A DNA stretch of 64,000 nucleotides, taken from Parasporobacterium sp. (GTDB lineage: Bacteria; Bacillota; Clostridia; Lachnospirales; Lachnospiraceae). The DNA is taken from NCBI GenBank assembly GCA_017510065.1, contig JAFWOB010000086.1, positions 1-64,000 on the forward strand, read 5' to 3'. Made by a program: the position numbers and the translations under genes. A model generated the notes under the pieces. The model had not been told where the DNA came from. It worked only from the letters and a program-made list of their open reading frames with translations, and made no database searches. The first letter of the stretch is position 1; each line of letters opens with the position of its first letter. Positions 1 to 64,000 of this stretch are shown piece after piece.

Positions 1-105
1 AGAACACTTCGTATTCTTGTATTCCAAAATGTCTGAAATAAAGAACACGGGCTGTTCTTGTTTTTCAAGATAGGCCATTTTAAGAACACAGGTGGAGAAT
101 ACTCT
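1..105. repeat. Palindrome array, copy 1 (truncated by window start)
   Basis: Three units start at 1, 42 and 83, a 41-bp period. The first is AGAACACTTCGTATTCT (1-17) and the second AGAACACGGGCTGTTCT (42-58). The third keeps only its left arm, AGAACAC (83-89). Spacers are 24 bp and AT-rich. The first unit differs by one base from units at 23084 and 47293, so this is the right-hand end of the element seen complete at 22.8 and 47.1 kb. A weak hairpin with a T run follows at 106-133. Confidence 0.85.
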
Positions 106-133
106 GATCCCGACCATCAGCCAGGATCTTTTT
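106..133 (+). terminator. Weak hairpin with T run after array copy 1
   Basis: GATCC (106-110) and GGATC (124-128) can pair, followed by five T. The 5-bp stem is short. Its position just after the array parallels the strong terminator after copy 3, but on its own this call is weak. Confidence 0.35.
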
Positions 134-196
134 GTGCATCGCAGGAGATGACTGTACAAAAAGAAAACAGGATTTTAATAAATGCCTGCCATCTGC

Positions 197-223
197 TATA
201 ATATACCATTATGATCAGGAGGG
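197..223 (+). promoter_or_regulatory. -10 box and RBS deciding the start at 234
   Basis: A perfect TATAAT lies at 197-202 and AGGAGGG at 217-223, 10 nt before an ATG at 234. An in-frame ATG at 132 would lie upstream of this -10 box, so the later start is preferred. No good -35 box is visible. Confidence 0.55.
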
Positions 224-233
224 CTTATCAGAT

Positions 234-710
234 ATGTTCAGAGAATTGACCCGTGTCAACCGGAAACTGCCGGAAGAAGAGTGCATCGGTATCCTGAAAC
301 AGGAACTTAGGGGAGTCCTTTCGGTGCTGGGAGATGATGGGTATCCATACGGGGTGCCGCTCAATCATTATTACAATGAAGAAGACGGAAAGCTGTATTT
401 CCACAGTGGCAGGAAAGGGCACAAGATCGACGCGCTGAAAAAGCATGATAAGGCATCTTTCTGTGTTTTTGACAGCGGGTACCGGAAAGAGGGAGACTGG
501 GCGCTGAATATCCGGAGCGTGATCGTATTCGGCCGGATCGAGATCGTCGAAGACAGGGAGATCATCTACGAGATCTCGAGACGCCTCAGCCGCAAATTTA
601 CGTCGGACGAACATTATATCGAGCAGGAGATCGTAAGGTCCGGACCCGGCACTTTCATGTTTGCACTGGTGCCGGAGCATATCTGTGGGAAGCTGGTAAA
701 TGAATCCTGA
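234..710 (+). CDS. Pyridoxamine 5'-phosphate oxidase family protein (NimA-like)
   Basis: A 158-residue protein of the split-barrel flavin-binding family related to 5-nitroimidazole reductase NimA. Members bind FMN or heme and reduce small substrates in the cytoplasm. Visible features are the N-terminal strand GVLSVLGDDGYPYGVPLNHYY, the FHSG motif (residues 56-59) followed by GHKIDAL, and SVIVFGRIEIVED (95-107), all typical of the barrel. The start at 234 has a strong SD and an upstream -10 box. The M3 peptidase gene begins 32 bp downstream and may be cotranscribed. The real substrate cannot be inferred. Confidence 0.8.
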   Translation: MFRELTRVNRKLPEEECIGILKQELRGVLSVLGDDGYPYGVPLNHYYNEEDGKLYFHSGRKGHKIDALKKHDKASFCVFDSGYRKEGDWALNIRSVIVFGRIEIVEDREIIYEISRRLSRKFTSDEHYIEQEIVRSGPGTFMFALVPEHICGKLVNES

Positions 711-742
711 TACAGAAGATGAGAAAGATGGAGGAGTAGTTT

Positions 743-2446
743 ATGAAATTTTCGGAAATGCCATATAAGCGGCCGGATCTGGAGGAGATCATCCGTCAGT
801 CGAAGGAACTGACCGAGAATCTGAAACAGGCACAGACTTATGAGGAGGCCAGGGAAGTGTTTCTTCAGAAAGACCGGCTGATGAGGCACACTATGACCCA
901 GGAGACGCTGGCATCCATCCGGCATTCCATAGATACGAGAGATACGTTCTATAAAGAAGAATTCCAATTCTGGAATGACGCTTTTCCGCAGCTGCAGGAA
1001 TATCTGCAGCATTTTACTCTGGCGCTTTTATCCGGAAGATGGAAAGAGGCCTTTGAAAAAGAATTCGGAGAAGTTTATTTCGTGAATGCGGAACTGGAAC
1101 TGAAAGCGTTCTCCCCGGAGATCATTGCGCAGCTGCAGGAAGAGAATAAACTGGTGGATGATTATCATCACCTGATCGCATCGGCACAGATCCCGTTTGA
1201 GGGAGGAACCTACACTATTTCCCAGATGTCGCCGTTCAAGAATGATCCGGATGACGAAAGAAGGCTCAATGCCTGGAAAGCAGAGGGCGGCTGGTACAAG
1301 ACACAACAGCCGAAGCTGGACGAGATTTATGACAGACTCACACATCTGCGGGATGAAATGGGAAGAAAACTGGGCTATGACGGATATACGCAGCTCGGGT
1401 ATTACCGGATGCAGAGAAACTGCTACACCAAAGAAGATGTGGAAACGTTCCGGGAAGCCGTGCGCACTTATCTGGTGCCGGTGGCAGACAGACTGTTCCG
1501 GCAGCAGGCAGAAAGACTGGGCAAGGAATACCCTATGAGCTTCGCAGACAATGAACTGGAGTTTCGTTCTGGAAACCCGAAACCCCAGGGCAGTGCGGAT
1601 GATATCCTGATGGCAGGCAGAAAATTCTATGATGAATTATCTCCCGAAACCAGTGAATTCTTCCGGAAAATGCTGGACATGGAACTTATGGATGTGCTCA
1701 GCACAGAAGGCAAGGAAGGCGGTGGATACTGCACGGATCTGCCGGATTATCATATGCCTTTTATCTTTGCCAATTTCAACGGAACAAAACACGATGTGGA
1801 AGTCGTGACCCATGAGGCGGGACATGCGTTTGAAGCTTATATGAACAGAGACCGTGTTCCTCAGGATCTGATGTGGCCGAGCCTGGAAGCCTGCGAAGTA
1901 CATTCCATGTCCATGGAATTTATGGCCTGGCCCTGGGCGGAAGAATTCTTCGGACCGGATACAGATAAATTCCTGTACAGCCATCTGGCATCTGCCATCA
2001 AGTTCATTCCCTACGGTACGATGGTGGATCATTTCCAGCATATTGTTTATGAAAAACCGGATATGACGCCGGCGCAGCGGCATGGCGTCTGGAAAGAACT
2101 GCTGGGAATCTATATGCCATGGCAGAAACTGGACGGGGAGATCCCCTTCTACAGTGAAGGAGAGGGCTGGCAGAGACAATCTCATATCTATTCCAGTCCG
2201 TTCTATTATATCGATTACTGTCTGGCACAGACTGTATCCCTGGAATTCTGGGCGATGCTGCAGGAAGACAGGAAAAACGCCTGGGAACACTACATGGCCT
2301 ATACAATTCAGGGCGGAACGCAGACGTTTACGGATCTTCTGAAAAATGCGGATCTCGTAAGCCCCTTTGATCCCAGCTGCCTGAAAGAAGTCAGCGAAAA
2401 AGCTGTGGAGTGGCTGGACCTGTTTGATGCCGTGAAACTGAAATGA
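743..2446 (+). CDS. M3 family oligoendopeptidase
   Basis: A 567-residue zinc metallopeptidase of family M3 (PepF/thimet type), which degrades short peptides in the cytoplasm. The zinc motif HEAGH lies at residues 357-361, and Glu385, in EACEVHSMSMEF, fits the third zinc ligand. Length and layout match the M3 oligoendopeptidase family: a long helical N-terminal half and a catalytic C-terminal half. It has no signal peptide. The stop overlaps the next start (ATGA), so the small membrane protein downstream is translationally coupled. An oligopeptide importer follows, so the enzyme could process imported peptides; that link is inference. Confidence 0.93.
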   Translation: MKFSEMPYKRPDLEEIIRQSKELTENLKQAQTYEEAREVFLQKDRLMRHTMTQETLASIRHSIDTRDTFYKEEFQFWNDAFPQLQEYLQHFTLALLSGRWKEAFEKEFGEVYFVNAELELKAFSPEIIAQLQEENKLVDDYHHLIASAQIPFEGGTYTISQMSPFKNDPDDERRLNAWKAEGGWYKTQQPKLDEIYDRLTHLRDEMGRKLGYDGYTQLGYYRMQRNCYTKEDVETFREAVRTYLVPVADRLFRQQAERLGKEYPMSFADNELEFRSGNPKPQGSADDILMAGRKFYDELSPETSEFFRKMLDMELMDVLSTEGKEGGGYCTDLPDYHMPFIFANFNGTKHDVEVVTHEAGHAFEAYMNRDRVPQDLMWPSLEACEVHSMSMEFMAWPWAEEFFGPDTDKFLYSHLASAIKFIPYGTMVDHFQHIVYEKPDMTPAQRHGVWKELLGIYMPWQKLDGEIPFYSEGEGWQRQSHIYSSPFYYIDYCLAQTVSLEFWAMLQEDRKNAWEHYMAYTIQGGTQTFTDLLKNADLVSPFDPSCLKEVSEKAVEWLDLFDAVKLK

Positions 2447-2778
2447 CGGACAGCGAGAACCTCAGAAGAAAAACGCAAAGGCGAAAGGACAGAGCAGTGA
2501 CAAGAAGAAAAAAAGATGATTGGGAAGATGACGGGCGGACCATTGTCAGCATGGAGAGTCTTGATGAGTTATCACGTCCCCCTTTCCGGCTTACGGGAAG
2601 AAAACGCAAAGAGGACAAAGAAGCCCTCAAAGCAAAGATTGAGAGGGAAGAGGCTCTGACAAAAGCGGAATACCGGCGGTATACCTGGTATTCGATCCTG
2701 GCGGCGCTGACCGTGATGGGGATCGTCGGAGGCGGGATGATCCTTGTTATCCTGTTGATGCTTCTTTTGTGGAAGTAG
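2443..2778 (+). CDS. Small basic protein with C-terminal membrane segment
   Basis: I do not recognise a family. The 111 residues start with a very basic, charged region (RRKTQRRKDRAVTRRKKDD), continue through a charged helix rich in Lys and Glu, and end in one hydrophobic segment, about residues 82-110, that should span the membrane with its N-terminus inside. The start ATG overlaps the peptidase stop by 4 nt, so the two are coupled. The window ends its reading with LLLWK. It could be a membrane-anchored partner of the peptidase, but nothing proves it. Confidence 0.7.
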   Translation: MTDSENLRRKTQRRKDRAVTRRKKDDWEDDGRTIVSMESLDELSRPPFRLTGRKRKEDKEALKAKIEREEALTKAEYRRYTWYSILAALTVMGIVGGGMILVILLMLLLWK

Positions 2779-2811
2779 AGGAAAGGAAGCCCGATGTATG
2801 TGAAAAGAGTC

Positions 2812-2840
2812 TTGTCTTGACCTGTTCACTGTGATACTAT
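2812..2840 (+). promoter_or_regulatory. Candidate promoter of the peptide importer operon
   Basis: TTGTCT (2812-2817), a 17-bp spacer and TACTAT (2835-2840) lie 80 bp before the binding-protein gene. A second possible -35, TTGACC, overlaps it at 2817-2822 but would need an odd spacing. Confidence 0.4.
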
Positions 2841-2920
2841 TTGTATGATTTTTACAAAAATCAAGGAGGATTACCCGAATCAGGAAATCCCCAATATTTT
2901 TAAAGGAGGAACAATTTAAA

Positions 2921-5323
2921 ATGATGAAAAAGATGATTGCAATGCTTCTGGCATTGGTCATGGCTTTATCCATGGCAGGGCTTGTGTCTGCTGAGGAAGC
3001 AGCGCCCGCAGAGGAAGGCGGCACACCGCTGGTAGTAGCGTACAGCCCGTTTTCTGCTAAATTCAGCCCGTTCTATGCGGATACCGGTTATGACCAGGAT
3101 GCCGTAGAACTGACCCAGATCCAGATCCTGACAACAGATCGTTCAGGCGGCATTATCTACAATGCGATCGAGGGTGAAACGGTTTCCTACAACGGTACCG
3201 ACTATCTCTACAAGGGACCTGCTGATATCAGCGTTGTCTATGATGAAGCAACTGACACCACAAAGTATACCGCGAAGATCCGTGACGACCTGTTATTCAG
3301 CGATGGAGTTCCGGTAACAGCAGATGATATCATCTTTACTTATTATACTTATCTGGATCCTACTTATGTTGGCTCCACTACGCTGTCTTCCTATGGTATC
3401 CTGGGTCTCAATGAATATCAGACACAGACCACCAGCGAAGTATATGACAAATACGCAGCGATGGCAGAAGATATCTTTGCTGCAGGTGAAGATCATGAAT
3501 GGTCTGAAGCAGATGGCTGGACACAGGAACAGCAGGATGGCTTCTGGGCTCTGGTCAAAGAAGGCTGGATGAATGACGTACAGGGTATCGTTGATTATGT
3601 TCTGGCTAACTATATGGATTATTCCGAAGACTACGCTGGTCTGACAGCAGATGAGATCGCAGAGAGCGACAGCAAGAAAGTTGCCTTCGGTATGGTAATG
3701 TGGGGCTTCGGCGAGATCGCTGACGGCATCCTTACTACTGGTGACGGAAAGACCTTTGATCTGGCTACCGACGAAGTGACCATCGAAGATTACTACAATG
3801 CTACTTATGCAGCATATGAAGGCGATGTAGAAGCTTATGCAGCCACCGAGTCTGCTGACGGCACCGACGTTGCAGGCAATGCGAAACTGGCATTCGTTAT
3901 GGAATACGGCCCGAAGGATGAAGCAATGGGCGGCGCAGGCGTTCCGAACATCTCCGGTATCAAGAAGCTGGATGACTATACTGTAGAAGTTACCACAGCA
4001 GGTTATGAAGCTCCTGCCGTATACAGCATCCTCGGCATCCAGATCACCCCGATGCATTACTATGGCGATGCAGACAAATACGATTATGAGAACAATCAGT
4101 TCGGTTTTGACTTCGGTGACCTTAGCAAACAGAAATCTCTGATCGAGCATCCGATGGGCGCTGGTCCTTACAAGTTCATCAGCTATGAAAACAAGGTTAT
4201 CACCTATGAAGCAAATGAAAACTACTACAAGGGTGAGCCTAAGATCAAGGAAATCCAGTTCAAGGAAACCGCTGCAGCAGAAGTCGCTACTGCTGTTGGT
4301 ACGGGTGAAGTTGATGCTGGTGAAATGACCGGTTCCAAGATCCGTTTCGAAGAAGTCGGCACTATCAACGGTGACGGCGAGATCACAGGTCCTGTGATCA
4401 CCACTTCCAAGGTAGATAACCTGGGATACGGCTACATCGGCATGAATGCTGATACCGTAAACGTTGGCGGAGTAGCAGATTCTGCAGAATCCAAAGCACT
4501 TCGTAAAGCTCTCGCAACTGTTCTGGCTGTATATCGTGATGTAGCATTTGATTCCTATTACGGCGAAGCTGCTTCCGTTATCCAGTACCCGATCTCCAAC
4601 ACCTCCTGGGCAGCACCGCAGGCAACGGATGAAGGCTATAAGCTGGCATTCTCCGTGGATCCGGAAGGCAATGACATCTACACAGCAGATATGACCGCAG
4701 AAGACAAATATGCAGCAGCTCTTGCAGCATCCCTGAAGTGGTTCGAAGCAGCAGGCTTCACCGTAGAAGACGGTAAAGTAACAGCAGCTCCGGAAGGCGC
4801 AAAACTGGATTACGAAGTGATCATCCCCGGCGACGGTACAGGCGATCACCCGTCCTATACGGTACTTACCATGGCTCGTGATGCATTCGAGCAGATCGGT
4901 ATCACCCTGACCATCAATGACCCGGCTGATTCCAACATTCTGTGGGATGCTCTGGATGCAGGTACCCAGGAACTGTGGTGCGCAGCTTGGGGCGCTACGA
5001 TCGATCCGGATATGTATCAGGTATATCACAGCTCAGGCGTTGTAGGCGAAGGCGGATCTGATTCCAACCATTACCACATCCGTGACGCAGAACTGGACAA
5101 TCTGATCGTAGAAGCAAGAAAGAGCGACAACCAGGCATATCGTAAATCTCTGTACAAGCAGTGCCTTGACATCATCATTGACTGGGCTGTGGAAATCCCG
5201 GCTTACCAGCGTCAGAACTGCATCATCTTCAGCACCGAGCGTATCAATATCGACACCCTTACTCCGGACATCACCACCTTCTGGGGCTGGATGCATGATA
5301 TCGAGCTTCTGGAAATGAACTAA
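2921..5323 (+). CDS. Oligopeptide ABC transporter substrate-binding protein (family 5), oversized
   Basis: An 800-residue extracytoplasmic solute-binding protein of family 5 (OppA/DppA type), about 250 residues longer than usual. The start has a clear AAAGGAGG. The signal peptide (residues 1-25, ending GLVSA) lacks a lipobox cysteine, which is unusual for a Gram-positive binding protein. Family features are SDGVPVTADDIIFTYYTYLDP near residue 127, GAGPYKFISYE near 410 and VYHSSG with SDNQAYRKSLYKQC near the end. Extra acidic sequence lies roughly at residues 165-330. A strong terminator separates it from the permeases, which fits higher expression of the binding protein. Confidence 0.88.
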   Translation: MMKKMIAMLLALVMALSMAGLVSAEEAAPAEEGGTPLVVAYSPFSAKFSPFYADTGYDQDAVELTQIQILTTDRSGGIIYNAIEGETVSYNGTDYLYKGPADISVVYDEATDTTKYTAKIRDDLLFSDGVPVTADDIIFTYYTYLDPTYVGSTTLSSYGILGLNEYQTQTTSEVYDKYAAMAEDIFAAGEDHEWSEADGWTQEQQDGFWALVKEGWMNDVQGIVDYVLANYMDYSEDYAGLTADEIAESDSKKVAFGMVMWGFGEIADGILTTGDGKTFDLATDEVTIEDYYNATYAAYEGDVEAYAATESADGTDVAGNAKLAFVMEYGPKDEAMGGAGVPNISGIKKLDDYTVEVTTAGYEAPAVYSILGIQITPMHYYGDADKYDYENNQFGFDFGDLSKQKSLIEHPMGAGPYKFISYENKVITYEANENYYKGEPKIKEIQFKETAAAEVATAVGTGEVDAGEMTGSKIRFEEVGTINGDGEITGPVITTSKVDNLGYGYIGMNADTVNVGGVADSAESKALRKALATVLAVYRDVAFDSYYGEAASVIQYPISNTSWAAPQATDEGYKLAFSVDPEGNDIYTADMTAEDKYAAALAASLKWFEAAGFTVEDGKVTAAPEGAKLDYEVIIPGDGTGDHPSYTVLTMARDAFEQIGITLTINDPADSNILWDALDAGTQELWCAAWGATIDPDMYQVYHSSGVVGEGGSDSNHYHIRDAELDNLIVEARKSDNQAYRKSLYKQCLDIIIDWAVEIPAYQRQNCIIFSTERINIDTLTPDITTFWGWMHDIELLEMN

Positions 5324-5373
5324 GAAAAGAAGCACATACGTGTAAGATTGTTTTAAACGATTGCTTTAAGAAG

Positions 5374-5412
5374 AACGGCCCGCCGCCAAGCGCGGCGGGG
5401 CCGTTTTTTAAA
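5374..5412 (+). terminator. Strong Rho-independent terminator between binding protein and permeases
   Basis: AACGGCCCGCCGC (5374-5386) pairs with GCGGCGGGGCCGTT (5391-5404) with a one-base bulge, followed by six T. It should end many transcripts after the binding-protein gene, leaving lower readthrough into the permease and ATPase genes. Confidence 0.9.
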
Positions 5413-5457
5413 AAGAGAGGATCTCAATAAAAATAAGCAGTGTGAAGGGGTGATAAT

Positions 5458-6447
5458 GTGTCAAAGTTTCTGATTCGCAGAATTATATTGGGAATCTGTA
5501 TCATCATTCTGGGAGCCCTGGTATTCTATGCGATCATCAGGTGTCTTCCGGCCTCTTATATAGAGAAGATGGCAAGACAGTTTGCCGCGAGTACCAACGG
5601 TCGGAAGACCTATACGGAATGGCTTACGGAACTGAACCATGTCTACGGCATGGACAGCGGGATCTTAACCGGTTTCTTCCGGTGGTGCGCCAATGCCATC
5701 CGGGGAGATTTCGGAGACTCCTGGAAATATATGAAGCCTGTAACGGAAGTCTTCCGGGACTCCATCTGGTGGTCTGTGCTCATGAACATCATTACGTTTG
5801 TTCTGGAGATCCTGATCTGTATCCCGTTGGGTATACTGGCTGCCCGAAAACAATACAGCAAAACAGATTATACGATAACGGTTTTTGCACTAGCCTGTAT
5901 CTCACTGCCTTCATTTTATCTGGCTACACTTCTTAAATATTTCCTGTCTGTCAAGCTGGGATGGTTTCCGCTTTACGGTTTGACCGGACGATTGTTCAAC
6001 AGCATGACGCCTATGCAGCAGACCGGGGATATCCTGTATCATCTGGTCTTGCCTGTCCTGACGCTCGCCATGTTGTCGATCGGCGGGCTTACAAGGTATG
6101 TCAGGACCAACATGCTGGAAGTTCTCAATGCGGATTATATCCGTACTGCCCGGGCAAAGGGACTTCCTGAAAAAGTTGTCATCAACAAACATGCCTTCCG
6201 TAATACTCTGATCCCTCTGGTTTCCTACATGAGCTTTCTGCTGCCCAATATGTTCGGCGGCGCCATGATCACGGAAGAGATCTTCCAGATCCCGGGAATC
6301 GGACGTATCGCCTACCAGGCGATGATAACGGGTGATATTCCGTTCGCTATGTTTTATACGGTATTCCTGATGATCCTGACGCAGATCAGCCTGATCATTG
6401 CGGATATCATGTATGCTGTTGTAGACCCGCGTGTCAGGGTCAACTGA
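5458..6447 (+). CDS. Peptide ABC transporter permease (OppB/DppB type)
   Basis: A 329-residue inner-membrane permease with six predicted segments, the first at about residues 8-27. The cytoplasmic EAA-type loop, RTARAKGLPEKVV, starts near residue 229 and contacts the ATPases. It ends in the DPRVRVN motif typical of OppB. The start is GTG, preceded by AAGGGG; an ATG two bases upstream is out of frame. The next permease follows 19 bp later. Substrate is probably oligo- or dipeptides, judged from family and from the neighbouring binding protein. Confidence 0.9.
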   Translation: MSKFLIRRIILGICIIILGALVFYAIIRCLPASYIEKMARQFAASTNGRKTYTEWLTELNHVYGMDSGILTGFFRWCANAIRGDFGDSWKYMKPVTEVFRDSIWWSVLMNIITFVLEILICIPLGILAARKQYSKTDYTITVFALACISLPSFYLATLLKYFLSVKLGWFPLYGLTGRLFNSMTPMQQTGDILYHLVLPVLTLAMLSIGGLTRYVRTNMLEVLNADYIRTARAKGLPEKVVINKHAFRNTLIPLVSYMSFLLPNMFGGAMITEEIFQIPGIGRIAYQAMITGDIPFAMFYTVFLMILTQISLIIADIMYAVVDPRVRVN

Positions 6448-6466
6448 TGAGGAAGGGGGATTAAGA

Positions 6467-8260
6467 ATGAACACAGAAGAAATCAAAACCAATTCCTCTC
6501 AGGAAACACAGGAAAACGGATACGCGCTGGACGATGCCAGACGTATTAAGGTACTTTCTCCATCCATGATGGTGTTCAAACGGTTTGTGCGGAACAAACT
6601 GGCCATCGTGGGATTTGTCATCCTGGTCGTGATGTTTATCTTTTCCTTCCTGGGGCCGATCTTCTCGCCTTATTCCATCGCGCAGCTCTTCACGAAAGAT
6701 TCTTATGAGTGGAAGACTTACGCGACAGGCAGATATAACACGGATCCCAATTACATTGTTGCGGATGGTTATGATTTTCCATCCGGTGCCCGCAGCCAGT
6801 TCCTTCTGGCCGTTTCAGGCAAAACCGGCGGAAAAGAGCTGAACATCGGTGACACAGTTTCCTTTGAATCTAACAATGCGAATTATACCGTGACGGTCCT
6901 TGATTTTAAGGACGGAAAACCGGTTTATGCGATAGGGGGCACCGAATTTGTCGCAAGCGCCCTTCTGGGTAAGATCAACAAGATCGAACCGGAGTTTGAT
7001 ACGCCGGAGATCCGGGAAGCCCTCACAGCCAGAGCTGCTGATAAGAAATCCAAAGAGACGACCCTGGAAGTCGGTGACTATACCTTCCAGGTTTCCTCAG
7101 TCGCGAAAGAGATCGTCTTTGAACTGGCCGGGGAAGACAGTGTACTGGTTTCCTACGATGTTTTTCTGGCACTGGACAATGAATATGAACCGCTTACCAG
7201 AAACTTTGAATTTGTCAAAGCAGTTTACAAAGCAGCCGGTGAGGATGAGACTTCTTTTGAGTACGATGGAAAGGTCTTTGAGCTGACAGAGACAGAAACC
7301 GAAACCGAGCTTTCTGTGGATGGCGAAGTGGTGATGCTGATCTCTGATATCAACATTGGCGCTTATCAGACAGACACGGTGCTGTCCAGCGATTTCCTCC
7401 TTAAAGCTTCCGAAGTGATCCGTACAGGCGCAGCAGATTTCTCCTTCACGGACTCCAACGAAGAAGAGGTCAATGCCAGGATCAACCTGGTCAATGGAAA
7501 CTATTATGTAGAGACTGCCCAGAAATCACAGCTGCTGCTGGTTGCTGAAGGCCCGTCTCCTGAGCATCCGCTTGGTACGGACAGCTATGGAATGGATCTT
7601 CTGACCAGGCTGATGTACGGCGGCAGAGTCTCTCTGATGGTTGGTTTCGTCGTCGTATTTTTTGAAACATTCCTCGGTGTTATCATCGGAGGTATTTCCG
7701 GATATTTCGGAAGATGGACGGATACAGCGCTGATGCGTCTGGTAGACCTGGTAAATGCGATCCCGTTCTATCCGACCATCATCATCATCGGTTCTGTTCT
7801 GGATCATCTGAAGGTCGGTGCCACAGCCAGACTGTTCCTGCTGATGGTAGTGATCGGCGTTCTGGGATGGACCGGTATCGCCAGGGTTGTCCGCGGTCAG
7901 ATCCTTTCCCTCAGGGAACAGGATTTCATGATTGCCACGGAAGCTACCGGTATCAAGACTTCCAAGTGGATCTTCCGTCATCTGGTGCCGAATGTCATGC
8001 CATTGCTGATCGTTAACGCCACGATGGGACTTGGCTCTGTAATCCTTCTGGAAGCGACGCTGGGATTCCTGGGCCTGGGCGTCAAATACCCCATGGCTTC
8101 CTGGGGCTCCATCATCAACCAGGCTACCGATATGCATATCATGACGAATGCCTGGTGGATCTGGATCCCGGCCGGCGCGCTGATCCTGATAACAGTACTG
8201 GGATTTAACTTCGTTGGTGACGGTCTGCGTGATGCGTTTGACCCGAAGATGAAAAGGTAG
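6467..8260 (+). CDS. Peptide ABC transporter permease (OppC/DppC type) with large extracellular insertion
   Basis: Second permease of the importer, 597 residues against about 300 in the family. Segment 1 is at about residues 45-63. The usual HPLGTD...LLTRLMYGGRVSL block, normally some 30 residues later, begins only at residue 367. The roughly 295 residues between are hydrophilic, acidic and rich in predicted strands, and would face outside. The C-terminal half is a normal OppC domain with the ATEATGIKTSKWIFRH coupling loop. ATG 6467 has AGGAAGGGGG upstream; an in-frame start at 6431 would overlap the preceding gene and lacks this signal. Confidence 0.88.
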   Translation: MNTEEIKTNSSQETQENGYALDDARRIKVLSPSMMVFKRFVRNKLAIVGFVILVVMFIFSFLGPIFSPYSIAQLFTKDSYEWKTYATGRYNTDPNYIVADGYDFPSGARSQFLLAVSGKTGGKELNIGDTVSFESNNANYTVTVLDFKDGKPVYAIGGTEFVASALLGKINKIEPEFDTPEIREALTARAADKKSKETTLEVGDYTFQVSSVAKEIVFELAGEDSVLVSYDVFLALDNEYEPLTRNFEFVKAVYKAAGEDETSFEYDGKVFELTETETETELSVDGEVVMLISDINIGAYQTDTVLSSDFLLKASEVIRTGAADFSFTDSNEEEVNARINLVNGNYYVETAQKSQLLLVAEGPSPEHPLGTDSYGMDLLTRLMYGGRVSLMVGFVVVFFETFLGVIIGGISGYFGRWTDTALMRLVDLVNAIPFYPTIIIIGSVLDHLKVGATARLFLLMVVIGVLGWTGIARVVRGQILSLREQDFMIATEATGIKTSKWIFRHLVPNVMPLLIVNATMGLGSVILLEATLGFLGLGVKYPMASWGSIINQATDMHIMTNAWWIWIPAGALILITVLGFNFVGDGLRDAFDPKMKR

Positions 8261-8269
8261 GTGAACGAT

Positions 8270-9418
8270 ATGGCGAAAGAAAAGAAAAATCAGCCGAATT
8301 ATATATCCCGGCGTGAATCCGCGGCCATATCCAAGAGAAACCGCCGGATCACGAACAAGATCGAAAAGGAACGCAACCGCCGTCATGTAGATCCTTCCGA
8401 GTACATGACACAGATGCATGACCCGAATAATGTCGTGGAGTTTGATAACCTTCACACCTATTTCTTTACGGATATCGGAACAGTCAAATCCGTAGATGGC
8501 ATTACCTTTGAAGTTCCCATCGGCAAGACCGTCGGCGTCGTAGGTGAGTCCGGATGCGGAAAGAGCGTGACATCCCTTTCTCTGATGCAGCTTGTGCAAA
8601 GGCCACAGGGACAGATCGTGGAAGGGGAGATCCGTTTTGCGGGAAAGGCAGGAACTTACAATATAGCGAAGACTCCGATCTCGGAAATGCAGAAGATCCG
8701 CGGTTCACAGATTTCCATGATCTTCCAGGAGCCGATGACCAGTCTGAATCCGGTATTCCGTATCGGTATGCAGGTGGATGAAGTCATCAAGCTGCACAAT
8801 CCCGAGTGGTCAAAGGAACAGGTAAAAGAACGTACCCTGGAAATGCTGGAACTGGTCGGGATCGCCAATAAGGAAGGCGTATACCGGATGTATCCTCACG
8901 AACTGTCCGGCGGTATGCGGCAGCGTGTCATGATCGCTATTGCCCTGGCCTGCAATCCGCGGCTGATCATTGCAGATGAGCCGACCACCGCTCTGGATGT
9001 GACCATCCAGGCACAGATCCTGGACCTTCTGAGAAACCTGAAGGATAAGATCAATTCCAGTATCATGCTGATCACGCATGACCTGGGTGTGATCGCGGAA
9101 ATGGCTGATTATGTGGTAGTCATGTACGCCGGCAGGATCGTGGAAAAGGGCCTGGCTTCGGAGATCTTCCACGACCCCAGACATCCATACACCATCGGAC
9201 TGATGGCTTCCAAACCTGTCGTCGGAAAGGACACGGAGCGTCTGTACAGCATCCCCGGGTCCGTGCCGAACCCGATCAACCTGCCTGATTACTGTTATTT
9301 TAAAGACCGCTGTGAAATGTGCGTTGATAAATGCAAGGGAGTATATCCGGAAATGATCTATGTCTCCCCAACCCATGCAGTATCCTGCTATTTATATGAG
9401 AAAGGGGGCGAAGAATGA
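8270..9418 (+). CDS. Peptide ABC transporter ATP-binding protein (OppD/DppD type)
   Basis: Cytoplasmic ATPase of the importer. Walker A is GESGCGKS (residues 92-99), the signature is LSGGMRQR, and Walker B is LIIADEPTTALD followed by the H-loop in LITHDLGVIAEM. The C-terminal cysteine cluster CYFKDRCEMCVDKCKG is typical of OppD and OppF. About 50 basic residues precede the ABC domain, longer than usual. I use ATG 8270, because a GTG at 8261 sits too near any SD; the two differ by three residues. It overlaps the next gene by 4 nt. Confidence 0.92.
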   Translation: MAKEKKNQPNYISRRESAAISKRNRRITNKIEKERNRRHVDPSEYMTQMHDPNNVVEFDNLHTYFFTDIGTVKSVDGITFEVPIGKTVGVVGESGCGKSVTSLSLMQLVQRPQGQIVEGEIRFAGKAGTYNIAKTPISEMQKIRGSQISMIFQEPMTSLNPVFRIGMQVDEVIKLHNPEWSKEQVKERTLEMLELVGIANKEGVYRMYPHELSGGMRQRVMIAIALACNPRLIIADEPTTALDVTIQAQILDLLRNLKDKINSSIMLITHDLGVIAEMADYVVVMYAGRIVEKGLASEIFHDPRHPYTIGLMASKPVVGKDTERLYSIPGSVPNPINLPDYCYFKDRCEMCVDKCKGVYPEMIYVSPTHAVSCYLYEKGGEE

Positions 9419-10500
9419 CGATGGCTGAAGAAAAAAAGGAACTCTCTGCAAATGAAACAACAAAGATCGGGAGTCTTGACTGGCTGAAGGAACATATCCA
9501 GTCTGTCCAGGCACTGCCTGTTCCTCCGCATGATGAACAGAACGTGATCGAGGTAAGCCACCTTCTGAAGTACTTTCCCATAAAAGCAGGCCTGTTCTCA
9601 CGGCTGGTCGGCTATGTGCGTGCTGTGGACAATGTTTCTTTCTCCATCAAGAGGGGAACGACCATGGGCCTGGTAGGGGAATCCGGCTGCGGTAAGACGA
9701 CGGTAGGAAAAACGATCCTACGGCTGAACGATAAAACAGCCGGCTCGATCCTTTTCAACGGGATCGATATTCACAGCCTGCCTCACGAGGAACTGCGAAG
9801 GATCCGGCCGAAGATCCAGATGATCTTCCAGGACCCGTACTCCAGTCTGTCTCCGAGATTTCCGGTCAGTGAGATCATCGGCGAAGCCGTGAAAGAGCAC
9901 AACATCGTTCCGAAAGAGGAGTTCAGTGACTATATTGACGAGATCATGCTTCAATGCGGTCTGCAGCCCTATCATAAGGACCGGTATCCTCATGAATTTT
10001 CCGGCGGACAGCGGCAGAGGATCTGCATTGCCCGTTCAATCGCGCTGAAACCTGATTTCATCGTCTGTGATGAGCCGGTGTCTGCACTGGACGTATCGAT
10101 CCAGGCACAGATCATTAACCTGCTGAGGGATCTCCAGAAGGATCTGGGACTGACATACCTGTTTATCTCCCATGATCTTTCCGTGGTAGAGCATATCTCC
10201 GATACGATCGGCGTCATGTACCTGGGCAATCTGGTGGAGCACGGTGATAAGAAGAAAATCTTCAGCAACCCGCTGCATCCTTATACGGAAGCTCTGTTCA
10301 GTTCGATCCCGGTTCCGGATCCGGACGTGAAGATGAACCGGGTGATCCTGGAGGGAAGCATTCCGTCTCCGGCTAATCCGCCCTCCGGCTGCAAGTTCCA
10401 TACCCGGTGCGCGAAATGCATGGAAAAATGCAAGTTCGTGGAACCGGTGCCGAAAGAGATCGAACCGGGACACGTTGTGGTATGTCATCTGTATGATTGA
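9415..10500 (+). CDS. Peptide ABC transporter ATP-binding protein (OppF/DppF type)
   Basis: Second ATPase of the importer, 361 residues. Walker A is GESGCGKTT near residue 88, the signature FSGGQRQR and Walker [13 protein letters not shown], with the H-loop in [12 protein letters not shown]. The C-terminal region has the oligopeptide-transporter cysteines [22 protein letters not shown] lies 6 nt before the start, and the ATGA overlap with the OppD-type gene indicates coupling. OppD- and OppF-type ATPases work as a heterodimer in this family. The transcription unit probably ends at the inverted repeat at 10.6 kb. Confidence 0.93.
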
Positions 10501-10586
10501 CGCGGCAGTGCTTCCTGGTTCAACTGGTTCAGTTATTCTGGCCGGTTTGGAGGCTCCAATAAAAAAACACTGGTAATTTGCAATCT

Positions 10587-10634
10587 TACCATCCAAAAAA
10601 AACGGATTTTCCGGGATTTTTGGATGGTATTTTT
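10587..10634 (+). terminator. Bidirectional-looking terminator of the importer operon
   Basis: A perfect 13-bp inverted repeat, TACCATCCAAAAA (10587-10599) and TTTTTGGATGGTA (10617-10629), is followed by a T run. The remaining part of the 330-bp gap (10501-10830) shows no convincing gene; a 64-codon ORF there has no RBS. Confidence 0.8.
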
Positions 10635-10830
10635 CATAAATGCAGGCGTTTTCAAAAGTCAGCATCCAAATGCAGCCTTTCAGAAAAGTGCTGCAGCAGG
10701 ATCTGAAAAAAAGGGGTTCCATTAAAAGAAAGAACGAAGTTTTCCGCTGCATGCTTCTTCACAAACAGCAGAAAATAATATATAGTCTACAGCTGAAAGT
10801 TATGGCAGACAACATTGATGAAAGGCCTTT

Positions 10831-11775
10831 ATGAAGGATCGCAGAAGAAAACAGATCAGCAATCTCCTGCTGCTTGTAACAGCGCTTATCTGGGGGATCG
10901 CCTTTGTAGCACAAAGTGTAGGCATGGAGCATGTGGGGCCCTGGACCTTTGTGTTTTTTCGATACGTTTTGTCTGCACTGGTGCTGCTTCCGGTGGCACT
11001 TCTCATCGGAAAGAAGAATAAAAAGGAAAGAGAAGTGTCCGCTGACCGAAATGATGCGGCAGGCACTGCCGTCAACAAGCCTTCCGAATATCTGAAAGGC
11101 GGGCTGTTATGCGGTGTATTCCTGGGAAGCGCAAGCATTGCCCAGCAGGCCGGGATCCAGTATACGACCGCCGGAAAAGCCGGCTTTATCACTGCCCTTT
11201 ATGTGATCCTGGTGCCGATCCTGGGCCTCGTGATCGGACGAAAACCGGAAAAGAAGATCTGGATCTGTGTGATCCTGGGGATTGCCGGTCTGTACCTGAT
11301 CAGTGTAAAAGGAGGATTCTCCATCGGCAGCGGGGACCTGCTGGTGATATTGTGTGCTTTTTTATTTGCCTGCCAGATCCTGTGTGTGGATCATTATTCT
11401 TCCAGGCTGGAAAATCTGGTGCTTCTTTCCGTGCTGCAGTTCGTTGTTTCTGCAGTGATCGGCGGGATCGGCATGCTGCTGTTCGAACAGCCGTCTGCGG
11501 ATAGCATTCTGGCTGCTGCAGTCCCGATCCTGTATGCCGGGGTTTTATCCGGCGCTGTGGGATACACGCTGCAGGTCATTGCACAGAAACACACAGAACC
11601 GGCAGTAGCATCTCTGTTAATGAGCCTGGAGTCGGTTTTCTCCGCTCTTGCGGGCTGGGTGATCCTGGGACAGGCGCTTTCTGCCAGAGAACTGACGGGC
11701 TGTATTCTTGTATTTGCCGCAGTGATCCTGGCTGAATTACCACTGAATATGCTGCTTCGAAAAAAGAAAGGATGA
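10831..11775 (+). CDS. EamA/DMT family transporter
   Basis: A 314-residue membrane protein with ten predicted segments and two tandem EamA repeats. The first starts with NLLLLVTALIWGIAFVAQSVGM (about residues 7-28) and the second around LLVILCAFLFACQILCVDHYSS. The motif SLLMSLESVFSALAGWVILGQ in the second repeat is typical of drug/metabolite transporters. A hydrophilic, charged loop of about 25 residues follows segment 2. The substrate cannot be predicted. A MATE gene follows 16 bp later, so the two may form one exporter operon. Confidence 0.9.
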   Translation: MKDRRRKQISNLLLLVTALIWGIAFVAQSVGMEHVGPWTFVFFRYVLSALVLLPVALLIGKKNKKEREVSADRNDAAGTAVNKPSEYLKGGLLCGVFLGSASIAQQAGIQYTTAGKAGFITALYVILVPILGLVIGRKPEKKIWICVILGIAGLYLISVKGGFSIGSGDLLVILCAFLFACQILCVDHYSSRLENLVLLSVLQFVVSAVIGGIGMLLFEQPSADSILAAAVPILYAGVLSGAVGYTLQVIAQKHTEPAVASLLMSLESVFSALAGWVILGQALSARELTGCILVFAAVILAELPLNMLLRKKKG

Positions 11776-11791
11776 AACAGAACGAATAATC

Positions 11792-13123
11792 ATGATGTTC
11801 TCCAATAAAGACCTTCGAAAACTGCTGATACCGCTGATCATAGAACAGGTGCTGACCGCCCTCATGGGAACCGTTGACACCCTTATGGTCTCCAACATCG
11901 GAAGCGCTGCCGTATCCGGGGTTTCCTGTGTGGATTCTATCAATAAGCTTGTCATTTTCCTGTTCACTGCAGTCTCGACAGGAGGATGTATTATCTGTGC
12001 CCAGTTTCTGGGAAGAAGCGATAAAAAAGGAGCCGGCGACGCGGCAGGCCAGGTACTGTTAAGTTCTGCTGTGATCTCCGTTTTCCTGATGGCCATGTGC
12101 CTTCTGTTCCGCAAGGGCTTATTGCAGCTCATTTTCGGAAATGTGGAGCCTGCCGTCATGGATGCGGCGCTTCAGTATTTTCTGATCACGATCATTTCCT
12201 ATCCTTTCATTGCCATGTTCAATGCCTGTGCGGCGATCTATCGGGCAGCCGGCAATTCAAAACTTCCGATGATCATCTCTGCGTCCTGCAACGTTCTGAA
12301 TATCATTGGCAATTATATCCTTTTGTTTGTCGTCAGAATGGGAGTATCCGGAGCAGCTCTTGCCACCACGGTTTCCATGGCATTGGCCTGCGTGATCATA
12401 ATGGTCGCGTTAAGAAGAGAAAAAGAACTTTTGATCATTGGAAGCTACCTGAAAATCCGGCCAAACATGAGATTGATCCTGCGTGTCCTTAAGATTGGAA
12501 TCCCCACAGGAATCGAAAACTCCATGTTCCAGTTCGGAAAACTGATCGTACAGAGTACTGTGGCAACTCTGGGGACTATGGCGATCGCCTCTAATGCGAT
12601 CATAGTACAGCTGGAGTTTTTTTCCTCCATGCCTTCCTCTGCAGTCGGCACCGGTCTGGTGACTGTGGCCGGACACTGTATCGGAGCCGGAAAAACGGAT
12701 CAGGCAAAATACTATATCAAAAAGCTGACGATCTGGGCAGCTGTTCTGCTTCTCGCCACGAACTGGTTCATCTATGCCATTTCTCTTCCGGTCTGCCGTC
12801 TGGCGAATTTCGATGAGGCAACCATTGCCCTTACCATGTCTGTTATGCTGGTGATCTCCATAGTAAAGCCGTTCCTTTGGCCGATGGCATTTGTTCCCTC
12901 CAACGGCATGCGGGCAGCAGGCGATGTAAATTTCACCATGATCACAGCCGTGATCTCCATGTGGGTATTCCGGGTGGGACTGACAACCGTGCTCTGCAGG
13001 TTCCTGCATATGGGACTGATCGGGATCTGGTCCGGATATTTCCTGGACTGGGCTGTCAGGTCTGTAGCCAATTATCTTCGCTACCGCAGCGGGAAATGGA
13101 CCAGCCACAAGGTTCTGGACTGA
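11792..13123 (+). CDS. MATE family efflux transporter
   Basis: A 443-residue, 12-segment MATE exporter, which expels organic cations or metabolites using Na+ or H+ gradients. Family features include LLIPLIIEQVLTALMGTVDT at the N-terminus, GSAAVSGVSCVDSI, and IYRAAGNSKLPMIISASCNVLNI in the first half, with the repeated pattern GTGLVTVAGHCIGAG in the second. It is the first of three MATE genes in the window (others at 24.6 and 58.5 kb); they are clearly diverged from each other. Substrate is unknown. Confidence 0.93.
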   Translation: MMFSNKDLRKLLIPLIIEQVLTALMGTVDTLMVSNIGSAAVSGVSCVDSINKLVIFLFTAVSTGGCIICAQFLGRSDKKGAGDAAGQVLLSSAVISVFLMAMCLLFRKGLLQLIFGNVEPAVMDAALQYFLITIISYPFIAMFNACAAIYRAAGNSKLPMIISASCNVLNIIGNYILLFVVRMGVSGAALATTVSMALACVIIMVALRREKELLIIGSYLKIRPNMRLILRVLKIGIPTGIENSMFQFGKLIVQSTVATLGTMAIASNAIIVQLEFFSSMPSSAVGTGLVTVAGHCIGAGKTDQAKYYIKKLTIWAAVLLLATNWFIYAISLPVCRLANFDEATIALTMSVMLVISIVKPFLWPMAFVPSNGMRAAGDVNFTMITAVISMWVFRVGLTTVLCRFLHMGLIGIWSGYFLDWAVRSVANYLRYRSGKWTSHKVLD

Positions 13124-13212
13124 TTCCGGAAAATGTTTCACGAACAATTCACAGATATCTGATCCATAATCTGGTATGCTCATAATCTGTCAGAGGCAGA
13201 AAGGAAACAGCT

Positions 13213-14220
13213 ATGATCATACCTATTGTTTTTCCCAGTGCAGCTATTTTCTGGCTGCATTATCAGCCTGCCTTTTTCAGCATTCAGAATGGAAACTATC
13301 TGTCTGCAAATCTTCCTGAAATCTATGATTTTTGCATTGATCGAAAAAACATGGAAAGTGTTTCCATGGCTCTTGGGATTGGCCTTCCGGTATCAGTCAT
13401 GTGTCCGAAAGATATCGACAGACGTAAAAACAGGTGGTGCAAGACTGTGGTCCGGCCCGGATCGACCCCGGAGAACAGCTTTGCCTTGCTTGGGACAATG
13501 CATGGAGATCAAGTGATCATTGCCTCTCCGGAACTATGTTTTCTTCAGGCTGCGCAGGCCTTTGATTTTCACAGGCTTGTGATCTTTGGCACAGAACTGT
13601 GTGGGATCTATCTTTATGACAGCAGCGCTGAATATGAACAAAGATCAAGGGAGCCGGTGACAAATGTAAAGAAGATCAGACATTTTCTGGAAAAAGCCCG
13701 TGACTGTCGAGGACGCCGGAGAGCACTCCGTGCACTGCAGTATATCCTGGACCGGTCAAACTCCAGAGTGGAAACCATGCTGGCCGTTTTATCAATGCTG
13801 AGAATGTCGGATGGCGGGTACAGGCTGAAGCTTCCGGTTATGAACTTTTTGATTCCATTCTCGAAAGAGGGAGAATGCCTGATGGATGGGCATGCCTGCT
13901 ACGGGGATCTGGGGTGGCTGCCGGATAAGCTGATCCTGGAATATGACAGTGACATTTCCCATCTGTCTTCTTCTCAGCATGCAAAAGATAAAAGACGGGA
14001 CAGCGCTATTGCTGTGTCGGGATATCGGGTCATTCATGTAACGAAACAGGATGTCAGTTCCAGGAAAAAACTGGATGAACTGTTTACAATGCTCAGAAAA
14101 CTTCTGGGAATGAGAAACGCTGACAAAAAGCTTGCGAAATATGAGAAGAAACGAACAGAGCTGATCAGAATCTTTCATGAATTCAGGTGCAGTGACAAAA
14201 ATACTTTCCTGAAATATTAA
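13213..14220 (+). CDS. AbiEi/VSR-like protein with C-terminal DUF559-type nuclease fold (tentative)
   Basis: A 335-residue protein I place tentatively among proteins with an AbiEi-like N-terminus and a VSR/DUF559-type PD-(D/E)XK C-terminus. The middle has VRPGSTPENSF and VIIASPELCFLQAA, like the conserved core of AbiEi-type regulators, then SRVETMLAVLSMLR. The C-terminal part has DLGWLPDKLILEYDSDISH (D..E.D pattern), KRRDSAIAVSGYRVIHVTKQDV, matching the strand-helix-strand layout of the VSR fold. AAAGGAA precedes the start. No cognate AbiEii toxin or methyltransferase lies nearby, so it is an orphan. Function unknown; nuclease activity is inference. Confidence 0.5.
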   Translation: MIIPIVFPSAAIFWLHYQPAFFSIQNGNYLSANLPEIYDFCIDRKNMESVSMALGIGLPVSVMCPKDIDRRKNRWCKTVVRPGSTPENSFALLGTMHGDQVIIASPELCFLQAAQAFDFHRLVIFGTELCGIYLYDSSAEYEQRSREPVTNVKKIRHFLEKARDCRGRRRALRALQYILDRSNSRVETMLAVLSMLRMSDGGYRLKLPVMNFLIPFSKEGECLMDGHACYGDLGWLPDKLILEYDSDISHLSSSQHAKDKRRDSAIAVSGYRVIHVTKQDVSSRKKLDELFTMLRKLLGMRNADKKLAKYEKKRTELIRIFHEFRCSDKNTFLKY

Positions 14221-14261
14221 CGATCCGGAGATTATCCTTCCGGATCCGGATTGTTCAAAAA

Positions 14262-14449
14262 AACAGCTTATGAACGGTTATTAAGTAGGATATCAGTATC
14301 TTGCCTAATTTAACAACCTGTGAATGATTTTTTCTGTAGAATCGTTCACAGGCTGTTTTTCTGGGCAGGAATCCGAGAAAAACCGTTCATAGGTTGATAA
14401 AAAAGGCATAGCAGCATCCCTCCCGCATAGAAATCGTTCACAGGCTGTT
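14262..14449. repeat. Cluster of five inverted/direct copies of an 18-nt motif
   Basis: Two copies read AACARCYTRTGAAYGRTT (14262-14279, 14312-14329) and three read as its reverse complement (14340-14357, 14381-14398, 14432-14449). The inner pair (14312 and 14340) can form an 18-bp stem with a 10-nt loop followed by five T, and the outer pair (14262 and 14381) an 11-bp perfect core stem around it. The last copy repeats the 14340 copy and its downstream T run exactly. The rest of the 488-bp gap 14221-14708 holds an AT-rich stretch with TATAAT at 14591-14596. Confidence 0.8.
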
Positions 14450-14671
14450 TTTTGGCAGCAGTTAATACGCCGCATCATTACTGGCCTTCGAAGACGGCAC
14501 TTGTATCGCTAGACAAGTTGAGCAGATAAAAATAATTCGTATAGTTTTAATATAAAAATAAGAGACGAAATGAAGTATTTGATGGTATACTATAATAGCG
14601 GTCGAATGCAGCTGAAGCAGTATACATCAAGGAGAATGGAAAGACCGCAGCCTTTGAAAGAAAGGAGATGT

Positions 14672-14697
14672 GATCCGCAGTGCAAGAAATGCGGATC
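14672..14697 (+). promoter_or_regulatory. Hairpin between SD and start codon of the Na/Pi gene
   Basis: GATCCGCA (14672-14679) and TGCGGATC (14690-14697) form a perfect 8-bp stem with a 10-nt loop. A strong GAAAGGAG lies just upstream (14660-14667), while the best ATG is at 14709. The only start close to this SD is a GTG at 14670, just 2 nt away. Folding would reduce the effective SD-to-ATG distance to about 15 nt. Confidence 0.5.
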
Positions 14698-14708
14698 CGG
14701 TACAGAGC

Positions 14709-16460
14709 ATGAGTGTATCTGATATTATCAGCCTGCTTTCCGGAGTGGCATTGTTTTTGTTCGGTATGTCCCTGATGGGAGACGGACTGAAACATGTATC
14801 CGGCAATAAACTGGAACCGATCCTGTTCAAATTGTCCAGCACCCCGCTGAAGGGCATTCTTCTGGGGACCGGCGTGACGGCGGTGATCCAGTCTTCCTCC
14901 GCCACATCTGTCATGGTGGTAGGCTTTGTCAACTCGGGGATGATGAAAGTCCGTCAGGCGATCTATGTAATACTGGGAGCTATCCTGGGAACAAGTATTA
15001 CCGGATGGGTGATCTGTCTCAGTTACATCAATGGGCCTTCCGGGATCAGCAGTCTCCTGTCTACATCGACCCTGACCGGGATCGTGGCTGTGGCAGGCAT
15101 TATCCTCAGGATGTTCAGTAAGAACCAGACGCATCATCATGTGGGAGACATCATGATGGGTTTTGCGATCCTGATGTTCGGTATGAGTCTGATGAGCGGT
15201 TCCGTGAAGGGACTGGGGGAGCAGGAATGGTTCACATCTACCCTGACCAGCCTGAATAATCCGATCCTGGGGATCATTATCGGTCTTGCGTTCTGCGCGC
15301 TTCTGCAGTCTGCATCCGCTGCTGTCGGTATCGTGCAGGCGCTGTCAATCACCGGAGCCATCACATTGAGTTCCGCGCTTCCGCTTCTCATGGGCATAGC
15401 GATCGGTGCTTCGTTCCCGGTGCTCCTTTCCTCGATCGGAGCCAGAACAGACGGCAGACGTACGGCTTTCAGCTATCTGGCTGCCAATTTCATGGGGGTC
15501 ATGGTCTTTGCATCCATCTTTTATATCCTGGATGCCGTCTTTACATTTGATTTTATGACAAGGGTCATGGATCCGTTTTCCATTGCGCTGGTCAATACGA
15601 TCTTCCGTTTGATCATGCTGCTTTTGCTGGCTCCTTTTACCGATGTCCTGGAAGCACTGGTTAAAAGCCTTATTCCGGATAAAAAGAAAACCGGAGATCC
15701 AACCGTCAGTCTGGAAGACCGGTTCCTGTCCCATCCGGCTCTGGCGATCGAGCAGAGCAGGAGCGTGATCTGCGATATGGCAAAACAGGCGAAAGATGCC
15801 GTTTCCGAGGCTTCCTCGCTTTTAAGCCAGTTCAGCCAGAAAGGCGTGGACAGAGTATTGGAACTGGAAGGATACGGGGATCTGTTTGAAGATGAACTGA
15901 GCTCTTACCTGATGAAACTGACAGGACAGGAACTGACAGAGCAGCAGAACCGGTACGCTTCCGTATTTCTTCATTCTCTGTCGGATTTTGAGAGGATCAC
16001 AGACCATGCCAGGAACATTGCGGAAAATGCATCTGAGATCCACGAAAAGCAGATCGTTTTTTCTGATGAGGCAAAGAAGGAATTATCCGTTATGGTAGAT
16101 GCCATCAATGAGATCCTTTCCCTGACCCTGGAGGCGTTTCTGAGAGAAGATGAAGTACAGGCCAAAAAGGTAGAGCCGTTGGAGGAAGTCATTGATGATC
16201 TCAGCGATACCTTGAAAATGCATCATGTAGACCGTTTGCAGAACGGACAGTGCACCATTGCCAACGGGTTTGTCTTCAATGATCTGGTCACTAATTTCGA
16301 ACGGATCTCCGATCATTGTTCCAATGTCGCCCTGGCGATCATTGAAATGCATTCGGAGTATTACGCGGGTCATGAGTATATTGACCGGGTCAAGGAAAAA
16401 CGCCTTCCCGATTTTGAACGCACTTATGAGCAATATCGGGAAAAGTTTTCCATTCAGTGA
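14709..16460 (+). CDS. Na/Pi cotransporter family protein with C-terminal PhoU-like domain
   Basis: A membrane protein that by family imports phosphate with Na+. Two Na/Pi repeats carry the signatures QSSSATSVMVVGFVNSG (near residue 60) and LQSASAAVGIVQALSITGA (near 200), with about eight membrane segments. From about residue 330 a soluble helical region with repeated PhoU-like three-helix units follows (LHSLSDFERITDHARNIAENA, FNDLVTNFERISDHCSNVALA). ATG 14709 begins the first hydrophobic segment; an in-frame GTG at 14670 would add 13 residues. A histidine kinase follows 45 bp later, possibly cotranscribed and phosphate-related. Confidence 0.9.
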   Translation: MSVSDIISLLSGVALFLFGMSLMGDGLKHVSGNKLEPILFKLSSTPLKGILLGTGVTAVIQSSSATSVMVVGFVNSGMMKVRQAIYVILGAILGTSITGWVICLSYINGPSGISSLLSTSTLTGIVAVAGIILRMFSKNQTHHHVGDIMMGFAILMFGMSLMSGSVKGLGEQEWFTSTLTSLNNPILGIIIGLAFCALLQSASAAVGIVQALSITGAITLSSALPLLMGIAIGASFPVLLSSIGARTDGRRTAFSYLAANFMGVMVFASIFYILDAVFTFDFMTRVMDPFSIALVNTIFRLIMLLLLAPFTDVLEALVKSLIPDKKKTGDPTVSLEDRFLSHPALAIEQSRSVICDMAKQAKDAVSEASSLLSQFSQKGVDRVLELEGYGDLFEDELSSYLMKLTGQELTEQQNRYASVFLHSLSDFERITDHARNIAENASEIHEKQIVFSDEAKKELSVMVDAINEILSLTLEAFLREDEVQAKKVEPLEEVIDDLSDTLKMHHVDRLQNGQCTIANGFVFNDLVTNFERISDHCSNVALAIIEMHSEYYAGHEYIDRVKEKRLPDFERTYEQYREKFSIQ

Positions 16461-16505
16461 TTCATTTGTCCATCGGGTCAGTAAAAATATATCGGAGATT
16501 AAGAT

Positions 16506-17864
16506 ATGATCAAAACAATTTTCAGAAATATATTGTTGGTCGGAATATCCGTCCTGATCATCTGCGGGCTGCTGTTTTTCGCACTTCAGTTTACCGGATC
16601 GCGAAATGATATGCGAAATGCGCTCCAGAAAGAGGCTGCCTATGCGGAGCAGGGTCTCATGATGAACGGAACCGCATTTTTTGATGATCTGCATCTGGTT
16701 GGGAGGATCACATGGATCGATGCAGCCGGAGAGATCCTGTATGACCATATTGGCGAGGATCCTTCCGGTAAGGCAGAAAATAGCACTCCTGCGTCATCTA
16801 ACCAATCAGAATATCCCGAAGTACAGACCGCTCTTAAGGAAGGAGCAGGATCTGCCGTACGGAATTCGGATCTGGTCGGCCTCACGGCCATGTATTATGC
16901 AATGCGCTGTGATGACGGAACCATTCTGAGGATCAGCAGGCCGCTGCCTTCCGTCATGGATGTGTTCATGAATGTGAGCCCTGTGCTGTGGGTCCTGGTG
17001 ATCGTACTGATCATTTCCGCTGTGCTGGCTTTCCGGGCAGCCCGGAAGATCGTACGGCCTATCAATGAGATCGACCTGGATCATCCTGAAATGATATCTT
17101 ATCCGGAACTGCAGCCTCTGATCGAAAAGATCCAGGAGCAGAAGATGACGATCCAGGAGGAAACCATGCAGAGAGAGCAGATGCGCAGGGAATTCACCGC
17201 CAATATCTCTCATGAATTGAAAACGCCGATCACATCTATTTCGGGGATGGCACAACTGATGGCCCAGGGTATCGTACCACAGGAGAAAATGAAGGAGTTT
17301 TCCGAGGATATCTATCAGGAGTCCATTCGGACGATCTCCCTGATCGATGATATCATCGCTCTGTCTAAACTGGATGAGGAAGCAGTAGGACCGACCCAGG
17401 AGGATATCGATCTTTATCAGCTTTCCGAAGACGTCGTCAGCAGCCTGGAACAGAAAGCGAAAGAAAAAGAGGTTACTATTCAGCTGTCCGGCGATCATGC
17501 CCATGTCAGCGGGATCTCCCAGCTTCTGACTGAGATGATCACCAATCTGTGCGATAATGCGATCAAGTATAATCAGCCGGGCGGACGGGTAGACGTGACG
17601 ATCTCCTCTTCAGAGGAAGCGACCAGACTGAGCGTGGCAGATACCGGGATCGGTATCGCTAAGGAGTACCAGGACCGTGTCTTTGAACGGTTCTTCCGGG
17701 TGGACAAGAATTCCTCCTCCGATGTCGGCGGGACCGGCCTTGGCCTTTCGATCGTCAAACACGGAGCCAAGTTCCACAATGCCAATGTGGAACTGGAAAG
17801 CGAACCGGGAGAAGGAACAACCATTACTCTGGTCTTCCCGGTAAAGGAAAAGACAGAAGAGTGA
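16506..17864 (+). CDS. Sensor histidine kinase without an adjacent response regulator
   Basis: A 452-residue membrane sensor kinase. Segments lie at about residues 9-28 and 156-176, with an extracellular domain of about 125 residues between. HisKA follows with the phospho-acceptor His236 in NISHELKTPITSISG, then the ATPase domain with N box NLCDNAIKYN, G1 box DTGIGIAKEY near residue 379, F box RFFRVDK and G2 box GGTGLGLSIVKH. The architecture resembles PhoR-type kinases but there is no PAS domain I can recognise. No response regulator lies in the window near it. Its neighbour is a phosphate transporter gene, which suggests phosphate sensing, as inference. Confidence 0.9.
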   Translation: MIKTIFRNILLVGISVLIICGLLFFALQFTGSRNDMRNALQKEAAYAEQGLMMNGTAFFDDLHLVGRITWIDAAGEILYDHIGEDPSGKAENSTPASSNQSEYPEVQTALKEGAGSAVRNSDLVGLTAMYYAMRCDDGTILRISRPLPSVMDVFMNVSPVLWVLVIVLIISAVLAFRAARKIVRPINEIDLDHPEMISYPELQPLIEKIQEQKMTIQEETMQREQMRREFTANISHELKTPITSISGMAQLMAQGIVPQEKMKEFSEDIYQESIRTISLIDDIIALSKLDEEAVGPTQEDIDLYQLSEDVVSSLEQKAKEKEVTIQLSGDHAHVSGISQLLTEMITNLCDNAIKYNQPGGRVDVTISSSEEATRLSVADTGIGIAKEYQDRVFERFFRVDKNSSSDVGGTGLGLSIVKHGAKFHNANVELESEPGEGTTITLVFPVKEKTEE

Positions 17865-17883
17865 CATTCAGGATCCGGAAACC

Positions 17884-17925
17884 AAAAACAGCGCGAACCT
17901 TGAAAAGGCCGCGCTGTTTTTTTTA
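17884..17925. terminator. Bidirectional Rho-independent terminator
   Basis: AAACAGCGCG (17886-17895) pairs with CGCGCTGTTT (17910-17919). T follows on the right and A precedes on the left, so it can end both the kinase transcript (+) and the convergent small membrane gene (-). Confidence 0.88.
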
Positions 17926-17955
17926 AGGCATATCCTGCCTGATCTAAGATGCATG

Positions 17956-18498
17956 TTATTTCTTCGCCAGACGTTTTGTGACAAAACTGACTGCCAGGAT
18001 CGTTCCAACGTTCACGATACCGTTGCCCAGGATGACGCCTGCAAAATGAGACCAGGGATTGGCGATCAGAGCTGTCTGGGTCTCCTCGTTGATCAGAGCG
18101 ACCAGGAAAAAGCAAAGGGCCATATTGTTGAATACATAAGGAGCCAGAGGATGGATCGCGATCGTAAGGAACAGGAAGATGGCTATGGCGATGATCGTTG
18201 CCAGCAGTGTGGAAGCACCCATACCGGCAAACCAGATATTCAGATAGATAAGTCCCATGGCGCCGAGCAGACCGAAAATGGCCCCGCAGGCATTTTCAAG
18301 AAGTCCTTCCACGTGCTTTGGATTGCCTTTAATGAAAAACAGGACATTGGCAAGGAAAATTGTCCATCCCGGAATACCGATGCTGCTTAACGGGCCATGC
18401 AGGAACTGTACGATAATATTGCAGATCAGGATCCACAAAAATGCAGCGAATAAAACGAAAAACTGGTTCTTGTCCATTTTCTGGAAAAATTTCATCAT
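17956..18498 (-). CDS. Small multi-spanning membrane protein, possibly DUF1097-like
   Basis: A 180-residue, very hydrophobic protein with about five predicted membrane segments (FFVLFAAFLWILICNIIVQF near the start; FAGVILGNGIVNVGTILAVSF near the end). The glycine-rich repeated pattern GAIFGLLGAMGLIYLN recalls DUF1097 inner-membrane proteins such as YcdZ, but I am not sure. It is one of only three minus-strand protein genes recognised with confidence here. AGGAGAG lies before the start and a good promoter upstream. Function unknown. Confidence 0.75.
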   Translation of the reverse strand: MMKFFQKMDKNQFFVLFAAFLWILICNIIVQFLHGPLSSIGIPGWTIFLANVLFFIKGNPKHVEGLLENACGAIFGLLGAMGLIYLNIWFAGMGASTLLATIIAIAIFLFLTIAIHPLAPYVFNNMALCFFLVALINEETQTALIANPWSHFAGVILGNGIVNVGTILAVSFVTKRLAKK

Positions 18499-18529
18499 AG
18501 TCGTTCTCTCCTACAGATTTAATGACTTT

Positions 18530-18558
18530 ATTATAGTAAAATGTGAAAATGGTGTAAA
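18530..18558 (-). promoter_or_regulatory. Sigma-A type promoter of the 180-residue membrane protein
   Basis: On the minus strand, TTTACA (18558-18553), a 17-bp spacer and a perfect TATAAT (18535-18530) precede the gene by about 30 bp. Confidence 0.75.
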
Positions 18559-18649
18559 TTGAAGACTCTATTGAATATGCGTATTGGCCATTGTTGAAAA
18601 CGTATAATCTGTGACATTTCTGTAACTGCTGGGGCAATCCCCTATGCGG

Positions 18650-18678
18650 TTGAAAAAAAGGGGTCTGTCATGTACAAT
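18650..18678 (+). promoter_or_regulatory. Sigma-A type promoter of the phosphatase gene
   Basis: TTGAAA (18650-18655), a 17-bp spacer and TACAAT (18673-18678) lie 37 bp before the start codon. A second TATAAT at 18603-18608 has no matching -35. Confidence 0.65.
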
Positions 18679-18715
18679 CCCATAAGGATCATATAACGGA
18701 AAGGATAGTATCGTT

Positions 18716-19369
18716 ATGCTGCTGTATGTCATCAGGCATGGGGAGACCGAGGCGAATAAGGAAGGACGGTTTCAGGGATGGTCAGACAACCCATTAAATG
18801 AAAAAGGAAAAGAACTGGCTGTGGTTACCGGCCGGGGGATGCAGGGGATCCGATTTGACGGCTGTTTTTCCAGCCCGCTGATCAGGGCACGGCAGACGGC
18901 GCAGATCATTCTGCGGGAAAGCAAAAATCTGGATGTCCCCATTCTGATTGACGAGCGGATCAAAGAAATCGGCATGGGAGAATGGGAAGGAAAACGCTTT
19001 CGGACCGATCTGCGGGGTGTGTCAGAAGAAGAGGCAAAAGTGTTTTTTAACAGGCCATTTGAATTTCCCGGGTTTCCGGGAGGAGAGAGCGCCAGGCAGG
19101 TATGTGAAAGGACCCAGCAGTTCCTTTGGGAACTGGCAGAAAAGGATGATGGCAGGACTTATCTGATCTCTCTTCACGGGTTTGCCATGCGGGCCATGCT
19201 GAACTGTCTGTATGAGGATCCTTCAGATTTCTGGCAGCAGCATGTGCCGCTGAATTGCGAAGTCAATATTCTGGAGGCAGCAGGCGGCAGGATTCGGTTT
19301 GTCGAGAAGAACAAGGTCTATTATGATGCATCTGACTGCGTGGACCGTTATAAGGAAATGAAAGAATAA
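18716..19369 (+). CDS. Histidine phosphatase family protein (phosphoglycerate mutase-like)
   Basis: A 217-residue cytoplasmic enzyme of the histidine phosphatase superfamily. The catalytic RHGE motif is at residues 7-10 (IRHGETEANKEGRFQGWSDNPLNEKG), with a second conserved block SSPLIRARQTAQII and the second catalytic histidine in SLHGFAMRAML. Members include cofactor-dependent phosphoglycerate mutases, alpha-ribazole phosphatase and broad phosphatases. No cobalamin genes lie nearby, so a general phosphatase is more likely than CobC. Confidence 0.88.
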   Translation: MLLYVIRHGETEANKEGRFQGWSDNPLNEKGKELAVVTGRGMQGIRFDGCFSSPLIRARQTAQIILRESKNLDVPILIDERIKEIGMGEWEGKRFRTDLRGVSEEEAKVFFNRPFEFPGFPGGESARQVCERTQQFLWELAEKDDGRTYLISLHGFAMRAMLNCLYEDPSDFWQQHVPLNCEVNILEAAGGRIRFVEKNKVYYDASDCVDRYKEMKE

Positions 19370-19473
19370 GCATTAAGATTGTAGTAAATGTTTTTCCGGT
19401 GCGTACTGTATGATCGTAAGCAGATTGTGCAAAAAACGATCAGTGAGATCAGGCGAAGAAAAAGGAGACAGAT

Positions 19474-19941
19474 ATGAACGGAAAAGATAAATGCAGGATC
19501 TTAAAGGATATCCGCAGACAGATTGCGGAACATAACGACATTGAATGGGTAGTGAGCGAATGCAGCCACAAGGGAAACTGCAAAGGCACATGCCCCAAAT
19601 GTGAGAGCGAAGTCCGTCAGTTGGAACGGGAATTGAGCCTTCGCAGAAAACTCGGCAAGGCAGTTGCCATTACCGGCGTTTCCGCAGCATGTGTGGCGGG
19701 GCTTACGGGATGCAGTCTGGAAGACGTTGCGGATTTCGGCCAGGAGATTGTTGACAATATCAGGGACATTGCGCAGAACCTGAAAGGAGATCCGGGATAT
19801 GTTGATCCGGATCCTTATCAGCTGGAAGGGGATGTGCCGTATATTGTATATCCGGATGATGATCTGTCCGGTTTGATCGCACCGTATGAGGAGCCTGTGG
19901 AAGATGAGATCGTTGAGGAGCCTGTGGAGGTTCTGCACTAA
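19474..19941 (+). CDS. Small protein with CX5CX3CX2C motif and internal lipobox-like segment, radical SAM neighbour
   Basis: A 155-residue protein. Residues 30-43 have four cysteines (CSHKGNCKGTCPKC), likely to bind zinc or an Fe-S cluster, followed by a charged helix and a hydrophobic segment with the lipobox-like LTGC (Cys80). The rest is acidic and rich in Pro, Asp and Tyr (YVDPDPYQLEGDVPYIVYPDDD). A normal lipoprotein would have its lipobox within 30 residues of the start, so an 80-residue cytoplasmic-looking leader is odd. The stop abuts the radical SAM start with no gap. From memory, similar short proteins occur elsewhere in Clostridia; I do not know their function. Confidence 0.75.
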   Translation: MNGKDKCRILKDIRRQIAEHNDIEWVVSECSHKGNCKGTCPKCESEVRQLERELSLRRKLGKAVAITGVSAACVAGLTGCSLEDVADFGQEIVDNIRDIAQNLKGDPGYVDPDPYQLEGDVPYIVYPDDDLSGLIAPYEEPVEDEIVEEPVEVLH

Positions 19942-20625
19942 ATGGAGCCGGTATTTCATTCTATTGGCGTTTCCAGGCTCCGGATCGGCGTTGACGGGGA
20001 GGGGGTAACCACACTGGCAGCGGGACACGGCTGTCCCTTAAGGTGCCGGTATTGCCTGAATCCCCAGTGTTTCCGCAGTACAAAACCGCTGCGGACGTAT
20101 ACTGTACAGGAGCTTCTGCGGGAGGTGTCTATCGACGACCTGTATTTCCAGGCCACGGGCGGCGGGATCGTTTTCGGCGGCGGGGAACCTTTGCTGTATG
20201 CGGATTTTATCCATGCGTTTCGTCAGGCATGCCCTGCGGAATGGAAGCTCAGCCTGGAATCTTCCCTGGCGGTCGACCGGAAAGAACTGGTAAAAGTTGT
20301 CAATGATCTGGACTTCTTTCTGATCGACATCAAAGATATGAACCCTGAGATCTATCAGGCGTATACCGGACGGGATAATCAGAAAGTGCTGCTCAATCTT
20401 GAATATCTGGTTCATGCAGCGGACCCGGAACATGTATGTATCCGGATCCCTCTGATCGAGGGATTCAATACTGAAAAAGACCAGGAAAAAAGCAGGGATA
20501 TCCTGAGAAACATGGGCTTCATAAAGTTCGACCTGTTTCGTTATGACACCGGAAGAGGAAAAGAAAAATATGGAAATCAATCAGATACTGGAAAAGATGA
20601 TCACGGTAGTCAAAGGCTGCGGTGA
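19942..20625 (+). CDS. Radical SAM protein, PflA-like (activating-enzyme family)
   Basis: A 227-residue radical SAM enzyme with CX3CX2C at Cys31, Cys35 and Cys38 (GCPLRCRYCLNP) and the SAM-binding GGGEPL near residue 80. FFLIDIKDMNPEIYQAYTGR is typical of pyruvate formate-lyase activating enzymes. It lacks the extra ferredoxin cluster of longer activases, and no glycyl radical enzyme lies in the window. Its start directly follows the cysteine-motif gene, so the two are almost surely cotranslated. The 3' end overlaps the next gene by about 53 nt. It could activate a distant enzyme or modify the neighbouring peptide; the latter is speculation. Confidence 0.85.
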   Translation: MEPVFHSIGVSRLRIGVDGEGVTTLAAGHGCPLRCRYCLNPQCFRSTKPLRTYTVQELLREVSIDDLYFQATGGGIVFGGGEPLLYADFIHAFRQACPAEWKLSLESSLAVDRKELVKVVNDLDFFLIDIKDMNPEIYQAYTGRDNQKVLLNLEYLVHAADPEHVCIRIPLIEGFNTEKDQEKSRDILRNMGFIKFDLFRYDTGRGKEKYGNQSDTGKDDHGSQRLR

Positions 20626-21355
20626 GATCATACGAAATGCGGAAGAAGATCAGATGCATGCTTCTTCCAAATCCAGTTTCAGGGACCTGGTCACCCAGTA
20701 TGATGTCCGGGTTCAGGAGTATGCCATCGAAGAGCTGGCAAAAGCATTTCCGGGAGCGGGGTTTATCAGTGAGGAAAGTGATGCAGTCTCTCCGGACCCG
20801 GAACAGATGATCTTTGTCATCGATCCCATCGACGGAACGGCCAATTTTGTCCATCACTACCGGCACAGCTGCACTTCCATCGCCTGCGTCAGAGACCATG
20901 AGCCCATTGCGGCAGTGATCTATGATCCCTATAAAGAGGAACTGTTCTGCGCAGGGAAAGGAGAAGGGGCATTTCTGAATGGGAAACGGCTCATGATCCC
21001 GGAGAACACTCTTGCAGGCTCCTTGGTTCTGTTTGGATCGGCTCCCTATTATCCGGAACTGACTGACAAAACGTTTGAAGCACTGCGAAGCGTGTTTGGA
21101 CGCTGCCAGGATGTCAGAAGAAGCGGCTCTGCAGCATTGGATCTTTGCTATGTGGCAGCGGGGAGGGCAGGACTGTTTTATGAAACGATGCTGTCTGTCT
21201 GGGATTATGCGGCAGGCGCGCTGATCATACGGGAAGCAGGCGGAGTCTGTGTGTCCATGGAAGGAACGGAACCGGTTTTTGACCGTCAGGCAAAAGGATC
21301 CATCATCGCCGGCTCGGAAAGGATCATACAAGAAAGCGGCCTTACAAAGGCCTGA
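20573..21355 (+). CDS. Inositol monophosphatase family protein
   Basis: A 260-residue Mg2+-dependent phosphatase of the IMPase/CysQ/FBPase superfamily. Metal-binding DPIDGTANF lies at residues 84-92, preceded by the Glu of FISEESD, and the C-terminal motif is VWDYAAGALIIREAGG. ATG 20573 has GAAGAGGAAAAG upstream; an in-frame ATG at 20543 would overlap the radical SAM gene further. The substrate could be inositol phosphate, fructose bisphosphate or a nucleotide (3'-phosphoadenosine); the sequence does not decide. Confidence 0.92.
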   Translation, partial: EINQILEKMITVVKGCGEIIRNAEEDQMHASSKSSFRDLVTQYDVRVQEYAIEELAKAFPGAGFISEESDAVSPDPEQMIFVIDPIDGTANFVHHYRHSCTSIACVRDHEPIAAVIYDPYKEELFCAGKGEGAFLNGKRLMIPENTLAGSLVLFGSAPYYPELTDKTFEALRSVFGRCQDVRRSGSAALDLCYVAAGRAGLFYETMLSVWDYAAGALIIREAGGVCVSMEGTEPVFDRQAKGSIIAGSERIIQESGLTKA

Positions 21356-21368
21356 GGAAGGAGCCCGA

Positions 21369-21980
21369 ATGGAGTATCAGGAACTGCTGAAGAGAAGGAC
21401 ATCATCCAGGAAGTACACGGACCAGCCGCTGACGAACAGCGAGATCGAAGCTGTGCTGAAAGCCGGAGAATATGCTCCGGTAGGAAGCAACCGCTACCAT
21501 GATCTGTGCTTTACGGTAGTCAGAGACAGGGAAGTGCTTCGGAAACTGGCGGAAGCTGCCCTGATCCGCCGCAGCAATACAGATGAAATGGCAAAGATCA
21601 TCAACAATGTCAGCAATGCCGACGAGATCCTGGAGCAGAAAAATGCCTATGATCCGTTTTACCATGCGCCGGCTGTGATCTTCATTTCCCACAGAAAGCA
21701 GGATCTGGAGCCTCATATTGAATGGTGCAATGCTGCCAGTGCGGCGCTGTCCATGCATCTGGCAGCCCAGGACCTGGGACTCGGCAGCTGTTTTATGTGG
21801 TTCGCTCTGGATTCCATGCGGAGGATCCCCGAACTGGATCATACAGATCTTCTGGATCTTCCGGAAGATTTCCAGCCTCTTCTGGGACTTTCCCTGGGAC
21901 ATATAAAGGAGCCTCTCCCGGAGCGGGATATCGATACCGGAAGAATCACAGTGAACTGGATCGGAGAATACGAAAAATGA
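21369..21980 (+). CDS. Nitroreductase family protein
   Basis: A 203-residue FMN-dependent nitroreductase-family enzyme. It starts MEYQELLKRRTSSRKYTDQPL, the usual N-terminus with the FMN-binding RxSxR pattern. LKAGEYAPVGSNRYHDLCFTVV and AAQDLGLGSCFMWF are further family blocks. AGGAAGGAG precedes ATG 21369; an earlier in-frame start would overlap the phosphatase gene. Its stop overlaps the NudC start (ATGA). The family reduces nitroaromatics, quinones or flavins with NAD(P)H; the true substrate is unknown. Confidence 0.92.
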   Translation: MEYQELLKRRTSSRKYTDQPLTNSEIEAVLKAGEYAPVGSNRYHDLCFTVVRDREVLRKLAEAALIRRSNTDEMAKIINNVSNADEILEQKNAYDPFYHAPAVIFISHRKQDLEPHIEWCNAASAALSMHLAAQDLGLGSCFMWFALDSMRRIPELDHTDLLDLPEDFQPLLGLSLGHIKEPLPERDIDTGRITVNWIGEYEK

Positions 21981-22804
21981 TACAGGACATTTATCCCCAT
22001 CGATTTTATAATGAATACAGACCGAATGCGGCGCCTTCCGGGGAAAGCCGTATTCTTTGCTATGACAGCGGAAAGATCCTGGTAAAAAAAGGACCGGAAG
22101 GACTGATCTATCCACGCCTTTGTGAACTGCCTGAAGAGGGCCTGAATGCAGTTTATGCTTTCTGCGTGGATGACACCGAGTATTATCTGGACATCAGCGG
22201 CAATATCTTTTCGGCCGATGGCTTTTCTTACGAGAATGTCCGGGATCTCAGACTGTTCTGTGATAATGTGGACGGCATGATCACCTTTACGGGAGACCAT
22301 CTGAATCAGTGGTACAGCCAAAGCCGGTTCTGCGGCCGCTGTTCCGCCCGGACAGTTCCGGATACAAGAGAACGGGCGATGATCTGCCCATCCTGCGGCC
22401 ACCGGATCTATCCCAGGCTGCAGCCGGCAGTGATCGTAGGCGTGACAGACCATGACAAATTGCTGGTGACTCAGTACAGGGGAGGTTTTAAATATTATGC
22501 TCTGGTAGCCGGTTTCGCCGAGATCGGTGAGACACTGGAAGAGACGGTAAAAAGAGAGGTCATGGAAGAGACCGGTCTTTCCGTCACCAATATCCGCTAT
22601 TACAAATCCCAGCCCTGGGGCATTGCCCAGGATGTGCTGGCCGGCTTTTTCTGTGATGTGGAAGGAGACCGGCAGATCCGGATGGACGAGAATGAACTGA
22701 AGCTTGCCCAATGGAGGACACGGGACGAGATCGAACTGCAGCCGGATTCCTTCAGCTTGACAAACGAGATGATGAAGGTGTTCAAGGAAGGCCGCATGGT
22801 ATAA
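21977..22804 (+). CDS. nudC: NAD(+) diphosphatase / NADH pyrophosphatase
   Basis: A 275-residue Nudix hydrolase that splits NAD(H) to NMN(H) and AMP, and in E. coli also removes NAD caps from RNA. A four-cysteine zinc ribbon (CGRCSARTV...ICPSCGHRIYPR) precedes the Nudix box GFAEIGETLEETVKREVMEETGL (split here as starting at residue 179 and spanning 23 positions), followed by the diagnostic SQPWG. ATG 21977 overlaps the nitroreductase stop, so the two are coupled. The NAD synthesis genes lie 3 kb downstream but in a separate unit. Confidence 0.94.
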   Translation: MIQDIYPHRFYNEYRPNAAPSGESRILCYDSGKILVKKGPEGLIYPRLCELPEEGLNAVYAFCVDDTEYYLDISGNIFSADGFSYENVRDLRLFCDNVDGMITFTGDHLNQWYSQSRFCGRCSARTVPDTRERAMICPSCGHRIYPRLQPAVIVGVTDHDKLLVTQYRGGFKYYALVAGFAEIGETLEETVKREVMEETGLSVTNIRYYKSQPWGIAQDVLAGFFCDVEGDRQIRMDENELKLAQWRTRDEIELQPDSFSLTNEMMKVFKEGRMV

Positions 22805-22833
22805 GCTGCATTCCGCTTTCCAGGCAGCATTTT

Positions 22834-23141
22834 TATTTGAAATCTGTTCTCATATTTAGCATATGCCCGATTTAAGAATACATGGTGTTCTTTTATCGGG
22901 ATTTTTCCATATTTGAGAATACAAAATGTTCTTTATAAGCGGTTTTTCATATTTAAAGAACAGACAATGTATTCTCTATTTCTGGATTTGCTCTATAAAA
23001 GAATATATAATATTCTCATATGGGCATTTTCCGGTATTTAAGAATACATGGGCTGTTCTCAAATATCTGAATTGCCAAAATAAAGAACACTTTGTATTCT
23101 TTTATTTCTAAAAATCTGAAATAAAGAACACCGGGCGTAAT
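22834..23141. repeat. Palindrome array, copy 2 (eight units)
   Basis: Full units lie at 22875-22891, 22916-22932, 22957-22975, 23000-23016, 23041-23059 and 23084-23100, with a right half-unit ending at 22850 and a left half-unit starting at 23125. Units of 17 and 19 bp are separated by spacers of exactly 24 bp. Examples are AGAATACATGGTGTTCT and AGAATATATAATATTCT. The array starts 30 bp after the nudC stop. The rest of the gap up to the next gene (23142-23332) holds short imperfect hairpins and no clear promoter. Confidence 0.9.
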
Positions 23142-23332
23142 TCCAATCAACCATGGCTTTCTCCACTAAACCTCGTCTATGGTAAAACCGCCTTCGGCCT
23201 TCGCGAAAACTACCTATTGTCACTATTGCTGAAATGGTTACATCTTCTTTACATTTGCGGAGCATTCCTTGTATTTCCCAGAGTGAATCGGTAAAGTGAA
23301 ACTGGTATTCACATCTGTAAAGGAGGGATTTT

Positions 23333-24430
23333 ATGAACAAGACTTTGAAACGGCTGATCACAGCCATCTGCTGTGCGGCCATGATCCTCGGACTGGCCGG
23401 CTCTGCAGCTGCAGCTGAGGCCGGCGACGTTGACATTGCCACGGTTTACGCCATGGCACAGAAAGCATTGGATCAGCAGGCGATCCAGAACGTGATGTCC
23501 CGTCATGTCATGTATCACTGCTACGGCCTGCACCAGGAAGAGATGGAACAGATCTGGGTGCAGGAACCGGAAAACCAGGCGACCGCATCCTTTGGCCAGA
23601 ACCAGGGCTTTATGGTAGGGTATCCGGCAATCTGGGAAGCCTATGTAGACGGCCATACAGAGAGCTGGCTGAGCTCCGCAAAAAACTACTGTAAGAAAAA
23701 CAACATCGACATCGAAGGATGGAGCGACGAGGAAATCCTGGATGTGTACGGCGGTGTGGGACAGCTGCTGATGCACGTGACCACCACGTCGATCATTGAA
23801 GTGGCGGATGACGGACAGACAGCCAAGTGTTTCTGGTATTCACCGGGCCTGGTGGCAGAAACAGGGCAGAAGGGCAATACGATCTGGGAAGCCTACGGCG
23901 CTGATTTTGTGAAGGAAGGAGATGAGTGGAAACTCTGGCATCTTCATATGTTTACGGATTTCACAGGAAGCTTTTATATTGACCTGAGTACTTCCGGACA
24001 ATCCGGCGGCGGCCAGGGCGGTGGAGAGAGCGCTCCTGATGCAGGCGGTTCCGGAGAAGGCCAGGCTCCACCGGAAGGAGGGTCACCGGAGGGCGAATCA
24101 CCGGAAGGACCGGCTCCGGAAGGCGACTCTGCACCGGGACAGGCTCCGCAGGAAAATGCGGCACCTGAAAATGCCGAAGGTCAGGCTGTGAATGAAGGAT
24201 GGGTACCGGAAGGCGGCGAAGTGATCGCTATGGAAAAGGTAAATGATTATCTTACCACTCCGACCTATACCATCTTCTCCAGTAAGAGACTGCGTTCCGA
24301 GATGGAACTGTTTATCCCGACTCCGTATGAATCCTGGAGTTTCGATGATCCGAACTATGGTCTGAGTGTGGACCAGTATGCGATCTACGACATCGATCTG
24401 GATGCATGGTATGCAGCTCACAGCAAATAA
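23333..24430 (+). CDS. Secreted SnoaL-like (NTF2-fold) protein with Pro/Gly/Glu linker
   Basis: A 365-residue exported protein. A signal peptide (residues 1-26, ending GSAAAAEA) is followed by a SnoaL/NTF2-like domain at about 35-215 (LDQQAIQNVMSRHVMYHCYGLH near the start, GDEWKLWHLHMFTDF at its end). Residues about 223-285 are a low-complexity linker of Pro, Gly, Glu and Ala repeats (PEGGSPEGESPEGPAPEGD). A C-terminal region, YLTTPTYTIFSSKRL through WYAAHSK, follows. AAAGGAGGG precedes the start. It has no lipobox and no wall anchor. Such folds may be enzymes or ligand binders; function unknown. Confidence 0.75.
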   Translation: MNKTLKRLITAICCAAMILGLAGSAAAAEAGDVDIATVYAMAQKALDQQAIQNVMSRHVMYHCYGLHQEEMEQIWVQEPENQATASFGQNQGFMVGYPAIWEAYVDGHTESWLSSAKNYCKKNNIDIEGWSDEEILDVYGGVGQLLMHVTTTSIIEVADDGQTAKCFWYSPGLVAETGQKGNTIWEAYGADFVKEGDEWKLWHLHMFTDFTGSFYIDLSTSGQSGGGQGGGESAPDAGGSGEGQAPPEGGSPEGESPEGPAPEGDSAPGQAPQENAAPENAEGQAVNEGWVPEGGEVIAMEKVNDYLTTPTYTIFSSKRLRSEMELFIPTPYESWSFDDPNYGLSVDQYAIYDIDLDAWYAAHSK

Positions 24431-24461
24431 GCGAAGAGCTGATCTCTGACAAACACAAACA

Positions 24462-24505
24462 AAAAACTGCCGTATCTGATTTCAGGTCAGGTGCGGCAGT
24501 TTTTT
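24462..24505. terminator. Rho-independent terminator
   Basis: AAAAACTGCCG (24462-24472) pairs with CGGCAGTTTTT (24494-24504). A and T runs on both sides allow use in both directions; it follows the SnoaL-like gene by about 30 bp. Confidence 0.88.
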
Positions 24506-24603
24506 ATACTCTGACCGGTATGCTGTTCCGGAAAAGAAGAGTATAATAGAGCCTGTAAGCGGGTTTCGCATGAAACAAACAAGAACGAAAGAGCAGTATC
24601 GGT

Positions 24604-25959
24604 ATGTCAGTAAACGCCCAGGAACAAAGAAACCGTATGCTGCAGGAACCGGCAGGAAAACTTCTTTTCAGGATGGCTCTCCCGACGGTCATTACGCAGC
24701 TGATCACCATTTTCTATAATACAGCAGATACTTTTTTTGTGTCCAGGATCAGTACCGAAGCTTCTGCGGCCGTCGGAGTGGTGTTCTCCCTGATGGCACT
24801 GATCCAGGCAGTCGGCTTTGGCATCGGGATGGGATGCGGAAGTATTATCAGCCGCTTGCTTGGGGCAGGAAAAGATAAAGATGCTTTCCGATATGCTTCT
24901 TCCGCTGTAGCGGCGGGAATCCTGTTCGGGCTGGTGATCCTGACAGGAGGATTTGTGTTTTTGAAGCCTTTCCTGAATCTGCTGGGGGCGAGCCGGAATG
25001 TGCTTCCTTATGCCAGTGATTATGCATCCTATATCCTGATCGCGGCGCCTTTTATGTGCGTAGCGTTTGTACTGAACAATATTTTGAAAGCAGAAGGACA
25101 GACCATGCTGTCCATGATCGGAATGACAGCGGGAAGTATCCTGAATATTCTGCTGGATCCATTATTCATCTTCAGCTTTCACATGGGAATCCACGGTGCC
25201 GCTGCCGCAACCATGACAGGACAGCTGGTGAGCCTTCTGATCCTGTCCTGGTTCTTTCTTTCCGGAAAGAGCATCGTGAAACTGCACCCGCGCTATATCA
25301 GCCGGAAAGGCGGGGATTATCTGCGGATCATCAGGACCGGAGCTCCCACCATCCTGCGGCAGGGGCTTTCCAGCCTGGCGGTAGCGGTGCTGAACAATCA
25401 GGCGGTAATCTACGGCGACAGTGCAGTCGCTGCCATTTCCATTACCAATAAGATCTATATGCTGGGAAGAAACACTGTACTGGGGATCGGCCATGGGTAT
25501 ATGCCGATCGCCGGATACTGTTACGGCGCTGGGAAAATGCAGCGGGTCAGGAAACTGTTCCTGATCACGACAGCTGCAGGGACCGTGGTGGTGCTGCTGA
25601 TCGCAGCATTGGTCTTTCCGTTCCGGGAGACGATCATGTCTTGGTTCCGGCAGGATGCGGATGTGATCCGGATCGGCTCGGAATGCCTTTTGTTTTCCTG
25701 CATCTCTACGCCCTTCCTTGCCTATTCCACCTATGTGAACCAGACATACCAGTGCCTGGGATTCGCAGCCGGTGCCACATTTCTGGCTTCCTTGCGTCAG
25801 GGACTGTTCTTCCTTCCTTTAGCATTCTTGCTTCCCGGGGTCCTGGGACTTACAGGGATCGAAATGGTACAACCGGCGGCTGATATCCTGACATTCCTGC
25901 TTTCCATTCCTTTCCAGATTCATTTCTTCCGGAAGTATCTGCCTGTACAGGATTCATAA
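24604..25959 (+). CDS. MATE family efflux transporter
   Basis: A 451-residue MATE exporter with 12 predicted segments. Family blocks are LLFRMALPTVITQLITIFYNTADTFF (split over the first segment), GFGIGMGCGSIISRLLGAGK and NNILKAEGQTMLSMIGMTAGSILNIL, with ILRQGLSSLAVAVLNNQA opening the second half. It resembles the VmrA/NorM-like DinF branch common in Clostridia. It stands alone between two terminators or promoters. Substrate unknown. Confidence 0.93.
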   Translation: MSVNAQEQRNRMLQEPAGKLLFRMALPTVITQLITIFYNTADTFFVSRISTEASAAVGVVFSLMALIQAVGFGIGMGCGSIISRLLGAGKDKDAFRYASSAVAAGILFGLVILTGGFVFLKPFLNLLGASRNVLPYASDYASYILIAAPFMCVAFVLNNILKAEGQTMLSMIGMTAGSILNILLDPLFIFSFHMGIHGAAAATMTGQLVSLLILSWFFLSGKSIVKLHPRYISRKGGDYLRIIRTGAPTILRQGLSSLAVAVLNNQAVIYGDSAVAAISITNKIYMLGRNTVLGIGHGYMPIAGYCYGAGKMQRVRKLFLITTAAGTVVVLLIAALVFPFRETIMSWFRQDADVIRIGSECLLFSCISTPFLAYSTYVNQTYQCLGFAAGATFLASLRQGLFFLPLAFLLPGVLGLTGIEMVQPAADILTFLLSIPFQIHFFRKYLPVQDS

Positions 25960-25995
25960 AGACAGAATTATCCGATACGGTTTCCGCAAAGAGTA

Positions 25996-26004
25996 TGGTA
26001 TAAT
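25996..26004 (+). promoter_or_regulatory. Extended -10 promoter of the NAD synthesis operon
   Basis: TG at 25996-25997, one base and then a perfect TATAAT (25999-26004) form an extended -10, 40 bp before nadE. No good -35 box is visible, as expected for extended -10 promoters. Confidence 0.5.
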
Positions 26005-26043
26005 ATACGTTAACGGTTATCAAAGTAGCAGGAGGAGGTCAGT

Positions 26044-26814
26044 ATGTTAGAACATTTTGATGCAGTCAGTGCCCGTGACACATTGGTGAAAGCAATCCGG
26101 AAACTTGCGGAAGAACAGGGATTTGATAAAGTGGTGATCGGGATTTCCGGGGGAAAGGACTCCACCGTTTCAGCGGCCTTATGTGCCAGGGCACTCGGCA
26201 AAGACCATGTCTACGGCGTAATGCTGCCCGACGGCGAACAAAAAGATATCAGCGACAGTCTCTCAGTCTGCAGATCCCTGGGGATCAGGTACAGGACGGT
26301 GAATATCGGGGCAATGCATGCGGCACTGAAGGCACAGACTAATCTGGAGCAGGATGATATTCCGGAAGAGGAGTTTGTGGTCCCCTTCAGCCGGGAGAGC
26401 GACATCAATGTAGGACCGCGCCTTCGGATGACCACACTTCGCTATATTGCCCAGGCCATCGGAGCACGTCTGGTGGGCACCGGCAATCTGTCGGAAGCAA
26501 CGGTGGGATACTGTACAAAAGACGGCGATACTTCCTGTGACTTTTCCCTGCTCGGAAAACTGACCAGCCTGGAAGTCGTGGAAGTGGGACTGACCATGGA
26601 AGAACTTCCCAAAGAACTGGTGAAAAAGACGCCTTCTGACGGAATTTCCGGTGTCAGCGATGAGGAAAAGCTGGGACTTTCCTATCGGGACATCCATCAA
26701 TATATCCGGTTTGGTACCTGTGGGGATGCGCAGACCGATGAAAAGATCCGCAGAAAAGAAAAGGCCAACCTGCACAAAAGATCCATGCCGGTGATCCTTT
26801 CCCCGTTTCAGTGA
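26044..26814 (+). CDS. nadE: NAD(+) synthase, ammonia-dependent
   Basis: A 256-residue enzyme that amidates nicotinate adenine dinucleotide to NAD+ using ATP. The PP-loop SGGKDS is at residues 35-40, and the NaAD-binding region reads LRYIAQAIGARLVGTGNLSEATVGYCTKDGD in outline. Length fits the ammonia-using form, with no N-terminal glutaminase domain. A GGAGGAGG lies before the start. nadD-like and pncB genes follow within 20 bp each, forming a nicotinate salvage operon. Confidence 0.94.
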   Translation: MLEHFDAVSARDTLVKAIRKLAEEQGFDKVVIGISGGKDSTVSAALCARALGKDHVYGVMLPDGEQKDISDSLSVCRSLGIRYRTVNIGAMHAALKAQTNLEQDDIPEEEFVVPFSRESDINVGPRLRMTTLRYIAQAIGARLVGTGNLSEATVGYCTKDGDTSCDFSLLGKLTSLEVVEVGLTMEELPKELVKKTPSDGISGVSDEEKLGLSYRDIHQYIRFGTCGDAQTDEKIRRKEKANLHKRSMPVILSPFQ

Positions 26815-26833
26815 TGACAGGAAGGAGAAGAAC

Positions 26834-27436
26834 ATGAAGCAGGTCCTGGCATTTTTCGGCGCGTTTAACCCTCCTACGATGGCTCATGTCATGATGGCGC
26901 AGAAAGCGTTTCAGGAAACCGGAAAGGAAGGGGTGATATTTGTCCCCTCCAAGATGACTTACATTTCCGGAGAACAGGGAAAAAACTATGCCTTTGGGGA
27001 TATGCAGCGGCTTTCCATGCTGACCAGGATCAAGGCAACAAGACCCTGGATCGAGGTCTGTGACTATGAACTGCTTGCAGATCATCAGCCAAGAACTTAT
27101 GAGACATTGTGCTTTCTGAGAGATGAAGGATATGAGCCTTCTTTGCTGTGTGGAGCAGACAAACTGGAAGAGATGGAGACGGTCTGGAAATATGCAGACC
27201 GGATCGCGCAGGAATTCGGAATCGTCTGCATGGAACGCAGCGGACAGGATGTCCGGAAAATGATCCGGGAAAGCGGCTTTCTGCGTAATCTTTCAGCCTG
27301 CATTACCGTCGTGGGTTCCGAACAGAAATATCAGGATGTTTCTTCCTCCCAGGTGAGGGAGATCCTGTTCAGGATCGCGCAGTTGAAGCATCAGTTAAAT
27401 GAACTGGTGCCGGAAGAAATTATAGATTTGCTGTAA
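26834..27436 (+). CDS. nadD: Nicotinate-nucleotide adenylyltransferase-like protein
   Basis: A 200-residue nucleotidyltransferase that should join nicotinate mononucleotide and ATP to give NaAD. The (G/A)xFxPxxxxH motif is GAFNPPTMAH (residues 9-18) and the second phosphate-binding motif is SSSQVREIL near the C-terminus, in place of the usual ISSTxIR. LLCGADKLEEMETVWKY is the typical central block. It lies between nadE and pncB with gaps of 19 and 14 bp, which strongly supports the NAD role. Confidence 0.85.
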   Translation: MKQVLAFFGAFNPPTMAHVMMAQKAFQETGKEGVIFVPSKMTYISGEQGKNYAFGDMQRLSMLTRIKATRPWIEVCDYELLADHQPRTYETLCFLRDEGYEPSLLCGADKLEEMETVWKYADRIAQEFGIVCMERSGQDVRKMIRESGFLRNLSACITVVGSEQKYQDVSSSQVREILFRIAQLKHQLNELVPEEIIDLL

Positions 27437-27450
27437 AAGGAGAAAATGTA

Positions 27451-28650
27451 ATGAAACTGGATCCGATCGTTGTTTCCCTTTTGGACACGGACCTGTACAA
27501 ATTCAATATGGATCAGGTGATCTTCCATAAACATACTGATCTTTGCGGACAATACTATTTCAAATGCCGCAATGAAGGCATTGTCTTCACAAAGGAAATG
27601 TTTGATGAGATCAATGAACAGATCGATCATCTCTGTACCCTGAGATTCCGGAAGGATGAACTGGAATACCTGAATTCCATCCGTTTCATCAAACGGGACT
27701 ATGTGGAATTCCTGCGGCTGTGGCATCCTCTGAGGGATTATGTTTCCACAAATCTTACGAAAGACGGACAACTGGAGATCGTTGTGGATGGACCTTTGTT
27801 CTCGGCGATGCAGTTTGAGATTTATCTGCTGGAGATCGTCAATGAGGTTTATTTCCGGATGCAGTATGATTACGATACGCTGATCGCCTCTGCCGACCAG
27901 AAACTGAATGACAAGATCAAGGCGTTCAAGGATGGAAAATACACGTTCCATTTTGCGGAATTCGGATGCCGCAGAAGGCTGTCCAGGGAATGGGAGGATA
28001 TTGTGGTCAGACGGCTTGCGGCCGAGACGGACCACTGCGTCGGTACTTCCAATGTCTATCTTGCCAAGAAATACAACCTGATCCCGGTGGGAACCTTTGC
28101 CCATGAATTTGTCCAGATGTATCAGGGAATCGATGAGATCCCGCTGGCGTATACCAATCATTATGCATTGGATGACTGGTACAGCGAGTATAAAGGTGAC
28201 AACGGAACTGCCCTGACCGATACCATTACCACCGATCTGTTCCTGCTGGATTTCAATCGCGCCATGGTGAACAACTTTACGGGCGTGCGTCATGACAGCG
28301 GAGATCCATACGAATGGGGCAATAAACTTCTTGCCCATTACGAAAAATACGGGGTCGATCCGAAGACCAAACAGCTGCTCTTCAGCGACAGCCTGGATTT
28401 TGACAGGGCACAAAAACTCTATGATTATTTCTGCGACAGAACCAAGGTGGCATTCGGCATCGGAACCTTCTGCTCCAATGATACCTGTGTGCCGCCGCTG
28501 AATATTGTGATCAAGCTGCAGACGGTAAACGGAAAAGCAGTGGCGAAGCTGTCCGATACCCCGGACAAAGCCATGTGCAATGACAGTGTGTATCTGGACT
28601 ATCTGAAAAGATCCATTGCATTCCGTCTGAACAGAGAAAAGGAATCCTGA
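27451..28650 (+). CDS. pncB: Nicotinate phosphoribosyltransferase
   Basis: A 399-residue enzyme that converts nicotinate and PRPP to nicotinate mononucleotide with ATP hydrolysis. It has the family start LLDTDLYKFNMDQVIFHKH, the EFGCRRRLS block and GTSNVYLAKKYNLIPVGTFAHEF, in which the histidine near residue 220 is the likely phosphorylated residue. Together with nadD and nadE upstream it completes the route from nicotinate to NAD. AAAAGGAG precedes the start. Confidence 0.95.
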   Translation: MKLDPIVVSLLDTDLYKFNMDQVIFHKHTDLCGQYYFKCRNEGIVFTKEMFDEINEQIDHLCTLRFRKDELEYLNSIRFIKRDYVEFLRLWHPLRDYVSTNLTKDGQLEIVVDGPLFSAMQFEIYLLEIVNEVYFRMQYDYDTLIASADQKLNDKIKAFKDGKYTFHFAEFGCRRRLSREWEDIVVRRLAAETDHCVGTSNVYLAKKYNLIPVGTFAHEFVQMYQGIDEIPLAYTNHYALDDWYSEYKGDNGTALTDTITTDLFLLDFNRAMVNNFTGVRHDSGDPYEWGNKLLAHYEKYGVDPKTKQLLFSDSLDFDRAQKLYDYFCDRTKVAFGIGTFCSNDTCVPPLNIVIKLQTVNGKAVAKLSDTPDKAMCNDSVYLDYLKRSIAFRLNREKES

Positions 28651-28678
28651 GAAAGGGCATGGGAAAGGAGAAGACAGC

Positions 28679-29854
28679 ATGGAGGATTTCAGATATTACG
28701 CGCCGACCGAGGTGATCTTCGGACGCAGCGCATTGGACAGGATCGGGCAGACAGCGGCTCAATATGGAACAAAGGCGCTTCTGGTCTATGGACAGGGAAG
28801 TGTGGTGCGGTCCGGCCTTCTGGAACGGATCAAGGCTTCCTTAACACAGGCAGGAATCGGATTCGAAGAGTTCGGCGGTGCACAGCCCAATCCTACTCTG
28901 GCTCATGCGGAAAAAGGAATCCAAAAAGCCCTGGATTGTCATGCAGACCTGATCATCGGGATCGGAGGCGGCAGTTCCATCGATACTGCTAAGGCGATTG
29001 CTCACGGAAGCGCTAATCCGGACAATGCACTGTGGGATCTGTGGACCAGGAAGGTACCCCTTTCAAAATCCCTCCCGGTAGGAGCTGTCCTTACCATGCC
29101 GGCAGCAGGCAGTGAAATGAGTGATTCCGCTGTTCTTACCAACGAAACATTGCATAAAAAAGCCGGGATCAATACCGATTTCAACCGATGCAGATTTGCC
29201 ATCATGGATCCGGAACTGGGGAAAACGTTGCCAACGTACCAGCTTAGCGCCGGAGTTACCGATATCATGATGCATACGATGGAACGGTATTTTATACCGG
29301 ACAGCGACTGCGATCTGACAGATGAGATCGCGGAAGGACTGCTTCGGTGCGTGATCCGGAACGGGAAACGAATCGTAGACGATCCGTCGGATTATCACGC
29401 CATGAGCGAGATCTTCTGGGCTTCCAGCCTTTCCCACAACAACCTGACCGAATGCGGAAGAGGAAAGGATTTTTCCGTTCATAAACTGGGACACGCCCTG
29501 TCAGCCAGATACGGTGTTACGCATGGAGCTTCTCTTGCGGCCGTCTGGAGGGCATGGGCACAGGAGCTGTATCCTGACTGTCCGTCCCGGTTCGCCCGTT
29601 TTGCAAGAAAAGTATGGGAAGTGAACATCCCGGATGATAAAAAAGCCGCTGAAGAAGGGATCCGCCGAACAGTCGATTTCTTCCAGTCAATCCATATGCC
29701 GGTCTGTCTGAAAGACCTGGATATCACGGTGACACAGGAAGATATCCGTGCGCTTTCTCTGGACGCAACGATGCAGGATACGGTAAAGCTGTCCAGGATC
29801 CGTCCGCTGAATGCGGAAGCGGTCGAAAAGATCTTTCAGGCAGCTATGTCCTGA
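28679..29854 (+). CDS. Iron-containing alcohol dehydrogenase
   Basis: A 391-residue group III alcohol dehydrogenase, of the butanol dehydrogenase/YqhD branch, reducing aldehydes with NAD(P)H. It has the nucleotide loop GIGGGSSIDTAKAIAHG near residue 98 and metal ligands in AGVTDIMMHTMERYF, HKLGHALSARYG and THGASLA. It follows pncB by 28 bp with AAAGGAG before the start and may share the NAD operon's transcript; the pairing of NAD synthesis with a redox enzyme is plausible but not proven. Confidence 0.92.
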   Translation: MEDFRYYAPTEVIFGRSALDRIGQTAAQYGTKALLVYGQGSVVRSGLLERIKASLTQAGIGFEEFGGAQPNPTLAHAEKGIQKALDCHADLIIGIGGGSSIDTAKAIAHGSANPDNALWDLWTRKVPLSKSLPVGAVLTMPAAGSEMSDSAVLTNETLHKKAGINTDFNRCRFAIMDPELGKTLPTYQLSAGVTDIMMHTMERYFIPDSDCDLTDEIAEGLLRCVIRNGKRIVDDPSDYHAMSEIFWASSLSHNNLTECGRGKDFSVHKLGHALSARYGVTHGASLAAVWRAWAQELYPDCPSRFARFARKVWEVNIPDDKKAAEEGIRRTVDFFQSIHMPVCLKDLDITVTQEDIRALSLDATMQDTVKLSRIRPLNAEAVEKIFQAAMS

Positions 29855-29861
29855 CAGCCCT

Positions 29862-31367
29862 ATGGAACAGACATTTATCGCCATTGACCTGAAGTCTTTC
29901 TATGCATCAGTGGAATGCATAGAACTGGGGCGGGATCCCCTGACGACCAATCTGGTCGTTGCCGATAAAAGCCGGACAGACAAGACCATCTGTCTGGCTG
30001 TTTCGCCATCTCTGAAATCCTATGGGATCCCGGGAAGGGCAAGGCTTTTTGAAGTGATCCAGAAAGTCCGGGAAGTAAACCGGTCGAGGATGTGGGCAGC
30101 ACCCAGCCGCCGCCTGACCGGTTCGTCAGATGACGATACTAAGGTAAAGAAGAATCCCTGCCTGGCGCTGGATTATATCACGGCCACTCCCCGTATGGCG
30201 CATTATATCCGGTACAGCACCAGGATCTATGAGATCTATCTGAAATACATTGCGCCGGAAGATATGCACATCTATTCCATCGATGAGGTGTTTATCGATG
30301 CGACGCACTATCTGAAAACCTATCGGATGACGGCCCGGGAACTGGCCATGACCATGATCCGGGACGTCCTTCGGGAAACAGGGATCACGGCAACTGCAGG
30401 GATCGGGACCAATCTCTATCTCTGTAAGATCGCCATGGATATTGTGGCGAAACATATCCCTGCGGATAAAGACGGCGTGAGGATCGCACAGCTTGATGAA
30501 ATGAGCTATAGAAAGCTTCTCTGGGAACATCGCCCTTTGACGGATTTCTGGCGGGTTGGCAGGGGATATGCATCCAGGCTGGAAGCATACGGCATCTATA
30601 CAATGGGGGATATAGCCAGGTGTTCGGAAGAAAATGAAGAACTGCTGTATCATCTCTTCGGGGTCAATGCCGAGCTTTTGATCGACCATGCCTGGGGATG
30701 GGAACCCTGTACCATGAAAGCCATCCGGGAATACAGACCGGAGAACAATTCCTTCAGCTCCGGACAGGTATTGCCGGAACCGTATACGTTCGAAAAAGCC
30801 AGGGTAGTCGCCAGGGAAATGGCAGAGGCGGCAGCACTGGATCTTCTGGAAAAAAGAATGGTTACGGATCAGGTGGTGCTTACGGTCAATTATGACAGGG
30901 AAAGCCTGTCAGCCGCAGGACAGGTTTATCAGGGAGAAACAGCAAAGGATTATTATGGAAGGAAAGTCCCGAAACATGCCCATGGGACCAGCAATCTGAT
31001 GCAGTATACGTCTTCCGTGAAAATGATCGAAGAGAAGGTGGCGCAGCTGTTTGACAGCACCGTCGATCCGACACTTCTGGTGCGGCGGATGACCATCGAT
31101 GTCAATCATGTGATCCCGGAAAAAGATCTCCCTGTATGCGGGAAGGAACCTTCCTATGAACAGCTGGATCTGTTTACGGATCCGACTGCCAAAAAGGACC
31201 GGGAGGAAAAACAGCAGCGGGAACTGGAAAGGGAAAGAAAGGCCAATGAGGCCATGCTTGAGATCAAGAAACGATTCGGAAAAAATGCCATGCTCAAAGG
31301 CGTCAATTATGCGGAAGGCGCCACAGGCAGGGATCGCAATTCCCAGATCGGAGGACATAAAGCATGA
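29862..31367 (+). CDS. Y-family DNA polymerase (UmuC/UvrX-like)
   Basis: A 501-residue translesion polymerase. Catalytic acidic residues are in AIDLKSFYASVEC (residues 6-18) and YSIDEVFIDATHY near 140. The thumb GIGTNLYLCKIAMDI and little-finger regions follow, and the protein ends GATGRDRNSQIGGHKA. ATG 29862 lies 7 bp after the previous stop; an earlier in-frame start would overlap the dehydrogenase. A YolD-like gene overlaps its stop by 4 nt, the classical UvrX-YolD arrangement. A related polymerase lies at 37.1-38.5 kb on the other strand. Confidence 0.92.
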   Translation: MEQTFIAIDLKSFYASVECIELGRDPLTTNLVVADKSRTDKTICLAVSPSLKSYGIPGRARLFEVIQKVREVNRSRMWAAPSRRLTGSSDDDTKVKKNPCLALDYITATPRMAHYIRYSTRIYEIYLKYIAPEDMHIYSIDEVFIDATHYLKTYRMTARELAMTMIRDVLRETGITATAGIGTNLYLCKIAMDIVAKHIPADKDGVRIAQLDEMSYRKLLWEHRPLTDFWRVGRGYASRLEAYGIYTMGDIARCSEENEELLYHLFGVNAELLIDHAWGWEPCTMKAIREYRPENNSFSSGQVLPEPYTFEKARVVAREMAEAAALDLLEKRMVTDQVVLTVNYDRESLSAAGQVYQGETAKDYYGRKVPKHAHGTSNLMQYTSSVKMIEEKVAQLFDSTVDPTLLVRRMTIDVNHVIPEKDLPVCGKEPSYEQLDLFTDPTAKKDREEKQQRELERERKANEAMLEIKKRFGKNAMLKGVNYAEGATGRDRNSQIGGHKA

Positions 31368-31765
31368 GATATGAAGATCTTCTGGATCATCCCCATCATG
31401 TTTCAGAAAAACATCCTGCCATGTCCCTGCGGGAACGTGCTGCGCAGTTTTCTCCCTTTGCTGCCCTTACCGGTCATTCGGCGGCCATCCAGGAAACAGC
31501 GCGTCTGACGGAAGAGGAAAGGCACCTGGACGAGAACCGGCTGCAGGAGTTGAATGAACAGCTGACCTTGTTGGAATCCAGACTGTCGGAGCGACCTGTT
31601 ATCACTATCCGTTATTATCTGCCGGATGAAAAGAAAGAAGGGGGCTCCTATCGCTGTATCCAGGGGGTTCTGCGCCGCATCGACAGGCATAACAGAGAAC
31701 TTTCTCTGGAAGACGGTATCCGGATCCCACTGGATCACGTTGCGGATATTGAGATTGACGGATAA
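31364..31765 (+). CDS. YolD-like protein
   Basis: A 133-residue protein of the YolD-like family, a usual partner of UvrX-type polymerases. It contains HPAMSLRERAAQFSPFAALTGHSAAI near the N-terminus, a helical middle region rich in Glu and Leu, and a C-terminal beta region ending LDHVADIEIDG. It overlaps the polymerase stop by 4 nt, so the two are coupled. The biochemical role of YolD proteins is poorly known; proposed as polymerase accessory or regulator. Confidence 0.85.
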   Translation: MRYEDLLDHPHHVSEKHPAMSLRERAAQFSPFAALTGHSAAIQETARLTEEERHLDENRLQELNEQLTLLESRLSERPVITIRYYLPDEKKEGGSYRCIQGVLRRIDRHNRELSLEDGIRIPLDHVADIEIDG

Positions 31766-31798
31766 CATCTGACTGCGGGAAGCAGGAAAGCGAGGAAC

Positions 31799-33040
31799 AT
31801 GAAACTATTTCATCTTGCGGATCTTCATCTTGGGAAAACCATATACGGCACCTCCATGCTGGAGGATCAGAGGGACTGGATCGACAAATTTCTCACTCTT
31901 TGCAGGAAGGAACGGCCGGATGCTGTTGTCGCTGCCGGAGATATCTATGACCGCTCCGCTCCCAGCGGGGAAGCAGTCGTTTTGCTTGATCACATGCTGA
32001 CGGAACTTGCAGATCTGCAGATCCCGGTGTTTCTGATCGCCGGAAATCATGACAGTGGGCAGAGACTGTCTTTCGGTCATTCCCTTTTCTCAAAACAGAA
32101 TATCCATATTGCGGGAACAGTCCGCAGGGAACTGGAACATGTGGTTTTTCAGAATCCGGACGGATACGGCCCCGTCGTGATCTGGATGCTGCCATATGTA
32201 TTTCCGGAACAGGTCTCCATGATACTGGAGGATGATACAGTCCGTACCTATGATGATGCCGTGCGGACTCTGATCAGTCTGCAGAACATCGATCCGGCTG
32301 CACGAAATGTGATCGTGTCCCATCAGAATGTGACAGCAGACGGGAAGGAAGTGCAAAGAGGCGGGTCCGAAACCATGGTAGGAGGACTGGGACAGATTGA
32401 TTACAGTGTATTTGATCTCTTTGACTACGTGGCCCTCGGACATATCCATTCTGCTTATCCGGTCGGAAGAGCGCAGGTCAGATATGCGGGAACGCCGCTG
32501 TGTTATCATTTTGCCGAAACCAGGCAGAAGGATAAAGGCGTCACAGAGGTGATCCTTCCGGCCAAAGGAGAAAACCTGCAGATCCGGCAGATTCCCATAG
32601 AACCGCTCCACCGGATGCGCTGCTATGAGGGAACGAAGGAGGAAGTGTATGCACAGCTTCAGAAGGAGACCGGCAGAAATGAATATGTGGGAATCACGCT
32701 GACCGATCAGAGGATCACACCGGAGATCTCTGCCTATATCTCCGGTCTTCTGGAAACAAGAGACTGCCTTAAGATGGAACTGGTATCTTCCTACAGCGCC
32801 TTTTCCGGATCCGCTTCCGCAGCTGACAGGGAAAAAGTACAGGAAATGCCGCTGGAAGATCTTTTTGCCGCGTTCTATGAAGAACTGCGGGGCGGAACTC
32901 CGCCGGATGAAGCGGAATACGAGCTTTTGCAGTACATCGGTGAACTGACCCGCCATGCGGATCTTTCGGAGCCCGTCCGCCCGGAGGATCTGCAGAAGAT
33001 CCTGGAACGTGCCGGGAAGATCGGAGGTGAAAGATCATGA
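31799..33040 (+). CDS. sbcD: DNA repair exonuclease SbcCD, subunit D
   Basis: A 413-residue Mre11-type nuclease that, with SbcC, cleaves hairpins and double-strand ends. Metallophosphoesterase motifs are visible in order: DLHLGKT (residues 8-14), GDIYDR, GNHDSG near residue 82, SHQNV, and GHIHSAYPVG. The stop overlaps the sbcC start (ATGA). It follows the polymerase-YolD pair by 33 bp, so all four may be one repair operon. Confidence 0.95.
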   Translation: MKLFHLADLHLGKTIYGTSMLEDQRDWIDKFLTLCRKERPDAVVAAGDIYDRSAPSGEAVVLLDHMLTELADLQIPVFLIAGNHDSGQRLSFGHSLFSKQNIHIAGTVRRELEHVVFQNPDGYGPVVIWMLPYVFPEQVSMILEDDTVRTYDDAVRTLISLQNIDPAARNVIVSHQNVTADGKEVQRGGSETMVGGLGQIDYSVFDLFDYVALGHIHSAYPVGRAQVRYAGTPLCYHFAETRQKDKGVTEVILPAKGENLQIRQIPIEPLHRMRCYEGTKEEVYAQLQKETGRNEYVGITLTDQRITPEISAYISGLLETRDCLKMELVSSYSAFSGSASAADREKVQEMPLEDLFAAFYEELRGGTPPDEAEYELLQYIGELTRHADLSEPVRPEDLQKILERAGKIGGERS

Positions 33041-36000
33041 AACCGATCACACTTGAAATGACTGCCTTCGGATCCTATGCAGGGACCGCTGCCATCGATT
33101 TTCGGAAATTCCATAGAGGTTTGTTCCTGATCACGGGGGATACCGGCGCCGGAAAAACCACGATCTTCGACGCCATCATCTTTGCCTTGTACGGAACCTC
33201 CAGCGGGTCGGAACGCAGGCCCGATATGATGCATTGTGATTTTGTCAGCAAGTCGCAGGATACAGCTGTGGAACTTTGCTTTGAACAAAGCGGCAGAGAA
33301 TACACGGTCCGCAGGACTCTCCATTTCTCCAAAAAAAGAGGAACGGAAGATGAATACGGGGATGCTAAACCGGACGGGGTACTGAAAGGACCGGATGGGC
33401 TCGTAATCAGCGGCGCCAACCATGTGACGGAGAAGATCACACAGATCCTGGGACTCAACAAAGAGCAGTTCCGGCAGATCGTCATGCTGGCTCAGGGAGA
33501 GTTCAAACAGTTTCTGAAAGCAGACAGCGAACGGAAAAATGAGATCCTCGGAAAGCTTTTTGACAATTCCTTATACGTCAGATACCAGGAAATGATCATC
33601 CAGGCATCCGGGAAGCTGTGGAAGGAGAGAAAGGATGGGGAGGAACGGATCCGGACTCTTATGGAGCAGGTATTTCAGTCTCCGGCAGATATGACAGATC
33701 TGCCGGAAGAAAATTTCCTGCCGGGCAGTCCCTCCCTGGAAGAGAACTTGCAAAAACTGATCGAACAGGAAGAGATCCTTCAGAAAAACTGCGCGAAAGC
33801 CCTTCAGGAGAGCCGGGATGTGCTGGACCGCCTGAATATTGAAAAGGGTGAAGCGAAGGGACGAAATGATCTTCTGGAGGAACAGGAAGCGAAAGAACAG
33901 CATCTCCGGATACTCCTGGAGCAGGAGGAAGAGCAGCAAGCCATGAAGAGACAGCTGGAACAGGTAGAAGCTGTCTGCTATAAGATCCTGCCGGAACAAA
34001 AGCTTTCTGAGGAAGCGAAAAAAAGACAGAAAGCATGTGAAGAAGCTATCCGCTCTCTGGAGGAACAGCTGCAGGAACTGGGAACAGCCAGACAGGATGC
34101 GGAAGAAAAAGCAGCAGGTATAAGTTCCTTGCAGGAAGAGAAAGAGAACACAGCCCGCCAGATCCAGACGCTGACCGATGTACTTCCCGCATATCGGAAA
34201 TTCCGGGAATTAGGAGAAGAGATCTCAAATCGCCGGAACCGTATGGAAAAAACGAAACAGGAGCTGTCCGGCAGCAAGGAAGCATTTTCTTCCCTGGAAC
34301 GAAAGATCCGGGAAATGCAGGATGAGATCAAACAGCTGGAACATTCACCAAAACTCAGACAGAATGCGGAAGAAAAGCTGAGAGATCTGAACAGCCGTTG
34401 TGAAGAGATGGAAGGAGAGCATGGCATTCTGCCGCGCAGAGACGAAGTTTTTCTGCTGGAAAAAGAATTGCAGAGCACGACATCGGAACTGCAGATTCTG
34501 GAAGAAGAGGCGCTGAAAGCCAGTGTAAAGTCTGCAGCGTTGTATCAGGCTTATCTGGCGGGGCAGTCGGGAATTCTGGCTGCAAAAGTCCGGAAAGAAC
34601 TGGAGGAGAAAGGAACAGCGCTCTGTCCGGTCTGCGGAAGTTGTCTTTGCAAAGGACAGGAACTGCATCTGGCAGAATCTGAAAAAGGAGTGCCCTCCTC
34701 TGAGGAAGTGGATCAGGCCAGGGAAGAAGCGCAGCAGAAAGAACATGCCAGAAGAGAAAAAGTGCATCATTCCGAATACCTCTTGTCCGAGATTGACAGG
34801 AAGAAAGACGAGATCGTAAAAGCAGGAGAAAAACTGCTTTCGGGGATCAGCGGGTGGGAACAGCTGAAGGAGCCCGGCTTTCTGGAACGGATGCTGTCGG
34901 ACCTGCAGACGGAGATCTCAGGATGGGAAAAGAAACTGGAAGAAGCCATAAAGCAGGAACAAAGATGCCAGACGCTTCAAAATGGTCTGCCTCGCAGACT
35001 GGAAGAATTAAGTAAGCTGAACGGCGATGTGATGGCGCTGGAATCCCGTCTCCAAGCAAAGACCTCAGAACTGGAACAGAGAGAGAAGGAATATGCGGAG
35101 CAGAAAAAAGCCTTGTCGTTTAGCGGGGAAGAGCAGATTCAGGAACAGATCCGGGAATTGAATAAAAGAAAAGGCACTTTGGAGCATACCATCCGGGAAC
35201 TTCAGGATGCCAGGGAAGAAGCCAGAAAACAGTATGATAAAGCAGAGGGGTCTTTGAAAACGGAACAGGACAACCTTCCTGTCAGAAAGAAGGAAACAGC
35301 TGCTGCATCTGAAAAAATGGCTGCAGTACTGGGAAAGGAAGGTTTTTCTTCACTGGAGAAGGCCCTGGAACAGCTGAACGGACTGTCCGATCCCGAACGA
35401 TGGATCAAAGAAACAAGGAGCCTGTTGGAAACATATCAAAATGATCTGCATGCAACAAATAGCCGGGTCACGGAACTGAAGGCGCGTACAAAAGGCTGGC
35501 AGAAGCAGGACCTTGCAATTCTGGAAGAAAAGATCCGGCAGGCGGATGCGCAGGTCGGTCGTGCAAACGAAGAAAAGAATGAGAAGGACATCCTGCTGAA
35601 AAACCACAGAGATGTCTGTCAAGCCGTGAAAGAGGAAAAAGGGACACTCGCGGGAACACAGAAAGCCTGGGATATGCTGAATCGGCTGTCTGCCCTTGCA
35701 TCGGGATACGCGGGAGAAGGAGGAAAACTGACCTTTGACCGCTATGTGATGGGAACGACGTTCCGGGAGATCATTGAACGGGCCAACATCCGGTTGGAAA
35801 TTATGTCCGGCGGGCAGTATGAACTGGTCCATCGGGTGGAAGCCGGACGGAAAAACGCGAAAGCCGGTTTGGAGATCGAAGTACTGGATCATAATACAGG
35901 GATCAGACGGGAATCTGCTACTTTGTCAGGAGGGGAATCCTTCCTGGTGTCCCTGGCCCTTGCCCTGGGCCTCTCCGATGTGGTGCAGAGCCACTCCGGA

Positions 36001-36225
36001 GGGCAGGCTCTGGATACGCTGTTTATTGATGAGGGATTCGGCTCTCTGGATGATGCAAGCCTTGATAAAGCCATAGAAGTGCTGAACAGCCTGTCTGATG
36101 ATGATCACCATCTGGTCGGGATCATTTCCCATGTGGGAAGGCTGGAAGAGTGCATCACCCAGAAGATCGTGGTGAAAAACGGACGGACGGGAAGTTCCTT
36201 TGAACTTTCAGGAGTGGAACGATAA
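33037..36225 (+). CDS. sbcC: DNA repair exonuclease SbcCD, subunit C
   Basis: A 1062-residue SMC-like ATPase of the Rad50 family. Walker A, GDTGAGKTTIFDAI, is near residue 34. Two long coiled coils flank a zinc hook, CPVCGS, near residue 530. The signature LSGGESFLVSLALALG and Walker B LDTLFIDEGFGSLDD follow close to the C-terminus. Length fits the family. It tethers DNA ends through the hook while the SbcD nuclease processes them. Translation is coupled to sbcD. Confidence 0.95.
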   Translation: MKPITLEMTAFGSYAGTAAIDFRKFHRGLFLITGDTGAGKTTIFDAIIFALYGTSSGSERRPDMMHCDFVSKSQDTAVELCFEQSGREYTVRRTLHFSKKRGTEDEYGDAKPDGVLKGPDGLVISGANHVTEKITQILGLNKEQFRQIVMLAQGEFKQFLKADSERKNEILGKLFDNSLYVRYQEMIIQASGKLWKERKDGEERIRTLMEQVFQSPADMTDLPEENFLPGSPSLEENLQKLIEQEEILQKNCAKALQESRDVLDRLNIEKGEAKGRNDLLEEQEAKEQHLRILLEQEEEQQAMKRQLEQVEAVCYKILPEQKLSEEAKKRQKACEEAIRSLEEQLQELGTARQDAEEKAAGISSLQEEKENTARQIQTLTDVLPAYRKFRELGEEISNRRNRMEKTKQELSGSKEAFSSLERKIREMQDEIKQLEHSPKLRQNAEEKLRDLNSRCEEMEGEHGILPRRDEVFLLEKELQSTTSELQILEEEALKASVKSAALYQAYLAGQSGILAAKVRKELEEKGTALCPVCGSCLCKGQELHLAESEKGVPSSEEVDQAREEAQQKEHARREKVHHSEYLLSEIDRKKDEIVKAGEKLLSGISGWEQLKEPGFLERMLSDLQTEISGWEKKLEEAIKQEQRCQTLQNGLPRRLEELSKLNGDVMALESRLQAKTSELEQREKEYAEQKKALSFSGEEQIQEQIRELNKRKGTLEHTIRELQDAREEARKQYDKAEGSLKTEQDNLPVRKKETAAASEKMAAVLGKEGFSSLEKALEQLNGLSDPERWIKETRSLLETYQNDLHATNSRVTELKARTKGWQKQDLAILEEKIRQADAQVGRANEEKNEKDILLKNHRDVCQAVKEEKGTLAGTQKAWDMLNRLSALASGYAGEGGKLTFDRYVMGTTFREIIERANIRLEIMSGGQYELVHRVEAGRKNAKAGLEIEVLDHNTGIRRESATLSGGESFLVSLALALGLSDVVQSHSGGQALDTLFIDEGFGSLDDASLDKAIEVLNSLSDDDHHLVGIISHVGRLEECITQKIVVKNGRTGSSFELSGVER

Positions 36226-36264
36226 CGGAACTGCCATAGAAAAGCGCAAAAAAGAGGAGTTATC

Positions 36265-37131
36265 ATGAAAACAGGTCTGGTGGATGTAGGCGGCGGAATG
36301 CGGGATATCTATGGGGCGGGTGTCCTGGACTACTGTATAGACCAGGGGATCCGGTTTGACTGCTGCATCGGGGTTTCCGCAGGGAGTGCCAATGTCACTT
36401 CTTTTCTGGCGGGACAGAGAGGAAGAAACTACAGGTTCTATACCGAATATGCGTTCCGGAAAGAATATATGAGCTTCGGAAACTGGCTGAGGAATCGAAG
36501 CTATGTTGGTCTTGATTATATTTACGGAACCTTATCCAATTCTGACGGAGAATATCCGCTGGATTATGAGCGCATGGTTTCAGGAAAGGAAGACCTGTGG
36601 ATCGTTGCGGCCAATGCCCTGACCGGAAAACCGCATTATTTTGACAAGGCGGATCTTAAACAGGACTGCTATGATCCTGTCAAGGCTTCCAGCTGTGTCC
36701 CCATGGTCAACCGGCCGTATCTTATTGACGGGATCCCGTATTATGACGGAGGGATCGCCGATCCCATCCCGGTGGATAAATGTCTGGAAGCGGGGTGCGA
36801 TCAGGTAGTGCTGATCCTTACCAGACCCAAAGAATACCGGCGGACTCCGGACCGCGATAAAATGGCGGTCCGAAGTCTGAAACGAAAATACCCTGCAGCA
36901 GCTAAAACCCTGCAGCAGCGTGCAGAAACCTACAACCGGGAACTGGAGCATGCCATTGAACTGGAACGGCAGGGCAAGGTCCTGATCATAGCACCGGATG
37001 ACATCGGAAAGATGAAAACTTTGACAAAAGATCTGGAAACCATAAAAGCCCTGTATCACAAAGGCTATGAGGATGGCAGGAAGATCACGCCTTATGTCCG
37101 CCGATCTGAAGATTCCGTTCCAGAGCGGTAG
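36265..37131 (+). CDS. Patatin-like phospholipase family protein
   Basis: A 288-residue lipid acyl hydrolase of the bacterial patatin family (RssA/YjjU-like). The oxyanion loop is GGGMRDIYGAGVLDY near the start, the nucleophile is the Ser of GVSAGSAN near residue 38, and the catalytic Asp is in YYDGGIADPIPV. No signal peptide is present. The last 15 codons overlap, tail to tail, the minus-strand polymerase gene. Its place after sbcC is common-strand adjacency only; no link to repair is evident. Confidence 0.9.
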   Translation: MKTGLVDVGGGMRDIYGAGVLDYCIDQGIRFDCCIGVSAGSANVTSFLAGQRGRNYRFYTEYAFRKEYMSFGNWLRNRSYVGLDYIYGTLSNSDGEYPLDYERMVSGKEDLWIVAANALTGKPHYFDKADLKQDCYDPVKASSCVPMVNRPYLIDGIPYYDGGIADPIPVDKCLEAGCDQVVLILTRPKEYRRTPDRDKMAVRSLKRKYPAAAKTLQQRAETYNRELEHAIELERQGKVLIIAPDDIGKMKTLTKDLETIKALYHKGYEDGRKITPYVRRSEDSVPER

Positions 37132-38479
37132 CTCCTTCCTGAAGATTCTTTCCGGAAAACACCGCGTTGGGACCGAATCTGGAGCGAAGTTCCTGCATGG
37201 CTGCATGGATCTGCCGTTCTTTTTCCAGGGCGTTCCGGTCCGTGAAAAGATCCAGCTGATACATGCCGTCGTCAGCAGACACATCGCCGGCACAGACGCT
37301 GATCCGCCGGAAGAGAAGCCTGTGATCCGTACGCTCGTCGAACTGTTCTGCCATCAGTGGAATGATATACCGGGGGATATTGGAACGCTCCTTTAACCGG
37401 ACGGTACCGTTATGGTGCCGCGGATGGATCCGTCCGAAAAAATCCATGACCAGAGGACCGCTGTAGGAAGGACAGTGCTCAAGACTCTTATAATCGTATC
37501 CCGTCCACCAGGTGAAGCAGTCGGAAAGAAGCTTTTTCCGGAACATATCGGTACAGAGGGAATCGATCATTTCCAGGAATACATTGCGGGCTTCCGGATA
37601 CGGATAGGGTCGGGTCAGAACCTGCCCGCAGGAAAGCGACCTGCCGGAAGGCCGGTAGTTTTTGATATCTTTCATGGTGACCGGTTCGATTCCCCAGGCA
37701 TGGTCGATCAGGATCTCGCCGTCAATGCCGAATTTGCGGTAGAACCATTCTTCGTCATATAAAGACATTTCAGCAATATCTCCCATGGTGAACAGATACG
37801 CATTCTGCAGAGTCCTTGCCTTTCCGCGCCCGATCTGCCAGAAATCCGTCAGCGGCCTGTGCTCCCAGAGCCTTAATTTGTAAGTGTCCTCATCCAGTGA
37901 GGCAATCCTGACGCCGTCTTTGTCCGGCGCTGTTTTTTTCGCAACGATATCCATTGCCACTTTGGCAAGATACAGATTGGTCCCGATGCCGGCCGTTGCA
38001 GTGATCCCGGTGGAAGAGAGCACATCCCGGATCATGGTGATGAGCATCAGACGCGCCGGATCCATACCGGCTTTTTGCGCCGGTTCTTCATAGAAATGCA
38101 GATAAGGGGCGGCGTCGATAAAGCTTTCATCAATCGAGTAGATGTGAATATCTTCCTGGGAAACATAGCGCAGGAAGATGGAGTAGATCCGGGCCGATAC
38201 CTTTTCGTATTCAGCCATCCGGGGAACGGCAGTGATATAGGAAAGGGTCTTGCCTGTCCGAAGCTCCCACTGCCGTATGGCCTGCTTCGCCTCGAACAGC
38301 CGCGGACGGCTCGGGACGCCTTTCTCTTTCAGGGCAGGACTCACCGCCAGGCAGATGGTATGGTCGGACCGGGAGGCGTCCGCAACCAGAAGATCTGCCT
38401 TCAGAGGATCCAGCCCCCGGTATACACACTCGACAGAGGCATAGAAGGATTTCATATCGATACAAAAATACGTTCCCAT
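37085..38479 (-). CDS. Second Y-family DNA polymerase (UmuC/UvrX-like)
   Basis: A 464-residue paralogue of the polymerase at 29.9 kb. Catalytic residues are in CIDMKSFYASVEC (residues 6-18) and YSIDESFIDAAPY near residue 115. Both paralogues share the thumb GIGTNLYLAKVAMDIVAK and the C-terminal EGAT..ERN.QIGGHKA. It has no YolD partner. A minus-strand terminator-like hairpin ends 14 nt before its start and no clear SD is seen, so expression may be attenuated. It overlaps the patatin gene by 47 nt at the 3' ends. Confidence 0.9.
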   Translation of the reverse strand: MGTYFCIDMKSFYASVECVYRGLDPLKADLLVADASRSDHTICLAVSPALKEKGVPSRPRLFEAKQAIRQWELRTGKTLSYITAVPRMAEYEKVSARIYSIFLRYVSQEDIHIYSIDESFIDAAPYLHFYEEPAQKAGMDPARLMLITMIRDVLSSTGITATAGIGTNLYLAKVAMDIVAKKTAPDKDGVRIASLDEDTYKLRLWEHRPLTDFWQIGRGKARTLQNAYLFTMGDIAEMSLYDEEWFYRKFGIDGEILIDHAWGIEPVTMKDIKNYRPSGRSLSCGQVLTRPYPYPEARNVFLEMIDSLCTDMFRKKLLSDCFTWWTGYDYKSLEHCPSYSGPLVMDFFGRIHPRHHNGTVRLKERSNIPRYIIPLMAEQFDERTDHRLLFRRISVCAGDVSADDGMYQLDLFTDRNALEKERQIHAAMQELRSRFGPNAVFSGKNLQEGATALERNLQIGGHKA

Positions 38480-38492
38480 GTCTGCATTCTAG

Positions 38493-38521
38493 AAAAAAAG
38501 AAGTCCCGTTTTCGGGACTTC
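38493..38521 (-). terminator. Terminator-like hairpin in the leader of the second Y-family polymerase
   Basis: On the minus strand, GAAGTCCCG (38521-38513) pairs with CGGGACTTC (38508-38500) across a 4-nt loop and is followed by seven T (38499-38493). It ends 14 nt upstream of the start codon, so it lies inside the leader of the gene it precedes. Confidence 0.75.
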
Positions 38522-38565
38522 TCAAACCGGAAAACTAAGTCACCTTCCGGTATAGATTCGGCAAA

Positions 38566-38832
38566 AAAACCCGATTGTGTACGCCAATTGCACAATAACT
38601 CCGGTTGTGTACGGCGGAACGGAAGCTTCTTTTGTTCGGACAGTCTTCAGATCGTAATATTGTTATAAAGTTGACCTCTCTGCATTAAAATTTATACTAT
38701 TTTATTTGCGACAAAGAGCTTGCCCTATTGAAAGAGCTCATTTTATGTACACAAACGAGCTTTTTGTGCCATCAGCGTACACAAATGAAAAAAATGTGCA
38801 ATTGACATACGTAACCGTCAACCATACGTAAC
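38566..38832. repeat. Intergenic cluster of inverted copies of a TTGTGTACG-type motif
   Basis: TTGTGTACG occurs at 38575-38583 and 38605-38613, 30 bp apart. Its complement GTACACAA occurs at 38747-38754 and 38777-38784, also 30 bp apart. Related CATACGTAAC lies at 38806-38815 and 38823-38832. A 10-bp inverted pair, CAATTGCACA (38585-38594) and TGTGCAATTG (38795-38804), links the two halves. The 400-bp gap (38480-38883) between two minus-strand genes holds no gene I can support; a TTGACC at 38671 with TACTAT at 38695 may be a + strand promoter-like sequence. Confidence 0.75.
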
Positions 38833-38883
38833 CGGTTCCTTGAGACAGGCTTCCCGGCAGCGTTGTCTTCTGCCTGCAGCTGC

Positions 38884-39924
38884 TTATCTAAGATAGGCAG
38901 CCAGAAGGTCAAAGGTGTTCTTCAGCCCATCGATATGGGTACGTTCATATCCATGGCTGTTGGCGGTGCCGGGGCCGATGGCGGCATGCCGGATGTCAAA
39001 ACCTGCGGTAATGCTGACATCGCAGTCGGTTCCGTAATGGGGCGTGAAGATATCCATGACATAATCGACGCCTGCTTCGATCGCAGTCCTTCTTAGTTCA
39101 CTGGTCATGGCCCAATGGTATGGGAAGCGGGAATCTTTGGCAAAGATGGAGACCTTTTTCTCATCGGAATTCTGTTCGGGCCCGGTCGGAGCAATATCGA
39201 TCGCCAGCATATCGCACACATCGGCGGGAAGCCATGAGGTGCCGTGACCGATCTCCTCATACATGGCAAAGTAAGCATAGACTTTGCGGGAAGGCGTGAA
39301 GGAAGGATCCTGTTTCCAAGCATGCATCAGGGTCAGAAGGACAGCGGCGCAGGCTTTATCATCGATGAAGCGGGATTTGATATAGCCGCCGGATACCGTG
39401 TAACGGGGATCCAGGGCGATCATATCGCCGGTGTCGATCCCGAGGGCTTCGGTATCCTTCCGGCATGTGACAGGCTCATCCAGGACGACGCAGACATTTT
39501 TCCGGAAATCGGGAGCGGTGTCCCGCAGCTCCTCCTCTGTTACATGGATCGAATTGGGCGTACGGCAGACTGTTCCTGTATAGACCTTTTCGCCCCTTGT
39601 GTAGATTCGGGCATTTTCTGTCATACAGTAAAAGGGGTAAAGCCCTCCGACCGGGCAGACATTCAGTGTCCCGTCCGGATTGATGTGCCGGACCATGAGT
39701 CCGATATCATCCAGGTGGGCAGTTACCGCGATGGCATTGCCGCTGCCGCCCAGATCGGCAATGACGCCTCCTTTACGGGTGACCTGGAAGGGATATTGCA
39801 TCTCTTCCAGGACGCCGCACAAAAACTCCTGTATCTTTTCATACTGTCCTGTGGTGCTGTCGATCGAAAGCAGTCGCTTCAGCATTTCCAGGCAGTAATC
39901 TTGATCAAATGTATATTCAGACAT
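38884..39924 (-). CDS. M42 family metallopeptidase
   Basis: A 346-residue aminopeptidase of family M42 (glutamyl aminopeptidase/FrvX-like), forming large dodecamers in the cytoplasm. Metal and catalytic residues are in AHLDDIGLMV (near residue 70), SRFIDDKACAA, YEEIGHGTS, AIDIAPTG and the C-terminal SHGYERTHIDGL. On the minus strand AAAGGGG precedes the start. It stands alone, with repeats downstream. It trims N-terminal residues from peptides, fitting the peptide-import theme of the window. Confidence 0.92.
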   Translation of the reverse strand: MSEYTFDQDYCLEMLKRLLSIDSTTGQYEKIQEFLCGVLEEMQYPFQVTRKGGVIADLGGSGNAIAVTAHLDDIGLMVRHINPDGTLNVCPVGGLYPFYCMTENARIYTRGEKVYTGTVCRTPNSIHVTEEELRDTAPDFRKNVCVVLDEPVTCRKDTEALGIDTGDMIALDPRYTVSGGYIKSRFIDDKACAAVLLTLMHAWKQDPSFTPSRKVYAYFAMYEEIGHGTSWLPADVCDMLAIDIAPTGPEQNSDEKKVSIFAKDSRFPYHWAMTSELRRTAIEAGVDYVMDIFTPHYGTDCDVSITAGFDIRHAAIGPGTANSHGYERTHIDGLKNTFDLLAAYLR

Positions 39925-40104
39925 AGCTTGGTCCCCTTTCCGGCCGTTTGTCAGCCGGAATGATTATACAAAAAACCCCGTCTGATGAAAACCCAAAACG
40001 GCTTTCTTTCTCTGCGCTGGTTCTTTTCTGGTGAAAAAAATCTGCGCTTATAGTATGATAGCAGGCAGATTATAAGGAAACCGGATCGGACCAAAGGAGG
40101 AAGG

Positions 40105-40650
40105 ATGGAACTTTACACAGGAAGACCAAAGCAGCCGGAAGAAAGGCTCCCGAGAGAACTGAGAACCTATGATCTTCTCGACCGCCTGGGGATTGAATAC
40201 CGCCGCGCCGACCATGAACCGGCAACGACGATGGAAGCATGCAATGCCATCGATGCTGCCCTTGAGGTTGTGATGTGCAAGAATCTGTTTCTGTGCAACC
40301 GTCAGAAAACCAGCTTTTATCTGCTGCTGATGCCGGGGGATAAGAAATTCAAGACAAAGGAACTGTCTCATCAGATCGGATCGGCCAGGCTGTCATTTGC
40401 GGATGGTGAAGATATGCTGAAATATCTGGATATAGAGCCTGGAGCAGTCAGCGTTATGGGACTGATGAATGACACCGGGCATCAGGTACAGCTCCTGATC
40501 GATGAAGACATCCTCAAGGACGAATACCTGGGATGCCATCCCTGCGTCTGCACCTCCAGCCTGAAACTGAAGATGAAAGATCTTCTGGAACGTTATCTGC
40601 CGGCTGTAGGGCATGAGTACAGAACCGTCCGGTTAGTGGGGGAAGAATAA
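40105..40650 (+). CDS. YbaK/ProX family aminoacyl-tRNA deacylase
   Basis: A 181-residue trans-editing protein of the prolyl-tRNA deacylase (ProXp/PrdX) type, which removes wrong amino acids from tRNA-Pro. Typical sequence includes YRRADHEPATTMEAC near residue 35, KNLFLCNRQKTSFYLLLMPGDKKFKTKEL, and VSVMGLMNDTGHQVQLLIDEDIL. AAAGGAGGAAGG precedes the start. A possible -10, TATGAT, lies at 40054-40059. The phosphoesterase gene begins directly after its stop. Confidence 0.88.
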   Translation: MELYTGRPKQPEERLPRELRTYDLLDRLGIEYRRADHEPATTMEACNAIDAALEVVMCKNLFLCNRQKTSFYLLLMPGDKKFKTKELSHQIGSARLSFADGEDMLKYLDIEPGAVSVMGLMNDTGHQVQLLIDEDILKDEYLGCHPCVCTSSLKLKMKDLLERYLPAVGHEYRTVRLVGEE

Positions 40651-41397
40651 ATGAGCCTTTATGCCATCGGCGATCTGCATCTGCATTTTGGGTCGGAGCT
40701 GAAGGCCCGCTCTCAGCTGCACGACAGAGTCTGGAAAGATCACGAACAGAAGTTTCTGAAGAACTGCAGGAAGATGCTCTCGCAGGAAGATACCCTGGTG
40801 CTGGCAGGCGATCACAGCTGGGGAAAGAATCTGACCGAATGTGAAAAAGATCTTCAGTTTATCGCGGATCTTCCCGGCAGAAAGATCCTGCTGCGGGGCA
40901 ATCATGATATGTTCTGGGATGCAAAGAAGACGGACCGGCTGCGGGAACTGTATGACGGAAAGCTGTATTTTCTGCAGGATAACTATTTCTCCTATCGGGA
41001 GTATGCCATCGTTGGAACAAAGGGATATACCTTTGAAGGCCCGTTCTATCTGAATGCATACCACCAGATCTGCGGATGGGATGAGCAGGAAGAAGAACAT
41101 GCGAAAAAACTGGTGGAGCGGGAAGCCGTGAGACTGAGAACTTCCCTGGAGGCAGCGAAACAGGATGGGTATCGGAAGTTCCTCCTGTTCCTTCATTATC
41201 CGCCGACTAACATCCTGGAGAAACGAAGCGCCTTTACGGAGATGGCAAAAGAGTATGGCGCAGAGCAGGTCATTTACGCCCACTGCCATGGGGAACGCAG
41301 ATTCTATGACAGCATTATGGGGGAGTTTGAGGGCGCCGAGTACCGGCTGGTATCCGGAGATTATCTGAGGTGGAAGCCGCTGAAGATCATGGACTGA
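40651..41397 (+). CDS. Metallophosphoesterase family protein
   Basis: A 248-residue calcineurin-like phosphoesterase. Motifs in order are GDLHLHFG (residues 7-14), GDHSWG, RGNHDMFW near residue 86, FLHYPP and YAHCHGERR. It follows the deacylase stop without a gap, so the two are cotranslated. Many homologues in Firmicutes are annotated only as serine/threonine phosphatase-like; the substrate is unknown. Confidence 0.88.
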   Translation: MSLYAIGDLHLHFGSELKARSQLHDRVWKDHEQKFLKNCRKMLSQEDTLVLAGDHSWGKNLTECEKDLQFIADLPGRKILLRGNHDMFWDAKKTDRLRELYDGKLYFLQDNYFSYREYAIVGTKGYTFEGPFYLNAYHQICGWDEQEEEHAKKLVEREAVRLRTSLEAAKQDGYRKFLLFLHYPPTNILEKRSAFTEMAKEYGAEQVIYAHCHGERRFYDSIMGEFEGAEYRLVSGDYLRWKPLKIMD

Positions 41398-41420
41398 GAT
41401 GGGGATATCTGAAGTTTTTA

Positions 41421-41449
41421 TTGGAGCGCAGGTACATTAATGATAGAAT
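41421..41449 (+). promoter_or_regulatory. Sigma-A type promoter before the GNAT operon
   Basis: TTGGAG (41421-41426), a 17-bp spacer and TAGAAT (41444-41449) lie 58 bp before the first gene of the run that ends with the YwlG-like gene at 45.7 kb. Confidence 0.6.
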
Positions 41450-41506
41450 AGGGGAACAGGCAATTTAAGAAAAGTGAGAGTATATTTCATCAGAAACGGA
41501 GACAAC

Positions 41507-42085
41507 ATGGAAATCAGAATTGCAGACCCGGGCGATGCCGCAGCAATACGAAACATCTATGCCCCTTATGTTACCGATACGGCGATCACATTTGAATACG
41601 ATGTTCCGGATGTGCAGGAGTTTCAGCGCCGCATAGACAATACGCTGAAAAGATATCCTTATCTTGTCGCTTTGGAGCAGGGCACTGTCATCGGTTATGC
41701 CTATGCAGGTCCCTTCCGTCCCCGGGCAGCCTACCAACATAGTGTGGAAGCTTCCATCTACGTAGACAGGAAACAGTCCGGAAAAGGTGTCGGCAGGATT
41801 CTTTACACGGAGCTGGAGAAGATCCTTCTCAGGCAGAACGTTCATGTCATGTACGCCTGCATCACGGCAACGGAGCGGGAACAGGATGAACATCTGACCG
41901 ATAAAAGTATTCTTTTCCATGAACATTTGGGATATACTCTTGTGGGACGTTTTTTTCACTGCGGCTATAAATTCGATAAATGGTACAGCATGATCTGGAT
42001 GGAAAAACGGATCGGCGAGCAGCCGGATCATCCGGAAGCATTCCTTCCGTTCCCGGATCTTGTGCAGAAGGAGAAAAACTCATGA
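41507..42085 (+). CDS. GNAT N-acetyltransferase, phosphinothricin acetyltransferase-like
   Basis: A 192-residue acetyltransferase. The start MEIRIADPGDAAAIRNIYAPYV is that of the Pat/MddA branch, which acetylates phosphinothricin, methionine sulfoximine or related amino acids. RPRAAYQHSVEASIYVD and the acetyl-CoA loop KQSGKGVGRILY follow. ATG 41507 has ACGGAG upstream; a GTG at 41474 would add 11 residues with no family match. Its stop overlaps the next start (ATGA). First gene of a closely packed run of seven. Confidence 0.88.
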   Translation: MEIRIADPGDAAAIRNIYAPYVTDTAITFEYDVPDVQEFQRRIDNTLKRYPYLVALEQGTVIGYAYAGPFRPRAAYQHSVEASIYVDRKQSGKGVGRILYTELEKILLRQNVHVMYACITATEREQDEHLTDKSILFHEHLGYTLVGRFFHCGYKFDKWYSMIWMEKRIGEQPDHPEAFLPFPDLVQKEKNS

Positions 42086-42546
42086 ACGATCTGAATGAGT
42101 GGATCTGGAACGAGATCATCGCGCGGGAGGGGAAGACCTTCATTGATCATAAAGGGAACCCTTTTTCCTATCATGTACGGCGCACAAAAGCAGGCGATAT
42201 GCTGAGCGAAATGCGGATCGACGGAAAATCGAAATCCATCACCAGGGCAACGGCTCTTCTGGCTTATCACCGGATGCTGGAACTTCTGGAAACAAAAGGT
42301 GAGATCAGCGGGCACAGAAAGCTTGGCGCCTTTGGCTCAGAGTATCTCTATCCGGTCTTTCTGGATATGAAGGAAGGAAGCAGGGAAACAGAAGCACTGC
42401 CGGAGTCTTCTGAAGAACTATCAGAGGAACGGCCAAAGGAGGAACTGCCGCTCCGGGTATGTTTAAGCTGCGGGTATTCCACCAATGAGGATTTTGCTTT
42501 CTGTCCCAAATGCGGCGCCAGATTTCAGATACAGGAAAAGGATTGA
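42082..42546 (+). CDS. Small protein with C-terminal zinc ribbon
   Basis: A 154-residue protein of unknown function. The N-terminal half (WIWNEIIAREGKTFIDHKGNPFSYHVRR) resembles nothing I can name with certainty and looks like a small DNA- or nucleotide-binding domain. An acidic linker (residues about 105-128) leads to a zinc ribbon, CLSCGYS...FCPKCGARF. It overlaps the acetyltransferase stop by 4 nt. The 73-residue gene follows 7 bp later. Confidence 0.75.
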   Translation: MNDLNEWIWNEIIAREGKTFIDHKGNPFSYHVRRTKAGDMLSEMRIDGKSKSITRATALLAYHRMLELLETKGEISGHRKLGAFGSEYLYPVFLDMKEGSRETEALPESSEELSEERPKEELPLRVCLSCGYSTNEDFAFCPKCGARFQIQEKD

Positions 42547-42553
42547 GTCAGAA

Positions 42554-42775
42554 ATGTTTTTCAACAAGAAGAAAAAGATACAGCCCGATACCAGATTCCA
42601 ATCTGACCGGTATACGCCGGTCCTTCGGTGCAGCATCTGCACCGGTGAGCAGACGGCCGGCTTCCGGGATCAGACAACCGGGGAATTCCATGAGGTCATG
42701 CTGATCCGCGATGACCGGGATCTGGAAGAATTCAAGTTCACCTACGGTGTCACGGAGATCAAGAAAGAGTATTAG
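42554..42775 (+). CDS. 73-residue conserved-looking small protein
   Basis: Begins MFFNKKKKIQPDTRF and contains a CSIC pair (RCSICTGEQTAGF) and EVMLIRDDRDLEEFKFTYG near the C-terminus. I recall similar 70-residue proteins in Lachnospiraceae with variable and probably wrong names; no function is known. ATG 42554 is chosen because it follows the previous stop by 7 bp; the longer in-frame ORF would overlap that gene. The CxxC may bind metal or be redox active. Confidence 0.7.
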   Translation: MFFNKKKKIQPDTRFQSDRYTPVLRCSICTGEQTAGFRDQTTGEFHEVMLIRDDRDLEEFKFTYGVTEIKKEY

Positions 42776-42791
42776 AGGACAGGCAAACGCC

Positions 42792-43769
42792 ATGAACAAA
42801 CGGGAATTTACAGAAGCGCTTGAAAAAATGAATCTTCCCAGGAAAGAGTTTATCATCCTTTCCGGAGGATCCCTTCTGATGCGGGGACTGAGGGAACAGA
42901 CAGAAGATCTTGATATCACCGTTTCCAAAGAACTGGCGCAAAGGATCGATCTGTATCATTGTCCGCAGGATGACCACGGACTGTATATGCCGTTTGAAAA
43001 TGTACAGATGATGGACGATATGGACAAGTTCCGCTTTGATATGGTGGACGGATACCGCTGTGAGTCCCTGGAAGATATCCTGCGTCAGAAAAAGGAGTGG
43101 AACCGGGAAAAAGATCAAAGAGACATCGAAGTGATCGAAAAGGCACTGCGGGACCGGGAGGAACGGCTGCACAAACAGATGGCGTTTTCCCTGGAGATCG
43201 ATAAGGAGAAAAACATTTTCCGACAGACTCATCTGTCCGGGCACGGACGGAATGAAAACGATGCGGAACACGCATGGCACATGGCGATCATGGCCTATCT
43301 GCTGCGGGAATATGCCAATGAACCCGTGGATATCACCAAGGTCATGCTGATGTGCCTGATCCATGATATTGTGGAGATCGATGCAGGCGATACTTACGCC
43401 TACGATGAAGAGATGCTGAAAACCCAGAAAGAACGGGAAGAAAAGGCAAAAGAGCGGATCTTCTCCCTGCTTCCGGAGGATCAGAAAGAAGAACTGACCG
43501 CTTTGTTTGATGAATTCGAAGACTATCAGACGGCAGAGGCTAAATTTGCCCATTCGCTGGATAATTTCCAGCCCCTGATCCTGAATAACAGCAATGGCGG
43601 CAGTGACTGGGAAGAACATGATGTGTCTGCCGAAACCGTCTATGGCAGGCAGGTGAAAACCCGTCTGGGATCGGAGGTCCTGTATGAAACCACGGACCGG
43701 ATCCTGAAGGATAATATCCGGAAAGGAAGTCTCCGGGAACAGATCCCGGATCAAAGGAGCACAAAATGA
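42792..43769 (+). CDS. HD-domain phosphohydrolase fused to an N-terminal nucleotidyltransferase-like domain
   Basis: A 325-residue two-domain protein. Residues about 1-105 resemble a minimal nucleotidyltransferase (SGGSLLMRGLREQTEDLDITVS: GG...D.D pattern). Residues about 120-325 are an HD domain of the YfbR/HD_3 type, with metal ligands in NDAEHAWHMAIMAYLL, CLIHDIVEIDAGD and KFAHSLDNFQPLI. YfbR-like enzymes dephosphorylate deoxynucleotides. ATG 42792 avoids overlap with the previous gene. It overlaps the following lipoprotein gene by 4 nt. The fusion suggests nucleotide handling, as inference. Confidence 0.8.
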   Translation: MNKREFTEALEKMNLPRKEFIILSGGSLLMRGLREQTEDLDITVSKELAQRIDLYHCPQDDHGLYMPFENVQMMDDMDKFRFDMVDGYRCESLEDILRQKKEWNREKDQRDIEVIEKALRDREERLHKQMAFSLEIDKEKNIFRQTHLSGHGRNENDAEHAWHMAIMAYLLREYANEPVDITKVMLMCLIHDIVEIDAGDTYAYDEEMLKTQKEREEKAKERIFSLLPEDQKEELTALFDEFEDYQTAEAKFAHSLDNFQPLILNNSNGGSDWEEHDVSAETVYGRQVKTRLGSEVLYETTDRILKDNIRKGSLREQIPDQRSTK

Positions 43770-44050
43770 AAAAGATGAACAAAACATTTCTGGCCGGCAC
43801 TGCATTTGCGGTGAGCGCAGCAGCAGTGATGACCCTGAACGGATGCTGCTGTGTGCCGGGGCCGCAGCCGTCTGTTTACGGCCCGCCGGAGTACTTCGGT
43901 CTTCCGTCTTTGGCAGAGATCGAATCTGCTTTTCTGATCGAACCGGAAACGAAGATCCAGATGCCGACGATAGAAGAAATTGAAACGGATTTTACAGTGG
44001 AAACAGAGATCCAGGAAGATGTCTACGGACCGCCGGAGTGGTTTGACTGA
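43766..44050 (+). CDS. Small lipoprotein with duplicated VYGPPE motif; candidate radical SAM substrate
   Basis: A 94-residue predicted lipoprotein. The signal ends in TLNGC (lipobox, Cys27, followed by two more Cys). The mature part is a head-to-tail pseudo-symmetry: VYGPPEYFG, then LPSLAEIESAFLIEPETKIQ, then MPTIEEIETDFTVETEIQED, then VYGPPEWFD at the C-terminus. Its start overlaps the HD gene stop (ATGA) and its stop shares a base with the radical SAM start (TGATG). Tight coupling to a SPASM enzyme makes it a candidate peptide substrate; this is inference. Confidence 0.8.
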   Translation: MKKMNKTFLAGTAFAVSAAAVMTLNGCCCVPGPQPSVYGPPEYFGLPSLAEIESAFLIEPETKIQMPTIEEIETDFTVETEIQEDVYGPPEWFD

Positions 44051-45159
44051 TGGAACGGGAAGATCTGTACAACCTGAAGAAGGCGCAGATGTCGGAACTT
44101 GCCGCATACAGGAAAACGCTTTACGATCATCCGGTTCTGAAGTTCCTTTTTCTGGAGCTGACGCTGCGCTGCAATGAGAGATGTCTTCACTGCGGCTCCC
44201 TGTGCGGGGATGTGCCAAGTGATGAGCTGACATTTGAACAGTACCGTAGGATCCTCTCGGATATCAGACAGGATTTTGATATCCGGCAGTTCCAGCTGTG
44301 CATTACCGGAGGAGAGCCGCTCCTTCGGAAGGATTTCTTTGAGATCATGGGATATGCGGATCAGCTGGGATACAACTGGGGCATGACGTCCAACGGAACG
44401 CTGATCGATCCGGAAACCGCGCGAAAACTCCATGACTGCCATATGAAGACGATTTCCATCAGCATTGACGGACTGGAAGCGTCCCACAATGCCTTCCGGC
44501 AGACAAAGGACGGCTATCAGCGGGCGATGAAGGGCATAGAAGCGCTGATCGCGGAAGGTGGATTTAAGCATATCCAGGTCACCTCTGTCATGAATCACGG
44601 GAATATCCATGAACTGGAGAAGATGTATGAACTGTTTGCCGGCATGGATATCGACAGCTGGCGGGTGATCGGGATCGAACCCATGGGAAGAGCCCTGCTG
44701 CACCCGGAACTGCTGCTGACGGCCGAAGACCAGCGCTATCTCTTTGATTTTATCCGGGAACGGCGGATGGAGGATATGCCGGTCACCTATGGATGCAGCC
44801 ATTTCCTGGGATTTCATTATGAGCGGGAAGTAAGGGAGAGGTATTTTCTGTGCAATACCGGTATCTATACCGCCAGCATCTGCTGCAACGGCGATATCAT
44901 CGGATGCCTGGATATCGAACGCCGTCCGGAATTCGTGCAGGGGAATATCCTGCATGACAGGCTGAAGGATGTCTGGGAGAATCGCTTCCGGTGCTTCCGG
45001 GAAGACCTGGCGGAGCGCAGTAGAACCTGCGCGGCATGCGAGTACCGGACCTGGTGCAATGGGGGTGCGCATCACAGCTATGATTATGATGCGGAACAGC
45101 AAAGGATCTGTTTCAAAGGGATCCTGTGGAATTCAGATAGTGAGGTAACAAATAAATGA
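44050..45159 (+). CDS. Radical SAM/SPASM domain protein
   Basis: A 369-residue radical SAM enzyme. The CX3CX2C cluster is CNERCLHC (near residues 41-48), GGEPLL follows near residue 96, and IDGLEASHNAFRQTKDGY is the usual core. The C-terminal SPASM region has cysteines in CNTGIYTASICCNGDIIGC and CAACEYRTWCNGG, suited to two auxiliary Fe-S clusters, with AEQQRICF at the end. Such enzymes often modify ribosomal peptides, heme precursors or sulfatases. The overlapping upstream gene encodes the VYGPPE lipoprotein, its best candidate substrate. The YwlG-like gene overlaps downstream. Confidence 0.92.
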   Translation: MEREDLYNLKKAQMSELAAYRKTLYDHPVLKFLFLELTLRCNERCLHCGSLCGDVPSDELTFEQYRRILSDIRQDFDIRQFQLCITGGEPLLRKDFFEIMGYADQLGYNWGMTSNGTLIDPETARKLHDCHMKTISISIDGLEASHNAFRQTKDGYQRAMKGIEALIAEGGFKHIQVTSVMNHGNIHELEKMYELFAGMDIDSWRVIGIEPMGRALLHPELLLTAEDQRYLFDFIRERRMEDMPVTYGCSHFLGFHYEREVRERYFLCNTGIYTASICCNGDIIGCLDIERRPEFVQGNILHDRLKDVWENRFRCFREDLAERSRTCAACEYRTWCNGGAHHSYDYDAEQQRICFKGILWNSDSEVTNK

Positions 45160-45722
45160 TCGATCTGCAGAAACTGACAGAGCAGAGCCGTATGGCAGCA
45201 ATGGAAATATGTGAGGCCTCCGGGATCAAACCGGGGCAGATCTTTGTCGTCGGATGTTCGTCCAGTGAGATACTGGGAGACCGCATCGGGACCGCAACGA
45301 ACCTGGATGTGGCGGAAGCGGTCTTTAACGGGATCTTCCCGGTTCTTAAGAAACGGGGCGTCTATCTGGCGGGACAGTGCTGTGAACATTTGAACCGGGC
45401 TCTGGTCATTCAGAGAGAGGTTCTGGAACGCTATGACTTTGAGCAGGTAAATGCGGTGCCGCAGCCCAACCATGCGGGAGGAGCCTTTGCCACGATCTGT
45501 TACAGAAGGATGACGGACCCGGTGGTGACGGAGAGCATCTGCGCACGGGCAGCTGCCGGGATCGATATCGGCGGCACCATGATCGGCATGCACATCCAGC
45601 CGACGGTAGTTCCGCTGAGGATCTCCCTGCGAAAGATCGGAGAGGCACCGATCATCTGCGCCAGAAGAAGGCCGCGTTATATCGGCGGTGCCAGGGCGGT
45701 TTATGATGAATCATTGATGTAA
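45156..45722 (+). CDS. YwlG/TIGR01440 family protein (UPF0340)
   Basis: A 188-residue conserved protein of unknown function, widespread in Firmicutes. Typical blocks are FVVGCSSSEILGDRIGTATN near residue 30, GVYLAGQCCEHLNRALVIQRE and PQPNHAGGAFATICYRRM, with IDIGGTMIGMH near the end. It overlaps the radical SAM stop by 4 nt and is the last gene of this run, before a strong terminator. In other genomes it usually sits near pyrimidine or glycine metabolism genes; its link to the SPASM gene is not explained. Confidence 0.9.
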   Translation: MIDLQKLTEQSRMAAMEICEASGIKPGQIFVVGCSSSEILGDRIGTATNLDVAEAVFNGIFPVLKKRGVYLAGQCCEHLNRALVIQREVLERYDFEQVNAVPQPNHAGGAFATICYRRMTDPVVTESICARAAAGIDIGGTMIGMHIQPTVVPLRISLRKIGEAPIICARRRPRYIGGARAVYDESLM

Positions 45723-45738
45723 GGGGAAATGATCCTTT

Positions 45739-45782
45739 CGGGGGGATATTTTCCTGTAATGGGAAAATACCCCCCTTTGTTT
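45739..45782 (+). terminator. Strong terminator after the YwlG-like gene
   Basis: GGGGGGATATTTTCC (45740-45754) pairs with GGGAAAATACCCCCC (45761-45775) with one unpaired base, followed by a T-rich tract. A TATAAT at 45821-45826 downstream is a likely -10 for the next gene. Confidence 0.85.
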
Positions 45783-45892
45783 TGTAAAAGAAATAATTTT
45801 TCTGCTTGGCTGGAAGGCTTTATAATGACCGGTAGAGAAATGGTTATCAAAAGCTTGAACCAAATACACAAGCAGAAAAGGAGCATGGAACA

Positions 45893-46318
45893 ATGAGTTA
45901 TGATTACAGAAAAGAATACCTGGAAGCAATGGATGCCGGGAACCGTGCCCTGGACAGCCTCAGAAGTGCCAGAGCATGCCTGGACAGCGCCAGAAACTGG
46001 GGTATTTTTGATATGCTGGGCGGAGGATTGTTATCCGGCCTTATGAAAAGATCGAAGGTGAATGATGCGCAGGACCTGATGAACAGGGCAAAGGAGGATC
46101 TCCGGGTATTTGCCAGGGAACTGGAAGATGTCCAGATGTCCGGCCAGCTGGAGATCGAGATCAATGACTTCATCGGATTTGCAGATCTTCTCTGGGATAA
46201 TTTTCTGATCGACTGGATGATGCAGGACCGCATCAACAATGCCAGAAGGCAGCTGGATGAAGTGATTGGAAGAGTCGAACGCATTATGAACCGCATGCAG
46301 AGCGAAAGGAGAGTATGA
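45893..46318 (+). CDS. Small helical protein of unknown function
   Basis: A 141-residue, mostly alpha-helical protein. It begins MSYDYRKEYLEAMDAGNRAL, has a glycine-rich turn DMLGGGLLSGLMKRSKVNDA near residue 43, and ends with long amphipathic helices. No signal peptide, and only a weakly hydrophobic stretch, FADLLWDNFLIDWMM. I do not recognise a family with certainty. It has its own likely promoter (TATAAT 45821-45826) and AAAAGGAGC before the start. A convergent 31-residue ORF lies just downstream. Confidence 0.75.
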   Translation: MSYDYRKEYLEAMDAGNRALDSLRSARACLDSARNWGIFDMLGGGLLSGLMKRSKVNDAQDLMNRAKEDLRVFARELEDVQMSGQLEIEINDFIGFADLLWDNFLIDWMMQDRINNARRQLDEVIGRVERIMNRMQSERRV

Positions 46319-46352
46319 CAGGCGGCCCCGTCTGGGGAAATCCCAATGGAAA

Positions 46353-46448
46353 TCATTTCCATACAGTAAATATGAGATCGAGGATTGCAAAGAGAAACTC
46401 CAGGACATCGCCTGCGAAGTTCAGTATATTTTTTTTACGGGGTTTCAT
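46353..46448 (-). CDS. 31-residue small hydrophobic peptide ORF
   Basis: A short ORF on the minus strand, with a well-placed AAAGGAG 7 nt before ATG. The peptide starts with a basic MKPRKKN, continues ILNFAGDVLEFLFAILDLIF, and ends TVWK. It has the look of a small membrane or amphipathic peptide. It lies in the gap between two + genes, convergent with the 141-residue gene. No family is recognised. Its reality rests on the RBS and composition. Confidence 0.5.
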   Translation of the reverse strand: MKPRKKNILNFAGDVLEFLFAILDLIFTVWK

Positions 46449-46522
46449 CTTATAACTCCTTTCTTCCTTTACTGATTTAGTACGGGTTTCGGGAAAGAAA
46501 CTACACAATGAGGTTACCGTAT

Positions 46523-47050
46523 ATGAATACTATGCATCTTATACCGACAGAAGATTTTGAGCTGGTAAAGAAAACGTATATTGATGTGATCGATCATACT
46601 CCGGGAATAGACCGGCATGCCCGCTGGGTTTACGGAAAACATCCGGACGATAAACTTCTTAAAACGTATATTGACAATGGGGAGATGTATATCTTCACGG
46701 ACCACCAGGAAGTATTCGGACTGGTTGCGCTTGTTATGCATCAGGATAAGGCTTATGAGACAGTTTCCTGGGAAGTAAACGCTTCCAATGACCAGGTGGC
46801 AACGCTGCGTCTGCTTACGATCTGTCCGAAATACCGCGGGCAGTCCCTGGGAAACAGACTGCTGGATGAAACCATTAAGATCGCTGCGGAAAACGGGAAG
46901 AAAGCACTTCGGCTTGACACCCTGCTCTCCAACACCCCTGCACAGCACATGTATGAGAAGGCAGGCTTTTCCTGCAGAGGAACGCAGCATTTATTTGAGG
47001 AAAGCCTGGGGTGGACGGATTTTGTGTTTTATGAGAAAACGCTGGAATAG
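46523..47050 (+). CDS. GNAT family N-acetyltransferase
   Basis: A 175-residue acetyltransferase. The acetyl-CoA signature is TICPKYRGQSLGNRLLDETI near residue 100, with RLDTLLSNTPAQHMYEKAGF after it and FVFYEKTL at the end, all typical of the GNAT fold. I prefer ATG 46523 (MNTMHLIPTEDF), as GAGG lies 9 nt upstream; an ATG at 46508 has no RBS. Substrate unknown. The palindrome array begins 34 bp after its stop. Confidence 0.82.
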   Translation: MNTMHLIPTEDFELVKKTYIDVIDHTPGIDRHARWVYGKHPDDKLLKTYIDNGEMYIFTDHQEVFGLVALVMHQDKAYETVSWEVNASNDQVATLRLLTICPKYRGQSLGNRLLDETIKIAAENGKKALRLDTLLSNTPAQHMYEKAGFSCRGTQHLFEESLGWTDFVFYEKTLE

Positions 47051-47083
47051 CAGCAACTTCAATTTCGCCGTTTGCCTGGATTG

Positions 47084-47388
47084 AGAACGCGTGGTGTTCT
47101 CTAAATCCATATTCTTTAATTTAGAGAATACAAAATATTCTTGTATGGCCGATTTTCAAAATTAAAGAACAGGGCAAGTATTCTCAAATCCCGGGTTTGC
47201 CCCAAAAAAGAATAAAAAGTGTACTCATATTGGCATATTTCGGAATTAAAGAATACATGAGTAGTTCTCGAATTTTAGAATTGCTAAAATAAAGAACACT
47301 TTGTATTCTCAAAAATCTATAATTGCCGAATTGAGAACACATCGTGTTCTTGGAAATCAAAAACAGTCAAAAAAAGAACACTGGCCGG
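47084..47388. repeat. Palindrome array, copy 3 (eight units)
   Basis: Units lie at 47084-47100, 47125-47141, 47166-47184, 47209-47225, 47250-47268, 47293-47309, 47334-47350, with a left half-unit from 47375. Sizes run 17, 17, 19, 17, 19, 17, 17 and spacers are 24 bp. Copy 2 has the same order 17, 17, 19, 17, 19, 17 with similar spacers, for example CATATGGGCATTTTCC against CATATTGGCATATTTC. Unit 47293 is identical to 23084. A strong terminator follows at 47404. Confidence 0.9.
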
Positions 47389-47403
47389 ATTCCCGCCGGA
47401 CTG

Positions 47404-47429
47404 AAAACACCTCTTCGGAGGTGTTTTTT
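47404..47429 (+). terminator. Rho-independent terminator closing array copy 3
   Basis: AAAACACCTC and GAGGTGTTTT form a 10-bp stem on a TTCG tetraloop, with T to 47429. It lies between the array and the promoter of the surface-protein gene, so any transcript through the array would stop here. Confidence 0.9.
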
Positions 47430-47456
47430 CGCGGCAGAAACTATATTTTGAAGTTG

Positions 47457-47484
47457 TTGAAACCGGTGTAATCTGATATATATA
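47457..47484 (+). promoter_or_regulatory. Promoter of the surface-protein gene
   Basis: TTGAAA (47457-47462) and TATATA (47479-47484) are 16 bp apart and lie about 75 bp before the start codon. AAAGGA precedes the ATG. Confidence 0.5.
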
Positions 47485-47560
47485 AGCATTGGCTAATCCT
47501 TTTTGCAGAATAGAAAAGTATCTTTGAAATTTCCAATACGTTATTTTGAAAGGATAGTAC

Positions 47561-50500
47561 ATGAGAAAGACACTGAAGCAAAGAACGAAAAATACAGGAT
47601 ACAGGATCCTTACAACAACGATGATCGCAGGGATGACGATCACATCCATTGCTGCACCGGCGATGGCGGCGGAGTCCATGCCGATCACGGATGAAGCAGT
47701 CGAGACTATAGATGCGCTTAATACCGGAACGGTAGAGGAGACTTCTCAGGCTCTGACAGAAGCGCAAGCCAATTACAACCAGGCCAGCACGGATCTGGCC
47801 AGTGCGCAGGCGGAATACGACGCCGCCGTGGCGAACCAGGCGGCAGCCCAGACCGCATATGACAACGCCATTGAGGATGCGCAGGCAGCTTTTGATGCAG
47901 CAAGGCAGGAAGCCGCTGCAGCAGACGCACAGGCGCAGACTGCCCTGGAAGCTGCTCAGACAGGAGCTGCAACAGCTGAAAATGCCATGAATGGTGCACA
48001 GGCAAATGCGGAGACTGCGCAAGCCAATGCAAATACTGCTCAGGCAGCTTACGACCAGGCTGTGGCAGACTGCCCGGTGACGCAGGAAGACATCGATGCG
48101 GCGCAGGCGCAGCATCAGGCGGACCTGACGGATCTGGACGCCAAGGAAGACGCCATGGAAGCGTACGATCCTCTGATTGAGAATAAAGAAAACGAAGTGG
48201 CGGATCTGACAGCTGCCGCACAGACAGCCGAAACCAATGAAGCCGCCGCACAGGAAAACTACGACAATGCTGCAGCTGCCGTGACACAGGCGCAGGCAGA
48301 TGTTGATGCAGCAGACGCCGCAATTTTGTCGAACCTGAACGAACAGGAGCAGGCCCGGACAGCGATTGTAACAGCGGAAGCGGACGTAGCTGCAGCACAG
48401 CAGGATAAGGACACTGCAGACGCGGAAGCAGAAGCTGCATCACAGATCGTGGATAGTGCACAGACGGTTGCGGATACAGCACAGGGCATCTATGATGACG
48501 CGGAAGCAGATCAGACAGTCAAACAGGAAGCTGCTGATGAAGCTGCCGCCGGGCAGCAGGCAGCAGAGGAAGCGGAAGCCGCCGCACAGGGAGTTCTGAC
48601 ACAGTCCGAGCAGGAAGCCGCTGCTGCGGCTACAGCTCTGGAAGAGGCGCAACAGGCCCAGGCAGATGCAGAGAATGCGCTGACAGAGGCCCAGACGAAT
48701 AAGGAAGCGGCAGACAATGCCGTCATTGAAGCGGAGGGCACTCTCACAGCCGCGCAGGCAGCAGCCAATGCGGAAGTAGATGATCAGGTAGCTCAGGCAG
48801 ATCTCGCCATCGTGGCAAACCAGGAAGCTTTGTCCCAGGCCCAGACAGCACTGGAGAATGTGCAGGCTAACTACGACCTGGGTTCTCTCGGATTCGTAAA
48901 CTGGATGCTTCAGAAAGACGGTCTGACACAATTGCAGATACAAGACCTGCAGGCAGCAAAGGCTTTGCTGGAAAGCGCATCACAGACAAGTTTTGATGTA
49001 TATGCAGATTATCAGGGATCCTATGGAGCAACTTTGCCGGAAGAACGGAACAACATGGTTATTGTAACCAGCGACGTAAAAGATGCTTCCAACCTTGAGA
49101 ATGTAAAGAAAGCTATGGTAGTAATGGAGGATATCAACAATCTGCGTGCAGAGGACGATAATTTTTCTTACTTCTCCTATAATCCGGCGGGCACCAACTT
49201 CTATTTTATGGCAGCAGCTCAGAATGCGGCAATGAAAGGTGCAAAGCTCCACAACCATTCCGAAATGGACGATGATGTATACTGTGAAAACCTTGCATGG
49301 GGATACAGCAAGCCCAATAGAGGATGGTATACTTCGGAAAAAGCAATCTTTGATCAGTACAAAGAAGAATTAGGCTATACTGAGATCACAACGGATGATC
49401 AGGTTTCCGAAATCGAATACCTGGCATATCAGAACGGGAAGATCGTTGGACACTACACAAATCTTTTTTACAGCCAGAACCAGGTCATGGGTGTCGGATA
49501 TACCAACTACGCTAACACATGGAGTTATAATGCGGCCAGTGAGGCAAGTGTCAAAAGGAATACATCATCCCATCAGGGGAAACACGTCTATACACTGGCT
49601 GAGTTCCAAGCACTTTTGGACGAATATTACGCAACCGTGGACAGGAGCGCATGCGAGGAGACTGTAGCAGGAGCTCAGGCAGCCCTTGACCAGGCAACTC
49701 AGAACAAGGCTGATATTGAAGCTGGCAGAGATGATTATGTCGCAAACGCAACCCAGACAGAAGCAGAAAATCTGGCACAGCAGCAGGCAGCTGCAGCGAC
49801 AGCCGGTGAGGCGGTCACTAACGCACAGGCAGCTGTAACTGAGAAGACGGAAGCGGCATCACAGGCAGCACAGGAAAAAGATGCTGCGGACAGTTCTGTG
49901 TCACAGGCACAGGAAACACTGACCCAGGCGCAGGCGGATACCGCAGCGGCCACACAGTTGAGTGCGGAAACACAGGCAGCCCTGGAAGAAGCAATCGCCA
50001 ATGTAGCGGCAGCAAAAGAAGACCTGGATGTCGCCAATGCGGATTTGGAAGCCGCACAGGCGGTACTTGAGGAGAAGAATCAGGCTGTGGATGCGGCACA
50101 GGCTGCACTGGATGCTGCTAACGAAACATTGGATGCCGCTAATGAGTACTTGGAGGAATTGAGCTCAGACGAGACGCAGCAGGTCCTGACGGATGCGAAA
50201 GACGCGGCACAGGCTGCTTTGGACACCGCCATCAGTGACAAAGACGCTTATGCGCAGGCACTGGCTCAAGCACAGCAGGCGGTATCCGATGCGCAGCAGG
50301 CTGTAGAGACGGCAGAGTCTGAACTGGCGACGTTAAAGACAGAACAGCAGGCGGCTGCGGAGGATTTTCTGGCGGCACAGGAAACTGCAGCGCAGAGCGA
50401 AAGCGCATTGAATGACCTGGTCCAGGCTTACGCGCCGGTAGTTGCTGCGGCAACGGCGAATGAACAGGCGCAGCAGGAGCTTCAGGGAGCACAGAACAGC

Positions 50501-51595
50501 CTGACCACTGCCACACAAGCGTACAATGAGGCGCAGCAGGAACTGGAAAATGCGCAGGCTGGAAAAGAGGCAGCAGCAGACAAACTGGCAAGGGCAGTGG
50601 CGCTTAGCATGGCGGATGCCCTGGAGAACCAGATCGAAGATGCGGATTTCGAGTACCTGAACCAGTATATCAGTGAATTAAGCGCAAAGATCAATGCATT
50701 GGAAACGTCAGATGCGGCAGTGTCCTCCTGGGTTGCCCAGGTCGCGGAATTCACTGCTTTGAAAAACCAGGCGTATGCGGATTATCTGGCGGCACTGGCA
50801 GAATATGAACTGGCCGTTCATGAAGCATATGTCAATGCGCTTATAAAAGTAGAAGCCAAAGAGCCTACCTATGACGAGGAAGGAAATACGGAATACTGGT
50901 ATTCCGAATCCGATGGAAAATACTATGCCGATGCGGGAGCCGTGACAGAGATTACGAAGGAAGACGTCGTCCTTGAAAAACTGATACGAACCGGCTGGCA
51001 TAAGATCGATGGAGCCTGGTTCTATTACAACACAGAGGGGACAGCTACCACCGGCTGGCAAAAGGTCGGAGGCAAATGGTACTATATGGATGCCGCAGGT
51101 GCCATGCAGACCGGTTGGGTAAAAACCGGTGGAAAATGGTATTATCTGGGATCCAATGGCGTAATGAGGACCGGCCTGCAGGAGATCGGCGGCAAATCCT
51201 ATTATCTGGGGACCAATGGCGTGATGCGGACGGGCTGGGTCACAATCGACAGCCGGCAGTATTATCTGAACAGCAGCGGTGTAATGCAGACCGGCTGGGT
51301 GAAACTCGATGGAAACTGGTATTATCTTGGTGACGGCGGCGCGATGCAGACCGGTTGGGTCAAAAGCGGCGGTAAATGGTATCACATGAGATCCGATGGT
51401 ATCATGCAGACCGGCTGGGTGAAGATCGGCACGAAATGGTACTATATGAACAGCAGCGGCGTCATGCAGACCGGCTGGAAGCAGATCAGCAACAAGTGGT
51501 ATTATTTCACGGAAAGCGGGGCCATGGTTACCGGAACCAGAACAATAGACGGAAAAGAGTACACATTCAATACGTCCGGGGCGTTGATGGGATAA
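47561..51595 (+). CDS. Choline-binding-type surface protein with Ala-rich coiled coils and CAP domain
   Basis: A 1344-residue secreted wall protein. Signal peptide residues 1-37 (ending APAMA). Residues about 55-480 and 700-1090 are Ala/Gln/Glu-rich coiled coils with repeated AQAALE..A patterns. Between them, about 490-695, is a CAP/SCP domain with AENLAWGYS-like CENLAWGYSKPNRGW and GHYTNLFY. A short EPTYDEEGNTEYWY module precedes the C-terminal nine or so GW-type cell-wall-binding repeats (GKWYYMDAAGAMQTGWVK), which should bind choline or teichoic acid. No LPXTG. The protein probably projects from the wall for adhesion or cell-surface interaction. Confidence 0.92.
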   Translation: MRKTLKQRTKNTGYRILTTTMIAGMTITSIAAPAMAAESMPITDEAVETIDALNTGTVEETSQALTEAQANYNQASTDLASAQAEYDAAVANQAAAQTAYDNAIEDAQAAFDAARQEAAAADAQAQTALEAAQTGAATAENAMNGAQANAETAQANANTAQAAYDQAVADCPVTQEDIDAAQAQHQADLTDLDAKEDAMEAYDPLIENKENEVADLTAAAQTAETNEAAAQENYDNAAAAVTQAQADVDAADAAILSNLNEQEQARTAIVTAEADVAAAQQDKDTADAEAEAASQIVDSAQTVADTAQGIYDDAEADQTVKQEAADEAAAGQQAAEEAEAAAQGVLTQSEQEAAAAATALEEAQQAQADAENALTEAQTNKEAADNAVIEAEGTLTAAQAAANAEVDDQVAQADLAIVANQEALSQAQTALENVQANYDLGSLGFVNWMLQKDGLTQLQIQDLQAAKALLESASQTSFDVYADYQGSYGATLPEERNNMVIVTSDVKDASNLENVKKAMVVMEDINNLRAEDDNFSYFSYNPAGTNFYFMAAAQNAAMKGAKLHNHSEMDDDVYCENLAWGYSKPNRGWYTSEKAIFDQYKEELGYTEITTDDQVSEIEYLAYQNGKIVGHYTNLFYSQNQVMGVGYTNYANTWSYNAASEASVKRNTSSHQGKHVYTLAEFQALLDEYYATVDRSACEETVAGAQAALDQATQNKADIEAGRDDYVANATQTEAENLAQQQAAAATAGEAVTNAQAAVTEKTEAASQAAQEKDAADSSVSQAQETLTQAQADTAAATQLSAETQAALEEAIANVAAAKEDLDVANADLEAAQAVLEEKNQAVDAAQAALDAANETLDAANEYLEELSSDETQQVLTDAKDAAQAALDTAISDKDAYAQALAQAQQAVSDAQQAVETAESELATLKTEQQAAAEDFLAAQETAAQSESALNDLVQAYAPVVAAATANEQAQQELQGAQNSLTTATQAYNEAQQELENAQAGKEAAADKLARAVALSMADALENQIEDADFEYLNQYISELSAKINALETSDAAVSSWVAQVAEFTALKNQAYADYLAALAEYELAVHEAYVNALIKVEAKEPTYDEEGNTEYWYSESDGKYYADAGAVTEITKEDVVLEKLIRTGWHKIDGAWFYYNTEGTATTGWQKVGGKWYYMDAAGAMQTGWVKTGGKWYYLGSNGVMRTGLQEIGGKSYYLGTNGVMRTGWVTIDSRQYYLNSSGVMQTGWVKLDGNWYYLGDGGAMQTGWVKSGGKWYHMRSDGIMQTGWVKIGTKWYYMNSSGVMQTGWKQISNKWYYFTESGAMVTGTRTIDGKEYTFNTSGALMG

Positions 51596-51610
51596 TAAGG
51601 TTTATGAGAT

Positions 51611-51635
51611 AAGCGGCCTGCTTTGCAGGCCGCTT
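51611..51635 (+). terminator. GC-rich hairpin after the surface-protein gene
   Basis: AAGCGGCCTGC (51611-51621) and GCAGGCCGCTT (51625-51635) form a perfect 11-bp stem with a 3-nt loop. No T run follows, so it may be an RNA-stabilising hairpin more than a terminator. Confidence 0.6.
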
Positions 51636-51640
51636 GACGT

Positions 51641-51779
51641 TTGAGCGAAAGGAGGACATTCGGCTCGCGTAAACGCTCTCCTCATGTCCGTTTCCGGACC
51701 ATTCTTTCATAAAAAAACAGTTGCTCATGCAAGCATGGCAACTGTTTTTCCACGAAAGAACGCTCCTCCTTTCGCTCAA
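51641..51779. repeat. 16-bp inverted repeat pair abutting tRNA-Thr
   Basis: TTGAGCGAAAGGAGGA (51641-51656) is repeated in exact inverse orientation at 51764-51779, with 107 bp between. The right copy directly touches the tRNA-Thr 3' end. The interior holds a terminator (51711-51749) and a GTCCG-GAAA-CGGAC tetraloop hairpin. It could be a small MITE-like element or the matched ends of two divergent transcripts; no target-site duplication is visible. Confidence 0.7.
51711..51749. terminator. Bidirectional terminator between surface-protein gene and tRNA-Thr
   Basis: AAAAAAACAGTTGC (51711-51724) pairs with GCAACTGTTTTT (51738-51749). It can end the + transcript of the surface protein and the - transcript of the tRNA. 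Confidence 0.88.
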
Positions 51780-51852
51780 GCTACTGGCGGAATTCGAATC
51801 CGCGACCTCGTCATTACCAATGACGCGCTCGTACCGGCTGAGCTACAGTAGC
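51779..51852 (-). tRNA. tRNA-Thr (anticodon GGT)
   Basis: Read on the minus strand: acceptor stem GCTACTG with CAGTAGC, D arm GCTC...GAGC, anticodon stem CGTCA/TGACG with loop TTGGTAA (anticodon GGT, reading ACC and ACT), and T arm GCGGA/TCCGC with TTCGAAT. No CCA is encoded; the discriminator base would be T. A hairpin terminator lies downstream at 51711-51749. Confidence 0.93.
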
Positions 51853-51873
51853 ATAGGACATTTGATAAAATCT

Positions 51874-51883
51874 GTGGTATAAT
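51874..51883 (+). promoter_or_regulatory. Extended -10 promoter for the PrsA-like gene
   Basis: TG followed one base later by TATAAT (51878-51883), with AGGACA 17 bp upstream as a weak -35. It lies 140 bp before the lipoprotein start. The remaining leader is AT-rich with no gene. Confidence 0.45.
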
Positions 51884-52024
51884 CCACGGGTATCTCAAAC
51901 GCGCTTATATAAAATAACATAAAACATTTTGGATTTCAACAACTTCTTTTAAATAAAAAAAGATTGAAATATGAAGCGTTTTTTTGCACAATATATAGAC
52001 AGCTTTTGAAAGGGATCCGTGGAA

Positions 52025-52984
52025 ATGAGAGGCAGGGAAGTGAGAAAAAAATGCATATCGCTGGTTGTTTCAGTGCTTATCATGGTGCTTGCCTGCGTGA
52101 TGCTCAGCGGCTGTACGGAGATCAAGGTAACGCATCCGCTTGGCAGTAATACGCTCCTGGAGATCAACAATAACAGATGTTCCATGGGGACCGGCGTTTT
52201 TGCCCTGCTGGAAGCCAAGGAGAATTACAAGGATGCGGATGACGCGCTGATCTGGACACGCAATATCGGAGATACGACACTGGCCGAATATCTGAAAAGC
52301 ACAGTGACGGATGAACTGCTCCGGTATACAGCGGCGGAAGTCATGGCTCAGTCCCTGACGGTGTTCATCGCTGAAGAGGACCGGGAAAAGGCAGAGACTG
52401 ACGCGCAGGCTCTGTTTGAGAACCTGAACAGCCGGTACAACCTTGCCCGCTACAACATTTCCTGGGAAGACGCCCTGGATCTGATGATCAAGCGGACATA
52501 CTACAACAAAGTCTATGAGAAGCTGTCTGAAAACATCAGCATGGAGATCAGCGAAGCGGATACCAAAGTGATCGAGATCAGCTATGTCTTTATCCCGTCA
52601 GAAGATGGAATTGAAACAGCTGAGAAGATGCGCAATGAAGTCCGAGGCGGCGCTGACTTTGAATCGGTCTGCAGCAACTATGGATATGTTCCGGTACAGG
52701 ACCTGATGATCATGAAAGGTACTCTGCAGGCGGCTATGGAAGAAAAGGCCTTTGCCCTTCGGGACAATGAGGTCAGCGAGATCATTGAGACCAGGGAGGG
52801 ATATTATATTATCTTCTGCCTGGAGGATTACAAAGTAGCGGAATCCCTGGCAAATAAAAACCGTATGATCGCGGATGCCAAAAAAGAACGGTTCCAGAAG
52901 GCCTATGAGGACTTTGCCCGTTATAATAAAATGAGATTTAATACATCTGCCTGGGATGAATATGACCTGACAGTGATGGAGTAA
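52025..52984 (+). CDS. PrsA/SurA-like lipoprotein (parvulin-type foldase, tentative)
   Basis: A 319-residue lipoprotein. The basic signal ends in MLSGC with lipid-carrying Cys30. The N-terminal helical part (AEYLKSTVTDELLRYTAAEVMAQ) resembles the SurA/PrsA chaperone domain. The C-terminal part (residues about 180-265; ISYVFIPSEDGIETAEKMR, GADFESVCSNYGYV) looks like a degenerate parvulin domain. ATG 52025 is chosen, because AAAGGGA fits it better than the GTG at 52019. It would fold exported proteins at the outer membrane face. The glycosyltransferase follows 2 bp later. Confidence 0.7.
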   Translation: MRGREVRKKCISLVVSVLIMVLACVMLSGCTEIKVTHPLGSNTLLEINNNRCSMGTGVFALLEAKENYKDADDALIWTRNIGDTTLAEYLKSTVTDELLRYTAAEVMAQSLTVFIAEEDREKAETDAQALFENLNSRYNLARYNISWEDALDLMIKRTYYNKVYEKLSENISMEISEADTKVIEISYVFIPSEDGIETAEKMRNEVRGGADFESVCSNYGYVPVQDLMIMKGTLQAAMEEKAFALRDNEVSEIIETREGYYIIFCLEDYKVAESLANKNRMIADAKKERFQKAYEDFARYNKMRFNTSAWDEYDLTVME

Positions 52985-52986
52985 GG

Positions 52987-53934
52987 ATGAAAACAGCACA
53001 GATCGTCGTACCTGTTTATAATGAAGAAGAAGGAATCAGACGTTTCCATGAGGTTGTGGGCGGCATTATAGGCGGCCTTCAGGACTATGCGATCTCTTTT
53101 ATCTTTGTCAATGATGGAAGCAGCGACGGGTCAATGTCTGTGATCCGGTCTCTTGCGAAGGAAGATCCCCGGGTGAAATATATTTCCTTTTCCCGGAATT
53201 TCGGAAAGGAAGCAGCCATCTATGCGGGACTGGAGTATTCCTCGGCCGATATGGTGATCCTGATCGATGCGGATCTGCAGCATCCGCCGGAACTGATCCC
53301 GCAGATGCTGAACTATGTGGGATGCGGCGAATATGATGCCTGCGGCGCCAAACGGTACCCTGGCTTCATGTCCCGGCTGTTTACCAGTATCAACAACAAA
53401 ATGTCAACGGTGAAGCTTCAGACCGGCGCGACGGACTATATGTGTATGAACCGTAAGTTCGTAAACGCCGTGCTCAGTCTGTGTGAAAACCAGAGGTTTT
53501 CCAAGGGACTGTTCGCCTGGGTGGGATATCGTGTGAAATGGGTGGATTATGTGCAGGGACCCAGGACAACGGGGCAGAGCAAATGGAATTTCCGGAAGCT
53601 CCTGTCCTACGCCATTGACGGGATTACAGGATTCAGCGTGATCCCCCTCAGGATGGTGTCTCTAGCCGGCGCAGTGATCTGCTTGCTTGCAGTGATCTAT
53701 ATTATCATTACCCTGATAAAGACTTTGGTGAACGGGGTTGATGTCCCGGGGTATGCCACGCTTCTGATCATACTTCTGTTCATGGGCGGGATCATCCTTC
53801 TGTCCATCGGGATCCTCGGGAGCTATATCGGCAGGATCTTTATGGAATCTAAGGACAGACCCGTTTATCTGACTGATGAAACAAATATAGAGAAGGACCC
53901 GGAGCCAGGATCCGGCAGCGGACATAAGATATGA
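52987..53934 (+). CDS. Family 2 glycosyltransferase, CsbB/GtrB type
   Basis: A 315-residue membrane glycosyltransferase that loads sugar onto undecaprenyl phosphate. The catalytic domain has VPVYNEEEGIRRFHEVV, VNDGSSDGS and the metal motif DADLQHPPEL (near residue 97), with the QxxRW-like region in KWNFRKLLSYAIDGI. Two C-terminal membrane segments lie at about 228-252 and 258-282. It overlaps the YfhO-like gene by 4 nt. In B. subtilis CsbB and YfhO add GlcNAc to lipoteichoic acid, which suggests the same here. Confidence 0.92.
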   Translation: MKTAQIVVPVYNEEEGIRRFHEVVGGIIGGLQDYAISFIFVNDGSSDGSMSVIRSLAKEDPRVKYISFSRNFGKEAAIYAGLEYSSADMVILIDADLQHPPELIPQMLNYVGCGEYDACGAKRYPGFMSRLFTSINNKMSTVKLQTGATDYMCMNRKFVNAVLSLCENQRFSKGLFAWVGYRVKWVDYVQGPRTTGQSKWNFRKLLSYAIDGITGFSVIPLRMVSLAGAVICLLAVIYIIITLIKTLVNGVDVPGYATLLIILLFMGGIILLSIGILGSYIGRIFMESKDRPVYLTDETNIEKDPEPGSGSGHKI

Positions 53935-56450
53935 AAATAAGTTTACCGAAACCGAAGGAAGGAAGCTGGAAGCAGTATCTGATCAGGAAACTGCCGATCA
54001 TCATGGCATTTCTCATTCCCATCCTGATCCTTCTGATCCTGTATATCGGAAGGGGAGTCTTCCCCTTCGGCGAGAGCACTTATCTTAGGAGCGACATGTA
54101 TCACCAGTACGCTCCTTTTACCAGGGAATTCCAGCGTAATCTCCAGACAGGAGGGAGTCTTCTGTATTCCTGGAACATAGGGCTGGGGACGAATTTCGCC
54201 AGCACCTATGCCTATTATCTGGCATCTCCGGTCAATTGGCTGCTGGGATTGTTCCCGGATACGATGGTCCCGGAATTCATGAACAGCATGCTCATCTTGA
54301 AATCCGGCCTGATGTCCGCGATCTTTGCCTGGTACGTGATCCGCAAATACAAACGCAATGACTATACGGCCACGGTATTCGGATGCTTTTATGCCCTGAG
54401 TTCCTATATGGCGGCTTTCAGCTGGAATGTGATGTGGCTGGACTGTCTGGTCCTGTTCCCACTTATCCTGTATGGTCTGGAAGCGCTGGTGAAGGAAGGA
54501 AAGACAAGGCTGTATCTGATCAGCCTGGCAGTCTGTATCATATCCAATTATTATATCTCCATCATGATCTGTATTTTCCTGGTGTTCTATTTCATCTATC
54601 TGATGATCTGTGAGAGAACCTTCAGGAACAGTTATGATGTGATGTACAGCTGCTGCCAGTTTATCCTGGTTTCCGCAGTCGCGGGATTCCTGTCCATGTT
54701 CCTGATCTTCCCGGCACTGTGCAATCTCCTGATCACGGCATCTTCGTCCTCATCCTTCCCGACATCCATGACGGCGTACTACAGTGTCCTGGAAATGCTG
54801 TCGAAATCCCTGATCAATACGGAACCGGCTGTGTTCAGCGGTCATTTTCCGAATATTTACTGTACAATGGCACTTTTCTTACTGGTGCCTCTTTACTGGA
54901 TCTGCCGGGGGATCTCCGCCAGGGAAAAGGCTGGAAAGACCCTGCTGATCTGTCTGCTGGCCTTCAGCTTCATGTTCAATGTCCCGACTTTTGTCTGGCA
55001 CGGGTTCCATTTTCCCAACAGCCTGCCCTGCAGATATTCCTTCATCTATATCTTCCTGGTCCTTGTCATGGGGTATCAGGCACTGCTCAGAATCCGGCGA
55101 TTCCGTACAAGAGAGATCGTAATCTGCGCAGTTATGGGGATCGGCGGCGTCTTTTTGCTGCAGAAGCTCTATGAATCGGAGACTCTGACGCTGGGCAATG
55201 CTTTCCTGGGAGTTTTATTTATCCTGCTGTATCTTGCGATCTGTGTGCTGCTGAAGAACCGGAAGATCTCCGGGACGGTTATCATGATCTTCCTGCTGCT
55301 CATCATGATCGCGGAAACCGTGATCAATACCAATGCGACCGGCTATTCGACGACCAGCCGGACGGTCTATACGTCCGATAACGAGGCAATCCGGGAGATG
55401 CTTTCCGAAGTGAAAGACGGTTCTTTCTTCCGGGTGGAAAAGGTACAGAGAAGAACCAAGAATGACGGAACCTGGAATGATTACAACAGCGCTTCCATCT
55501 TTTCTTCCACCACGGTGGAAGGCAATTCCGACCTGTTCACGAGACTGGGAATGCAGGGAAGGATCAACGCCTACTCTTATTCCGGGCATACACCGTTTAC
55601 CCAGGCGCTTCTGGGGGTGAAGTATGAGATCTCGGACAGTGAGCAATCAGATCCTCTGATGACAAAGATTTCTTCCTATGATAAATACAACCTCTACAGA
55701 AACAAATATGCGCTGTCCCTGGGATTTCTGGTAGATCATGATGTTGACAGTACTGCCGCGCCAATGTCCAATCCGTTCGGCTATCAGAACGGTCTGCTTA
55801 TGGATATTGCAGAAACGGAAGGCGTCTTTGAGACCATGGACAGTGTGAGCGGGGAAGCAGCATCGTTTACGGTACAGAAAGACGGAAGATGTCTTGTGTA
55901 TCTGACAGGGAGCATTAAAAATGTAAGAACAGCCATCAAGACGGATGAAGAGAATGTGGTCGAAGGAGCGTTTGATTCCCTGGAAACGCCGCAGATCATC
56001 GATCTGGGAGATGTAAAAACCGGAGATGTCGTTACGATCACAAGCAATGATGTGGATTCCCCGACGGTCACAGCCTATCCTGCCATCATGGATTATGACC
56101 TGTATGAAAAAGCCATGCAGACTCTGAGCGCGCATCAGATGGAGATCACAGAGTTTCAGGATACCTATGTGAAGGGACAGGTTTTTGTTTCAGATCGTCC
56201 GGTCCTGTTTACCACGATCCCTTATGATAAAGGGTGGTCGGTGTTTGTCGATGGACAAAAGAGCGCTTACCGGGATCTGGAAAACTCTTTTATCCTCGTG
56301 GACCTTGAGCCGGGAGAGCATACGATAGAGTTCCGGTACTGGCCTTCGGGGCTGACGATCGGGATCATGCTGACTCTGGTCGGGATCGCAGGGTTCGTTA
56401 TAATGGAGCTCATGCAGAAAAAACGAATAAAAAATACAAAAAACAGATAG
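53931..56450 (+). CDS. YfhO family membrane protein (GT-C fold)
   Basis: An 839-residue polytopic protein of the YfhO family, taking polyprenyl-linked sugar from CsbB and placing it on an exported polymer. About 12-14 membrane segments fill residues 20-480, with the conserved outer-loop start SDMYHQYAPFTREF near residue 52. A C-terminal extracellular part of about 320 residues holds the soluble domain, and a last segment, IGIMLTLVGIAGFVIMELM, precedes a basic tail. It is coupled to the glycosyltransferase. No GtcA-type flippase is present beside them. Confidence 0.9.
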   Translation: MKISLPKPKEGSWKQYLIRKLPIIMAFLIPILILLILYIGRGVFPFGESTYLRSDMYHQYAPFTREFQRNLQTGGSLLYSWNIGLGTNFASTYAYYLASPVNWLLGLFPDTMVPEFMNSMLILKSGLMSAIFAWYVIRKYKRNDYTATVFGCFYALSSYMAAFSWNVMWLDCLVLFPLILYGLEALVKEGKTRLYLISLAVCIISNYYISIMICIFLVFYFIYLMICERTFRNSYDVMYSCCQFILVSAVAGFLSMFLIFPALCNLLITASSSSSFPTSMTAYYSVLEMLSKSLINTEPAVFSGHFPNIYCTMALFLLVPLYWICRGISAREKAGKTLLICLLAFSFMFNVPTFVWHGFHFPNSLPCRYSFIYIFLVLVMGYQALLRIRRFRTREIVICAVMGIGGVFLLQKLYESETLTLGNAFLGVLFILLYLAICVLLKNRKISGTVIMIFLLLIMIAETVINTNATGYSTTSRTVYTSDNEAIREMLSEVKDGSFFRVEKVQRRTKNDGTWNDYNSASIFSSTTVEGNSDLFTRLGMQGRINAYSYSGHTPFTQALLGVKYEISDSEQSDPLMTKISSYDKYNLYRNKYALSLGFLVDHDVDSTAAPMSNPFGYQNGLLMDIAETEGVFETMDSVSGEAASFTVQKDGRCLVYLTGSIKNVRTAIKTDEENVVEGAFDSLETPQIIDLGDVKTGDVVTITSNDVDSPTVTAYPAIMDYDLYEKAMQTLSAHQMEITEFQDTYVKGQVFVSDRPVLFTTIPYDKGWSVFVDGQKSAYRDLENSFILVDLEPGEHTIEFRYWPSGLTIGIMLTLVGIAGFVIMELMQKKRIKNTKNR

Positions 56451-56456
56451 AACTGC

Positions 56457-56485
56457 TTGTAATTTGTGAAACGATACAGTAGAAT
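56457..56485 (+). promoter_or_regulatory. Promoter of the rpsB-tsf operon
   Basis: TTGTAA (56457-56462), a 17-bp spacer and TAGAAT (56480-56485) lie about 110 bp before the rpsB start, just after the YfhO gene. Confidence 0.7.
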
Positions 56486-56489
56486 AAGC

Positions 56490-56590
56490 AAGTTGTGAAA
56501 TAAACACGCACGTCTTTTCTGCGGGCCCTGCCGGATATACTCGGTCCGGTCCCCTCAGAAACAGGGCGTGGGGAAGAAAACAGGAGGAAA
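56490..56590 (+). promoter_or_regulatory. GC-rich structured leader of rpsB
   Basis: The 5' leader contains a GC-rich stretch, including GGGCCCTGCC (56523-56532) and CCGG repeats around 56531 and 56548, that can fold into stems. By position it may be an autoregulatory S2 leader, as known upstream of rpsB in other bacteria; I cannot match a defined motif. Confidence 0.35.
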
Positions 56591-56595
56591 ATTAA

Positions 56596-57345
56596 ATGAG
56601 TGTTATTTCAATGAAACAGTTACTGGAAGCAGGTGTGCATTTCGGACACCAGACCCGCAGATGGAACCCCAAGATGGCTCCGTACATCTATACCGAGAGA
56701 AACGGTATCTATATCATCGACCTTCAGAAAACCGTCGGACTGATCGATGATGCATTCGACGCAGTATCCGATATCACCGCACAGGGCGGCACCATCCTTT
56801 TCGTAGGAACCAAGAAGCAGGCTCAGGAAGCCATCAGGACCGAAGCAGAACGCTGCGGTATGTATTATGTCAACGAGAGATGGCTCGGCGGTATGCTTAC
56901 CAACTTCAAGACCATCCAGTCCAGAGTCAAGAGACTGAAAGACATTGAGAAGATGGAAGAAGACGGCACCTTTGAAGTTCTGCCGAAGAAGGAAGTTATC
57001 GCCATCAGAAAAGAGCAGGAGAAACTGGAGAAGAACCTTGGCGGTATCAAGGAAATGAGAAAACTCCCGGATGCTATTTTCGTAGTTGATCCCAAGAAGG
57101 AAAAGATCTGCGTACAGGAAGCTCACAAGCTGGGCATCACCCTGATCGGTATCTGTGACACCAACTGTGATCCGGAAGAACTGGATTATGTGATCCCGGG
57201 CAATGATGATGCGATCCGCGCCGTAAAACTGATCGTTTCCAAGATGGCAGATGCTGTTATCGAGGCAAACCAGGGTATGGAATATGTCGTGGAAGCACCG
57301 GAAGCCGAGGAAGAAGAAGCGGCAGAAGCAGCAGTAGAAGAATAA
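56596..57345 (+). CDS. rpsB: 30S ribosomal protein S2
   Basis: A 249-residue small-subunit protein. It begins [23 protein letters not shown] in outline and contains [13 protein letters not shown] near residue 95 and [14 protein letters not shown] near the end, all diagnostic. The C-terminus has an extra Glu/Ala-rich acidic tail. AGGAGGAAA precedes the ATG. Elongation factor Ts follows 27 bp later, the universal arrangement. Confidence 0.97.
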
Positions 57346-57372
57346 TTACAGTTTATATATAAGGAGACGAAA

Positions 57373-58464
57373 ATGGCAGCAGTAACCACAGCAATGGTAA
57401 AAGAATTAAGAGATATGACAGGCGCTGGTATCATGGCCTGTAAGAATGCACTGGTCGAGAATGACGGTGATATGGAAAAGGCAGTGGAATCCCTTCGTAA
57501 GCGCGGTGAGGCACAGGCAGTCAAGAAAGCCGGCCGTATCGCAGCAGAAGGCCTGGTTTCCCTGGTTGTGAAGGAAGATAAAAATGCAGCGATCGTCGAA
57601 GTAAACTCTGAAACAGACTTCGTGGCAAAGACAGACAAGTTCCAGGATTTTGTCAAGGCAGTTGTAGAGCAGGTTTATGCATCTGATGCAGTAGATGTTG
57701 ATGAACTGAAGAATGACAAACTGCTGAATGATCCTACAAGAACAGTCGGAGAAGAACTGGTCAACCAGATCGCTACCATCGGTGAGAACCTTTCTATCAG
57801 AAGATTTGCAAGGATCAAATCCGACGGCCTGGTAGTCGGCTACGTACACGGCGGCGGAAGAATCGGCGTTCTGGTAGAAGCAGCAGCACAGAACAATGAC
57901 GCCAACAAGGAAGCCCTGAAGAATGTCGCAATGCAGGTTGCAGCTATGAACCCGCAGTACATCAGCAGGGATAACATGTCTGAAAAAGAACTGGCAGACC
58001 TGAAAGAGGTTGTGATCGACAGCTCCCTGAATACACCGGAAACTCTTGCAAAGCCGATCCTGGTCAGAATGATCGACAAGGTTCTGAGCGAGTCTTTATG
58101 GTCAGAGCAGGATGCTGCTATCTACGAAGAGCAGAAGAACAACCTGAACTACCTGTTCAATTTCCTTTCCAAGGAAGCGAAAGCAGTTGTTGCGGAGCAG
58201 GCTATGAAGCACAAAGATTCCATCGTTGCTGACAAGATCTTCAGCGGACTGGTAGAAGGCCGTTTCACCAAGCAGCTGAAAGACATCTGCCTTCTGGATC
58301 AGATCTATGTAAAGGCAGAAGACGGCAAGCAGACCGTCGGCAAATATCTGGAATCTGTCGATAAGGATATCAAGATTACCAATATCGTTCGTTTTGAAGT
58401 CGGCGAAGGCATCGAGAAGAAGCAGGAAAACTTCGCTGAAGAAGTTGCAAAACAGATGATGTAA
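57373..58464 (+). CDS. tsf: Elongation factor Ts, with an internal insertion
   Basis: A 363-residue nucleotide exchange factor for EF-Tu, longer than the usual 290-310. It starts with the UBA-like VKELRDMTGAGIMACKNAL and contains the TDFVAKTD motif near residue 78. Between residues about 215 and 290 lies extra sequence (IDKVLSESLWSEQDAAIYEEQKN and nearby) before the conserved LKDICLLDQIYV. AAGGAG precedes the start. Nothing suggests loss of function. Confidence 0.95.
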   Translation: MAAVTTAMVKELRDMTGAGIMACKNALVENDGDMEKAVESLRKRGEAQAVKKAGRIAAEGLVSLVVKEDKNAAIVEVNSETDFVAKTDKFQDFVKAVVEQVYASDAVDVDELKNDKLLNDPTRTVGEELVNQIATIGENLSIRRFARIKSDGLVVGYVHGGGRIGVLVEAAAQNNDANKEALKNVAMQVAAMNPQYISRDNMSEKELADLKEVVIDSSLNTPETLAKPILVRMIDKVLSESLWSEQDAAIYEEQKNNLNYLFNFLSKEAKAVVAEQAMKHKDSIVADKIFSGLVEGRFTKQLKDICLLDQIYVKAEDGKQTVGKYLESVDKDIKITNIVRFEVGEGIEKKQENFAEEVAKQMM

Positions 58465-58471
58465 TCCCTTT

Positions 58472-59845
58472 ATGAAAGAGATCGCAAGAAAAACAAAAAA
58501 AGAGATCGACTTTACTAATGGCCCTGTTCTGGGGCCATTAGTTAAATTTATGGGTCCTGTTCTGGCAGCCCTTATGATCCAGTCGCTGTACAGCGCAGTG
58601 GACCTGATGATCGTAGGACAGTTCGGGACAGCGGTGAATGTATCCGGCGTATCGGTGGGCGGCTCCCTGACATATACCATTCAGGCAGTCATCACTTCTC
58701 TTGCCATGGGTACTACTATACTACTGGGTCAGGCCATTGGTGAGGGACGGAAAAAAGATTCCGGGAAGATCGTAGGAACGACTGTGATCCTGTTTGCCGC
58801 CATTGCCCTTTTGGTCACAGCTCTGCTGCTGATCTTCGCACGGCAGGGAATGATCCTTTTGCAGACACCGCAGGAGGCGCTGGAGGAAGGCGTCATCTAT
58901 GTCCGGATCTGCGCCATAGGAATGATCTTCATTGTGGCTTACAATGTCCTGGGAAGCGTATTCCGGGGAATCGGAGATTCCAATACGCCGCTGATCTCTG
59001 TTGCCATTGCCTGTGCGGTCAATGTAGGAGGAGATCTTCTTCTGGTAGGCGTTTTCCATATGGCTGCTGCCGGCGCAGCGATCGCTACGGTTTTTGCGCA
59101 GGCGGTCAGCGTGGTGATTTCCTATGTGATCGCCAGAAAAAAGGGACTTCCTTTCGAACTGAACCAGGATACTCTGAAGTTTGATAAGAGGATTGCCCTT
59201 GCTGTCATGAAACTGGGTACCCCGCTGGCTCTGCAGAGTCTGATCGTGAGCGGCTCCTTTATGATCCTTCAGGGAATCCTGAATACACTGGGACTGATCG
59301 CCTCTGCCGGGATCGGGATCGCAGGAAGGCTTCTTACGTTTATCATGCTCTTTCCGGATGCGGCTCTGCAGGCTCTGTCGGCTTTTGTGGCACACAATGT
59401 GGGAGCGAGGAAACTTCATCGGGCAAAGAGAGCATTTGTCCATACTGTCTGGATGAGTCTTGTATTTTCCTGTCTTATGTCTATCCTTTCGTTCTTTAAC
59501 GGAACGATCCTGACAGGTATTTTTACCTCTGATCCGGATATCATGGTGGCTGCCGCGGATTATCTGAAGGCTTTCGCGATTGACTGCTTCTTATGTTCCT
59601 CTTTGTTCGGCTTTATCGGCTACCTGAACGGCTGCGGAAAAACGGGGATTTCCTTTATTCAGGGGATTGTGGGCGTTGCGGTAAGGATTCCGGCTGCCTT
59701 TTTCCTGAAAAGCATCAGCAGTTCCCTGTTTGTGATCGGACTTGCCACCCCGATCTCTACAGTTGTACAGAACATTTTATGTCTGATCTATTTCCTGGCC
59801 TCCAACCAGAAACTGACAGAGATGTATGAAGGAGACAGGGAGTAA
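58472..59845 (+). CDS. MATE family efflux transporter
   Basis: A 457-residue, 12-segment MATE exporter. Family blocks are FMGPVLAALMIQSLYSAVDLMIVG near the start, MGTTILLGQAIGEGRK, and GSVFRGIGDSNTPLISVAIACAVN in outline. It begins 7 bp after the tsf stop without a clear SD. A perfect 11-bp inverted repeat lies within its first 24 codons. Adjacent to translation genes only by position; substrate unknown. Confidence 0.92.
   Translation: MKEIARKTKKEIDFTNGPVLGPLVKFMGPVLAALMIQSLYSAVDLMIVGQFGTAVNVSGVSVGGSLTYTIQAVITSLAMGTTILLGQAIGEGRKKDSGKIVGTTVILFAAIALLVTALLLIFARQGMILLQTPQEALEEGVIYVRICAIGMIFIVAYNVLGSVFRGIGDSNTPLISVAIACAVNVGGDLLLVGVFHMAAAGAAIATVFAQAVSVVISYVIARKKGLPFELNQDTLKFDKRIALAVMKLGTPLALQSLIVSGSFMILQGILNTLGLIASAGIGIAGRLLTFIMLFPDAALQALSAFVAHNVGARKLHRAKRAFVHTVWMSLVFSCLMSILSFFNGTILTGIFTSDPDIMVAAADYLKAFAIDCFLCSSLFGFIGYLNGCGKTGISFIQGIVGVAVRIPAAFFLKSISSSLFVIGLATPISTVVQNILCLIYFLASNQKLTEMYEGDRE
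58514..58542 (+). promoter_or_regulatory. Hairpin inside the 5' coding region of the MATE gene
   Basis: ACTAATGGCCC (58514-58524) and GGGCCATTAGT (58532-58542) form a perfect 11-bp stem with a 7-nt loop, in the codons for TNGPVLGPLV. AT-rich sequence follows but no T run. It could lower readthrough from tsf or hinder translation. Confidence 0.55.
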
Positions 59846-59868
59846 ATAACAGCTTTTTGTTGACTGGA

Positions 59869-59904
59869 TGTGGATAACGCGGCGGCAGAAACATGTTATC
59901 CACA
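59869..59904. promoter_or_regulatory. Pair of inverted DnaA boxes upstream of mraZ
   Basis: TGTGGATAA (59869-59877) and TTATCCACA (59896-59904) are perfect consensus DnaA boxes in opposite orientation, 18 bp apart. They lie between the MATE stop and the terminator before the mraZ promoter region. They may be ordinary DnaA-binding or titration sites; no AT-rich unwinding element with dnaA lies nearby. Confidence 0.65.
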
Positions 59905-59938
59905 AGTAAAAAAACAGAATATTAATAATCTTTTACAA

Positions 59939-59974
59939 TCAAGTGCTTTCACCCGAAAGTGCTTGATTTTTTTC
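59939..59974 (+). terminator. Terminator before the division cluster
   Basis: TCAAGTGCTTTC and GAAAGTGCTTGA pair over 12 bp with two G-U pairs, followed by seven T. It should insulate mraZ from upstream transcription. Confidence 0.88.
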
Positions 59975-59997
59975 GTATAGGGGGTTAATATGTCTCA

Positions 59998-60037
59998 AAA
60001 GTGGTGAATTGTGGCACTTAATGGAGGAAAGTGGTAA
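59998..60037 (+). promoter_or_regulatory. MraZ-box array (four TGG elements at 10-bp steps)
   Basis: GTGG, GTGG, ATGG and GTGG begin at 60001, 60011, 60021 and 60031, each in an AAAGTGG-like context. MraZ is known to bind tandem TGG-type repeats before its own gene. A -10-like TATAGA lies at 60074-60079. Confidence 0.75.
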
Positions 60038-60114
60038 AGTCTCGCAAGAGAAAAGGGCACGGAACTTCTTAAGTATAGACTGTAGAAAAGTCGCTGGGAG
60101 GTAACAGGTAAGCT

Positions 60115-60549
60115 ATGCAGTTTATGGGTGAGTACAATCATTCCATAGATGCCAAGGGCAGGATAATAGTCCCCTCAAAGTTCCGGGAAAAACTGGGTGA
60201 CCGGTTTATCGTGACAAAGGGACTTGACGGCTGCTTGTGGGTTTTCTCAACATCTGAGTGGGAAAGTTTCTCAGGAAAACTCACAAGCCTGCCTGTTGCC
60301 AGGAGAGACGCCCGTAATTTTACGAGGTTCTTCCTGGCAGGCGCCACCGAAGCGGAAACGGACAAAATGGGGAGGATACTCCTTCCGCAGGTTCTCAGGG
60401 ACTATGCAAAGCTGGACAAAGATGCTGTTCTGATCGGAGCAGGAAACCGGGTCGAGATCTGGAATAAGGACGAATGGACCGACATATCCACATTTGACAA
60501 TGTAAATGACCTGGCCGAGCAGATGGGAGAATGGGGATTTGGAATTTAA
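60115..60549 (+). CDS. mraZ: Transcriptional regulator MraZ
   Basis: A 144-residue regulator that forms rings and represses the division and wall cluster. Two SpoVT/AbrB-like repeats are seen: [23 protein letters not shown] near the start and [22 protein letters not shown] in the second half. The repeated MraZ boxes upstream indicate autoregulation. GGAGGT lies 12 nt before the ATG. The rsmH start overlaps its end. Confidence 0.95.
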
Positions 60550-61471
60550 ACATGAGTCGGTTTTGGTAAACGAAACCCTGGACAGTTTAAAGATTAACCC
60601 GGACGGGATCTATGTTGACGGAACACTAGGCGGAGGCGGTCATTCTTTCAAGATCATCCAGAAGCTGAGAAAAGGACGCCTGATCGACATAGATCAGGAT
60701 CAGGATGCGCTGGATGCTTCCTATAAAAGACTTGCGATCTTTAAAGAGAAGGTCACTCTTGTAAAAGACAATTATGCAAATATCAAGCAGATCCTTCAGG
60801 ATCTGAAGATCGATCAGGTGGACGGGATCCTTCTGGATATAGGAGTTTCGTCCTTTCAGATCGACAATCCGGAGCGAGGATTCACCTACAGGGAAGACGC
60901 ACCGCTGGATATGAGGATGGACAAGCAGTCAGCCCTGACCGCGAGAGAAGTGGTCAATACCTATTCGCGGGAGGATCTGGCGAGGATCATACGTGATTAC
61001 GGCGAAGAGAAGTTTGCCAATAATATCGCAAAGCATATTGAGGAGGCCCGGAAAGAATCTCCGATCGAAACCACCGGGCAGCTGAAAGAGATCATAGAAC
61101 ATGCAATCCCAGCCGCTGTTCGCAAGGGGCAGCAGGGATTTGCGAAAAAGACGTTTCAGGCACTGCGGATCGAAGTGAACTCAGAACTGGATGTTCTGGA
61201 TTCCTCCATAGATACCATGATCGGTCTGTTAAAGCCCGGAGGAAGGCTGGCGATCATTACATTTCATTCGCTGGAAGACCGAATCGTGAAGAACCGGTTC
61301 AGGGAAAATGAAAACCCCTGTACCTGCCCTCCGGATTTTCCGGTCTGTGTGTGCGGGGCTGTATCCCGGGGGAAGGTTATTACCAGGAAGCCCATTGTAC
61401 CGACACCGGAAGAATGTGCGAGAAACAAACGCGCAGGCAGCGCAAAATTAAGAGTTTTTGAAAGAAGTTAG
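60539..61471 (+). CDS. rsmH: 16S rRNA (cytosine(1402)-N(4))-methyltransferase
   Basis: A 310-residue SAM-dependent enzyme that methylates C1402 of 16S rRNA. The start is TTG 60539, giving (M)[14 protein letters not shown], the family N-terminus; GGGAG lies 9 nt upstream. An ATG at 60506 would add 11 residues that match nothing. It has [26 protein letters not shown] and [13 protein letters not shown] motifs, all expected. It overlaps mraZ by 11 nt and ftsL follows 26 bp later. Confidence 0.93.
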
Positions 61472-61497
61472 GAACATACAGGCAGGATTTATCAGGA

Positions 61498-62010
61498 ATG
61501 GGTTGCAGAACAAGAGCAAATGAGTATTATGCGATGATGTCTCAGGCACAGGTACAGCAAAACAGAAGACATAGAGATATCGTAGAGGGAAACGTGGTAC
61601 GGAAGAGCGTTCCCCAGAAGGCAGCGCCTGTCCGAATCAAAAAGCACAGGAAAAAAGCTGCATCTGTTTCTGCTGCAAAAGCATTTGCGAGACAGAAAGC
61701 AAGATTTGTTGCTCTCGGTGTGATCGGTTCCATTGTCGTGATCTTTTTATGTACCGCCTTGCTGATGACCATGGAAAAGAGCAGTACCCTGGCAGAAGAA
61801 GTGACGTTAAGGGAATCACAGCTGGATGAACTGACAATTGCCAATGACGCCAGGAAATACGAGATCGACAGTTCCGTTGACCTGAATTATGTTATTTCAG
61901 TCGCAACCGAAGAACTGGGCATGGTGCGCAGCAGTCTTTCCCAGGTTGTTACATACAGCACGAAAGACACTGAATATTTGCAGCAGGTGGCGAAAGTACC
62001 CGCTGATTAA
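61498..62010 (+). CDS. ftsL: Cell division protein FtsL
   Basis: A 170-residue bitopic protein. The first 73 residues are basic and cytoplasmic (KKHRKKAASVSAAKAFARQKAR), residues about 74-93 span the membrane (LGVIGSIVVIFLCTALLMTM), and a short coiled coil follows (EEVTLRESQLDELTIANDA) before the conserved ATEELGMVRSS...VVTYST. FtsL links FtsB and FtsI or its relatives in the septum. Position between rsmH and a PBP gene supports the call; sequence is poorly conserved. Confidence 0.88.
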   Translation: MGCRTRANEYYAMMSQAQVQQNRRHRDIVEGNVVRKSVPQKAAPVRIKKHRKKAASVSAAKAFARQKARFVALGVIGSIVVIFLCTALLMTMEKSSTLAEEVTLRESQLDELTIANDARKYEIDSSVDLNYVISVATEELGMVRSSLSQVVTYSTKDTEYLQQVAKVPAD

Positions 62011-62011
62011 T

Positions 62012-64000
62012 ATGAGACCAGACAATAAAACGACAGCCGGAAGGTTGAAAAAAAGGTTTAATGTTATTACGGTGATCATGATAGCAGCTATGGCAGGTAT
62101 TGCCATAAGCCTTTTTTTGATTAACCTCGTAAACGGCAGATCCTATGCCCAGGCGACTATGAACCGCTCCCGGTCAGTGGTATCCATTTCGGCCAGAAGA
62201 GGCAATATCCTTGACCGGAACAATATCCTTCTTGCGTCAAGTACAATGGAGTATAAACTGATCCTGGATGCTCCGGTCCTGCTGACGGAGGGAAGGAACT
62301 ATCTGGATATTACGCCTGCCATGATCGAAAAATGTTTTGGGATCGCCAGGGATGAGGTGATCCAGAAGGCATATGATAATCCGGAGAGCCGGTATATCGT
62401 GCTGAAAACGGGCCTGACTTATAATGATGTCAGACAGTTCAACGAGATCAGGCAGAAGACTTCCGCAGAGATCAGGGAATTCCTGGGACTTTCGAAGGAA
62501 GAGGCTCCGGGGATCGTGCAGGTGAAAGGCGCCTGGCTGGAAGAAGGATACCGGAGAAATTATACGTACGGAACGTTTGCCAGTTCTGTACTGGGCTTTA
62601 CGGCAAACGGCGTAGGCCAGTATGGTATTGAAAAATATTATGATGACGAACTGAACGGAACGGACGGAGAAAAATACAGCTATCTGAATGACAACAACCT
62701 GGTAGAGAGTACTTACCGGGAAGCGCAGGACGGCGATACGATTCAGCTGACGATCGATTACAATATTGAATCGATCGTTGAAAAGCATATGATGGAGATG
62801 CTGGAGGAATCCGGCGCCAAAACCGTTGCTGTCACCATACAGAAGGCGGATACGGGTGAATTCCTCGCTATGGCGGATTCCGGCTGGTTCGATCCGAACA
62901 ATCCCAGGGACCTCAGTGTCAGGTATTCCCCGGAAGAAGTGGAATATATCCATGACGATGACAAGAGGACCAATGAAGTCCTTTCGGAAAACTGGGACAA
63001 CTACTGCATTTCCTATTCCTATGAACCGGGTTCCACATTCAAGGCGTTTACGGTAGCCGCCGGGCTGGAAGAGGGGATCATCGATGAAGATGATTACTTC
63101 TTCTGTGACGGCAGTGTCCCCATGAGGGATTATATCATCCATTGCGCCCAGATCGACGGACATGGGGAGATCTCTCTGACAGATGCCCTGTCTGAGTCCT
63201 GCAATATGGCAATGATGGATATTGCGGAAGCAGAGGGAATCGACGTTTTTTCCAAGTACCAGGCGAAGTTCGGATTCGGACCGCTGACCGATATTGATCT
63301 GCCGAATGAACTGAACAGCAAGAGCCTGATGCGGGGCAGGGAATCCCTGACAGATATCGACCTTGCCACTTATTCATTCGGGCAGGGATTCAACGTGACG
63401 ATGGTACAGATGTCGTCCGCTTTCTGTTCGCTGATCAACGGGGGAACATACTACAAGCCTTTTGTAGTGAAAGGAATCTATAACGCCGGCGGCGAGCAGA
63501 TCAAATCCACCAGCCGCACGGTGGTGTCCAGACCGGTTTCCAGGGAGACCTGTGATTTTATCAAACAGGCTCTCAGACATACGGTCACGGAAGGTACCGG
63601 AACACTGGCGGCTGTGCCGGGCTATATTACGGCAGGCAAGACAGGAACTGCCCAGAAGGGAAAGAGAAACGAAGATATGTGGGTTGCCTCCTTCATCGGG
63701 TTTGCCCCTTATGCGGATCCGGAGGTCGTCTGTTATGTGGTGATCGATGAACCTGCATCGGGCGGTGACGGCAGCAGTGAATATGCCTGCGAACTGTTCA
63801 GCAGGATCATGAGCGAAGTGCTGCCGTACCTGAACGCGGAGCCGGCATCCATGGATTACGATCCGACCGGAAAAGGATCACCGGACCCGTACGAGGAGAA
63901 CGAACAGACAGAAGAAGACGGCGAGGATACCGAGGACGGCGAAGACGAAGACGACACGGACGAAGACGAAGACAATACGGACGAAGACGAAGAAGAGCCG
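62012..64000 (+). CDS. Penicillin-binding protein 2-type transpeptidase (FtsI/SpoVD-like), partial
   Basis: A class B penicillin-binding protein that crosslinks septal peptidoglycan, running off the window end after 663 codons with no stop. One membrane segment at about residues 18-40 follows a basic N-terminus; the PBP dimer domain (RRGNILDRN near residue 66) comes next. The transpeptidase motifs are STFK (in YEPGSTFKAF), SCN (in SESCNMAM) and KTGT (in AGKTGTAQ). From about residue 612 a run of Asp and Glu (TEEDGEDTEDGEDEDD) replaces the expected end or PASTA domains. Start ATG 62012 follows ftsL by 1 bp. Confidence 0.93.
   Translation, partial: MRPDNKTTAGRLKKRFNVITVIMIAAMAGIAISLFLINLVNGRSYAQATMNRSRSVVSISARRGNILDRNNILLASSTMEYKLILDAPVLLTEGRNYLDITPAMIEKCFGIARDEVIQKAYDNPESRYIVLKTGLTYNDVRQFNEIRQKTSAEIREFLGLSKEEAPGIVQVKGAWLEEGYRRNYTYGTFASSVLGFTANGVGQYGIEKYYDDELNGTDGEKYSYLNDNNLVESTYREAQDGDTIQLTIDYNIESIVEKHMMEMLEESGAKTVAVTIQKADTGEFLAMADSGWFDPNNPRDLSVRYSPEEVEYIHDDDKRTNEVLSENWDNYCISYSYEPGSTFKAFTVAAGLEEGIIDEDDYFFCDGSVPMRDYIIHCAQIDGHGEISLTDALSESCNMAMMDIAEAEGIDVFSKYQAKFGFGPLTDIDLPNELNSKSLMRGRESLTDIDLATYSFGQGFNVTMVQMSSAFCSLINGGTYYKPFVVKGIYNAGGEQIKSTSRTVVSRPVSRETCDFIKQALRHTVTEGTGTLAAVPGYITAGKTGTAQKGKRNEDMWVASFIGFAPYADPEVVCYVVIDEPASGGDGSSEYACELFSRIMSEVLPYLNAEPASMDYDPTGKGSPDPYEENEQTEEDGEDTEDGEDEDDTDEDEDNTDEDEEEP

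Follow-up and report, generated by a model that had tools for sequence, protein, structure and literature searches.

Arrays within the analysed window

The window considered here, meaning the whole 64-kb stretch of DNA that was analysed, begins at base 1 of contig C36 of the source genome (G000) and carries three copies of an intergenic array of short palindromes, all on the + strand. Copy 1 (22845-23141, +) comprises seven palindromic units, with U1 at 22875-22891, U2 at 22916-22932, U3 at 22957-22975, U4, which represents the mirror centre, at 23000-23016, U5 at 23041-23059, U6 at 23084-23100 and U7 at 23125-23141, preceded by a left half-unit, TGTTCT, at 22845. The right half of U7 has decayed and the right end of this copy is lost. 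Copy 2 (47084-47380, +) also has seven units, with U1 at 47084-47100, U2 at 47125-47141, U3 at 47166-47184, U4 at 47209-47225, U5 at 47250-47268, U6 at 47293-47309 and U7 at 47334-47350, followed by the right half-unit AGAACA at 47375-47380; its left end is lost, and in the sequence the copy follows a stop codon and precedes a terminator-like hairpin. Copy 3 is present as the right part only (1-88, +), with U6 at 1-17, U7 at 42-58 and the half-unit at 83-88, as the array is cut by the contig end. Its left part forms the end of contig C118 (L080), judging from the same locus in the sister species G201, and because that locus is uncut the end of C118 and the start of C36 can be read as chromosomal neighbours that were broken inside an array.

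The preliminary description of this DNA correctly recognised the palindromes, their even spacers, the three window copies and the unit-by-unit match between them, and its notion of an inherited, ordered element is borne out by a unit order that is identical across complete arrays. The extents that it gave to the three copies, 22834-23141, 47084-47388 and 1-105, are replaced by those above, and the single orientation that it took to be general holds for the three window copies but not genome-wide, where arrays lie on both strands. What it missed was the palindrome-of-palindromes plan, the half-unit ends and the existence of several families.

The window contains a number of other features. At 14314-14456 (no strand assigned) a second family of intergenic repeats, CAACCTGTGAATGATT / AATCGTTCACAGGCTG, is represented by a short stretch, and this family is suspected, rather than proven, to belong to the same class as the AGAACA arrays. 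Repeats of this second family are also found at L123 (G000:C193, 2209-2290), where G201 has an AGAACA array, L089. Within the intergenic region at 38480-38883 there are short repeats of CATACGTAACCG, 17 bp apart, and of TTGTGTACG, 30 bp apart. Downstream of array copy 2, at 47561-51595, is the gene for a 1344-aa protein with choline-binding-type repeats (Pfam PF01473, PF19127).

Anatomy of the AGAACA array

Across the G000 assembly (3.47 Mb, 242 contigs) the unit AGAAYAC-N3-GTRTTCT occurs at 115 places at ≤1 mismatch, against 0 for a reversed-pattern control, and a BLAST search with copy 1 returns 82 matches at E ≤10. Forty arrays were scored, 31 in G000 and nine in G201, with further array fragments at contig ends standing outside this set, and all seven units are present in 29 of the 40. 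In complete arrays the palindromes are 17-17-19-17-19-17-17 bp in length, as measured with a unit finder that mildly favours the template lengths and allows ≤4 mismatches per unit. The spacers are exactly 24 bp in 154 of 174 cases and 23 or 25 bp in the remainder, such that the unit centres fall 41-42 bp apart, at about -125, -84, -42, 0, +42, +84 and +125.

Fundamental to the organisation of the array is its mirror symmetry, whereby unit i is the reverse complement of unit 8-i. The consensus of U1 matches the reverse complement of U7 at 17/17 positions, U2 that of U6 at 17/17 and U3 that of U5 at 18/19; the self-complementarity of U3 and U5 is only 10/19. The presence of C or T at position 5 of the half-site is position-specific and is likewise mirrored over the array, and it is because this base is set by unit and mirrored that U2, U3, U5 and U6 are systematically mispaired within themselves. 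The earlier statement that pairing is mostly kept within the palindromes is therefore misleading. The spacers are more variable between copies (identity 0.57-0.66) than the units (0.77-0.90), and they mirror one another weakly in register, at 8-12 of 24 bases.

Most copies finish sharply in terminal half-units, of which TGTTCT was found at 29 left ends and AGAACA at 32 right ends. Immediately beyond them conservation is under 0.7 bit at the first base and ≤0.4 bit thereafter; a few copies have a fuller outer unit. Given these half-unit ends, the array can also be read as eight 36-bp modules, TGTTCT-N24-AGAACA, which are joined by linkers of 5, 5, 7, 5, 7, 5 and 5 bp.

Whole-turn spacing in other repeat families of the genus

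Unrelated repeat families in G000 and in two other congeners have spacings that are quantised to about 10.3-10.4 bp, at 21, 31, 41-42, 51-52 and 61 bp. This recurrence supports the suggestion in the preliminary description that a protein could bind all of the sites on one face of the DNA. Three further families (GAGATATGTAC, TATGCATGATTTT and GAAAAATTGCAGCA) were searched for in 14 genomes. The first, with lags of 40-44 allowed, gives 57 pairs, all in the congener G210. In 17 G210 arrays, which have arrangements such as >>><<<<, the step within an arm is 42 bp in 65 of 71 cases, the others being 41 (4), 39 (1) and 84 (1), and in the 16 arrays with a centre the central gap is 52 (5), 31 (4), 51 (3), 21 (3) or 41 bp (1), giving an R of 0.97. 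The centre gap thus differs between arrays by about whole turns only, and the number of units per arm varies as well. Over the 16 spacer bases compared, identity is 0.33 against 0.27 expected, which means that the sequence of the G210 spacer is nearly random and that its length is nonetheless kept.

With lags of 25-55 allowed, the TATGCATGATTTT family gives 36 pairs, in G000 and G201, which fall at 41 (24), 31 (8), 42 (3) and 52 bp (1) and nowhere else. In G000 its arrays, at L066, L151, L167, L073, L089 and other loci, have forward and then reverse copies with steps of 31, 41, 42 and 52 bp and centre gaps of 31 or 61 bp. The GAAAAATTGCAGCA family (lags 34-64 allowed) is confined to G203, where 24 pairs fall at 42 (14) and 61 bp (10), some of the arrays (C12 and C37) being near-duplicates. 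The plan of forward and reverse arms is seen in the AGAACA, TATGCATG and G210 families, and in G203 only the spacing is seen; a narrow pattern for the TATGCATG family, which was too specific, matched at one place. In G201 the inverted pair TCATGCG-N21-CGCATGA occurs four times, exactly every 52 bp (L125, G201:C169, 1100-1290). At L053 (G000:C37, 10654-10860) TGTCCGT / ACGGACA half-sites follow one another about every 42 bp, and their G/A differences are reminiscent of the C/T variation in the AGAACA family.

When the families are pooled the best period is 10.3 bp, from a list of distinct lags that includes 73, a composite of 31 and 42. A broader test took the lags of intergenic direct repeats (≥9 bp) in four congeners, with AGAACA regions filtered out, and returned a period of 10.40 bp with R 0.59 over 108 region-lags, or R 0.48 over 58 regions with one lag per region (p<0.0005). 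Removal of L084 and L091, two regions that had passed the AGAACA filter, leaves R 0.58 (101 region-lags) and R 0.47 (56 regions, p<0.0003); G203 alone has n=8 and p=0.17. Among 20 arbitrary G000 pieces, excluding the window and AGAACA regions, 11 of 64 intergenic regions hold a repeat, with R 0.70 and p=0.002, and arbitrary G210 pieces with one lag per region give a weak signal (R 0.32, p=0.077, 26 regions). Samples from 21 other genera, which are small at ≤20 kb from each of 20 genera and 186 kb from one, carry no such spacing signal; the 20 genera together have R 0.13 over 8 regions (p=0.89), and G022 gives R 0.48 with p=0.25 (6 regions). A tandem repeat at L083 (G000:C188, 3307-3550) has a period of 68 bp, which lies off the whole-turn rule (68/10.4 = 6.5), and the phase tests exclude it. 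The null in these tests takes lags as uniform and ignores shared ancestry, so that the p-values overstate the case to the extent that whole-turn spacings within one family are partly inherited; for the same reason the argument rests more on how the centre gaps vary and on how many families there are than on the p-values.

Genomic setting, distribution and turnover

The arrays are biased to the 3' ends of genes. In the 29 of 40 arrays for which a simple gene caller found both neighbours, the flanking genes are convergent in 14, in the same direction in 15 and divergent in none, rows that are not fully independent because four of the nine from G201 share their locus with G000 arrays. Background gaps of ≥150 bp in G000 are convergent in 8/76 and divergent in 18/76 (p=7e-5 and 0.003, respectively, against the arrays). 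Against gaps of ≥250 bp the convergent excess persists (p=0.003) and the divergent deficit is weak (0/29 versus 5/37, p=0.06). The arrays of G210 are never divergent (0/12 versus 24/84 in the background, p=0.03), and one TATGCATG array (L089) does sit between divergent genes. The 146 neighbour proteins of the G000 arrays, judged by sequence, include no obvious shared candidate and no recognised transposase; the families that occur at two or three arrays are transporters, a sigma/anti-sigma pair, a response regulator and one unnamed family. Insertion-sequence-like DNA of three or more kinds lies within or next to several arrays (L063, L077, L070, L071, L075 and L091), and one insertion-sequence protein at these arrays resembles, by eye, an IS256-type transposase.

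BLAST finds the AGAACA family in 2 of 14 congeners, and a two-unit pattern occurs in 1 of 200 genomes sampled across the bacterial family, namely the source genome, in 2 of 61 relatives and in one record of an 84,980-species collection from which the source genome was possibly left out. Neither the 72,556 plasmid records nor the 50,697 phage records searched contain a match to the array. A viral origin was considered and rejected, as the single IMG/VR match, which lies in a tailed-phage contig, is to a short direct repeat rather than an array, and viral scans with the other repeat families found nothing.

Between the two sister species the arrays turn over. Four of the nine G201 arrays share a locus with a G000 array, three lie at loci where G000 lacks one and for two the locus was not found. 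At the three loci concerned, L088, L089 and L091, G000 is without an AGAACA array, and divergence of the intergenic DNA prevents the junctions from being placed exactly, such that no clean empty site is seen; at the L091 locus the G000 contig ends in an insertion sequence. Seven G000 loci were sought in G201 and one was found, L066, where the G000 array is at 6721 and G201 has instead the 52-bp TCATGCG family together with a remnant of the AGAACA ends. In the orthologous arrays L074 (6146, G000) and L090 (7501, G201), the AGAATAC half-sites have mostly become AGAACGC in G201 and those of AGAACA type are unchanged, as if one class of half-site had followed a change in a putative protein.

Alternative explanations

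What kind of element has a fixed and mirrored order of sites, sharp ends and near-exact spacing beside variable spacers? The main rival to a DNA scaffold is a non-autonomous transposable element (MITE), made up of two transposon ends without cargo and with four transposase modules in each, an origin that is regarded as rather unlikely. Two joined ends would produce both the mirror symmetry and the TGTTCT...AGAACA termini, which form terminal inverted repeats that are sharp in most copies, and such an element would also be expected to show dispersed copies of constant order, a two-sided organisation that resembles left and right ends, and a mixture of shared and unshared loci such as that between G201 and G000. 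Against this, the 22 two-ended copies have no target-site duplication (lengths 2-10, offsets 0-15, compared with permuted pairs), transposases were not recognised among the G000 neighbours and the loci compared between G000 and G201 offer no clean empty site. Moreover, the number of units per arm varies in G210, and the near-exact spacing of its arrays beside nearly random spacers exceeds what dead inserted copies should keep.

A second explanation, in which the arrays act as operators for one transcription regulator with many targets, is considered very unlikely. The palindromic half-sites do have the size of operators, and the arrays L057/L086 lie immediately upstream of a gene. However, operators would be expected as single sites at promoters, and none of the 29 arrays with both neighbours called lies between divergent genes, the array neighbours have no visible common pathway, and strong sites in G210 are nearly confined to arrays (105/107), leaving just two outside, one of which is at the edge of the sequence fetched.

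A third, which is more doubtful still, is that the element acts as RNA, either as a long hairpin or as a row of stacked hairpins in 3' untranslated regions. Copies 1 and 2 of the window fold with z-scores of -11.6 and -6.1, shuffling of the spacers weakens folding in 28 of 29 arrays, and the position of copy 2 ahead of a terminator-like hairpin would suit such a role. Strong folding of single copies is, though, to be expected from the inverted arrangement, and the variation between copies does not behave as that of an RNA. In the one-strand cells within units G-U (78) and A-C (71) are about equal. Overall covariation is weak, with z-scores of 2.7 within units and 4.0 for half-sites across spacers, and is carried by U4 (z 5.2) and S45 (z 5.9), where it probably reflects two subfamilies; there is none in spacer interiors (z -0.1) or between the units of opposite arms (z -0.5), and the arm-to-arm comparison of spacers gives z 1.4. 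The C/T variation in the arrays is not hairpin covariation. Exchange of spacers between copies is neutral, giving a mean energy of -80.8 versus -80.7 for the natural arrays, which are lower in 13 of 29, and an Rfam search of the window matched only a tRNA. The pitch of RNA helices is 11.0 bp, a value at which the pooled spacing signal disappears, and as the period is about 10.3-10.4 bp the spacing fits double-stranded DNA and not RNA. The stacked-hairpin reading offered in the preliminary description is thus rejected, as is a single long hairpin: the arrays are foldable, yet they have little covariation and the wrong helical pitch.

Least credible is the view that the arrays form a REP/BIME or REPIN family and that a RAYT transposase spread them by acting on hairpins in single-stranded form, which would match the palindromic clusters, their 3'-end bias and the insertion sequences in several arrays, as REPs are described as insertion-sequence targets in the abstract of PMC1525189, but which is opposed by the lack of hairpin covariation, by the finding of an adjoining GTAG, CGTC or GGAG tetramer in 0 of 224 units on either side, and by the absence of whole-turn spacing from the accessible text of PMC3733652 and PMC3116915, in neither of which portions does the word 'helical' occur. 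A Y1-transposase motif has a match in 0 of the 1350 genes that were called, a set that takes in only part of the genomes.

A proposed DNA scaffold

The arrays are quite likely to be a scaffold on one face of double-stranded DNA. From the sequence we infer a protein, its assembly and its role, as follows. A sequence-specific putative protein would bind the repeated half-sites in double-stranded DNA. Because the sites are separated by whole helical turns, with four turns from one unit to the next, bound copies would sit on one face of the DNA, where they could join into a single complex with two-fold symmetry about the central unit, U4. Such complexes would form at the 3' ends of genes, often between convergent genes, and the arrays spread and turn over between species, either by transposition or by recombination between copies. 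The role of the complex could, tentatively, be one of organising or insulating the chromosome at the ends of transcription units. Such a role is favoured over a transposon-end origin because there are no target-site duplications, because there is no linked transposase and because spacer length survives where spacer sequence is nearly random. The statement as a whole, in which a putative protein assembles on one face of a scaffold that has a chromosome-organising role and that spreads and turns over, is held with moderate confidence.

The sharing of a DNA-pitch geometry by unrelated sequences, with centre gaps that shift only by whole turns, suggests that selection has acted on the way in which protein assembles along the helix. 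There is accordingly some attraction, at less than even confidence, in a genus-wide reading, namely that of a fast-evolving system in which the recognition sequences differ and the geometry is kept (two opposed arms, and steps that are always whole helical turns, about four of them), and in which diversifying DNA-coating proteins might build symmetric complexes between genes.

Comparison with known systems

Intergenic repeats in bacteria are usually explained by hairpins, by transposition or by single operators. A full-text literature search, with subscription papers largely outside its reach, found nothing like the arrays, and REP/BIME, MITE, structured RNA and operators each fail at least one tested feature, the survey outside of the genus being small. 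Together with their sister families they suggest a putative protein that assembles along one DNA face between genes, and the array DNA offers a bait with which a new system, either chromosome-organising or mobile, could be found in bacteria that form a common group in gut and rumen.

The likeness to REP/BIME sequences is that palindromic units make up tens of copies between genes, which occur in either orientation, sit at gene 3' ends and are targeted by insertion sequences. The arrays differ from them in having neither the GTAG/CGTC tag nor kept stems, and in having a fixed, mirrored order of seven units with whole-turn spacing, so that the proposed role would be BIME-like in position and not in sequence. 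Foldback-type elements have inverted-repeat arms that are made of subrepeats. Like these and like MITEs, the arrays are dispersed inverted-repeat elements with sharp ends and arms of subrepeats; unlike them, they are without target-site duplications or a linked transposase and show whole-turn phasing, with arms that vary in G210. A further parallel is with the partition centromeres of ParR/parC and TubR/tubC, where phased repeats underlie a higher-order protein complex. The arrays are set apart from these centromeres by their many chromosomal copies between genes and by the lack of a plasmid or phage match, and they resemble them in the phasing of the repeats, on which, by analogy, the assembly of a putative protein complex is proposed here.
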